Assembly: GCA_035480635.1 (NCBI GenBank)
Contig: DATIHN010000005.1
Location: forward strand, 1-35,371
Length of the DNA stretch: 35,371 nucleotides
Reading direction: 5' to 3'
DNA from: Candidatus Saccharimonadales bacterium
GTDB lineage: Bacteria > Patescibacteriota > Saccharimonadia > UBA4664 > DATIHN01
Shown: positions 1 through 35,371 of the stretch, in pieces
Numbering within the stretch: the stretch's first letter is position 1
How the letters are laid out: every line of letters starts with the position of its first letter
Notes under the pieces: generated by a model
Databases searched by the model: none
The model's input: only the letters and a program-made list of their open reading frames with translations
What the model was told of the DNA's origin: nothing
Program-made: the position numbers and the translations under genes

Positions 1-182
1 TTGGTTTCAGCCATATCTGACTTAAAGCGAGCCAAAGCCCTTATTTGCTCAACGATTGGTTCCAGTTGAGCTTGGCGTTTGGCTAATTTAACCATCTCCG
101 GCGTACCAGCCAGGCTTGGATCAACCAACTTTAAGTCGTTCGTCTCATACTCCGCCAAAATGTTTTCGATCATTTGTTCCAT
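1..182 (-). CDS. prfA: Peptide chain release factor 1 (RF1), N-terminal part
   Basis: The minus strand is open from ATG at 182 to the window edge and encodes about 60 residues beginning MEQMIENILAEYETNDLKLV. The charged helical sequence with P-E-M-V-K-L-A and a later A-R-F-K resembles the N-terminal helical domain of RF1. RF1 ends translation at UAA and UAG. The GGQ and PxT parts lie outside the window. It sits 47 nt downstream of rpmE on the same strand, the common rpmE-prfA order, which supports the call. This gene is not in the long-ORF set because it runs off the end. Seen: ORF and order. Inferred: family, from a short fragment. Confidence 0.72.
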   Translation of the reverse strand, partial: MEQMIENILAEYETNDLKLVDPSLAGTPEMVKLAKRQAQLEPIVEQIRALARFKSDMAET

Positions 183-229
183 AGCAAAAGCCCTGCCTTA
201 ATAGTAGCAGAGCTCCTCCGTCTAGTAAT

Positions 230-553
230 TTAGCTGTCTTGAGCTTCGGGGGCAGTTTCGACGGTATCGGCCTGGAGTTCGTCTTGAACTTCAGCTAGGT
301 CGGGATCAGTTTTTTTATTGCGAACCTTGGATTGTTTTTCTTGAAGTTGGCTAGCTTTGGTGCGGCGAGCGTTAAATTTATCGACCCGACCAGCGGTATC
401 GAGCAGTTTTTGCTTGCCAGTATAGAACGGATGGCAATTCGAACAGATCTCAACGGTGATCTCGGGGACCGTAGAGGTCGATTCAAAGGTGGTGTCGCAG
501 CCGTTGCAGTGCACCTTTGTGGTCATATATTCGGGGTGAATTCCGGTTTTCAT
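230..553 (-). CDS. rpmE: 50S ribosomal protein L31 with long C-terminal extension
   Basis: Encodes 107 residues starting [10 protein letters not shown]. The core matches zinc-binding L31: C-x2-C (CNGC) and C-x2-C-H ([11 protein letters not shown]), then GRVDKF. L31 bridges the large and small subunits. I chose ATG at 553 rather than the longer frame reaching 679. The protein begins there like other L31 proteins, and an extended -10 promoter ends 9 nt upstream. After the core comes a charged, Glu/Gln-rich tail of roughly 40 residues that most L31 proteins lack. It is followed on the same strand by prfA. Confidence 0.93.
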
Positions 554-562
554 AACCTGAGT

Positions 563-591
563 AGTGTAACAGGTTTGACGTGTTTGATCAA
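563..591 (-). promoter_or_regulatory. Promoter of rpmE-prfA
   Basis: On the minus strand the -35 is TTGATC (591-586), the spacer is 17 nt, and the -10 is TACACT (568-563) preceded by TGT, making an extended -10. Only 9 nt separate the -10 from the rpmE ATG, so the 5' UTR would be about 2-3 nt. Read from sequence only. Confidence 0.6.
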
Positions 592-623
592 GAGTAATAA
601 GTGTAACATCTGGCATCTTTGTG

Positions 624-652
624 TTGGCAACCAGAGTCAATTCTGTTATAGT
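624..652 (+). promoter_or_regulatory. Promoter of the rpsB operon
   Basis: The -35 is TTGGCA (624-629), the spacer 17 nt, the -10 TATAGT (647-652). Transcription would begin near 659 and give a leader of about 77 nt, unusually long for this genome. It fires away from the rpmE promoter located just upstream. Confidence 0.6.
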
Positions 653-679
653 TCTTGAGTTGAAATCATTAATCATCAA

Positions 680-717
680 CTCGCCATTTCATCCTCCCAC
701 CCAAGTGGGTCGGCGAG
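680..717 (+). promoter_or_regulatory. Hairpin in the rpsB mRNA leader
   Basis: CTCGCC (680-685) pairs with GGCGAG (712-717), and inside it CCCAC (696-700) pairs with GTGGG (705-709) around a CCAA loop. The structure ends 3 nt before the Shine-Dalgarno AGGAAAGGA (721-729) of rpsB. In other bacteria S2 represses its own mRNA through a leader structure; a similar role here is inference. Confidence 0.5.
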
Positions 718-735
718 CGAAGGAAAGGATCTGAT

Positions 736-1467
736 TTGTCTGAACCAACATTAAAAGAATTATTGGAGGCCGGGGCTCACTTTGGTCACCAAACCCGGCG
801 CTGGAACCCCAAAATGGGGCCGTTTATTTATGGCGCCCGGGGCGGCGTGCATATTATCGATTTGACCAAGACACTGCCGGCCTTGCAGGATGCCATTAAA
901 TTTGTCGAGCAGCTGACCGAAGGTGGTGGTGCGATTATGTTTGTCGGGACCAAGCGCCAAGGGGCAGCCATTGTGGCTGGGGCGGCTAGAGACGCTGGCA
1001 TGCCCTATGTAACTGAGCGCTGGTTGGGCGGGATGTTGACGAATTTCCGAACCATCCAAAGCCAGGTCAAACGGTTGATCCGACTGGAAGAGCAAGTTGA
1101 GAGTGGGGAAGTGGCCGAGCAGTTTAATAAGAAGGAAGCCTCTGGCGTTGATGATGAAATTGCCAAACTGGAGCGCATCTTTGGCGGCATTAAACAAATG
1201 GACAAGCTGCCACAGGCCCTATTTGTGGTTGATGTGCCGCGCGAAATCATTGCCGTTAACGAAGCACGCAAGCTGGGGATTCCGGTGGTGGCGATTGCCG
1301 ATTCTAACACCAACCCGGATCTGATTGATTACCCGATTCCGGCTAACGACGATGCTATTAAATCAATTACCTTGATCACCGGGGCCATTGCTGATGCCGC
1401 CAAACGCGGAGCAGCCAAGTACCAGGCCAGCGCCAAACCCAAGGAGGAGGCTGAAGTTGCCGCTTAA
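736..1467 (+). CDS. rpsB: 30S ribosomal protein S2
   Basis: Encodes 243 residues, normal for S2. Family segments are visible throughout: [19 protein letters not shown] near the N-terminus, [28 protein letters not shown], and the late [20 protein letters not shown] and AIKSI. S2 is added late in small-subunit assembly and is needed for S1 binding. The start is TTG at 736, chosen because the protein then begins at the conserved N-terminus and a Shine-Dalgarno AGGAAAGGA lies 6 nt upstream. It is first in the operon, preceded by a structured leader, and its end overlaps tsf by 11 nt. No pyrH follows tsf, unlike the usual order. Confidence 0.97.
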
Positions 1468-2044
1468 CACTACCGATGTTAAGAAATTGCGCGATCAAAC
1501 CGGGGCCGGCATGATGGCGGCCAAGGAGGCTCTGGAAGCTGCCGGCGGCGATATGGAAAAAGCCATTGAACATTTGCGCAAGGCCGGGCAAGCCAGTGCC
1601 GCTAAACGGGTCGATCGCACAGCCAGCGCTGGCTTGATTGAATCCTATACTCACGCTGGCCGGATTGGCGTTTTGGTGGAAGTAAACTGCGAAACCGACT
1701 TTGTGGCCAGAACCGACGATTTTAAGGCCTTCGTGCACGACATCGCCATGCAAGTAGCGGCCACCGCTCCGGATTATGTTAGGCCCGAGGATGTGCCGGC
1801 TGAAGTTATCGCCAAAGAAAAAGACATTTATACGGCCGAAGCTGGCAGTGGCAAGCCCAAGGATGTGCTGGACAAGATTATCAGTGGTAAATTGGACAAA
1901 TTTTATGCTAGCACTTGTTTAACCAAACAACCTTTCATTAAGGCTCCGGATATGACAATTGAGGCTTTGCAAACTGATTTAATTGCTAAATTGGGCGAGA
2001 ATGTCGTAATCAAACGCTTTGCCCGCTACGAATTAGGAGTCTAG
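1457..2044 (+). CDS. tsf: Translation elongation factor Ts (EF-Ts)
   Basis: Encodes 195 residues, the short form of EF-Ts, the nucleotide exchange factor for EF-Tu. The N-terminal UBA-like domain reads [19 protein letters not shown]. The EF-Tu contact segment [12 protein letters not shown] is present. I start it at TTG 1457, inside the end of rpsB, because AAGGAGGAGG (1441-1450) is 6 nt upstream and the protein begins as in the family. The longer frame from 1388 would add 23 residues with no family match. The 11-nt overlap suggests translational coupling to rpsB. The stop abuts the ATG of frr with no gap. Confidence 0.95.
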
Positions 2045-2605
2045 ATGATCCAGGGCATCATAGATCAGGCTAACCCACGGATGGACAAGGCCGTAGACCA
2101 CCTCCAAGACAGCCTGCGCCAGATTCGGACGGGCCGGGCCTCGACGGCTTTGATCGATGGCGTCACCCTTGAGCAATATGGCCAGATGGTACCACTGAAA
2201 ACTGTCGCAACCTTGAGCGTGCCCGATGCTCATACCATTGCCATTTCGCCCTGGGACAAAAGTTTGATTCCAGTAATCGAAAAAGCCATCCGCGAGACCC
2301 AATCACTAGGACTCAACCCCAGCAATGATGGCGCTATTATCCGCTTGAATCTGCCACCAATGACGACGGAGCGCCGGACCGAGTTGACCAAACAGGTGGG
2401 GGAGCAGATCGAAGCTTGTCATGTGGCCCTGCGAAATATTCGTCATGACGTCTTGAATGAGGCTCGTAAGGCTGAGCAAGCTAAATCTGCCAGCCAAGAT
2501 GATCTCAAATTCGCCGAAAACGAACTGAATAAAAGAATCGATGACTATCGCCGCAAGCTTGATGACATTAAGGCGGCCAAAGTTAAAGAGATTATGGAAG
2601 TCTAG
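2045..2605 (+). CDS. frr: Ribosome recycling factor (RRF)
   Basis: Encodes 186 residues, the normal RRF length. RRF splits post-termination ribosomes together with EF-G. Family segments are LRQIRTGRASTALIDGV, AISPWDKSLIPVIEKAI, SLGLNPSNDGAIIRLNLPPMTTERR, RNIRHDV, and the C-terminal IDDYRRKLDDIKAAKVKEIMEV. The ATG directly follows the tsf stop. In most bacteria pyrH sits between tsf and frr; here it is absent. Confidence 0.97.
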   Translation: MIQGIIDQANPRMDKAVDHLQDSLRQIRTGRASTALIDGVTLEQYGQMVPLKTVATLSVPDAHTIAISPWDKSLIPVIEKAIRETQSLGLNPSNDGAIIRLNLPPMTTERRTELTKQVGEQIEACHVALRNIRHDVLNEARKAEQAKSASQDDLKFAENELNKRIDDYRRKLDDIKAAKVKEIMEV

Positions 2606-2616
2606 TACGACCGGCG

Positions 2617-3336
2617 ATGCCAAAACCGACACCCCAAACTAACAACGAATCGATTGTACCCAGACATCTTGGGCTGATTTTGGATGGTAACCGTCGTTGG
2701 GCTCTCGAAAATGGTTTTCCTAAACTAGAAGGTCATCGCTACGGGTACGAGACCCTCAAAACCATTGCTGATGCCGCTCTAGATCGCGGCGTTAAATATC
2801 TAACGGCCTACGTCTTTTCAACCGAAAACTGGAAACGACCACCGATTGAAGTCAAATTCCTGATGGATCTGCTTTACTGGGTTGCTACTAAAGAAGTCGA
2901 AGAGTTTCATCAAAAGAATATCCGGCTGGTCTTTTTGGGCAAAGAAGTACCCTTAAGTCCCAAGATCCTTAAAGCCATTTATCAGGCCGAGGAAAAAACC
3001 AAGCACAATAGTCATGGCACACTGGCGCTGTGCTTGAATTATGGCGGCCAGACCGAAATCACCGAAGCCGTACAAAAGATCATTAAAGCCGGAATCCATC
3101 CAGACCAAATTACACCAGATACCATTCAAGCACACCTGTATCACCCCGAAATTCCCGACGTCGATTTCATTATTCGAACCTCCGGCGAGCAGCGCTTGAG
3201 CAACTTTATGCTTTGGCGAAGCGCTTATGCTGAGTTATATTTTAAGAGCAACAAACATTGGCCGGCCTTTACCGTAAGTGACCTGGATGAGGCCTTAAAG
3301 GATTACGCCGAACGGGTGAGACGTTTCGGAATATGA
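2617..3336 (+). CDS. uppS: Undecaprenyl diphosphate synthase (isoprenyl transferase)
   Basis: Encodes 239 residues, typical for cis-prenyltransferases. It condenses isopentenyl diphosphate onto farnesyl diphosphate to make the C55 lipid carrier for peptidoglycan. Seen: the first motif LILDGNRRWA with catalytic Asp23, YVFSTENWKRP, LCLNYGGQTEI, and IIRTSGEQRLSNFMLWRSAYAELYF near the C-terminus. It overlaps the downstream rseP-like gene by ATGA. No cdsA or dxr follows, so the usual uppS-cdsA-dxr-rseP block is reduced. Substrate chain length is inferred from family membership. Confidence 0.95.
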   Translation: MPKPTPQTNNESIVPRHLGLILDGNRRWALENGFPKLEGHRYGYETLKTIADAALDRGVKYLTAYVFSTENWKRPPIEVKFLMDLLYWVATKEVEEFHQKNIRLVFLGKEVPLSPKILKAIYQAEEKTKHNSHGTLALCLNYGGQTEITEAVQKIIKAGIHPDQITPDTIQAHLYHPEIPDVDFIIRTSGEQRLSNFMLWRSAYAELYFKSNKHWPAFTVSDLDEALKDYAERVRRFGI

Positions 3337-4406
3337 TCATATCCATACTTTTAATCATTGTCATTTTTAGCTCTGTCGTGTTGGTACACGAGTGGGGCCA
3401 CTTTGTGGCAGCCAGGCGTAATGGCATTGAGGTCGAAGAGTTCGGCTTTGGGTTTCCGCCCAGAATATTCGGCATTAAACGGGGTCAAACCCTCTACTCT
3501 ATTAATTGGTTACCTCTAGGCGGTTTTGTGCGGATGAAGGGCGAGGATCAGCCAGGACAAGCCAAAGGCAGCTTCAATGCTGCTAGTCTCGGTGCCAAGG
3601 TCAAAGTCTTAATCGCCGGCGTTAGTATGAATGTTTTGTTGGGCTATGTTATTTTGGTCGGCCTAGCCTTGGCTGGTTTACCAAAACTAGTTGATGGGCA
3701 GTTTAATATTGGCCATCCCAGCTATGCCCAGACCCCGGCCATTATGGCAGCAGATGTCATCAAGAATTCTCCGGCCAGCCAAGCCAGTATTAGTCCTGGC
3801 ACTTTAATTCTCTCCGGCAACGGGCAAGCTTTTGTAACTGAGAGCGATTTGACCAGCTTTACCAAAGCTCACGCTGGGCAGACTGTTAGTTTAGTGATAA
3901 AAAAGCGCTCTAGCCAGCCCCAAACAGTCACTACGCAGCTAAATCAACAGGCTGGCCAAACCGGCTATCTTGGCGTAACGCCGCTAGCGGTATCGAGCCA
4001 GCGCTATGGTTTATGGGCGCCGGTGGTAGCTGCTGGTATCACCGTTCAGTTAGTCTGGCGGACATTGGCTGGGCTGGCTGCTCTCATCGGTGGTCTAGTT
4101 GTGCACCACCGAGCCAGCGCCGAAGTGGCGGGACCAGTTGGTATCGTGGTAATTCTAAATAGCATCGTCCATTTGGGTTGGACCTATTTATGGCTGTTCG
4201 TTTTAACCATCACGATTTCGCTAGCCGTTATTAATATCTTGCCCATTCCAGCCCTGGATGGCGGCCGCTTGGCGCTGGTGCTGGCCAAATCACGCTACCA
4301 AGGTCTCTCCGAAGCGGCTGAAAATCGGATTCATAAATACGGTTTCATTGGGTTATTGATTTTTATGGCGCTAATAACCATCATCGACGTTCGGCGGTAT
4401 TTATGA
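3333..4406 (+). CDS. rseP: RseP/RasP-like site-2 zinc metalloprotease
   Basis: Encodes 357 residues. This intramembrane protease cleaves membrane-embedded substrates, often anti-sigma factors or leftover signal peptides. Zinc ligands are in HEWGH (His19, Glu20, His23) in the first membrane segment and in NILPIPALDGG (Asp309) near the C-terminus. LPLGGFVRMKG follows the first segment. A PDZ-like domain with NSPASQASISPG spans about residues 140-210. The ATG overlaps the uppS stop, and the stop overlaps the next start, so four genes form one unit. The natural substrate cannot be told from the sequence. Confidence 0.93.
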   Translation: MIISILLIIVIFSSVVLVHEWGHFVAARRNGIEVEEFGFGFPPRIFGIKRGQTLYSINWLPLGGFVRMKGEDQPGQAKGSFNAASLGAKVKVLIAGVSMNVLLGYVILVGLALAGLPKLVDGQFNIGHPSYAQTPAIMAADVIKNSPASQASISPGTLILSGNGQAFVTESDLTSFTKAHAGQTVSLVIKKRSSQPQTVTTQLNQQAGQTGYLGVTPLAVSSQRYGLWAPVVAAGITVQLVWRTLAGLAALIGGLVVHHRASAEVAGPVGIVVILNSIVHLGWTYLWLFVLTITISLAVINILPIPALDGGRLALVLAKSRYQGLSEAAENRIHKYGFIGLLIFMALITIIDVRRYL

Positions 4407-5125
4407 AACGCGTCATCGAAGTCCCCTGGAAAACCAGTGAGGCTCTGGCCGTTTTTGCGGCTTCTTGGGTATTAGTACCACTGGCGGTCTGGGCCCTCTT
4501 AGCAACGGCCGCAACGTTTTGGCCGGCTGCCCACCACTGGCTGAATCTGCTTGGCACTAGCGATATCACCGTTAACTTTATCATGGTGGCACTCGATGCT
4601 TTGGTCGGATTGCTACTAGTCAAACTGATCCTTGATCGTTATCACGTTGGGTGGAGCGCGGTTGGCCTGCGCCGGGTAAAAATCGGTCGGGCCATCGCCT
4701 ATGTAACTGCCGCCTTAATTGCCTTTTTAATTCTAGTGGCGCTTTCGTTTGCAATCGTTAGCCTATTTTTCCCGCACTTCAATGCTGACCAGGCTCAGGT
4801 CAATGAATTTACTCAACCGAAAGGTACTGGGGCCTTGCGGCTGAGTTTTTTGGCGCTGGTTGTTATCCCGCCCTTCATCGAAGAAATCATCTTCCGCGGC
4901 TTTATTTTCCCGGCCTTAACCAAGCGTTGGGGCATCATTCTCGGTGCCATTATCACCAGCCTGCTGTTTGCGATTGCTCACTGGCAGCTCAACGTTGGCG
5001 TCTATACCTTAATCTTGAGCCTGATATTGTGTATGATGTACTACAAGCTGCGCAGTATCTGGCCGGGGATTTTCCTACACATGATTAATAACTACATTGC
5101 CTTTACCGCGTTGATTCATAAATGA
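4403..5125 (+). CDS. CPBP-family intramembrane protease (Abi/CAAX-like)
   Basis: Encodes 240 residues with about six to seven hydrophobic segments. The three CPBP motifs are visible: EEIIFRG with Glu160, Glu161 and Arg165; FAIAHW with His193; and IFLHMINN with His226. The family contains glutamate-type intramembrane proteases such as Rce1 and putative bacteriocin-immunity proteins. Its place between rseP and proS with ATGA overlaps on both sides suggests a housekeeping envelope role; the substrate is unknown. Confidence 0.88.
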   Translation: MKRVIEVPWKTSEALAVFAASWVLVPLAVWALLATAATFWPAAHHWLNLLGTSDITVNFIMVALDALVGLLLVKLILDRYHVGWSAVGLRRVKIGRAIAYVTAALIAFLILVALSFAIVSLFFPHFNADQAQVNEFTQPKGTGALRLSFLALVVIPPFIEEIIFRGFIFPALTKRWGIILGAIITSLLFAIAHWQLNVGVYTLILSLILCMMYYKLRSIWPGIFLHMINNYIAFTALIHK

Positions 5126-6351
5126 AATTATCACAAAATTTTGTACACCCTAGTAAGACTGAGGCAGGTGAAGGCGAAAGCCTCAATCATCAACTCCTAA
5201 CTCGAGCTGGCTTTGTTAGCCAATTGATGGCTGGGGTTTATAGCTACTTACCGCTGGGGTTGGCCGTCTTACGCAAAATCGAAGGCGTTGTACGAGAGGA
5301 GATGAATGCGGTTGGTGGCCAAGAGGTTTTAATGCCAGCGCTTCATCCTAAAGCTAATTGGGTCAGGACCGGCGGCTGGGATAAGATCGATGTGCTCTTT
5401 AAACTCAAGAGCCGGACCGATCGCGAATATGCTCTGGGCCAAAGCGAAGAGGAGATTATCACGCCGTTAGTCTTGGGTCGGGTCAATTCTTACAAACAGC
5501 TGCCCCTGGCCGTCTACCAAATTTCCTGGAAGTATCGTGATGAGCTCAGGGCCAAATCGGGCCTCCTGCGGGGCCGCGAGTTTTTCATGAAAGATCTCTA
5601 CAGCTTTCATGTCGATCAAACTGATTTCGATCGTTTTTACGAAGTCATGAAGGCGGCTTACCTGAAGATCTTTGATCGGTTAGGGTTAGTGGCCAAGGTA
5701 ACCGAGGCGGCCGGCGGTGGTTTTACCGAGAAAGTCTCCTATGAATTTATGGTATTAACCGACGCTGGCGAGGACGATATCCTCTATTGCGACAATTGTG
5801 ACTTCTGCGTAAATGTCGAGATCGCCAAGGTTAAGGTTGGCGATGAATGCCCGAAGTGTAGTCAGGATAAGTTGAAAGCCGCTAAGGCTAGCGAAGTGGG
5901 TAACGTCTTCGATTTAGGTCAGAAGTACGGCAAGGATTTTGATCTGGGATTTGTTGATGACAAAGGCACCAAGCATTATCCAGTAATGGGCTGTTACGGT
6001 ATTGGCATTACCAGGGTGATGGGCGTCATCGTTGAAAAACATCACGATGAACAGGGCATTATCTGGCCCGAGGTGGTGGCTCCAGCTCAGATTCACCTGA
6101 TTAGTTTGGGTGATGACGCCAAAGTTACTAAGGCGGCCGATGAACTCTACGACAAATTAATCAAAGCCGGGCGCGAAGTTGTCTACGACGACCGCAATGA
6201 ATCAGCAGGCGTCAAATTCGCCGACGCTGACCTGATTGGCATCCCCGAGCGCTGGACCGTTAGCGCCAAAACCTTGGCCGAGGATTCGGTCGAAGTCAAA
6301 CAACGTGATCAAAAAGAATCTAAACTAATAAAGCTCGACAAAGCCGCCTAA
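5122..6351 (+). CDS. proS: Prolyl-tRNA synthetase, short form without editing insert
   Basis: Encodes 409 residues against about 570 for the standard bacterial enzyme. It charges tRNA-Pro. Class II motifs are present: motif 2 YRDELRAKSGLLRGREFFMK followed by DLYSFH, and motif 3 MGCYGIGITRVMG. The C-terminal anticodon-binding domain carries YDDRNESAGVKFADADLIG. The roughly 180-residue INS editing domain is missing; its place (about residues 232-265) holds a short segment with cysteine pairs CDNC, FC and CPKC that looks like a zinc ribbon. The ATG overlaps the upstream stop, and the gene ends the operon. Confidence 0.95.
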   Translation: MKLSQNFVHPSKTEAGEGESLNHQLLTRAGFVSQLMAGVYSYLPLGLAVLRKIEGVVREEMNAVGGQEVLMPALHPKANWVRTGGWDKIDVLFKLKSRTDREYALGQSEEEIITPLVLGRVNSYKQLPLAVYQISWKYRDELRAKSGLLRGREFFMKDLYSFHVDQTDFDRFYEVMKAAYLKIFDRLGLVAKVTEAAGGGFTEKVSYEFMVLTDAGEDDILYCDNCDFCVNVEIAKVKVGDECPKCSQDKLKAAKASEVGNVFDLGQKYGKDFDLGFVDDKGTKHYPVMGCYGIGITRVMGVIVEKHHDEQGIIWPEVVAPAQIHLISLGDDAKVTKAADELYDKLIKAGREVVYDDRNESAGVKFADADLIGIPERWTVSAKTLAEDSVEVKQRDQKESKLIKLDKAA

Positions 6352-6398
6352 TCCTGGTATTCTGACCAGCGTTCCTTCAAATTCCCAAGGAGGCTCTA

Positions 6399-6578
6399 AT
6401 GGGGCCATGCTGGAAGCTGTTGCCACTTTGCAATCCAATCTATGCAAGGTGGCTCTCGAGATGTGATTGCGCCTTAGGGCAAGGGCACGATGGTCTGTGC
6501 ATTTGCGGTCACGAACTAGAGGCGCGGGGACTGGAGTCCCTTAAGTGGTTCCATTCTCGAGAAAAAGACAAGGTATGA
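6399..6578 (+). CDS. 59-residue Cys-rich small protein, unknown function
   Basis: The ATG at 6399 has an excellent Shine-Dalgarno AAGGAGG (6388-6394) 4 nt upstream. The stop TGA (6576-6578) overlaps the ATG (6575) of the next gene as ATGA. The protein is 59 residues with C-x-C, then a 9-residue gap, then C-x-C-G-H (CDCALGQGHDGLCICGHE), plus two earlier cysteines. The arrangement suggests a small metal-binding knuckle. It is too short for most ORF callers. The strong RBS and coupling to the next gene are the evidence that it is real; I recognise no family. Confidence 0.6.
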   Translation: MGPCWKLLPLCNPIYARWLSRCDCALGQGHDGLCICGHELEARGLESLKWFHSREKDKV

Positions 6579-7144
6579 CCAAGATGCTAAGGCTGATGCG
6601 TCAGGCGGCCTCGGGCCGCTACCAACCGCAAGGTGACCTGGCAGATGCCGACTGCGTGCTAGGACAGGCCTTCGGATTCCGCGACCTCAAACTGTTAAGT
6701 CCTACTCCCGGACCCAGTAATTTGGATATGGCCTACGAAATCTTCATCCGGGCCCCCAGGTCAATCGAACTTTATCTGCAAGCAGAGTTAGTTGGCTCTG
6801 TCTTGGATCTGGGGTTCCCGACGGACTTGGTTCATCAGTTCGGTAGCATAGGCGATCGTATCACAACTCACGAGATCTTGAGGCAAGAGCTTCAGGCAGT
6901 CGTTGAGGATGGTCACCAACGTGCAGCCCTTTGGGCAACTGCTCACCACATCCCTCGTTGCCAGGCCATTGCCGAGCGTTTGATTAAGGACTGTAACTAC
7001 AACCTTGAGCTGATTGTACCGCCTGGCCTACCAGCTGGTTTTGATCGTTGGTCGGCGCAGTGGTGGACCAGGGGCCGGTGTCGGTGGGCACTCAAGGAGG
7101 TCGGGCTGGTAATCCCGCACCACTTAGCTAAAGGCCTTATGTAA
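6575..7144 (+). CDS. DUF218/YdcF-like protein, function uncertain
   Basis: Encodes 189 residues from ATG 6575, which overlaps the stop of the 59-residue gene; a longer frame from GTG 6545 would lie inside that gene. It opens with a beta-strand-like segment ADCVLGQAFGFRD, continues PGPSNLDMAYEI, and has an ATAHHIPRCQAIAERL segment. It ends with SAQWWTRGRCRWALKE. These pieces resemble DUF218/YdcF-type proteins, whose biochemical role is mostly unknown. No signal peptide is seen. The pair is rather GC-rich and relies on a Shine-Dalgarno, unlike many neighbours, so it may be an acquisition between proS and mreB. The assignment is by eye and modest. Confidence 0.5.
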   Translation: MTKMLRLMRQAASGRYQPQGDLADADCVLGQAFGFRDLKLLSPTPGPSNLDMAYEIFIRAPRSIELYLQAELVGSVLDLGFPTDLVHQFGSIGDRITTHEILRQELQAVVEDGHQRAALWATAHHIPRCQAIAERLIKDCNYNLELIVPPGLPAGFDRWSAQWWTRGRCRWALKEVGLVIPHHLAKGLM

Positions 7145-7145
7145 G

Positions 7146-7180
7146 ACACCCCGTCACTGCGACGGGGTGTTCACATTTTT
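7146..7180 (+). terminator. Intrinsic terminator after the DUF218-like gene
   Basis: A perfect 10-bp stem ACACCCCGTC (7146-7155) / GACGGGGTGT (7161-7170) with a 5-nt loop is followed by TCACATTTTT. It starts 2 nt after the stop codon. Confidence 0.9.
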
Positions 7181-7283
7181 AGCTTAAATTTGAACACAAA
7201 AACTAAGTATTAGCGCTTTACAGGAGTAGAATACGGGTCAAATCGCCGACTATTTGTGTTCGCCCTGAATACATTAATAAAGC

Positions 7284-7312
7284 TTGTGGCTCCTATCCAC
7301 TCCTGATAAACT
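7284..7312 (+). promoter_or_regulatory. Probable promoter of the mre cluster
   Basis: TTGTGG (7284-7289), 17 nt, TAAACT (7307-7312) preceded by TGA, i.e. an extended -10. It lies 24 nt before the mreB ATG. A second -10-like TAGAAT is at 7227-7232 without a good -35. The region 7181-7336 shows nothing else. Confidence 0.4.
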
Positions 7313-7336
7313 AACAGATGTGAATTGTTGGGAACG

Positions 7337-8389
7337 ATGATAAATCGCTTTTTAGGCATGCTGAGTCATGACATTGGCATTGACCTAGGTACAGCTAATA
7401 CGCTGGTCTATGTGCGTGGACGGGGCATTGTTATAAACGAGCCCAGCGTGGTAGCGGTCAATACCAAGACCAACCAAGTTTTGGCAATTGGGGATGAGGC
7501 CAAGAAGATGGTTGGCAAAACCCCGGCCAGCATTGTGGCGACCAGGCCTTTGGTCGATGGAGTCGTTAGTGACTTTGAAGTCACCGAGCAGATGCTTAAG
7601 TATTTTATCGAGAAGGTCCACCGGGAGAGTTACGCCATATTCCCGAGACCCAGAGTCGTGATTGGCATTCCCCAAGGCGTTACCGAGGTCGAGAAACGAG
7701 CGGTGGAGGATGCCGCTAGCAACGCTGGGGCTCGCCAAACATTCTTGATTGAAGAACCAATGGCCGCGGCCATTGGTAGTCGCCTGCCCATCCAAGATGC
7801 CGCCGGTAGCATGATCGTCGATATTGGTGGCGGCACCACCGAGGTGGCCATAATTTCGCTAGGGGGTATTGTGGCTTCAAGGAGCTTGCGCATTGCCGGC
7901 GATGAGTTGAGTGATGACATTATTCAATTTGCTCGCGAAGAGTTTAATTTACAGATTGGTGAGCGCACCGCCGAAAACATCAAAATTGGCATTGGCTCAG
8001 CCTACCCAGTGGGTAAACCGACACCAATACCGATGCGCGGGCGTGATTTGGTGACCGGCCTGCCTAAAGAAATCATGGTCGGCGATGATCTGATTCGCCG
8101 GGCTCTAACCAAAAGCGTGCGGGCCATTGTTGAATCGATCAAAATTACGATCGAAGAGACTCCACCCGAACTAGTGGCCGATATTATGGATCGCGGCATT
8201 GTGCTGGCTGGCGGCGGGGCTTTGCTCAAAGGCCTCGATCTCATGATCCACCGCGAAACCAAGATGCCAGTTGTGATAGCTGATGATCCCTTAACCAGTG
8301 TGGCTAGGGGTACGGGCTTAGTTTTGGAAGACTTGGATAGTCTAAAAGAAATTTTGGTGCCAACTCAGTTTGGTAAGATTCCGAGGTAA
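7337..8389 (+). CDS. mreB: Rod shape-determining protein MreB (bacterial actin)
   Basis: Encodes 350 residues, normal for MreB. It forms membrane-bound filaments that guide side-wall peptidoglycan synthesis. Visible actin-fold parts: phosphate 1 GIDLGTANTLVYVRGRGIV, EPSVVA, IGIPQGVTEVEKRAV, EEPMAAAIG, phosphate 2 MIVDIGGGTTEVAII, and the adenosine segment GIVLAGGGALLKGLD. I start at ATG 7337; TTG 7325 is possible and would add four residues. The short N-terminal MINRFLGML could be the amphipathic membrane anchor. The stop overlaps the mreC start by 1 nt (TAATG). Confidence 0.97.
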   Translation: MINRFLGMLSHDIGIDLGTANTLVYVRGRGIVINEPSVVAVNTKTNQVLAIGDEAKKMVGKTPASIVATRPLVDGVVSDFEVTEQMLKYFIEKVHRESYAIFPRPRVVIGIPQGVTEVEKRAVEDAASNAGARQTFLIEEPMAAAIGSRLPIQDAAGSMIVDIGGGTTEVAIISLGGIVASRSLRIAGDELSDDIIQFAREEFNLQIGERTAENIKIGIGSAYPVGKPTPIPMRGRDLVTGLPKEIMVGDDLIRRALTKSVRAIVESIKITIEETPPELVADIMDRGIVLAGGGALLKGLDLMIHRETKMPVVIADDPLTSVARGTGLVLEDLDSLKEILVPTQFGKIPR

Positions 8390-9183
8390 TGCGCAAACCG
8401 AGTAATCGCACCATCATTATAACCATCGCGATTGCCGTGGGGGTGGTAGTGTTGGGGCGGCTCGGCTATTTGCGGCCTCTAACCACGGCTTTGGATTACA
8501 CCACTACGCCAGTGCGGGGGCTGTTTCGTAACATCGGCAGTTCGATTTCCAGCCGGAGCTCACAAATTACTGGGATCGGACATTTGCAGCGCGATAATGC
8601 TCGCTTGCAAGAAGAAGTAAATACTCTAAAACAACGCTTAGCCGACGATACCGAGATTCGCCAGCAAAATGACATTTTACGGCGTCAACTCCAAATCGGT
8701 GGAGCAGCCAGTGCCCAGCTGGTGGCAGCCGATGTTATCGGCTACCAACCCGATAACTTTCGCCAATTTTTAACCATCGCCAAAGGTTCAAACGACGGCC
8801 TGAAAGTCGGCCAGGCCGTCGTGGCTGATGGCGTATTGGTCGGCACCATTTCCGAAACTAGCCGGACCAGCGCCAAAGTCTTTTTGTTAAGCGACCCCAA
8901 CTTTAAGGTTAATGGTATTGATCAAGCCAGTCGGGCTAGTGGCACCGTCCACGGCCAGTTGGGGAGCGGCTTAGTTATGGACAAAATCGCCCAAGGCGAC
9001 AGTGTTAGCCCTGGAGATACCATTGTAACCAGTGGCCTGGGCGGTGATATCCCTAAAGGCATCATCATCGGGCAAGTCGAATCTGTCGATCAGCGTGACA
9101 ACCAAGTCTTCCAGGTTGCACAAGTGGCTTCGACCATCCGGGTATCTAAATTGGAACTGGTCTTTGTGATGGTAGCATCGTGA
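8389..9183 (+). CDS. mreC: Rod shape-determining protein MreC
   Basis: Encodes 264 residues. MreC links cytoplasmic MreB to periplasmic/extracellular wall enzymes and activates PBP2. It has an N-terminal membrane anchor (about residues 9-28), a coiled coil (about 65-100) with repeated Leu, Gln and Arg, and a C-terminal beta domain containing VIGYQPDNFRQFLTIAKGSNDGLKVGQAVV and DTIVTSGLGGDIPKGIIIGQV, both typical of the family. Overlaps mreB by 1 nt and mreD by GTGA. Confidence 0.95.
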   Translation: MRKPSNRTIIITIAIAVGVVVLGRLGYLRPLTTALDYTTTPVRGLFRNIGSSISSRSSQITGIGHLQRDNARLQEEVNTLKQRLADDTEIRQQNDILRRQLQIGGAASAQLVAADVIGYQPDNFRQFLTIAKGSNDGLKVGQAVVADGVLVGTISETSRTSAKVFLLSDPNFKVNGIDQASRASGTVHGQLGSGLVMDKIAQGDSVSPGDTIVTSGLGGDIPKGIIIGQVESVDQRDNQVFQVAQVASTIRVSKLELVFVMVAS

Positions 9184-9698
9184 ACATCGTAAGAGCTGCG
9201 ATCATCGCTTTAGTTGTAGTTTGGTTGCAAGTTGCTACTCTGCCAGCTTTGGGGCTAGCGGGCGTGGTACCGAACCTGGCCCTGGTTTGCGTCATATTAC
9301 TGGCAGCCAGGCTACCGGTCACGGCCAGCTTAGGTCTGGCTGTAGCCATTGGTGCGCTCCTAGATGCAAGTAGTGGCAGCGATTATGGTTTACGGACCGC
9401 TTTCTATGTCCTGATTGCCCTCATTACGGCGGTCCTGGGGCAGTTGGGCAGCGACCTCGATAATTTGAGCTTACTGGCTAGTCTAGTGATTGGGGCAACG
9501 CTCATGATTAATTTGGCGATTTTAGCCAATTTGGCTTTCTTGCATATTAGTCTGCCGCTAAACTACATTGGCCGACACGTCCTGGTTGAAATTTGTTTGA
9601 ATTTGATAATGCTAGTGCCGCTCAAATGGGCAATGTCTAGAGCAATCGGGCGCTCGGCACCGGAATACGTTATTAATCCCAAGATCAGACGTGGCTAA
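9180..9698 (+). CDS. mreD: Rod shape-determining membrane protein MreD
   Basis: Encodes 172 residues from GTG 9180, which overlaps the mreC stop. It is almost entirely hydrophobic with about five to six membrane segments, as expected for MreD, the integral membrane part of the elongasome. Sequence conservation is low in this family; the call rests on length, topology and position between mreC and the PBP2 gene, plus LDASSGSDYGLRTAFYVL in the middle. The end overlaps the next gene by 8 nt. Confidence 0.88.
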   Translation: MNIVRAAIIALVVVWLQVATLPALGLAGVVPNLALVCVILLAARLPVTASLGLAVAIGALLDASSGSDYGLRTAFYVLIALITAVLGQLGSDLDNLSLLASLVIGATLMINLAILANLAFLHISLPLNYIGRHVLVEICLNLIMLVPLKWAMSRAIGRSAPEYVINPKIRRG

Positions 9699-11649
9699 AA
9701 AACGCTCACTCTTTAGCTACGTTCCCAAGCTCAGCGGCCGCCACCATATCCGAGTTCGAGATACTTCCAAACATGAGCGGTGGGCCGATGCGATTTTGCC
9801 GGCTGATGCCGAGGCCACACCGGTCGAAGAGGCTACCAACCGTCGACCAATCATGGCATTGGGCGCTGTGGTGGCAGCAACTTTCTTAATTTTGGTCTTG
9901 CAAATGTTACGGTTGCAGATCTTTCAAGGTGGTCGAAACCTAGGCCTAGCCGAAGGGAATCGCATTTCACAAAAGATTACTCGAGCACCAAGAGGAGTAA
10001 TTTATGATCGCAACCACCAAGCCCTAGCCAAAAACGTGGCCAGCTTTGATGTCACCATTACCCCGCAACTTGTGCCTAAAGACGCCGATCAGCGCAACCA
10101 GATATTTAGCCGTGTTAGTCAGATTACTGGAGTAAATGCTGAAACCCTCACCAATCTGGCTAATGCCACCAACATCAACCCGCTCCAGCCCCAGTTGGTT
10201 AAAAGTGACTTGCCGCGCGATCAAGCCTTGCTGTTTGATCAAGAAAGTGATGGTTTAGTTGGTTTTAGTCTGGATGTTAACCCGATTCGCCAATATTTAG
10301 ACGGTGGTTTAATGGGGGACATTTTGGGCTACACTGGCCGCGTCAGCCCAGCAGACCTTAAAAACCACCCGGATTATCTGCCGACCGACTACATTGGCAA
10401 GGCCGGCATCGAGAATCAATATGAGGCCACCCTAAAAGGCACCAACGGCAGCGAACAGACCGAAGTCGATGCCAATCGCCGACCCGTTAAGGTCCTAGAC
10501 AGCCGAGAGTCTGCACCTGGCTCAAGTATTGTGTTATCAATCGATCAAGGGTTGCAAGCCAAGTTGACCCAGGCGCTTCAGTCGTCGCTGGCCAAATCTG
10601 GCACCAGGCGAGCGGCTGGGGTGGCCATGAACCCTAAAACCGGTGAGATCTTGGCGCTGGTCAGCCTGCCGGGGTACGACTCCAACCAATTTGCTCATGG
10701 CATCGACCAAGCCGACTATCTAAAATTAGTCAATGACAGCGCCCAGCCCCTGTTCAATAAAGCCATTAGTGGCACCTATCCGACTGGCTCAATCATCAAA
10801 CCGCTGGTAGCCTCAGCGGCGCTGCAGGAGGGAACCATCACGCCAGAAACAACTGTGACCGACAAAGGTTTTTTGGAGATCCCGAACCCTTACAACCCCA
10901 GTGTCACTTACCGGTTTTACGGCTACGAACATAGTGGTTTGGGCACCCTCAATCTTTACCGAGCGATTGCTCTGAGCTCAAACATTTACTTCTACACTGT
11001 CGGTGGTGGCTTTGGTAACATCCAAGGTCTAGGTGTCAGCCGCCTGACCTCGTGGTACAACAAATTTGGGCTGGGCAAAATCACCGGAATAGATTTGCCG
11101 GGGGAGGCCAGCGGTCGGGTGCCTACGCCCGACTGGAAGCAAAAGACCTTCCACCAGCCCTGGTACACCGGCGACACCTATAATATTTCGGTCGGTCAGG
11201 GCGATATGTTAGTTTCGCCCCTGCAGATGGCGGTGGCCATTTCGGCCATTGCCAATGGTGGCAGTATTATCAAGCCACACTTACTCAAACAAGTTGTCGA
11301 TAACAATGGCCACGTCACCCAAGATATCCAACCAGAAGTGGTTCGGCCGCTGGGGGTTAGCCAAAAGAATCTGCAAGTCGTGCGCGACGGCATGCGCCAG
11401 GTCATCACTAGCGGCACCGGCTGCTGCTACATTCAGCCGGCGATACCGGTGCCGGTGGCCGGTAAAACTGGCACGGCCGAAACTGACCCCACTGGCAACC
11501 GTAAGCCCCATGCCTGGTTTGAGGCCTATGCACCATTCGATGATCCGCAGATTGTAGTGGTGGCACTCGTCGAAAACGCCGGCGAAGGCGCTAATTTTGC
11601 CGCTCCCGCGGTGCGCGATACTCTAGCCTGGTATTTCAGTCCGCACTAG
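9691..11649 (+). CDS. mrdA: Penicillin-binding protein 2, peptidoglycan transpeptidase
   Basis: Encodes 652 residues from GTG 9691, placed inside the end of mreD. PBP2 cross-links new side-wall peptidoglycan with RodA and MreC. Parts in order: cytoplasmic N-terminus; membrane anchor (about residues 54-72); dimerisation region with RISQKITRAPRGVIYDRN; transpeptidase domain with Ser367-x-x-Lys370 (YPTGSIIKP), Ser429-Ser430-Asn431, and Lys592-Thr-Gly-Thr (AGKTGTAET). All catalytic motifs are intact. GYTGRVSPADLK and YIGKAGIENQYE are typical of this class. No rodA gene is next to it. Confidence 0.95.
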   Translation: MAKKRSLFSYVPKLSGRHHIRVRDTSKHERWADAILPADAEATPVEEATNRRPIMALGAVVAATFLILVLQMLRLQIFQGGRNLGLAEGNRISQKITRAPRGVIYDRNHQALAKNVASFDVTITPQLVPKDADQRNQIFSRVSQITGVNAETLTNLANATNINPLQPQLVKSDLPRDQALLFDQESDGLVGFSLDVNPIRQYLDGGLMGDILGYTGRVSPADLKNHPDYLPTDYIGKAGIENQYEATLKGTNGSEQTEVDANRRPVKVLDSRESAPGSSIVLSIDQGLQAKLTQALQSSLAKSGTRRAAGVAMNPKTGEILALVSLPGYDSNQFAHGIDQADYLKLVNDSAQPLFNKAISGTYPTGSIIKPLVASAALQEGTITPETTVTDKGFLEIPNPYNPSVTYRFYGYEHSGLGTLNLYRAIALSSNIYFYTVGGGFGNIQGLGVSRLTSWYNKFGLGKITGIDLPGEASGRVPTPDWKQKTFHQPWYTGDTYNISVGQGDMLVSPLQMAVAISAIANGGSIIKPHLLKQVVDNNGHVTQDIQPEVVRPLGVSQKNLQVVRDGMRQVITSGTGCCYIQPAIPVPVAGKTGTAETDPTGNRKPHAWFEAYAPFDDPQIVVVALVENAGEGANFAAPAVRDTLAWYFSPH

Positions 11650-11684
11650 GAGAAATTGTTGGTTTATTTTGACAATAATAACTA

Positions 11685-11713
11685 TTGACAGTTGCAATTA
11701 CACTTGCGAAAAT
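11685..11713 (+). promoter_or_regulatory. Promoter of greA
   Basis: A consensus -35 TTGACA (11685-11690), a 17-nt spacer and a weaker -10 GAAAAT (11708-11713). A second TTGACA lies at 11669-11674. Transcription would begin about 100 nt before the greA start, leaving room for the leader hairpin. Confidence 0.5.
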
Positions 11714-11750
11714 CTATAGGCGAAAGATCGTAAACACAAACTAGTTGAAG

Positions 11751-11785
11751 ATCGAAGGCTCGGGCCCGCCCGACGATTTTTTTTT
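11751..11785 (+). terminator. Terminator-like hairpin in the greA leader (possible attenuator)
   Basis: TCGGG (11760-11764) pairs with CCCGA (11769-11773), extended after a bulge by ATCG (11751-11754) with CGAT (11774-11777), and followed by nine T residues (11777-11785). It lies between the promoter and the strong Shine-Dalgarno AAGGAGGT (11802-11809). Because it sits upstream of the gene on the same transcript, premature termination is plausible. E. coli greA is known to have a leader terminator as well. Confidence 0.5.
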
Positions 11786-11816
11786 AACACCCCCGGCACA
11801 CAAGGAGGTAAACAAC

Positions 11817-12287
11817 ATGAATGTAGCAAAAAAAGACTTTTATTTAACCACTGAAGGCGTCTCCAAGCTCAAGGAAGAGCTAGACGACCTGATTTCCAAT
11901 CAGCGGCCCAAAATTGCCGTTCGACTCAAGGAAGCCAAAGAATACGGCGATTTGAGCGAAAACGCCCAGTGGGATGACGCTAAAGATCAGCAGGCCTTCG
12001 TTGAGGGTCGGATTTCTGAAATCGAAAATATTTTGAAGCATTCTCAAATCATCGAAGCTCCCAAAGATGCGAGTATTGTTGGACTCGGTTCGATCGTGCA
12101 CGTAGAGGTGGAAGAGGGCGTTCAGAAGTATCACATTGTCGGTTCACCTGAAGCCAATCCAGATGAAGGTAAAATTTCTAACGAATCACCGATTGGCAAA
12201 GCTTTGATGGGCTGCAAGAAGGGTGATGAGGTCGAAGTCGAAGTTCCCTCTGGCACCATTACCTACAAAATCAAACGAATCGAATAA
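11817..12287 (+). CDS. greA: Transcription elongation factor GreA
   Basis: Encodes 156 residues, the standard GreA length. It enters the RNA polymerase secondary channel and stimulates cleavage of backtracked RNA. The N-terminal coiled coil holds LKEAKEYGDLSENAQWDDAK with the acidic tip; the C-terminal FKBP-like domain ends SPIGKALMGCKKGDEVEVEV. I start at ATG 11817 because of AAGGAGGT 7 nt upstream; the frame stays open to 11745 but the extra residues do not match GreA. The gene's 3' end and terminator are copied 691 bp downstream. Confidence 0.97.
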   Translation: MNVAKKDFYLTTEGVSKLKEELDDLISNQRPKIAVRLKEAKEYGDLSENAQWDDAKDQQAFVEGRISEIENILKHSQIIEAPKDASIVGLGSIVHVEVEEGVQKYHIVGSPEANPDEGKISNESPIGKALMGCKKGDEVEVEVPSGTITYKIKRIE

Positions 12288-12339
12288 GTTGCACTTAACT
12301 TAAGCTCTTCAAGTCACTTGGCTGGAGGGTTTTTGTTAT
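12261..12339 (+). repeat. greA tail and terminator, copy 1
   Basis: This 79-nt segment comprises the last codons of greA (encoding TYKIKRIE), its stop, and its terminator-promoter module. It is repeated at 12952-13030 with 4 differences by my alignment. This copy is the functional greA end. Confidence 0.9.
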
Positions 12340-12342
12340 ACT
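12305..12342 (+). terminator. greA terminator fused to the promoter of the next gene
   Basis: TCAAGT (12309-12314) / ACTTGG (12316-12321), with outer CTC/GAG, is followed by GGTTTTTG. An extended -10, TGTTATACT (-10 hexamer 12337-12342), directly follows and lies 6 nt before the next ATG. Confidence 0.65.
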
Positions 12343-12348
12343 TACGGA

Positions 12349-12918
12349 ATGTCATGGCATGCTGTTAGCGGTATTGCAGCGGGAGTTATCTTCTCGGTAA
12401 GTTCTGGGTGGTATGTCCTTGATATTGCCAGAAGTAAAGTAGTGGTGAGTATTGCGACCTTTGCTGTCTTGGCGTTAATTACGGTTTCGCAGCTGGTGTC
12501 CTTGATTGCCGAGCACGTCTGGGTAGTAGTGCCGTTTACGCTAGTCGGCGCAGTTGCAAATGTCTTAATCATTATACTGTCTTATAAGAACAAACGAATT
12601 TACTTTGACTGGTTGGATAAGGTGGCTCTGCTGGGCGCAATAGCTGGACTTATTCTATGGGCATATACAAAAGATGCTGCGCTCAATCTTTACGTTCTCT
12701 CGGCTGTGACCTTTGTCACGTTCATTCCACTAGTCGTTAAAACATTCAAGAACCCTAGTTTCGAAACAGTTAAGCCCTGGAGGTTAAATCTACTTGCTTC
12801 AACTTTTCTACTATTATCAGTAAATTCAATTGCTGCAGTAGTCTGGGTGGTCCCAGTTAGGCAATTCGTTTGCTCTGTATTAATTAACATTGCAGTGGGA
12901 AAAGCCCAAAAGGCCTAA
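12349..12918 (+). CDS. Integral membrane protein, unknown (possibly PQ-loop-like)
   Basis: Encodes 189 residues with about six hydrophobic segments (roughly residues 4-24, 30-52, 57-77, 88-106, 112-132, 146-170). There is no signal peptide and few charged residues. The pattern of short helices with SGWYVLDIARSK near the first loop and LVVKTFKNPSFET in the middle loosely recalls small PQ-loop/SWEET-type membrane proteins; this is a weak resemblance. An extended -10 TATACT lies 6 nt before the ATG, so the mRNA would be leaderless. It is the first cassette of the accessory region after greA. Confidence 0.6.
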   Translation: MSWHAVSGIAAGVIFSVSSGWYVLDIARSKVVVSIATFAVLALITVSQLVSLIAEHVWVVVPFTLVGAVANVLIIILSYKNKRIYFDWLDKVALLGAIAGLILWAYTKDAALNLYVLSAVTFVTFIPLVVKTFKNPSFETVKPWRLNLLASTFLLLSVNSIAAVVWVVPVRQFVCSVLINIAVGKAQKA

Positions 12919-12951
12919 GTTACAAAGCTATTTGGGGTTCTAACTTCCATC

Positions 12952-13030
12952 ACCTACAAAATCAAACGAATCGAATAAGATGCACTTAACTTAAGCTCTC
13001 CAAGCCGCTTGGCTGGAGGGTTTTTGTTAT
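12952..13030 (+). repeat. greA tail and terminator, copy 2 (non-coding duplicate)
   Basis: A 75/79-nt match to the end of greA lies here with no greA gene before it. It starts directly after an 18-nt terminator-arm motif (12937-12954). Three of the four differences fall in the hairpin: one turns a T-G pair into C-G, and two together turn a T-A pair into C-G, so pairing is kept. This indicates a duplication or recombination event at the greA 3' end. Confidence 0.9.
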
Positions 13031-13033
13031 GAT
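12996..13033 (+). terminator. Terminator plus extended -10 before the M16 gene
   Basis: CCAAGC / GCTTGG with a 1-nt centre and outer CTC/GAG, then GGGTTTTTG. It is followed at once by TGT-TATGAT (-10 at 13028-13033), 6 nt before the ATG at 13040. It is part of the duplicated greA-tail unit. Confidence 0.6.
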
Positions 13034-13039
13034 ATAGAA

Positions 13040-14320
13040 ATGGACCTTGCAGCATTTGGTATTAAAAAACATACATTTGCACTAAAGAATGGTTTGCGGG
13101 TTGTTTTGTTTGAACGTGCAAATATGCCAATTCATTTGCGAGCAGCCTTCAAAGCAGGCTGCAAGTATGACCCACCGGGCAAAGAAGGGTTGGCACATTT
13201 CTCAGAGCACCTTCTATTAGCTGGGACTAAGCGCTTTCCCTCAAGTACAGAGCTTGGGGCCTTCATCGAGCAATATGGTGGATGGTACAACGCCAATACA
13301 CCAAAAGAAGAGATCAATCTAGACATTGCTATTGGTGATCCGGCAGATACTGAGGTTGCTTTCGAGATGATGGGAGAAATGTTAACTACCTCACTCTTTT
13401 TGCCACAATCAATCGTGAGCGAAAGAGAGTCTGTTTTGGGTGAGGTCGGTGAGTGGGAGGCAAATCCTTCCAAACAAATCTGGGAAGTTCAAAACCGGCT
13501 TTATTTCCAAGGCACGCCATTGGGTCGGCATGGAGTTGGCACTACTTCCGGAGTTAAGGCATCGAAGCGCGATGACCTTGTTAGCTTTGTTAGTGAAACT
13601 ATCACATCTGATCGGGGAGTAGTAGTAGTCGCTGGTGGTATATCCAAACAAGATGCCGAGAATCTCTCAGAGATTCATTTCGGCAACTTACATCGATCGC
13701 GGGCAGATTTTTCTGACGGCGAGGCAAAAGTATTGCGCCAGAAGCCTATTCTAATTGTCCCAAAGGAAAACCGACAGATTCAATTGACCCTGGGTTTTAG
13801 GACTTGTCCCATGGCAGGCGCAGATGAAGCGGCGCTCGACGTGATTTCGGCAGTTTTAGGCCGCGGTGGTTCTTCGTCTTTGCAAAGGGTACTTAGGCAT
13901 GATCAGGCTCTGGTCTATTCCGTGTGGGCAGAAAGTGTGAACTTAGCGGCTGGAGGGTGGATATCGGTCGAGACTACGGCAGCGAAAGCGAAATTACAGC
14001 AAATTTTAGACGCCATATGTTTGGAGTTCCGACGTGTATACAAGGGTAAATTGAGTCAGGCAGAAATTGACTTAGCCAAAGCCAAGATCGTGAAATCAAC
14101 ACGTCTCTACTTACAATCATCATACGACGTAGCCCTCAGTCACAGTCGCTATAGTCTGCAGGTCGACTCGGGCTGGGACGTCTTTGATTATGACAAAAGA
14201 GTTTCCGCAGTAACCGCAGATGACATTAAGCGTGTAGGTAACAAGTATTTCAGGCCAGGTGAATGGTATCTTGGCCTCATTGGCGATGTTAAAGAATCAG
14301 ACTTTTCTGTAAATTATTAA
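13040..14320 (+). CDS. M16-family zinc metallopeptidase
   Basis: Encodes 426 residues, matching single-unit M16B peptidases that act as dimers or with a partner. The inverted zinc motif HFSEH (His53, Glu56, His57) and the downstream Glu (Glu135 in SVLGEVGEW) are present, so the enzyme looks catalytically intact. It continues with a second M16 half (from about residue 220, QIQLTLGFRTCP). No signal peptide is visible, so a cytoplasmic peptide-degrading role is likely. It is a single-gene unit with its own extended -10 promoter at a leaderless distance. No second M16 gene is adjacent. Confidence 0.9.
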   Translation: MDLAAFGIKKHTFALKNGLRVVLFERANMPIHLRAAFKAGCKYDPPGKEGLAHFSEHLLLAGTKRFPSSTELGAFIEQYGGWYNANTPKEEINLDIAIGDPADTEVAFEMMGEMLTTSLFLPQSIVSERESVLGEVGEWEANPSKQIWEVQNRLYFQGTPLGRHGVGTTSGVKASKRDDLVSFVSETITSDRGVVVVAGGISKQDAENLSEIHFGNLHRSRADFSDGEAKVLRQKPILIVPKENRQIQLTLGFRTCPMAGADEAALDVISAVLGRGGSSSLQRVLRHDQALVYSVWAESVNLAAGGWISVETTAAKAKLQQILDAICLEFRRVYKGKLSQAEIDLAKAKIVKSTRLYLQSSYDVALSHSRYSLQVDSGWDVFDYDKRVSAVTADDIKRVGNKYFRPGEWYLGLIGDVKESDFSVNY

Positions 14321-14321
14321 A

Positions 14322-14360
14322 GTTATAACTTCCAATTATTCGGAGGGTTTTTGTTATACT
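14322..14360 (+). terminator. Terminator-promoter module between M16 and methyltransferase genes
   Basis: GTTATAACTTCCA starts 1 nt after the M16 stop. CTTCC (14329-14333) pairs with GGAGG (14342-14346), then GTTTTTG, then TGT-TATACT (-10 at 14355-14360), 6 nt before the next ATG. Terminator and promoter share the T-run. Confidence 0.65.
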
Positions 14361-14366
14361 TGCGGC

Positions 14367-15128
14367 ATGACAAAATTTAATGATTATGATTCTGTAGCAG
14401 AAAAACGCCAGCAACGCTTCTTAAAGGGGGAGAGCATGCCTCACCGTTTTGTGGAGAAGCCAGCAATGGAGAAAATGCTACCACCGCTTGCGGGGCAGAA
14501 GGTTTTAATGATTGGCTGTGGTACTGGGGAGGAATCTAGGTTGCTAGTGGAGAAGGGGGCCAAGGAGCTGATTGGTATTGATACGTCGAAAGTATCAATT
14601 GACTTGGCGACCAAGACATATCCAAATCACCAATTCCAGGTTGGTGACATGAATAAATTAGACTTTGATGATGATGAGTTTGACTTTGTATATAGCAGCT
14701 TAGCAATCGACTACACAGATAGTCCTCTTGGTGTCTATCGAGAAGTGTATCGAGTTCTAAAACAGGGTGGGGTATTCCAGTTCTCCGTCCCACACCCCGT
14801 TAGATGGTCTTCCGAGATAGTTGAGATTGACGGTGTTCGTACAAGAGTACTTGGCTTTTCTGAAAATAAAGAAAAGCCTCGTGTTTATGGGAACTACAAT
14901 GACTATGCATTACATGAGCATGAATTTACGATATCGAACGGTGATCCGATCAGAGTTTGGGTCGGTCCACCCAGTATGCATTTTCAAATGCTTAAAGAAG
15001 CTGGATTTAGGGTTGAGGAATTTGTCGAAACAAAAGCGGTTGTTGAAGCCAAGAAAGTTGATGAATATTACTTCGATAGATTTAGCAGACTACCACAATT
15101 TGTACTCTTTCAAGCACTAAAGTTCTAA
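14367..15128 (+). CDS. Class I SAM-dependent methyltransferase
   Basis: Encodes 253 residues. The Rossmann-type SAM-binding motif I is VLMIGCGTGEES (about residues 46-57), followed by acidic LIGIDTS, then DFVYSSLAIDYT and YRVLKQGGVFQFSVPHP, all typical of Methyltransf_11-type enzymes. The substrate is unknown; the C-terminal half has no motif I can tie to a pathway. An extended -10 is 6 nt before the ATG. The stop codon lies inside the recurrent GTTCTAAC motif (15122-15129), so the gene boundary coincides with the repeated module. Confidence 0.85.
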   Translation: MTKFNDYDSVAEKRQQRFLKGESMPHRFVEKPAMEKMLPPLAGQKVLMIGCGTGEESRLLVEKGAKELIGIDTSKVSIDLATKTYPNHQFQVGDMNKLDFDDDEFDFVYSSLAIDYTDSPLGVYREVYRVLKQGGVFQFSVPHPVRWSSEIVEIDGVRTRVLGFSENKEKPRVYGNYNDYALHEHEFTISNGDPIRVWVGPPSMHFQMLKEAGFRVEEFVETKAVVEAKKVDEYYFDRFSRLPQFVLFQALKF

Positions 15129-15139
15129 CTTCCATCACC
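15122..15139 (+). repeat. Recurrent 18-nt terminator-arm motif (one of five copies)
   Basis: The motif (start GTTCTAACTTCC) is identical here and at 12937-12954, and near-identical at 18533-18550, 17579-17596 and 14322-14339. Each follows an accessory gene. At this copy the usual GTTTGGAGGG partner arm is missing, so no terminator forms. Confidence 0.8.
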
Positions 15140-15149
15140 ACCCGGATAA

Positions 15150-15177
15150 TTGACTTACGTTTTGTCTATGCTAGAGT
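15150..15177 (+). promoter_or_regulatory. Promoter of the leader peptide and unknown gene
   Basis: TTGACT (15150-15155), 16 nt, TAGAGT (15172-15177) preceded by TGC (extended -10). Seven nucleotides separate it from ATG 15185. Confidence 0.6.
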
Positions 15178-15184
15178 GAGTGAC

Positions 15185-15271
15185 ATGCAAGTTAATAAAT
15201 CCAACTATCATTTCTGGTTTAGCACAAACTCTTCCCGGAAGAGGTTGGTTGTTGTACCCAGAGTTAACTAA
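15185..15271 (+). CDS. Possible 28-residue leader peptide
   Basis: ATG 15185 lies 7 nt after the -10, the spacing of leaderless starts in this window. The frame encodes 28 residues including SSRKRLVVVPRVN and ends in TAA. It spans GGAAG (about 15237-15241), which can pair with part of the terminator stem downstream. A leader peptide controlling attenuation is possible; chance is also possible for so short a frame. Seen: promoter, ORF and terminator order. Inferred: function. Confidence 0.35.
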   Translation: MQVNKSNYHFWFSTNSSRKRLVVVPRVN

Positions 15272-15298
15272 GCACTTATTTCTCAGACACCACACCCA

Positions 15299-15326
15299 AT
15301 CCCTTCCTAGAAGGGATTTTTCTTTT
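15299..15326 (+). terminator. Intrinsic terminator in the leader of the unknown gene
   Basis: ATCCCTTC (15299-15306) pairs with GAAGGGAT (15310-15317) around CTA and runs into TTTTCTTTTC. It lies 40 nt before the Shine-Dalgarno of the gene at 15367, so it would stop transcription before the gene unless prevented. Confidence 0.75.
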
Positions 15327-15366
15327 CTAGCAAGGAAGCACCTTTACCCCACAAAATGGAGGCACT

Positions 15367-16131
15367 GTGTATACCGAGCCGCAGAAAGTTTGGTCAGAAC
15401 TTGCCGACAGGCGTAAGAACAGGGAATTGTTGGACCAGGTTCTGGATTATCTAGGAGGGTCACTCCCAGGGGGCTGGCCAGAGGATAAACCCATAGCCAC
15501 GCTAAATCGGTATGTTGCAACTGCGCGGTTGGAGGACGTGGTTTTTGCGCATTCGGCTGCAAGTCTGAATCTGTGGCCTTATTGGCCAACCTATCTGGCT
15601 GAGCGCTTCACTAGCACCAATCCCGAGAAGGTGAGCTGCGTTCGGCCAAGAGTGCATCGGCCTAAACTCCAGGCTTCGCGAAGTTGGCTGGTTAAAGATC
15701 ACCAACAGCTGCCCGGCCAGACCCTGGGCGGTATCCGCGTAGGTGAGGTAAGTCTACCAGAGGTCCATGATCAGGCTCGTCAGTTGGTGCTGGATCCCGA
15801 GATGTCGGGCAATACCTTCGATGTTTCGACCTGGAATCAAGCTCAGGCTGTACGATTTGGGTCCAACGGATCCGGTCGTTTGGCACCACACTACTACCAT
15901 GCGGTAATGGCTCTATACGTTTGCCACGGTGTCTTGTTTGAGGACTTCGATGGTGGGCCAAATGCGGAGTCGGGTCTAGGCAGCTTTGTGGCGGAAGTCG
16001 TTAGGCCGGCTTTCGAAGCCGTAAGCCAAACGTTCGGTGTAAAACCGCTTATCGTTAGGTTGCCATATACAGCTGGGTTTCTGGACTACCCAGGAGCTTG
16101 CGCAGCGGTATTCGATCGCTTCCGCGAGTGA
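15367..16131 (+). CDS. Unknown protein, 254 residues
   Basis: I start at GTG 15367, supported by GGAGG (15358-15362) 4 nt upstream. The protein begins MYTEPQKVWSELADRRKNRE. It is soluble-looking and rich in Trp, Tyr and Pro in the first half (LWPYWPTYLAERF), with no signal peptide or membrane segment. A repeated V-R-P pattern and RLAPHYYHAVMALYVCHGVL in the middle do not match a family I know. It differs from its cassette neighbours in using a Shine-Dalgarno and a long leader with a terminator, which resembles regulated genes. No function can be given. Confidence 0.65.
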   Translation: MYTEPQKVWSELADRRKNRELLDQVLDYLGGSLPGGWPEDKPIATLNRYVATARLEDVVFAHSAASLNLWPYWPTYLAERFTSTNPEKVSCVRPRVHRPKLQASRSWLVKDHQQLPGQTLGGIRVGEVSLPEVHDQARQLVLDPEMSGNTFDVSTWNQAQAVRFGSNGSGRLAPHYYHAVMALYVCHGVLFEDFDGGPNAESGLGSFVAEVVRPAFEAVSQTFGVKPLIVRLPYTAGFLDYPGACAAVFDRFRE

Positions 16132-16142
16132 GGAGTAAGGGT

Positions 16143-16173
16143 CCCGGGCATGCACTAACAATGCATGCTCGGG
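16143..16173 (+). other. Long hairpin between the unknown gene and the M28 gene
   Basis: CCCGGGCATGCA (16143-16154) pairs with TGCATGCTCGGG (16162-16173) with one G-T wobble. No T-run follows, so it is not a standard terminator. It could protect mRNA ends or reduce read-through. Confidence 0.55.
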
Positions 16174-16202
16174 AAACCAAATCATTTAAAATAGGAATAG
16201 CT

Positions 16203-17144
16203 ATGAGTATCAACCAGACAATCAAAAAATTAACTTCACTGGAGAATCGCCTTGGGCTTGGCGAGGAAAAGGCCAGCAGCTTACTTTCTGGACTCTTGGA
16301 TAACCTGAGCGTTAAACATACCATCCAGAGCTTCTCAAGCCAGACACCTAACTTCATCAAGGCCGAACTAGTTGTTGATGGTAAAAACATTGATTGTTTA
16401 CCATGCGGCCTGGTGAGCGGTGAGATTAATGACAACAGCAACTTAATTAGCTCATTGACTAGTTCGCAAGACTTTCTAAGAACACCAAACATTAACTTCA
16501 ACCCGAAGAGTGATGCTATCTGTCTTTCTAACTTCTACTTCGCACCAGCCTTGGCCATTTCTCGGCTCGATGTTGAGAAGGTGATAAGGGCCAGAAACAT
16601 TAAGGGAGTTGTTAAAGTAAAGCCGGTTGACTACACAGCCAAAAATATCTTATGCGGGAACACTACTAATCCTACCCACATCATCTTCGCTCACTATGAT
16701 TCATACTTTGCGGGAGCAACCGATAATGCGGCTGGGGTGGCAGTATTGCTCGATCTGGTACAAAAGAACCGACAGCTCCTGGAGAGCATCCTGTTTGTTT
16801 TTGCAGGAAATGAAGAACTATCGTACGATCAGCCGATTTACTGGGGGCGTTGTTTCCGGCAGTTTAATGAGGCTAATCCTGGTTTGCTTGCCCAAGCAAA
16901 AGGAGTACTTGTTGTCGACAGCGTAGGTGATGGTCCACCAATTGCCGAACGAGACCCCGGATTGATCAATCTGGCATTTCCACTGGGTGACTTCCCTGAG
17001 ATAATTGCCAAAACCGCAATCGTTACGGGAGACTTTAATAGCCTGATGACTGTGTACCACAGTGCCGCTGATATAATCGGCCGGCTTAGTAATAAGCACT
17101 TAGCCGACACAGCATTACTTTTGGAGCAGCTCCTTGTAGATTGA
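16203..17144 (+). CDS. M28-family zinc peptidase
   Basis: Encodes 313 residues from ATG 16203; the frame continues upstream to 16098 but overlaps the previous gene and lacks family similarity. The M28 metal and catalytic residues are all visible: His164 and Asp166 (HYDS), Asp174 (ATDNAAG), Glu204/Glu205 (NEEL), Asp239 (VVDSVG) and His286 (YHSAAD). Family members are aminopeptidases or related hydrolases with two zinc ions. No signal peptide is seen, so it is probably cytoplasmic. A -10-like TAAAAT lies about 10 nt before the ATG. Confidence 0.87.
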   Translation: MSINQTIKKLTSLENRLGLGEEKASSLLSGLLDNLSVKHTIQSFSSQTPNFIKAELVVDGKNIDCLPCGLVSGEINDNSNLISSLTSSQDFLRTPNINFNPKSDAICLSNFYFAPALAISRLDVEKVIRARNIKGVVKVKPVDYTAKNILCGNTTNPTHIIFAHYDSYFAGATDNAAGVAVLLDLVQKNRQLLESILFVFAGNEELSYDQPIYWGRCFRQFNEANPGLLAQAKGVLVVDSVGDGPPIAERDPGLINLAFPLGDFPEIIAKTAIVTGDFNSLMTVYHSAADIIGRLSNKHLADTALLLEQLLVD

Positions 17145-17148
17145 CTTT

Positions 17149-17156
17149 GTTATACT
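17149..17156 (+). promoter_or_regulatory. Extended -10 promoter of the NUDIX gene
   Basis: TGT-TATACT ends 6 nt before the ATG at 17163. The M28 stop is at 17142-17144, so the whole intergenic space is 18 nt. The terminator half of the module is missing here, so M28 transcripts may continue into the NUDIX gene. Confidence 0.5.
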
Positions 17157-17162
17157 TACGGC

Positions 17163-17579
17163 ATGAAAATTCCGCTCGATTTAATGGGTGACCAAGACAC
17201 AGCGGTTGTGGCCATTATTCTTCGAGAAGGCAAAATCCTTCTAGGTCTAAGAGAATACGCAACGGGGAACAGGGTTTGGACAGTACCGGGTGGTCGATGT
17301 GACAAGGACGAAACGCTTGAGCAGACGCTAAGGCGAGAAACACAAGAAGAAGTTGGCATATCAGACTTAAGGATAGAGAAGTACATTGGCTCGGTTAATG
17401 GAGCCAAGACGGGAGACACAGTTCATATGTATTATTGCGAGTCTAATCAAGAGCCGATTAATAAAGAACCTCATAAGTTCAATTCATGGAAGTGGTTTTC
17501 GCCTGAGGAGATTCCAGACAACTTTATCAACCAATCAGCCCAAAAAGTATTAATAGAGTTTATTCACTCTATGAAGTAG
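17163..17579 (+). CDS. NUDIX hydrolase
   Basis: Encodes 138 residues. The NUDIX box GX5EX7REUXEEXGU spans residues 44-66 (from GRCDKDETLEQ to EEVGI), complete except that one hydrophobic position is Thr. Such enzymes cleave nucleoside diphosphate derivatives, for example oxidised dNTPs. WKWFSPEEIPDNF late in the protein is typical of MutT-like members. Substrate is not predictable. The stop codon (TAG) runs into the repeated terminator-arm motif. Confidence 0.9.
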   Translation: MKIPLDLMGDQDTAVVAIILREGKILLGLREYATGNRVWTVPGGRCDKDETLEQTLRRETQEEVGISDLRIEKYIGSVNGAKTGDTVHMYYCESNQEPINKEPHKFNSWKWFSPEEIPDNFINQSAQKVLIEFIHSMK

Positions 17580-17619
17580 TTCTAACCTCCATAACCGTTT
17601 GGAGGGTTTTTGTTATGAT
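17579..17619 (+). terminator. Terminator-promoter module between NUDIX and APH-like genes
   Basis: CCTCCA (17586-17591) / TGGAGG (17600-17605), 8-nt loop, then GTTTTTG, then TGT-TATGAT (-10 at 17614-17619), 9 nt before the next ATG. This is the cleanest copy of the recurrent module. Confidence 0.75.
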
Positions 17620-17628
17620 AGGACAGAT

Positions 17629-18513
17629 ATGAAACTCGAACCCTCAATGATCGAAGATAAATGGCCACTTACGAGAGTCTCACTAGGTTCATCGCTCAAG
17701 GGCGTAGGTGGTCAGCGCCACGTTCAGGTGTTGAGTGCAAGTGAAGGCAGATACATTTGTAAAACAGCAGATATATCGAAATCTCTGGACGATCTGGCCT
17801 CCGATCTACTAATCTTCGATTTCCTTCGTACTAAAGGCTTCCGTTATATCACTAGATTGCTAAAAACAAATAACGACCAACTTTTTGCAGATATCTCGGG
17901 CAGCCTCACTTACCTACTAGAATTTGTTGAAGGTAAAGAACCAGCTCCTACCCCTAAGAACTATGCTCAGCTCGGTAAAATAACAGCAGAGCTTAATAGC
18001 ATTGATGGCTATCCAAATGCGACGAAGTTTATTCCAGCCACAATAATCAAGCAAGACTTACCCAAACTGACTATCGGAAAAAGTTTTCATTATGAATATC
18101 TGAAACTCTTAGAAACATTACCGTCATTTGAGGACCTACCAACCGCTTTAATCCACACCGATATTGCTCTAGTGAACTCTATACAGAAAGAAGACGGAAG
18201 TATTGTATTGATAGATTGGGACGATATTGGAATAGGTACGAGGATACTCGATGTAGCCTTCCCATTGATCCAGCAATTCGTATCCGAAGATTGTGAGTAT
18301 GATGAGACTAACGCAAAAGCTTTCTACACAGCCTATAGACAAACAGTGAGATTAACTGACAGAGAACTGAATAACATCTTCAGTGCCGCCTTATTTATCG
18401 CCATGATGTACATTATTTACGGTGATTCCGATAAGCGTTGGCAACGAATACGCTGGGCTCTAAGAAACCGTGAGTTGTTAGAAAACGCTTTTCGGAATAA
18501 TACCAGCCAGTAA
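17629..18513 (+). CDS. Aminoglycoside phosphotransferase (APH)-fold kinase
   Basis: Encodes 294 residues from ATG 17629; the frame extends to 17599 but that would run through the promoter. The catalytic loop HTDIALVN gives His176, Asp178 and Asn183, and the metal-binding Asp196 is in LIDWDDIGIG. The hinge region YLLEFVEGKE is also typical. The family includes antibiotic, choline, homoserine and methylthioribose kinases. Nothing in the sequence identifies the substrate, and resistance should not be assumed. The gene is AT-richer than the core genes nearby. Confidence 0.82.
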   Translation: MKLEPSMIEDKWPLTRVSLGSSLKGVGGQRHVQVLSASEGRYICKTADISKSLDDLASDLLIFDFLRTKGFRYITRLLKTNNDQLFADISGSLTYLLEFVEGKEPAPTPKNYAQLGKITAELNSIDGYPNATKFIPATIIKQDLPKLTIGKSFHYEYLKLLETLPSFEDLPTALIHTDIALVNSIQKEDGSIVLIDWDDIGIGTRILDVAFPLIQQFVSEDCEYDETNAKAFYTAYRQTVRLTDRELNNIFSAALFIAMMYIIYGDSDKRWQRIRWALRNRELLENAFRNNTSQ

Positions 18514-18532
18514 ATCAGCCGTCAGAAAGCTA

Positions 18533-18580
18533 GTTCTAACTTCCATCATCGTTTGGAGGCGTTTTTGTATCTGGTACAAT
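18533..18580 (+). terminator. Terminator-promoter module before lysS
   Basis: CTTCCA (18540-18545) / TGGAGG (18554-18559), then CGTTTTTG. A separate extended -10, TGG-TACAAT (hexamer 18575-18580), lies 7 nt before the lysS ATG; TTGGAG (18553-18558) could serve as -35 at 16 nt. This closes the accessory region. Confidence 0.7.
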
Positions 18581-18587
18581 ACTGGTT

Positions 18588-20111
18588 ATGACTGATCAAC
18601 CCGTAAGCAAATACTGGCTCGATTTGGCGGCTGAGGCCATTGGGCAACAGTTTCCAACTGGCGACATCGTCATCTCTAGCGGGATTTCGCCGTCGGCTTC
18701 GTATCATATTGGCCACTTTCGCGAGATCCTAACGGCCGATGCTCTGGCTTGGGCGCTCAGGCAGGCTGGGCGGAAGGTGCGCCACCTCCACGTGGTTGAT
18801 AACTTTGATCCATTACGCAAACGTTATGACTTTTTGCCGCCCGAATTCGAAAATTACGTTGGCCAGCCAATCTGTTTGATCCCGGATCCGATTGGTGATT
18901 GCCATCCAACTTACGCCGAGCACTTCTTCCAAGAATTCATTGGTTACGCCCGAACTATGGGGATTACTGAAATCGAAATCATTCACTCTTACGAGGATCT
19001 TTACAAATCCGGCCGCATGGCCAAACGAATCGAGCAGGTACTGTCTCAGGCCGATCAAGTCAGAACCATTTTTACTCAGACCAACCGGTCTCTGCCACCA
19101 GATTGGACGCCGGTTCAGGTTATGGATGAAAACAACATCTTCTCGAATGCCGATGCCAAAGATTGGGATCAAAAGCAGCAGACCATAGCCGGCGTGCCCT
19201 ATGATGCTGGCCGGGTCAAATTGAACTGGCGTTTGGATTGGCCAGCCCGCTGGGCCGAGCTGGGCGTGATGGTCGAGCCCTTTAGTGCTCAAGAACATGG
19301 TGCGGCCGGTGGATCTTACGATACGGGGGTGGAGTTCGCTCGCCAGATCTTTGATATCACCCCGCCGATCCCAGGGGCTCGTTATGCCAATATCCACTTA
19401 ATTGGCGATACCAAAAAAATGAGTTCATCCAAAGGCAATTTGATTACCCCAAAGGAGGCGCTTGAAGTCATGCCGCCGGAAATTTTGCGTTATTTTGTGG
19501 TGCGATCCAGGCCGGAGCGGACACTTTACTTTGATCCGGGCTTGGGGCTGTTCAAACTAATCGATGAGTTTTCGCAAATTCAGAGCGGTCAAAACCAAGA
19601 GTTCAAGGAAGCTTATCAATTTGCTGTGGGTGTTCAAACCGAGCAGGTGATCACCAGCGTGCCGTTCAATCACCTGGTTACGGCCTATCAAACCACCAGT
19701 GGCAACAAAACCGAAATCCTAGCCATTCTGGCACGCAGCGGCTGGCAGCCTAGTGCGGCTGAGGGCAAGGTAATCGATAAAGAATTGGCCTACGTCAAAA
19801 ATTGGTTGGCCAAATATGCCCCAGCCGAAGTTAAGTTTGAGGTTCAAGCTAAGTTACCAAAAGTTAACCTGACCGAGCCTCAAAAGGCCTTTTTAGCCAA
19901 ATTGGCCGACCGGATCGCAGATCAAAAACAGCCTGATGCTCAGGCCATCCACGATGCTATCTATGAAGCCAAGGGCGAACTTGCACCAGTGGAGGCTTTT
20001 CAAACCCTCTATCAAGTTATCCTCGGCCAAGACCATGGCCCCCGGGCTGGTTGGTTTCTGGCCAGCTTAGAGCACGATTGGTTACTCAAACGCTTGCGAC
20101 TTGAGGCCTAA
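18588..20111 (+). CDS. lysS: Lysyl-tRNA synthetase, class I
   Basis: Encodes 507 residues. The class I signatures are HIGH (residues 40-43 in SPSASYHIGHFREI) and KMSSS (277-281 in DTKKMSSSKGN). These Rossmann-fold signatures with SGISPS at the start identify the archaeal-type class I LysRS, not the class II LysRS used by most bacteria. It charges tRNA-Lys. The C-terminal third is helical, as expected for the anticodon-binding part. It has its own leaderless-type promoter. Acquisition of class I LysRS is scattered in bacteria, spirochaetes and alphaproteobacteria being known examples. Confidence 0.92.
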   Translation: MTDQPVSKYWLDLAAEAIGQQFPTGDIVISSGISPSASYHIGHFREILTADALAWALRQAGRKVRHLHVVDNFDPLRKRYDFLPPEFENYVGQPICLIPDPIGDCHPTYAEHFFQEFIGYARTMGITEIEIIHSYEDLYKSGRMAKRIEQVLSQADQVRTIFTQTNRSLPPDWTPVQVMDENNIFSNADAKDWDQKQQTIAGVPYDAGRVKLNWRLDWPARWAELGVMVEPFSAQEHGAAGGSYDTGVEFARQIFDITPPIPGARYANIHLIGDTKKMSSSKGNLITPKEALEVMPPEILRYFVVRSRPERTLYFDPGLGLFKLIDEFSQIQSGQNQEFKEAYQFAVGVQTEQVITSVPFNHLVTAYQTTSGNKTEILAILARSGWQPSAAEGKVIDKELAYVKNWLAKYAPAEVKFEVQAKLPKVNLTEPQKAFLAKLADRIADQKQPDAQAIHDAIYEAKGELAPVEAFQTLYQVILGQDHGPRAGWFLASLEHDWLLKRLRLEA

Positions 20112-20151
20112 ATCTCTTTCCTCCAACATTTATTTCAAGCCCAATATCACC

Positions 20152-20157
20152 TATACT
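20152..20157 (+). promoter_or_regulatory. -10 element of serS
   Basis: TATACT lies 8 nt before the serS ATG, so the 5' UTR would be one or two nucleotides at most. No clear -35 or TGn extension is seen. The 54-nt gap after lysS holds no hairpin terminator that I can find. Confidence 0.45.
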
Positions 20158-20165
20158 AATCCTTA

Positions 20166-21392
20166 ATGGTTGATATCAAACATCTCAGAGCCCACCCGGA
20201 CGATTATCAGACCTCAGCCGATTTGCGTGGCCTGAAGATTGATACCAAAAAGCTAATAGCCCAAGACGATAAGCGCCTAAAGTTGCTGGCTGAGGTTGAA
20301 GCCTGGCGGGCGGAGCTAAACGTTAAGGGTAAGCCGACGCCCGCTGAACTGAAAAAATTACAGCAAACCAAGGAACGATTGGAGGGCGGGGAGTCTGAGC
20401 TGGCCAAAGTTCGAGCCGAGGTAGAGGCCATGCTAGCCGACGTACCGAATTTGCTAGCACCGGATACCCCCAAGGGGGGAGAAGAAGCTAATCGCGAGGA
20501 GAAGCGTTGGGGTGAGGCCAAAGCTAGTTCGAGCGCCAAAGACCACGTCAGTCTGGCCCAAAGCCAGGGTTGGCTCGATTTTGAGCGGGCCGCCAAAACC
20601 AGCGGCAATAAGTTTTATTTCCTAAAGGGCCCAGCGGTGCGGCTGGAAATGGCTGTGCTCAAGTTGGTCATGGATCTGCTCGAAGCCCAAAACTTTACTT
20701 TGATAAGCCCACCTCATTTAGTAAATAGCCGGGTGGCGGCCGGTACCGGCTTTTTACCTAGGGGGGAAGAGCGCCAAGTTTATAAGATTGAAGACGAGGA
20801 TCTTTATTTAATTGCTACTGCCGAACTGCCGCTGACGGGTTATCACGCCGATGAGATCTTGGACCCAACCAAGCTGCCGCTAAAGTACGCGGGCTTAAGC
20901 CCATCGTATCGGCGCGAGGCCGGGGCCTACGGTAAACACAGCCACGGGCTCTACCGCGTCCATCAGTTCGATAAGCTGGAGATGTATATTTTCTGTGCGC
21001 CTGAGGATAGCCATGAGTGGCTGAAGCGATTGGTGGCAATCGAAGAAGAAATTTGCCAACAGCTCGAAATCCCGTACCGCCTAACCCGGACGGCCGCCGG
21101 TGATATGGGCGCGCCGCACTATCAAAAATACGATCTGGAATATTGGAGCCCGGTTGATAATAAATATTTGGAACTAACCAGTGCTAGTAATTGTACCGAC
21201 TTTCAAGCCCGGCGCTTGAACATTCGCACCCGCACAGATGAAGCCAAAACAACCTACGTTCACACCCTCAATGCCACTGCCATGGCCTACTCTCGGATCT
21301 TCATCGCCCTAATCGAAAACCATCAAAACGCCAGCGGGGAAGTTAATATCCCCCAGGCGCTGAGGCCATACTTTGGAGCTAGCACCCTATGA
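20166..21392 (+). CDS. serS: Seryl-tRNA synthetase
   Basis: Encodes 408 residues, close to the usual 420. It charges tRNA-Ser. The N-terminal coiled-coil arm that contacts the long variable arm of tRNA-Ser spans about residues 30-90, slightly short. Class II motifs: TAELPLTGYHADEIL, motif 2 LSPSYRREAGAYGKHSHGLY, RVHQFDKLEMY, LELTSASNCTDFQARR, and motif 3 AYSRIFIALIENHQ. The stop overlaps the hpf start by ATGA, linking serS to ribosome hibernation. Confidence 0.96.
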   Translation: MVDIKHLRAHPDDYQTSADLRGLKIDTKKLIAQDDKRLKLLAEVEAWRAELNVKGKPTPAELKKLQQTKERLEGGESELAKVRAEVEAMLADVPNLLAPDTPKGGEEANREEKRWGEAKASSSAKDHVSLAQSQGWLDFERAAKTSGNKFYFLKGPAVRLEMAVLKLVMDLLEAQNFTLISPPHLVNSRVAAGTGFLPRGEERQVYKIEDEDLYLIATAELPLTGYHADEILDPTKLPLKYAGLSPSYRREAGAYGKHSHGLYRVHQFDKLEMYIFCAPEDSHEWLKRLVAIEEEICQQLEIPYRLTRTAAGDMGAPHYQKYDLEYWSPVDNKYLELTSASNCTDFQARRLNIRTRTDEAKTTYVHTLNATAMAYSRIFIALIENHQNASGEVNIPQALRPYFGASTL

Positions 21393-21766
21393 TTAAGCTG
21401 CACATTACCAGTAAAAACTATGATTTGGGCGACGACGTGGTGGCCTATGTTGAGCGCAAGATTGGGCGCCTTGATCGCTATTTACCCAGAAACAGCCGTG
21501 ATCTAAGCGGTCAGGTGATTCTTGAATTGGACCCGAGCGGGCGCGAGGATAATAAGTTTGTTTGTGAGGCGATTATTGAACTGCCGGGCCCTAATGCCCA
21601 TGCCAAGGAGGCGACCCTTAATATTTATGCCGCGATTGACATCGTTGAGGCCAAACTCAAGGTTCAAATACGAAAGTATAAAGACAAACACTCTGGGTCG
21701 CGTTTGCGCCGTTCCAAAGATAACCTGCAGCGGCTGTTCAACCGCGGACGGGAGCCTGGGGAGTAG
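21389..21766 (+). CDS. hpf: Ribosome hibernation promoting factor, short form
   Basis: Encodes 125 residues of the HPF/RaiA (sigma-54 modulation) family: MIKLHITSKNYDLGDDVVAYVERKIGRLDRYLP at the start and EATLNIYAAIDIVEAKLKVQIRKYKDKH in the second half. It binds the decoding region of idle ribosomes. There is no long-HPF C-terminal dimerisation domain, so it is the short type; the tail is basic and disordered. It is translationally coupled to serS and directly precedes secA, a frequent neighbour of hpf. Confidence 0.93.
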   Translation: MIKLHITSKNYDLGDDVVAYVERKIGRLDRYLPRNSRDLSGQVILELDPSGREDNKFVCEAIIELPGPNAHAKEATLNIYAAIDIVEAKLKVQIRKYKDKHSGSRLRRSKDNLQRLFNRGREPGE

Positions 21767-21808
21767 TCGCTCACAGATCTAAATGGTACAATGGCTGCCT
21801 GGAGAGCC

Positions 21809-24475
21809 ATGGCAGTTAACCTAAAAGTCTTAAATAAATTGATGGGCGATCCCAACGCCCGTGAAATTAAGCGTTTACAGACCAAAGTTGATCTGATAAA
21901 CGCTCAAGAAGCCGCCGCCCAGAAGTTATCGGATAAAGCTCTGAAGGATCGCACAGCCGAGCTCAAGCAAGCGGTTCAGGACAAGCCTCAGGCTTTGGAC
22001 AGCTTCTTGCCCGAGGCCTTTGCGCTGGCGCGCGAGGCGGCTCAGCGTTCGATCGGCCAACGCCATTTTGATGTTCAGCTGATGGGTGGGGTGGTTATGC
22101 ACGAGGGTAAAATTGCCGAAATGCGCACCGGTGAAGGTAAAACCTTGGTGGCAACCTTGCCGGTTTATTTGAACGCCCTCGAGGGCAAAGGCGTGCACGT
22201 CGTGACCGTTAACGACTACCTGGCCCGCCGTGACGCCGGTTGGATGGGGCAGGTTTATCACGCTCTCGGGATGTCGACGGGTGTGATAATAAGTGATCAA
22301 GGGCAGCCGGCCGGCTACCTCTACGACCCGGAGTATGATTCCAAAGAACACATCGATGAGCGCTTAAATCACCTGCGGCCAGTTAGTCGACAGGAAGCCT
22401 ACCGGGCCGATATTACTTATGGGACTAACAACGAATTTGGCTTCGACTACTTGCGCGATAATATGGTCGATGATCTAGGCAAAATGGTTCAGCGCCAGCT
22501 GCATTATGCCATCGTCGACGAGGTCGATTCGATCCTAATTGATGAGGCTAGGACACCTTTAATTATTTCGGCCCCGGCCGAGGATAGCACTGATAAATAC
22601 TATCAGTTCGCCAAGATTGCGCGCGGGCTCAAGGCTGAGGATCATTACATCATCGATGAAAAGATGCGAGCGGTTAGTTTAACCGATGATGGCATTGCGG
22701 CAATCGAGCGCATCTTGGGAGTTGATAACGTTTATGAGGCTGGCCGCATCGATGAGGTTCACCACATCGAGCAAGCCTTGAAGGCCGAAGCCATCTTTAA
22801 ACGAGATCGCGACTACGTGGTGCGCGAGGGTGAGGTCATCATTGTCGATGAATTCACTGGTCGCTTGATGTACGGCCGGCGTTATAGCGAGGGGCTGCAT
22901 CAAGCTATTGAAGCCAAAGAGGGCGTTAAAATCCAGCAGGAATCGCTAACGCTTGCCACTATTACTTTCCAGAACTACTTTCGCTTATTCACGAAATTAG
23001 CCGGTATGACCGGTACCGCTGCCACCGAGGCCGAGGAATTCGGCAAGATCTACGCTCTCGAAGTCACCAGCATCCCGACCCACCAGCCAATGGTCCGCCG
23101 CGATCTGGCCGATCGGATTTACAAAACCGAATTGGGTAAGTTTGGGGCTGTGGCTGCTGACGTCAAAGAGCGGCATCAAAAGGGCCAACCGGTGCTACTC
23201 GGTACCGTCTCGATTGAAAAAAACGAGCTCATGAGCCAGATTTTAAACTCCCAGGGCGTACCCCACAAACTCCTTAACGCCAAAAATAATGAGGAAGAAG
23301 CCCAAATTATTGCCGAAGCCGGACACAAAGGGGCCGTGACGCTCGCCACCAATATTGCTGGTCGCGGTACCGATATTGTGCTAGGTGAAGGCGTGGCGGG
23401 TCTCGGCGGCTTGCACGTCTTAGGCACTGAGCGCCATGAATCGCGCCGTATCGATAACCAGCTGCGCGGCCGTGGTGGCCGCCAAGGCGATCCAGGCTCG
23501 AGCCAATTTTACGTTTCGCTGGAAGATGATCTGATGCGCATCTTCGGTGGCGAACGCATTGCCAGTATGATGACGACTCTGGGGGTCGATGAGCACACCC
23601 CGATCGAAAATAGCATTGTATCGCGTTCGATCGAGAGTGCTCAAAAGAAGGTCGAAGGCCACAACTTTGATATTCGCAAGCAATTAGTCGAATACGACGA
23701 CGTCATGAATCGACATCGCGAGGTCATGTACGCCCGCCGTCGGGCTGCGCTGGAAAACCAAAACTTGCGCCCTGAAGTCGAACGGATGCTAGGCGAAGAG
23801 TTTCAGGCTATTCTAACGGCTCACACCGACGTTCGAACCCAAGTCATTGAAGAAGCCAAAGTCTTGGATGTGCTGGGGGCCCTGATGCCGCTCGATCAAG
23901 CCATTGTCGATAAACTACATAAGGCGCATCACTCCGAGTGGGTGGGGGAGCTCGCAACCTATGCCAAGACCCTCTACGATCAGCGCGAAGCGCAGTTTTC
24001 GCCCGAGCATATGCGGATATTGGAGCGGCTGACTTATTTACGGATTCTTGATGGGCTCTGGATTGAGCATCTGGAGGCCATGGACGGCCTGCGTGAGGGC
24101 ATTGGCCTGCGCGCCATTGGTCAGCGCGAGCCACTGGTCGAATACAAGCGTGAGGGCTTTAAACTGTTTCAGCAGCTACTTAATTTATTAGAGAAGGAAA
24201 TGGCTGCGACCATTTTTAAAGTTTCAATTACGGCGCGGCCCAACCACGACCACGACCATGATCACGCCGAACCACCAGCACCCGGTCCGGTCGAGACGGT
24301 TCTAACCAAAGCTGCTGCCAGCGCCCAAACCTCGACCTCAAGTGAGCCCATTAAGGCCAAACCCAAGCAACGCGACCACAAGACCAAAGTCGGCCGTAAT
24401 GATCTCTGCCCCTGTGGCAGCGGGCTAAAGTACAAAAAATGTGGCATGATCAACGCCCCACAGCACCGGGGCTAA
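21809..24475 (+). CDS. secA: Protein translocase ATPase SecA
   Basis: Encodes 888 residues. SecA drives preproteins through SecYEG. Walker A MRTGEGKT is at residues 105-112; DEVDSILIDEARTPLIIS, the GTNIAGRGTD-type segment (ATNIAGRGTDIVLGEGV) and RGRGGRQGDPGSSQFYVSLEDDLM are present. I start at ATG 21809, with GGAGAG 2 nt upstream; the frame from 21791 adds six residues and no Shine-Dalgarno. The C-terminus has a His/Asp run (about residues 812-820) and a SEC-C-like motif C867-x-C869-x8-C878, but the next residue is Gly, where the fourth ligand (His or Cys) normally stands. Confidence 0.97.
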   Translation: MAVNLKVLNKLMGDPNAREIKRLQTKVDLINAQEAAAQKLSDKALKDRTAELKQAVQDKPQALDSFLPEAFALAREAAQRSIGQRHFDVQLMGGVVMHEGKIAEMRTGEGKTLVATLPVYLNALEGKGVHVVTVNDYLARRDAGWMGQVYHALGMSTGVIISDQGQPAGYLYDPEYDSKEHIDERLNHLRPVSRQEAYRADITYGTNNEFGFDYLRDNMVDDLGKMVQRQLHYAIVDEVDSILIDEARTPLIISAPAEDSTDKYYQFAKIARGLKAEDHYIIDEKMRAVSLTDDGIAAIERILGVDNVYEAGRIDEVHHIEQALKAEAIFKRDRDYVVREGEVIIVDEFTGRLMYGRRYSEGLHQAIEAKEGVKIQQESLTLATITFQNYFRLFTKLAGMTGTAATEAEEFGKIYALEVTSIPTHQPMVRRDLADRIYKTELGKFGAVAADVKERHQKGQPVLLGTVSIEKNELMSQILNSQGVPHKLLNAKNNEEEAQIIAEAGHKGAVTLATNIAGRGTDIVLGEGVAGLGGLHVLGTERHESRRIDNQLRGRGGRQGDPGSSQFYVSLEDDLMRIFGGERIASMMTTLGVDEHTPIENSIVSRSIESAQKKVEGHNFDIRKQLVEYDDVMNRHREVMYARRRAALENQNLRPEVERMLGEEFQAILTAHTDVRTQVIEEAKVLDVLGALMPLDQAIVDKLHKAHHSEWVGELATYAKTLYDQREAQFSPEHMRILERLTYLRILDGLWIEHLEAMDGLREGIGLRAIGQREPLVEYKREGFKLFQQLLNLLEKEMAATIFKVSITARPNHDHDHDHAEPPAPGPVETVLTKAAASAQTSTSSEPIKAKPKQRDHKTKVGRNDLCPCGSGLKYKKCGMINAPQHRG

Positions 24476-24528
24476 TTGGCATAATGCCCAATAATTATTG
24501 TAATGCTTATAATTTAGCATAAAAATCA

Positions 24529-24557
24529 TTGACAAATCCTCCATAGAGTGGTATGTT
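24529..24557 (+). promoter_or_regulatory. Strong promoter upstream of the high-GC block
   Basis: Consensus -35 TTGACA (24529-24534), 17-nt spacer and -10 TATGTT (24552-24557). The start point would be near 24564, about 365 nt before the first gene of the block. Confidence 0.65.
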
Positions 24558-24563
24558 TAATTA

Positions 24564-24928
24564 TCACCCTAACCAGGGACGATCTGTGAGGTGGCAGTTT
24601 TGTTGCTTTGGCAGATTGCTTTGTTTAGGCGGCCCTTGAAAGCTGAATAGTCAAAGGTCATTAAGACCATAAAACCAAAACTACAAAAGCTTGCTTGCGA
24701 GCAGGTTTCTGCATGCGCTTGTCTGCCGCCCAGGCAACGCATGTAGGCTTCTGCTCGCATAGCGAGCAACTAAGAACAGTATCGCCCTCGTTCGTTAGGG
24801 GGCTGGACAAGGTTTCGCCGCAGGGCGGAGAAGGCGCTTGCGCCTAGAAAATAACGCCCTGCAGGGCGGAATGTTGATCAGCCATTCAGGCTCACTTGTG
24901 AACCTGTACCGAACGAAAGAGAGAGAAC
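24564..24928 (+). ncRNA. Long structured leader or small RNA before the high-GC block
   Basis: This 365-nt stretch has no convincing gene. It holds an imperfect hairpin at 24689-24767, with stems GCTTGCT/AGCGAGC, TGCGAGCAG/CTGCTCGCA and GCATGCG/CGCATGT. A second fold has GCAGGGCG (24820-24827) pairing with CGCCCTGC (24855-24862) around AGGCGC/GCGCCT. A 14-nt palindrome lies at 24855-24868. A segment at 24634-24661 looks vaguely like rRNA leader or spacer sequence (CTTGAAAGCTGAATAG). I see no tRNA, tmRNA or RNase P signature. Whether it is a free RNA or a 5' leader is open. Confidence 0.5.
24640..24661 (+). repeat. Left arm of a 22-nt inverted repeat
   Basis: Starts AAGCTGAATAG. It is the reverse complement of 28602-28623 except one position, which would be a G-U pair in RNA. 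The arms lie 3.9 kb apart and enclose the high-GC genes. Confidence 0.85.
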
Positions 24929-25945
24929 ATGCCGAAGCGTCAAGTCAGGACTGTGGCCAAGGGCCTCAAGCTTGACGATCCCAACGAATTGCTCGCAGTC
25001 CTCGTGGCCGCGGGTCTCGCGAAGGAAGGTGCAAAGGACACGGCACAGGTGGATGAAGCTCAGGCTCAAGCGGCCTGGGAAGCGTCTATCGCTGTTGGTC
25101 CTTCGGGCGATTCGTCCGTTCAGCCCACCGTAGAGGTGACTGCGAACGATCTCGTCGAAGAGTTCAGGAGTACGTCACTGAAGGACTTCACCACGGCCTA
25201 TCTGGCCGAGGTAGCACCCGATCTTCCGCGCATCAAGCGCAAAGGTGAGATGGTTGTCCCAAAGACCACAGCGATCCCGCCAGAAAGGCTGGCGAGCTTG
25301 CGCGAGCTTCTCGTTTGGCTGTCTGCCTGCCAGCAGGTCGTCGACGAGGACATCGAGAACCTCAACTCCTGGACAGCCCCCTCAGCCGAGGATCTGCTCC
25401 GCATGCTTTACAGCGGGCTGGATCAGATCTCCTACACGGGAATTTGTGGTCACGAAGTCGAGCAGAGCATCGCCAACTACACCGAGCGTTACGACTCCAT
25501 GATGGAGGGGAACTCTCGGTTATCGGTGCTGCTCAGGCTTTGCAGCAAGTGCCGCGCTGATCGCGTGTCGCTGCTGCAGCTTGGTCCCGGAGCCGCAAAC
25601 TTCGAGTCCATCTGCGACTTCTGCGACGGACCGACGTTTGCCGGACGGGATCCGGCCGCATCGTTCGCGCAGAGCCGGGGAGACATTTGGGAGAACTTCA
25701 TCTCTCAGATTTTCCCGGTCTACTTCTTGCCGACCCGACTTGGCCCTCGTCATCCCATGCGTCACTATCGCCATGTTGCAATAATGGCGAAGGCACGCGG
25801 AGATTTCGAGAGCTGGGAAAAGCTTTTCCGGGCTGAGATAGCTTCAATCGTCTCAGCTCACCCTGAGATGGGTGCGGAGCTCAAGGCCGGAATGAACAAA
25901 ACCATCCACGACAAGCGCGTGGATCTCGGACTCGAGGAGGCATAG
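24929..25945 (+). CDS. Unknown protein with zinc-ribbon-like cysteines (high-GC block, gene 1)
   Basis: Encodes 338 residues. There is no signal peptide and no membrane segment. The N-terminal 80 residues are acidic and Ala/Glu/Gln-rich. The central part is helical (LRELLVWLSACQQVVDEDIE). A pair LCSKC ... ICDFC (around residues 210-235) could bind zinc. The C-terminus is again charged and helical. I know no matching family. GAGAGAG lies about 5 nt before the ATG, so initiation is by Shine-Dalgarno. Codons end in G or C far more often than in the flanking core genes, which points to a different origin. Two nucleotides separate it from gene 2. Confidence 0.7.
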   Translation: MPKRQVRTVAKGLKLDDPNELLAVLVAAGLAKEGAKDTAQVDEAQAQAAWEASIAVGPSGDSSVQPTVEVTANDLVEEFRSTSLKDFTTAYLAEVAPDLPRIKRKGEMVVPKTTAIPPERLASLRELLVWLSACQQVVDEDIENLNSWTAPSAEDLLRMLYSGLDQISYTGICGHEVEQSIANYTERYDSMMEGNSRLSVLLRLCSKCRADRVSLLQLGPGAANFESICDFCDGPTFAGRDPAASFAQSRGDIWENFISQIFPVYFLPTRLGPRHPMRHYRHVAIMAKARGDFESWEKLFRAEIASIVSAHPEMGAELKAGMNKTIHDKRVDLGLEEA

Positions 25946-25947
25946 AA

Positions 25948-26919
25948 ATGTCGAGCGATGACGTCCAGCGCCTGCTGGAACAAGCCAGGACCAATGCCGA
26001 CGTCGGAGCGACTGCCCGCGCGGTAGGAGCTACGGAGCCGGCAACGCCAACCGACCTGGTGCTGACGCTGGAGGATTCCGGCGATGGCTACCAGGTCATT
26101 CGAATCGGTGATCCGGGCGATCCGGATGAGCACTACTTGTTGTTCTGGCCGGGTAGCGGAGGCACCGCGAACCGCGACCGCTGGATCGACCTGGTACGGG
26201 TGTACGGCACACACGGTGCACTCGAGGCTCTCGAAGATGGGCGGACCAACGGTGTTGACCCTCTCCCTCCATTGGGGGACGGCACCAGTGCAGCAACCCC
26301 GCCGGCAGGTCCGTACGATTGGGCCGCAGCCGGTACAGCAACTCCGCCGGCGGCACCGCTGCCGGCTACACCATCCACGCCGGCTCCAACCGGTGCGAGT
26401 TCCGGCTCGTTGCCGGGAGGAGGAAAGACCATGTCCACCGTCAAGACCTCGGCCGAGCTCAAGGCCGAGAGGAAAGCGAAGGTGTCGTCCACCGAGAGCG
26501 ATGAGCTCCAGGCGGCGCACTTCCGCATCGACATCCGCCAGGCTGGCGGGGACCAGACCGAGATCGAGGCCATCAAGGCGCAGATCAAGGCCGACTACCC
26601 CCAGCTGGTGTCGATCATGCCCGACGTCTTCGGCGTCGAGTCTGTCACGTGGGCTGCGTCCAACGGGGTCAACCCGTCGGCAACTACACCGGCCGTCACG
26701 GACGATTCGATCATCCGCACTGTCGGCAAGTACTCGGTCCGCAAGGGCTCGGGCAACCTGCTCGAGATCTGGGTCGAGGACAACGGTGTGTGGAGCGACA
26801 GCGGCCACAGCTTCCCCGACCAGGCGGAGTACGAGCTCGAGCTCAAGAAGCACGACTTCGTCAAGGCCGTCGAACGCCAGCTCAAGGGCAGGGGTGTTCT
26901 GAGCTGGCTCAGCAACTAG
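25948..26919 (+). CDS. Unknown two-part protein with Pro/Ala/Thr linker (high-GC block, gene 2)
   Basis: Encodes 323 residues. The N-terminal part (about 1-100) contains YQVIRIGDPGDPDEHYLLFWPGSGG. A low-complexity Pro/Ala/Thr linker covers about 105-160. The C-terminal part (about 162-323) has KAERKAKVSSTE and FGVESVTWAASNG, and ends KAVERQLKGRGVLSWLSN. Met162 (ATG 26431) is preceded by GGGAGGAGG (26415-26423), so a separate C-terminal product could be made from the same frame. No family recognised. Very GC-rich. Long open frames on the other strand and in other frames here are composition artefacts. Confidence 0.68.
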   Translation: MSSDDVQRLLEQARTNADVGATARAVGATEPATPTDLVLTLEDSGDGYQVIRIGDPGDPDEHYLLFWPGSGGTANRDRWIDLVRVYGTHGALEALEDGRTNGVDPLPPLGDGTSAATPPAGPYDWAAAGTATPPAAPLPATPSTPAPTGASSGSLPGGGKTMSTVKTSAELKAERKAKVSSTESDELQAAHFRIDIRQAGGDQTEIEAIKAQIKADYPQLVSIMPDVFGVESVTWAASNGVNPSATTPAVTDDSIIRTVGKYSVRKGSGNLLEIWVEDNGVWSDSGHSFPDQAEYELELKKHDFVKAVERQLKGRGVLSWLSN

Positions 26920-26979
26920 CCCAACCGACCGGTCCCGGGGCACCTGCCCCGAGACCCCAACCCCGCGAGGGGAGGGAAC

Positions 26980-28533
26980 ATGCACGTATTCACCGGCATC
27001 AGTACGGTGTTTGGGTGCCTGGTAGTGGTCGGCTTGCTGGCTGCGATCCTGTTGCACTGGACACCCCTGAAGCCCTCGATGGTCATCCTGACGGCGATCA
27101 CGGCCTGGGTCACACTGATGTGGCTCGTCGGCAGTTCGGCGGATTGGTGGCTGTTCACGCACTACGCCCTAGGCTGGGTGGTGCTCAGTTGGCTGCTGCT
27201 CATAGTGGCCTTCGTCATCACCTTCATCGGCCACTGGTTGTGGTTGCGTCCGGTGTTCGTCCTGTTGTTGCTCATCCCGTTGATCTTCTATGGGGTCAGC
27301 AACTTCGACATCCACCACGGCCACGGCACCGCCACGGCCGACGGTTACCAACCGACATCTACCACCGAGGCTCCGAAGGCCAGCACCAAACCGCCAACGT
27401 TGCCAAAGGGCTTCGTGGCGGTACGGGGAACAACCTGCACCAAGGGGTACGCCTCGACCGGCTACTGGTTGACATCCGGCTTCGTCATCTGCACGAGCGG
27501 CGCGACGTTGGTCCTGGCCAGCCCGGCGGGCAAGTGCCCCCAGGGGTACAAGCCGGGAGCGACGTTCCCGGCCACCAGCCGGAAGCGCTGCTTCTACAAC
27601 GGGACGCGATTGAGCCAGGCCGAACGGAACCGCGTCATCAGGCGGAGCCTGATGGCCTTCGGTTTCAAGCCCGGTCAAATCAAGACCGGCGCCGCTGCCG
27701 ACTTGAATGGTGCGCCTCAGGAGCGCGGCATCGCCGCCTTCACGCACCAGACCATCATGGTCAAGCCGCAGTTGGTCGCCTACGTCAACGGCTCCTCTCC
27801 GGAGTCGATGGCCACGCGACAACGGCTGCAGCAGTGCCTGGCGCCGATGCCGGGTGAGTTCCAACGGGCGTTGAACGGTGAGGGTTACACCCTCGTCAAG
27901 TTCACCGTTCCTGTGGAAATCCAGGGCACGACCTACTACAACCAGGCCACGCACCAAGTGCTGACGGCTGATGGATGGCGTACGGTTGGCGCTAACGACG
28001 GTTACTGGGTCTTCCAGACCCGGAACGGCACGTTGGTTCCATGCGCGATTGTGCGAGCCGACTGCGGCAACTCTCGCGTTACGGCCATTCGGCCGGTCCC
28101 ACCGAACGAGGCTTCGCCTCCGCCGTCGGTGGAGGTACCGCCGAAGAAGAACTGCGCCATCGTGGATCCCGACCCTCAGACCGCACCAACGTGCGGTAGC
28201 AACATGAGCGGGCCTGACCAGCAGCCGGTGCAGGAGCATCACCAAGCCCACGTACCCGGGTACAATCCGGGTGGCTTGGAGAACATCCAGGCAATCCAAC
28301 CGGTTGGGTCACCAAACCCAGCGCAACCGATTGCCCACTCCCCAGCCGGCAACAACTCCGGTTCAACCACCGGGGGCTCGGCTGGTGCCGACACCACTAC
28401 CGGTCAGGTCCAGGGCCCCGCGCCCGACCAGAGCGGTGGCACACACGGTACCGACCAGAATTCGGAAGGTACCGGCCAGAACAGTTCCGGCAGCCCTACA
28501 GTATGCAGCGGGGATCCAACCGCTAGCTGCTGA
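26980..28533 (+). CDS. Membrane protein with long extracytoplasmic Cys- and Gly/Ser/Thr-rich part (high-GC block, gene 3)
   Basis: Encodes 517 residues; GGGGAGGG (about 26968-26975) lies just upstream. The first 110 residues form about four membrane segments (roughly 4-27, 33-52, 60-82, 86-108). The rest has many cysteines (TTCTKGYASTG, FVICTSG, GKCPQGYKPG, KRCFYNG, VPCAIV, ADCGNS), then a Pro- and Gly/Ser/Thr/Gln-rich tail ending in PTVCSGDPTASC. The layout suggests a membrane-anchored surface protein with disulfides. No LPxTG is present and no family is recognised. It probably works with genes 1 and 2, since all three share strand, composition and spacing. Confidence 0.72.
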   Translation: MHVFTGISTVFGCLVVVGLLAAILLHWTPLKPSMVILTAITAWVTLMWLVGSSADWWLFTHYALGWVVLSWLLLIVAFVITFIGHWLWLRPVFVLLLLIPLIFYGVSNFDIHHGHGTATADGYQPTSTTEAPKASTKPPTLPKGFVAVRGTTCTKGYASTGYWLTSGFVICTSGATLVLASPAGKCPQGYKPGATFPATSRKRCFYNGTRLSQAERNRVIRRSLMAFGFKPGQIKTGAAADLNGAPQERGIAAFTHQTIMVKPQLVAYVNGSSPESMATRQRLQQCLAPMPGEFQRALNGEGYTLVKFTVPVEIQGTTYYNQATHQVLTADGWRTVGANDGYWVFQTRNGTLVPCAIVRADCGNSRVTAIRPVPPNEASPPPSVEVPPKKNCAIVDPDPQTAPTCGSNMSGPDQQPVQEHHQAHVPGYNPGGLENIQAIQPVGSPNPAQPIAHSPAGNNSGSTTGGSAGADTTTGQVQGPAPDQSGGTHGTDQNSEGTGQNSSGSPTVCSGDPTASC

Positions 28534-28560
28534 GGACACAATCGACGAGGAGGCTCGACC

Positions 28561-28605
28561 TTGGGAGAAATCCTAGGGCCGGCCCCTCGCCGAAACATTT
28601 CATGA
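28561..28605 (+). pseudogene. Possible truncated gene start at the right edge of the high-GC block
   Basis: TTG 28561 has an ideal Shine-Dalgarno GAGGAGG (28547-28553) 7 nt upstream, but the frame ends after 14 codons (last residues RRNIS) at TGA 28603-28605. GC-rich sequence stops inside it, at about 28595, next to the right inverted-repeat arm. It looks like the beginning of a fourth gene cut at a junction. It may also be meaningless. Confidence 0.35.
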
Positions 28606-28623
28606 TCTTTGACTATTCAGCTT
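28602..28623 (+). repeat. Right arm of a 22-nt inverted repeat
   Basis: Reverse complement of 24640-24661 with one difference (C/T) that stays pairable in RNA. It lies 69 nt after the stop of the last high-GC gene and 89 nt before the LPQTG gene. Confidence 0.85.
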
Positions 28624-28712
28624 GATGGGCGCAAGAAGCGTTCCTTGATAACCAGCGCATCAACATCACTTAAGAATTTCTTGATGGCTTAACGGCCGAA
28701 AGGAGGTTTGCT

Positions 28713-29858
28713 ATGCAAATAGTCAAACGATTTGCGATGGCGCTTAGTGTGCTGGGTATCGTGGCCATGCCATATACCGCTACAGCTGCTAATGTCACCA
28801 TCGAAAGTACCACCCAGGTAGCCAATCAGACTGCCGGTGATACTCAATACAAAGATAGCGTTGCTGCTAAAGTTGACGACGTGGTTAAGGTCCAAGTTTG
28901 GTACCACAACCGCCAGGAAGCTGACAGTGGCCTAGTCGCTAACAATCTAAAAGTCAAAATTAACATTCCGACTAATCCTGGTACTAACCAAACGATTACC
29001 GGAACCGTTTCCAGCGATAATTCCAATACCGTAACCGATACTGCTGGGGTAACGCTGTCGCTAGCCAACGCTCACCTGGAATATATTCCCGGTAGCGCTT
29101 ACTGGCGCCACAACGTTGGTGATAACACCAACATTAACTACCAAACCCAACATATCAGTGACAACGTTGTTGGTGGGGGAGTAGTTCTAGAGAACCTCAA
29201 GCCATGCTTCAACTTTGAAGCCACCGTTACGGTCATGGCGCGGGTGGTCGCAAATGGTGTTTCAATCACCAAGCAAGTTCGCAAAGTCGGTGATACCACC
29301 TGGCACACCGATATCAACGCTAACGCTGGGGATACGGTTGAATACCTTATTACCTTTAAAAACGAAGGTAACACGGTATTGAACAATGTCATCGTGGGCG
29401 ACAACCTGCCGCCTCACGAAACTTACGTTAACGGTACCACCATGCTGAAGAACGGAGCCAACCCCAATGGGATCAAGATTACCAACGACAATATCGCCAA
29501 CGGCGGCATTAACGTCGGTAACTATACTCCGGGTGCCGTCGGTTACGTTTGGTTCCAAGTTAAAGTTGGGACCGATCTAAGCGACGGTTGCCACGCTTTG
29601 CAGAATGTCGGTTTGGTCCGGCCGCAGGGTATGAACGAGTTCTTCAATACCGCAACAGTTAATGTTTGCGTGAAGACTCCGCCTACCACCCCTCCAACTC
29701 CGACCACTCCTCAGACACCCCAAAGCAACTTACCGCAAACCGGTAGCGAGAGCGCTCTAGCTGGTGTGACGAGCACTGGTGTACTAGGTTACGCCGTGCA
29801 CGCCTACCGCAAGAGTAAGCGCTCGTTGGTTGATGCGCTCAAAAACATCAAGCGCTAA
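28713..29858 (+). CDS. LPQTG cell-wall-anchored surface protein with DUF11-like repeats
   Basis: Encodes 381 residues. It has a signal peptide (MQIVKRFAMALSVLGIVAMP, cleavage probably after ATAA). Beta-rich, Asn/Thr-rich domains follow; the second (about residues 178-300: VRKVGDTTWHTDINANAGDT, YLITFKNEGNTVLNNVIVGD) fits the DUF11 type. A Pro/Thr linker leads to a sortase motif LPQTG at 340-344, a weakly hydrophobic stretch and a basic tail. Such a protein would be fixed to peptidoglycan by a class of sortase not seen in this window. AAAGGAGG (28699-28706) precedes the ATG. Base composition matches the host, not the high-GC block. Confidence 0.88.
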   Translation: MQIVKRFAMALSVLGIVAMPYTATAANVTIESTTQVANQTAGDTQYKDSVAAKVDDVVKVQVWYHNRQEADSGLVANNLKVKINIPTNPGTNQTITGTVSSDNSNTVTDTAGVTLSLANAHLEYIPGSAYWRHNVGDNTNINYQTQHISDNVVGGGVVLENLKPCFNFEATVTVMARVVANGVSITKQVRKVGDTTWHTDINANAGDTVEYLITFKNEGNTVLNNVIVGDNLPPHETYVNGTTMLKNGANPNGIKITNDNIANGGINVGNYTPGAVGYVWFQVKVGTDLSDGCHALQNVGLVRPQGMNEFFNTATVNVCVKTPPTTPPTPTTPQTPQSNLPQTGSESALAGVTSTGVLGYAVHAYRKSKRSLVDALKNIKR

Positions 29859-29867
29859 ACAAAAGCG

Positions 29868-29940
29868 CCAACGCTTCAAGTGATGCCCAATTGCGGGCCT
29901 TCGGGCCCGTAACTTGGCGCATCGTTAGCCGTAAGGCTAG
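29868..29940 (+). other. Three tandem hairpins between the surface protein gene and prfB
   Basis: In order: AAGCG/CGCTT with a CCAA loop (about 29863-29876); GATGC-CCAA...CGGGCC/GGCCCG...TTGG-GCATC with a UUCG tetraloop (29881-29922); TAGCC/GGCTA with a GTAA (GNRA) loop (about 29926-29939). A fourth hairpin, the prfB-proximal terminator, follows. No ORF is supported here. Confidence 0.55.
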
Positions 29941-29941
29941 C

Positions 29942-29978
29942 GAACCAATTAAGACCCTATCCGGGTCTTTTTTGGTTC
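29942..29978. terminator. Strong, probably bidirectional terminator before prfB
   Basis: AAGACCC (29951-29957) / GGGTCTT (29963-29969), extended by GAACCAA (29942-29948) / TTGGTTC (29972-29978) across a TT/TT internal loop, with TTTTTT on the descending side. Confidence 0.8.
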
Positions 29979-29985
29979 AAAGCGT

Positions 29986-29991
29986 TATAAT
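29986..29991 (+). promoter_or_regulatory. -10 element of prfB
   Basis: A perfect TATAAT ends 9 nt before the prfB ATG, giving a 5' UTR of about 2-3 nt. No -35 is visible because the terminator hairpin occupies that position. Confidence 0.55.
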
Positions 29992-30000
29992 AATCAGGTT

Positions 30001-31122
30001 ATGGCCGAAGCCAGCGACATCGCAAAACAAGCAGGGGAGCTCCAAAGCCGGATCGAAGAGGCGATGGGGCTATTAGATGTGCCTGGCGATAGGAAACATT
30101 TGGAAGAGCTAGAAAGCCAAGCCGGGGCCCAAGATTTTTGGAATGATTCGGCTAAAGCTACCGCTGTGACGAAAGAATTAGCCCACCTGCGCCGGCATAT
30201 TGAGAGCTGGCAGGATTTGGCTAGGGAAGTCCAGGACCTGGCCGAACTGGCTCAGTTGCAGGCGGCTGAAACCACACCGGATCATACAGCGCTAGGGGAA
30301 CTAGCCAATCACCTCAAACGTTTAGAAGCCGAATACGACAACCGTGAAACGGAGTTAAAGCTGGCCGGACCTTACGATAAAAGCTCGGCACTTCTTTCGA
30401 TTTATGCCGGCACCGGCGGTACCGACGCCCAAGATTGGGCTCAAATGCTGGAGCGCATGTATTTGCGCTACGCCGAAAAGGCTGATTTTAGTACTGAAAT
30501 TTTAGATCGCTCAGCCGGGGAAGAGGCGGGACTCAAAAGTGTCACTATGGAAGTAAACGGACCATTTGCCTTCGGGTACTTACGGAGCGAAAAGGGGGTT
30601 CATCGGCTAGTGCGCCTGAGCCCCTTTAACTCCGATAACTTGCGTCAAACCTCGTTTGCTCTAGTTGATGTCATTCCCCAAATTGACTTACCTGAATCAG
30701 TCGAAATTGACCCCAAAGATTTGCGGATCGATGTTTACCGCAGTGGTGGACATGGCGGCCAATCGGTTAACACCACCGACTCAGCCGTACGCATTACCCA
30801 CTTGCCAACCGGCACGGTCGTAGCTATCCAAAATGAGCGCTCGCAGTTGCAAAACAAGGATAAGGCCATGGCTGTACTCAAGAGCCGCTTGGCGGTGCTG
30901 ATGGCTGAGCAACACGAGGAAAAGCTCTCGGCCATCCGCGGAGCTGTCCAAAGTGCCGATTGGGGTTCGCAGATCCGCTCCTACGTCCTGCATCCGTATA
31001 GTAAAGTTAAGGATCATCGGACCGAGGTGGAGACTAGTGATACACAAGGTGTTTTGGATGGCGACATCGATCAATTCATTCAAGCCTACTTGAAGTCCCA
31101 GCTAGGGGAGAGCCAGAAATAA
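30001..31122 (+). CDS. prfB: Peptide chain release factor 2 (RF2)
   Basis: Encodes 373 residues. It ends translation at UGA and UAA. The stop-codon reading motif Ser207-Pro-Phe209 (VRLSPFNS) marks RF2 rather than RF1, and Gly252-Gly-Gln254 (HGGQSVNTTDSAVRITHLPTG) is the catalytic loop. The N-terminus is a helical bundle, then GTGGTDAQDWAQML. The gene is one continuous frame: the programmed +1 frameshift with in-frame UGA that controls prfB in many bacteria is absent. Its presence shows UGA works as a stop here. Confidence 0.97.
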   Translation: MAEASDIAKQAGELQSRIEEAMGLLDVPGDRKHLEELESQAGAQDFWNDSAKATAVTKELAHLRRHIESWQDLAREVQDLAELAQLQAAETTPDHTALGELANHLKRLEAEYDNRETELKLAGPYDKSSALLSIYAGTGGTDAQDWAQMLERMYLRYAEKADFSTEILDRSAGEEAGLKSVTMEVNGPFAFGYLRSEKGVHRLVRLSPFNSDNLRQTSFALVDVIPQIDLPESVEIDPKDLRIDVYRSGGHGGQSVNTTDSAVRITHLPTGTVVAIQNERSQLQNKDKAMAVLKSRLAVLMAEQHEEKLSAIRGAVQSADWGSQIRSYVLHPYSKVKDHRTEVETSDTQGVLDGDIDQFIQAYLKSQLGESQK

Positions 31123-31140
31123 GCAGCTTCCCCCAGCCCA

Positions 31141-31272
31141 TTTTTTGTGTAAGCATACATCTCATCAGTAGGCTACGTTCTAATTTCTTTCCCCACCAAT
31201 TTTTTGTGTAAGCTCTTATTTCTTACCCCTGTAATACGTTCTATTGCTGTCGATACAAAAAAATTGGTGGGG
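31141..31272. repeat. Direct and inverted repeats after prfB
   Basis: TTTTTTGTGTAAGC occurs at 31141-31154 and 31200-31213, each followed about 20-30 nt later by ACGTTCTA. CCCCACCAATTTTTTGT (31191-31207) is inverted at 31255-31272 with one extra A. The inverted pair, with T-runs on both strands, could end transcription in both directions. Confidence 0.65.
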
Positions 31273-31297
31273 TAGGTTTCTTTTCTAGATCATCGAG

Positions 31298-31348
31298 AGC
31301 AGATTGCTCATGGGTGTACTCCCACTATCTATTTCTTCGCAATCTGCT
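31298..31348. repeat. Inverted repeat in the gene-free region before ftsE
   Basis: AGCAGATTGC (31298-31307) is a perfect inverted copy of 31339-31348, enclosing TGGG/CCCA. No T-run follows, so it is not a classic terminator. Confidence 0.7.
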
Positions 31349-31366
31349 GTCTGGAAAAAGATAATG

Positions 31367-31455
31367 GTCGTTCGGCCTAAACAAACTGTCTCCCCAAGGT
31401 CTTACTAGACCTTTTATTAATCCAAGCATCCAGCCAGTTTGAGAGGCCGAACGAC
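31367..31455 (+). ncRNA. Candidate nested-stem structured RNA before ftsE
   Basis: Three nested perfect stems: GTCGTTCGGCCT (31367-31378) / 31444-31455, CAAACTG (31382-31388) / CAGTTTG (31435-31441), and AAGGTCT (31396-31402) / AGACCTT (31407-31413) with TTTTATT after it. After the structure lies a purine-rich run (31464-31512) bounded by GACGC/GCGTC. No coding frame is supported in 31123-31561. It could be a small RNA, a leader, or a palindromic element. Confidence 0.5.
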
Positions 31456-31547
31456 AAAGACGCAGGGCAGAGGGTGCGGGAGTAGGAAAAGTGGGAGCGG
31501 GAGACGAGGGTAGCGTCACACCTAAAGAACAGCTAACCTACAGGTAT

Positions 31548-31555
31548 GATAAAAT
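31548..31555 (+). promoter_or_regulatory. Extended -10 promoter of ftsE
   Basis: TGA-TAAAAT (hexamer 31550-31555) lies 6 nt before GTG 31562, so the transcript would start at the start codon. Confidence 0.5.
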
Positions 31556-31561
31556 ACCTTG

Positions 31562-32242
31562 GTGATACTGTTTGACCGCGTAACCAAAGTTTATGCTAAT
31601 AATTCGGTGGCTTTAAGCGGCCTAAACTTACACATTCAACCCAAAGAATTTGTTACAATTGTTGGTTCCAGCGGGGCCGGAAAGTCGACTTTAATAAAAT
31701 TACTGACCCGTGAGGAAATCCAAACTTCCGGCAAAATCATTGTCGGTGGCGTTGATTACGATACCATCCCAGCTCGCAACATCCCGCACTTGCGCCGCCG
31801 CATTGGCGTAGTCTTCCAAGATTTTAAACTGTTACCCGCCCGCAACGTTTTTGAAAACGTGGCCTTTGCTTTGGAAGTTGGCGGGGTCCGCAACCGCGAA
31901 ATTAAACGTGCCGTGCCCAAGGTCCTGCAACTAGTCGGGTTAACTTCAAAGCGCGACAATTTCCCTAAGGAACTCTCCGGCGGAGAGCGCCAGCGGACTG
32001 CCATCGCCCGGGCCTTAGTTAGACAACCCAAGATCTTAATTGCCGATGAACCAACTGGCAACCTTGATCCCAAAAACGCCTGGGAAATCATCGAGCTCCT
32101 TATAAAAATCAACAAGTTTGGAACTACTGTTTTACTCACCACCCACAACAAAGAAATCGTTAATGCTCTAAAGCGGCGGGTTATTACCATTAACCGCGGT
32201 CGAATCATCAAAGACGAGCAACAGGGGAGGTACGCTTTATGA
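31562..32242 (+). CDS. ftsE: Cell division ATP-binding protein FtsE
   Basis: Encodes 226 residues from GTG 31562 (TTG 31559 is the alternative; GTG fits the MIxFDRVTKVY family start and the promoter spacing). FtsE is the ATPase of the FtsEX complex, which transmits ATP hydrolysis across the membrane to wall hydrolases. Walker A GSSGAGKST, Q-loop VFQDFKLLPARNVFENVAF, signature LSGGERQR, Walker B ILIADEPTGNLDP and switch His in TTHN are all present. In place of a direct ftsE-ftsX overlap, a 143-bp segment intervenes. Confidence 0.95.
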   Translation: MILFDRVTKVYANNSVALSGLNLHIQPKEFVTIVGSSGAGKSTLIKLLTREEIQTSGKIIVGGVDYDTIPARNIPHLRRRIGVVFQDFKLLPARNVFENVAFALEVGGVRNREIKRAVPKVLQLVGLTSKRDNFPKELSGGERQRTAIARALVRQPKILIADEPTGNLDPKNAWEIIELLIKINKFGTTVLLTTHNKEIVNALKRRVITINRGRIIKDEQQGRYAL

Positions 32243-32385
32243 AACTATTTGACCGATCATGCCAGCGTCAGCTCTGCGTTTCTCCTTCAACGTACAACTT
32301 TAGTACGCCTCAGGTGGGATACTCGAGCTTCCTTGGCCTGAAGCAGCCAAATCGCTTCATAACCAGAATCGGGGTTAGTCTATGA
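32238..32385 (+). mobile_element. 143-bp insertion between ftsE and ftsX, MITE-like
   Basis: TATGA stands at both edges (32238-32242 and 32381-32385). Removing one copy plus the segment would restore a normal ATGA overlap of ftsE stop and ftsX start. Inside are imperfect inverted repeats (32239-32251 with 32348-32360, 11 of 13 pairs) and a hairpin CGTAC/GTACG (32291-32295/32303-32307). A 48-codon frame (32239-32385, starting MKLFDRSCQRQ) overlaps both neighbours by ATGA, so a small protein is an alternative. I favour a small non-coding insertion. Confidence 0.45.
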
Positions 32386-33296
32386 TCACGTTCTGGCGGA
32401 TCTCCCAGGACGGTTTTCGGAACTTTTTGCGCAATGCTTGGTTGAGCGTGGCGGCTACGGCCGTTATGACGGTGACCCTTGTGCTGATGACGTTCTCCTA
32501 TATTTCTAACTCAGCGCTTAGTTCAACTATCAAAAGCGTGACCGATAAAATTGATGTCTCGGTTTATTTGCTCAGTACCACCACCCAAGACCAAGTCAAT
32601 GATTTTGAGCACGCCCTACTAGCCAGCCCCAATGTGGCGAGCGTTAATTACGTCACTCAAGCCCAAGCCGTGGCGAATTACCGCGAAGAGAATAAAACCA
32701 AACCCGAACTTCTAAAAGCCCTGGATGTGGCTGGCAGTGCCTTGCCGCCTTCAATTCAAATTAAGGCCAAAAATACTCAAAGATTAGATGATATTGCGGC
32801 CATCGTCGATCAATCCAAATTCAAAGCCCTACAAGACCCAAGTGCACCGCCGAGTTATTCCGGATCCAGAAAGACTACCATTGATCGAATCGTCCACTTT
32901 AGTAATTTCTTCCAAAGAACCAGTTTGCTGGCTAGTATTGGCTTCGTTGTGATTTCGATTTTGATCATATTTAATACCATTCGCATGGCCATTTTTACTA
33001 GGCGAGAGGAGATCGAAATTATGAAGTTGGTGGGAGCTACCAGCTGGTTTATTCGCGGTCCATTTTTGATCGAAGCCAGCCTCTATGGGCTGATTGCAGC
33101 CGCTTTGGCCCTGCTGTTTTGCTATGGTCTGCTCTTGGGCGGGGCGAGCAAGCTGGGCTCCTACATTGATATTTCGCACACGGTAGCGGTTTTTCGGCAT
33201 TACCCAGCAGTCGTGGTCCTAGCCGAAATTGTGGCTGGGATCTTGATTGGGGCAACTTCTAGTTTGCTAGCCATGGCCCGCTACCTTAAGCTCTAG
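32382..33296 (+). CDS. ftsX: Cell division protein FtsX
   Basis: Encodes 304 residues with the FtsX layout: short cytoplasmic N-terminus (ISQDGFRNFLRNAWLS), first membrane helix (about 21-44), a large extracytoplasmic domain (about 45-175: DKIDVSVYLLSTTTQDQVND, FEHALLASPNVASV), then three helices. RREEIEIMKLVGATSWFIRGPFLIE after helix 2 is the family hallmark. It is the membrane partner of FtsE and the likely activator of the CHAP hydrolase encoded 38 nt downstream. Confidence 0.94.
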   Translation: MITFWRISQDGFRNFLRNAWLSVAATAVMTVTLVLMTFSYISNSALSSTIKSVTDKIDVSVYLLSTTTQDQVNDFEHALLASPNVASVNYVTQAQAVANYREENKTKPELLKALDVAGSALPPSIQIKAKNTQRLDDIAAIVDQSKFKALQDPSAPPSYSGSRKTTIDRIVHFSNFFQRTSLLASIGFVVISILIIFNTIRMAIFTRREEIEIMKLVGATSWFIRGPFLIEASLYGLIAAALALLFCYGLLLGGASKLGSYIDISHTVAVFRHYPAVVVLAEIVAGILIGATSSLLAMARYLKL

Positions 33297-33300
33297 AGGT

Positions 33301-33329
33301 TTGACTAAAGCAGTCCCAACCGGTAAAAT
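33301..33329 (+). promoter_or_regulatory. Promoter of the CHAP hydrolase gene
   Basis: TTGACT (33301-33306), 17-nt spacer, TAAAAT (33324-33329), then 5 nt to GTG 33335. It is one of the best-formed promoters in the window and again gives an essentially leaderless mRNA. Confidence 0.7.
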
Positions 33330-33334
33330 AGTTT

Positions 33335-34483
33335 GTGCCTGGGAGGGTACAACAACTGATTAGAGACATTCGAAGACGCTTTAGACATAAGATATTAGTG
33401 GGGCTATCTCTCGGAGCCGTCTTATTTTGTTTTACCGGTGCGGCGGCGGCCACTGACCTAAACGCCCAAATTGCGGCCCTCAAAGCCGAAGCTGCTGCCC
33501 AGCAGGCCCAAGCTGCTCAACTGCAGGGCACGGCTAATGATTATCAAAGTCGAGTCAACCAACTGCAGCTGCAGATTGCGGCCCTGCAAACCCAAATCGC
33601 CCTAAATCAAGCTCAATACAACCAAGTTTCGGCCGCCATTGCCGATAACGAAGCTAAACTGGCTGATGCCAAAACGGCCCTCGGTGCTGATCTTAAATCG
33701 ATGTATGTTTCCAGTAGCGAAACACCGCTGGAGATGCTGGTTTCAAGTAATAATTTAAGCGACTACTTTAACCAACAGCAATACCAAGACAGCATTAAAG
33801 ACAAGATCCAAGGTGCCGTCACTACGATTCTGAAGTTGCAGGACGAGTTGCATTCTCAACAGCAGTCCATTGCTGGTATTCTAAGTAGCTTGCACTCCCA
33901 ACAACAACAATTGAATGCTAGCCGCGCCGAGGCCCAAGCCCTACTCAATACAGCTCAGCAAAACGTGGCGGCGGCCAATCAGCAAGTTAGAAGCACTAAT
34001 TCTGAACTAGCTCAAAAACAAGCCGAGCAAGCAGCCCTGCTGGCAGCATCATCCAGCAGTTTCAATGGCACTATTCCGGGCGCCTCCAGCGGTAGCGGCG
34101 GGGCCTGCGACAATGGTCATGGCAACGGTGGTTACCCGATGCTCTGGTGCAACGCCTATCAAGACAGCATCCAAACGCCCTCTGGTTACAACCGGGAATG
34201 TGTATCCTGGGCCGGTTGGCGTTGGCATCAGTTCGGTCACCCTATGGTCAACTGGGGTAACGCTAACACCTGGGACGATAACGCTAGAGCGGCTGGCTAC
34301 ACCGTCAACTCATCGCCGGCGGTTGGGGCCATTGCCCAAACCAACGCTGGACCTTTTGGTCATGTCGCCATTGTCGAAGCCGTAATGGGCGGTAATGTGG
34401 TGGTCAGTGAAATGAATTATGATAGTAATGGGCATTACCGTTTGGGCTCCTATCCGAGTGGGTATTTCCAGTACATCCATTAA
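33335..34483 (+). CDS. Secreted coiled-coil CHAP-domain peptidoglycan hydrolase (PcsB-like)
   Basis: Encodes 382 residues from GTG. An N-terminal basic segment and hydrophobic stretch (about 19-38, ending GAAAATD) form a signal peptide. A long Gln/Ala-rich coiled coil covers about 40-240. A Ser/Gly linker is followed by a CHAP domain with catalytic Cys289 ([11 protein letters not shown]) and His343 ([10 protein letters not shown]). CHAP enzymes cut peptidoglycan peptides or amide bonds. The coiled coil plus CHAP layout right after ftsEX is that of PcsB, whose coiled coil docks on FtsX. Activation by FtsEX is therefore a sound inference. Confidence 0.9.
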
Positions 34484-34505
34484 ATTTGGGACTAATGACT
34501 AACTA

Positions 34506-35371
34506 TTGAAGAAACAATTTCAGTTTAATCTGACCCAGATCGCCGCCGCCGCGGCGGTTTGTTTGGTTCTTGGTGCCGGTATCGGAGCCAAGAACCCTAG
34601 TTGGCACTGGGGGAGGGTGGCATCAAACCAGCCCGACTTCACAAGCCTTAGCAGCCTCTATGACACTTTGCAAAAGAAGTTTGATGGCACGCTTGATCCG
34701 AATAAGATCTTGGAAGGTGCCAGAGCTGGATTAGTTGGAGCCACTGGTGATCCCTACACGTCTTACTTAACGGCCGAAGAAGCTAGGCAACTCCAAGATA
34801 GTTTGGACGGCACTATTTCTGGCATTGGCATTGAGATTGGCATCAAGAATAATCATCTAACCGTGATTGCACCAGTTGCCGGCACCCCAGCCGATAAAGC
34901 CGGACTAGCCGCAGGCGATATTATTGCCGCTATCGACGGAGCCGATAGCTCTCAGTTGTCGCTTGATCAAGCCGTTAGCAAAATTCGTGGCGCCAAGGGC
35001 ACTCAAGTTAAACTGACTATCATCCATGGCTCGCAAGCCTCTCGCGACGTCACAATTACCCGCGATGTCATTACCGTCTCCAGCGTTAAATCCGAAATCA
35101 AGCCCGGCAATATCGGCTACATCCAGGTAACTCAGTTTGGTAGCGACACCGCCAGCGCCTTTGCGGCCGCTGCCGCCAAAATGAAACAGGCCGGGGTTAA
35201 TAAAATCATTCTCGACTTGCGTAGCGACCCAGGCGGCTATTTGGATGCGGCTCAAAGTCTGGCCAGCCACTTCTTGCCGAGTGGACAGGGCATAGTCCAG
35301 GAGCGGCGCGGTTCGACTGTGACCGAAACCCTGCGTTCAACTGGCGGGGATCTGGAGGACGTGAAGTTAGT
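34506..35371 (+). CDS. ctpA: S41 C-terminal processing peptidase (CtpA-like), 3' end outside window
   Basis: Reads from TTG 34506 (LKKQFQFNLTQIAA) to the window edge, about 288 residues. A membrane anchor or signal segment covers about 10-28. SLYDTLQKKFDG and GATGDPYTSYLTAEEA are typical of the family. A PDZ domain follows (ISGIGIEIGIKNNHLTVIAP, GTPADKAGLAAGDIIAAIDG), then the core strand IGYIQVTQF and IILDLRSDPGGYLDAAQ. The catalytic Ser/Lys lie beyond the edge. The start is uncertain: TTG is the best by position, with no clear Shine-Dalgarno. It lies 22 nt after the CHAP gene and may process secreted or wall-bound proteins. Confidence 0.88.
   Translation, partial: MKKQFQFNLTQIAAAAAVCLVLGAGIGAKNPSWHWGRVASNQPDFTSLSSLYDTLQKKFDGTLDPNKILEGARAGLVGATGDPYTSYLTAEEARQLQDSLDGTISGIGIEIGIKNNHLTVIAPVAGTPADKAGLAAGDIIAAIDGADSSQLSLDQAVSKIRGAKGTQVKLTIIHGSQASRDVTITRDVITVSSVKSEIKPGNIGYIQVTQFGSDTASAFAAAAAKMKQAGVNKIILDLRSDPGGYLDAAQSLASHFLPSGQGIVQERRGSTVTETLRSTGGDLEDVKL

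Follow-up and report, generated by a model that had tools for sequence, protein, structure and literature searches.

A probable displaced cassette array between greA and lysS of a Saccharimonadales bacterium, and the tRNA-Asn-anchored sites to which its repeats lead

Seven extra genes (A to G) occupy an insertion of ~6.3 kb between the housekeeping genes greA and lysS, and we regard them as probably a displaced, partly degraded array of single-gene cassettes, derived from a class-wide system that is anchored at tRNA-Asn genes and probably uses serine integrases. A conserved 30-nt site, its position at stop codons, its anchoring behind tRNA-Asn and the exchange of apparent cassettes bordered by the core of the site can be read from sequence comparison. 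More tentatively, large serine recombinases and the 3' end of tRNA-Asn may together form an integron-like capture system, present throughout the class, in which single genes with their own promoters pass across families. The stretch of DNA analysed, here called the window, is 35,371 nucleotides long and belongs to a genome of 788 kb in 27 contigs, 97% complete, whose size and gene content suggest a Saccharibacterium-like member of the candidate phyla radiation.

The insertion and its repeats

The same penicillin-binding-protein gene precedes greA in nearly all of the 29 relatives compared, and lysS lies closely 3' of greA wherever the compared stretch extends to it. The greA-lysS gap at the 16 junctions compared ranges from almost none to ~250 nt, and the usual spacer is a terminator followed by a -10 box just 5' of the ATG. 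An earlier interpretation made from the window alone (the sequence-only reading) had taken the region for an accessory insert, and this comparison bears it out: the interval in relatives is a few hundred nucleotides at most, and none of genes A to G is found between greA and lysS in any of the relatives compared. The G+C content falls from ~51% in the surroundings to 43-50% inside the insertion. Rfam and tRNA scans of the window gave no match, and the window contains no tRNA gene. The features of the region are as follows.

11817-12287, + strand: greA, the upstream flanking housekeeping gene (mrdA-greA-lysS order kept in relatives)
12256-12339, + strand: greA 3' end and terminator, first copy of an 84-bp repeat (family D1), ending in GGAGGGTTTTTGTTAT
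12340-12355, + strand: extended -10 and leaderless start of gene A, ACTTACGGAATG
12349-12918, + strand: gene A, 189-aa protein without a Pfam or NCBIfam family, a membrane protein according to the sequence-only reading
12937-12954, + strand: left part (18 nt) of a cassette-end site, fused at CCATCACC to the second greA-tail copy
12947-13030, + strand: second copy (94%) of the greA tail and terminator (family D1)
13040-14320, + strand: gene B, M16 peptidase
14322-14357, + strand: degenerate site, GTTATAACTTCCA, loop and CGGAGGGTTTTTGTTAT, then the gene C promoter
14367-15128, + strand: gene C, SAM methyltransferase
15122-15146, + strand: best-preserved site of the window, GTTCTAACTTCCATCACCACCCGGA, 25 of 30 positions, overlapping the gene C stop codon
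15367-16131, + strand: gene D, 254 aa, no family
16203-17144, + strand: gene E, M28 peptidase-like
17145-17162, + strand: junction reduced to the promoter part CTTTGTTATACTTACGGC, before gene F (repeat family D4)
17163-17579, + strand: gene F, NUDIX hydrolase
17579-17616, + strand: site with an internal deletion, GTTCTAACCTCCATAACCGTTTGGAG joined to GGTTTTTGTTAT, beginning on the last base of the stop codon
17629-18513, + strand: gene G, APH-like kinase
18533-18570, + strand: last site, GTTCTAACTTCCATCATCGTTTGGAG joined to GCGTTTTTGTAT, then the lysS promoter region
18588-20111, + strand: lysS, the downstream flanking housekeeping gene

The first repeated arm, GTTCTAACTTCCA, occurs six times in the window with up to two mismatches (12937, 14322, 15122, 16525, 17579 and 18533); shuffled sequences gave a mean of 0.59, and none reached six. 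All five copies listed in the sequence-only reading are thereby confirmed, as is the identity of two of them (the 18-mers at 12937 and 15122), and the copy at 16525, which lies within a gene, is added here. A second arm, GGAGGGTTTTTGTTAT(A/G), is present four times (12324, 13015, 14342 and 17601; shuffle mean 0.10), and a search of the whole 788-kb genome with up to one mismatch returned four matches to GGAGGGTTTTTGTTAT, all of them those in the window. The second arm is thus not the standard intergenic sequence of the genome; had it been, the sequence-only reading would have failed on its own terms. Both conditions that this reading had set for its refutation turn out in its favour. The half-modules that it described are also real: the site at 15122 lacks the second arm, and positions 17145-17162 hold the promoter part CTTTGTTATACTTACGGC alone. 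Its statement that modules separate successive genes does not apply to genes D and E (15367-17144), between which no module lies.

Part of the repetition, missed in the sequence-only reading, has another origin. The stretch 12947-13030 is an 84-bp direct repeat, 94% identical to 12256-12339, which comprises the end of greA with its terminator and folds as a strong hairpin (z -3.8); the two copies flank gene A. The terminator at 13000-13030 comes from this duplication rather than from the module. With the repeated greA tail on both sides of gene A, one insertion or more is likely to have taken place here, either by homology or through a junction at CCAT(C/T)ACC.

The window sites run through the left arm to GGAG and then continue as GGTTTTTGTTAT or GCGTTTTTGTAT, whereas copies on another contig of the same genome (C24) have CCAATATGCTTATGCTTAAACGGCCGAAGGGTCGTTTTTGTTATAC there; diverging at this point, the window copies look like deletion forms, and none retains the full core. 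Their arms fold as short hairpins followed by a T-run. The arms match those of the C24 array (GTTCTAACTTCCATCACCGTTTGGAG), the promoter TTTTTGTTATACTTACGG[AC]ATG is common to both arrays, TTGTTATACTTRCGGMATG is shared by two of the three C24 sites and three window junctions, and TTTTTGTTATACTTACGGAATG of the gene A promoter is identical to the promoter after a C24 site. Since arms and promoters match in this way, we take the genes between greA and lysS to be former members of the C24 cassette pool. The hairpin form of the window (TAACYTCCA..GGAGGGTTTTTG) had four unrelated matches in 84,980 species genomes, approximately the chance level, and none in viral contigs. The degenerate hairpin form is local, and it was the arm alone that led to a wider site.

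Gene B has one close relative in the class, 53% identical and in genome G008, and otherwise distant paralogues; 3' of that relative, beside another tRNA gene (L255:2760-2830), is GGCTCAAGAGAGCCAATATTAAGCATAAG, a sequence similar to the sites of the present genome in their core and right-hand part. The best relative of gene C among the loci compared is a cassette gene in the array of another family (L164:11114-11863), with a full site after it. Gene G had no match in the 392 other genomes of the class (393 in total; E 1e-8). Upstream of gene D, the stretch 15185-15326 contains a 28-aa open frame (MQVNKSNYHFWFSTNSSRKRLVVVPRVN) and then a hairpin with a T-run (15298-15326), which together look like a leader-peptide attenuator. 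Genes D and E, with their own leader and terminator, need not be cassettes.

Elsewhere in the window, three consecutive open reading frames at 24929-28533, with no NCBIfam match, have a G+C content of 59-66% against 51% around them and are probably foreign DNA. Positions 28713-29858 encode a surface-type protein with DUF11-like repeats and, by eye, an LPQTG sorting motif near the C-terminus.

A 30-nt site behind tRNA-Asn across the class

A search of the class with the 18-mer returned clustered copies in other families and on C24. Alignment of these showed a site of 30 nt, GTTCTAACTTCCATCACYACNNRGAGCCAA, whose left part is the first arm. The conserved element is this site rather than the terminator-promoter module proposed earlier, and the window retains mainly its left part. 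Aligned sites (alignment A1) have fixed spacing, with columns 1-12 and 24-29 near-invariant. Among the 393 genomes of the class, a sequence-model search detects the site in 69, which represent 53 of its 153 genera; each has one to six copies, usually clustered. Longer arrays also contain a second type of site, GTTATAACTTCCTCTATYGTTGTGAGCCA, and additional left arms joined to an unchanged GAGCCA core.

The arrays consist of tandem, mostly single-gene units in the same orientation, one site each, with a median spacing between sites of 1.1 kb. Measured from a stop codon on the same strand, 66 of the 97 sites fall between -12 and +45 nt, as do 5% of random positions, and 15 overlap the stop codon; for the opposite strand the number of sites in this range is three. 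A -10-like hexamer stands just before an ATG after 37 of the 97 sites, compared with 6% of random stretches. The 80 genes directly 5' of sites fall into 76 families and encode proteins of median length 177 aa. Their cargo (NUDIX, GNAT, methyltransferase, RimK-like, P-type ATPase, S66 peptidase, phosphatase, Fic, APH and unknown genes) comprises the same gene classes as the window. In four loci (L153, L154, L141 and L149) several sites coincide with contig ends or lie close to them, as though strain differences had interrupted the assemblies at these points.

A tRNA gene is present in 27 of 53 array loci and, apart from one tRNA-Gln, is tRNA-Asn(GTT). Genomes with both a site and a tRNA-Asn were taken from independent whole-genome searches, with the tables matched by hand: in 20 genomes, all 33 sites on a contig with tRNA-Asn are downstream of it, on the same strand and 0.5-55 kb away. 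One array locus only, L163, has a site before its tRNA-Asn and on the other strand. The tRNA-Asn 3' end, GGAGCCA, matches the site core (G)GAGCCA over ~7 bp, and within a genome it is followed by sequence similar to that which follows the sites, as with AAGAACTTATGCTTAAAAGACC in G033. The idea that the site is part of a tRNA-like T-arm was rejected, as just its last seven bases match tRNA-Asn. In the present genome tRNA-Asn is on contig C18 and the array on C24, and the C18-C24 junction is unassembled. Arrays of this type have their regular place at the 3' end of tRNA-Asn and not between greA and lysS. Genome G112 (contig C23, L204-L206) has, 38 kb downstream of its intact tRNA-Asn gene, a partial copy of that gene. 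The stretch with this copy is oriented and also encodes a second tyrosine recombinase (C23:36330-36848), so that the cassette array has probably been pushed away by a prophage-like element inserted in the same tRNA.

Exchange of cassettes between lineages is supported by comparison of unlike arrays. A 1,066-bp gene unit is 96% identical between genomes of two families (G110 of f9 and G331 of f20), and both of its borders are at the core, GGGAGCCA|AG. On the right, identity ends just after the GAGCCA of the site; on the left it ends at GGGAGCCAAG, beyond which G331 has its tRNA-Asn gene and G110 a different site. Identity ends at the same core in other pairs as well (L083/L153 on the right, L083/L129 on the left), and some shared stretches are a site plus terminator alone. 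These genomes are one per species, and among them no strain-level empty site was found. The portable gene unit of the sequence-only reading, always equipped with promoter and terminator, was right in kind, because units of that sort are exchanged between lineages at a conserved site, but the unit itself was misread.

Homologous recombination alone between repeated terminator-site sequences, for example after natural DNA uptake and with no site-specific recombinase, is unlikely to account for all this. The 84-bp duplication is what would remain if a circle with a related greA tail had entered by one crossover, and the shared stretches of site plus terminator are of the kind expected; however, unlike arrays cease to be identical at the short core GGGAGCCAAG, and the one-strand anchoring at tRNA-Asn and the adjacent integrases would need another reason.

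Candidate recombinases

In 14 genomes, the present one included, tRNA-Asn has a convergent large serine recombinase gene 1-13 kb downstream; by domain position 13 of the 14 lie within ~5 kb, where a rough estimate predicts less than one. Six of their reading frames, again including that of the present genome, end 29-41 nt inside the tRNA-Asn gene, as in an element integrated there. The enzyme of the present genome (L197:2836-4443, contig C18) has a complete set of Resolvase, Recombinase and zinc-ribbon domains. Two small genes, likely of DNA-binding type, precede it (L197:1973-4443), and at the contig end is a gene starting MCGRFDLIKK that appears by eye to be SRAP-domain-like. No large serine recombinase lies beside the window array. 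Among 19 array genomes checked, a serine recombinase is within a few kilobases of tRNA-Asn in five, and two (G033 and G331) have no resolvase-domain match. A single tRNA-Asn-specific clade of these enzymes was considered and rejected, since they fall into three clades. Serine integrases have half-sites of ~25 bp and a two-base crossover (PMC3783163), with which the ~23-nt length of the conserved arm is consistent.

It is still less probable that the single XerC/D-like tyrosine recombinase of the host acts in trans to move the cassettes. Such a mechanism has been proposed for the dif modules of plasmids, in which 28-bp sites with two inverted 11-bp Xer arms flank the gene on both sides. Each of the 19 array genomes checked has at least one such gene, and in the present genome the sole PF00589 protein scores best as XerD/XerC (XerD 256.9 bits; integron integrase 156.2 against a cut-off of 265). 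However, alignment A1 has no evident pair of inverted 11-bp arms, the gene lies away from the arrays, and serine integrases are the better match for a very short shared core at a tRNA gene that has a serine recombinase as neighbour. BLAST with the XerD of the present genome revealed no tyrosine recombinase among the open reading frames of the array loci.

That the motif is a conserved 3'-untranslated or terminator element rather than a recombination site is very improbable. It does follow stop codons and precede terminators, and the window arms fold as hairpins with a T-run, but it follows few and unrelated genes in each genome (the 76 families above), lies wholly downstream of tRNA-Asn on one strand where this is testable, and delimits a gene unit shared by horizontal transfer. 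An ordinary integron remnant, an attC cluster without intI, is hardly tenable: one site per gene, uniform orientation and mixed cargo agree with it, and TTCTAAC is one position off the R'' box RYYYAAC, but five of the 97 sites have GTTRRRY in the 110 nt downstream, where 12 would be expected, two of the 97 have an exact complement to the left box, no integron integrase (IntI) was found in the present genome, and the anchor is tRNA-Asn. The identification of the site as attC was rejected on the depletion of the R' partner box downstream.

Our preferred source for the window array is a tRNA-Asn-anchored cassette system. A cassette would consist of a terminator, an extended -10 promoter, a gene starting almost at the first transcribed base, and a site that overlaps the stop codon or lies just after it; the site would combine the conserved left arm of ~23 nt with a core, (G)GAGCCA, matching the tRNA-Asn 3' end. 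A circular cassette, itself a presumed intermediate, would use the core to recombine with another site or with the 3' end of tRNA-Asn; the tRNA would stay intact, with the next cassette following it, and the enzyme would most likely be a large serine recombinase. Because its sites lack their right part and the greA tail is duplicated, the array between greA and lysS probably arose by off-target or homologous insertion and subsequent decay. No second copy of this array was found, and it is for this reason that we infer, rather than observe, the movement of its seven genes as cassettes.

Known systems and meaning

Integrons and the integrase-less arrays known as CALIN (PMC8618304) likewise have tandem, same-orientation single-gene cassettes with a 3' recombination site each and diverse cargo, and their arrays can be off-target and without an integrase. 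Unlike them, the present system has the tRNA-Asn 3' end instead of attI as anchor, no attC partner box and, in this genome, no tyrosine integron integrase, and many of its cassettes appear to carry their own promoter. Additive flexible genomic islands of Methylopumilus (tRNA-Lys 20-mers; PMC10872708) resemble it in repeated insertion behind one tRNA gene and in the copies of the tRNA 3' end left between variable genes. However, the tRNA repeat is 20 bp there and ~7 bp (GGAGCCA) here, where an extra 23-nt non-tRNA arm is kept across families and the units are mostly single genes. Part of the tRNA 3' end is repeated at borders in the class-wide arrays, and no tRNA stands at the start of the window array.

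Islands of large serine recombinases (PMC3783163) share with our system a short common core, asymmetric sites, half-sites of ~25 bp and a recombinase beside the attachment site, whereas most units here are single genes that stand in tandem and lack a recombinase. Tycheposons, as described in PMC10872708, are also tRNA-gene-bordered cargo elements of genome-reduced bacteria, but are given there as 4-200 kb long with a tyrosine recombinase. Each of the three kinds (integrons, additive islands at tRNA genes, serine-integrase islands) is already known, and their combination is unreported in the literature searched. That search, for cassettes, integrons and serine recombinases in Saccharibacteria and Patescibacteria, was non-exhaustive, with preprints and most subscription journals outside it, and gave no report of such arrays.

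To our knowledge, few ways of acquiring genes have been recognized in bacteria with genomes as reduced as these. With a defined site, a constant location at tRNA-Asn and a candidate enzyme, gene exchange in them becomes testable. The site allows arrays to be read in any genome, and their cargo (NUDIX, acetyltransferase, methyltransferase, Fic and kinase genes) to be tracked between species. If serine recombinases do act here, the capture of single-gene cassettes would have evolved outside the tyrosine-recombinase integron.
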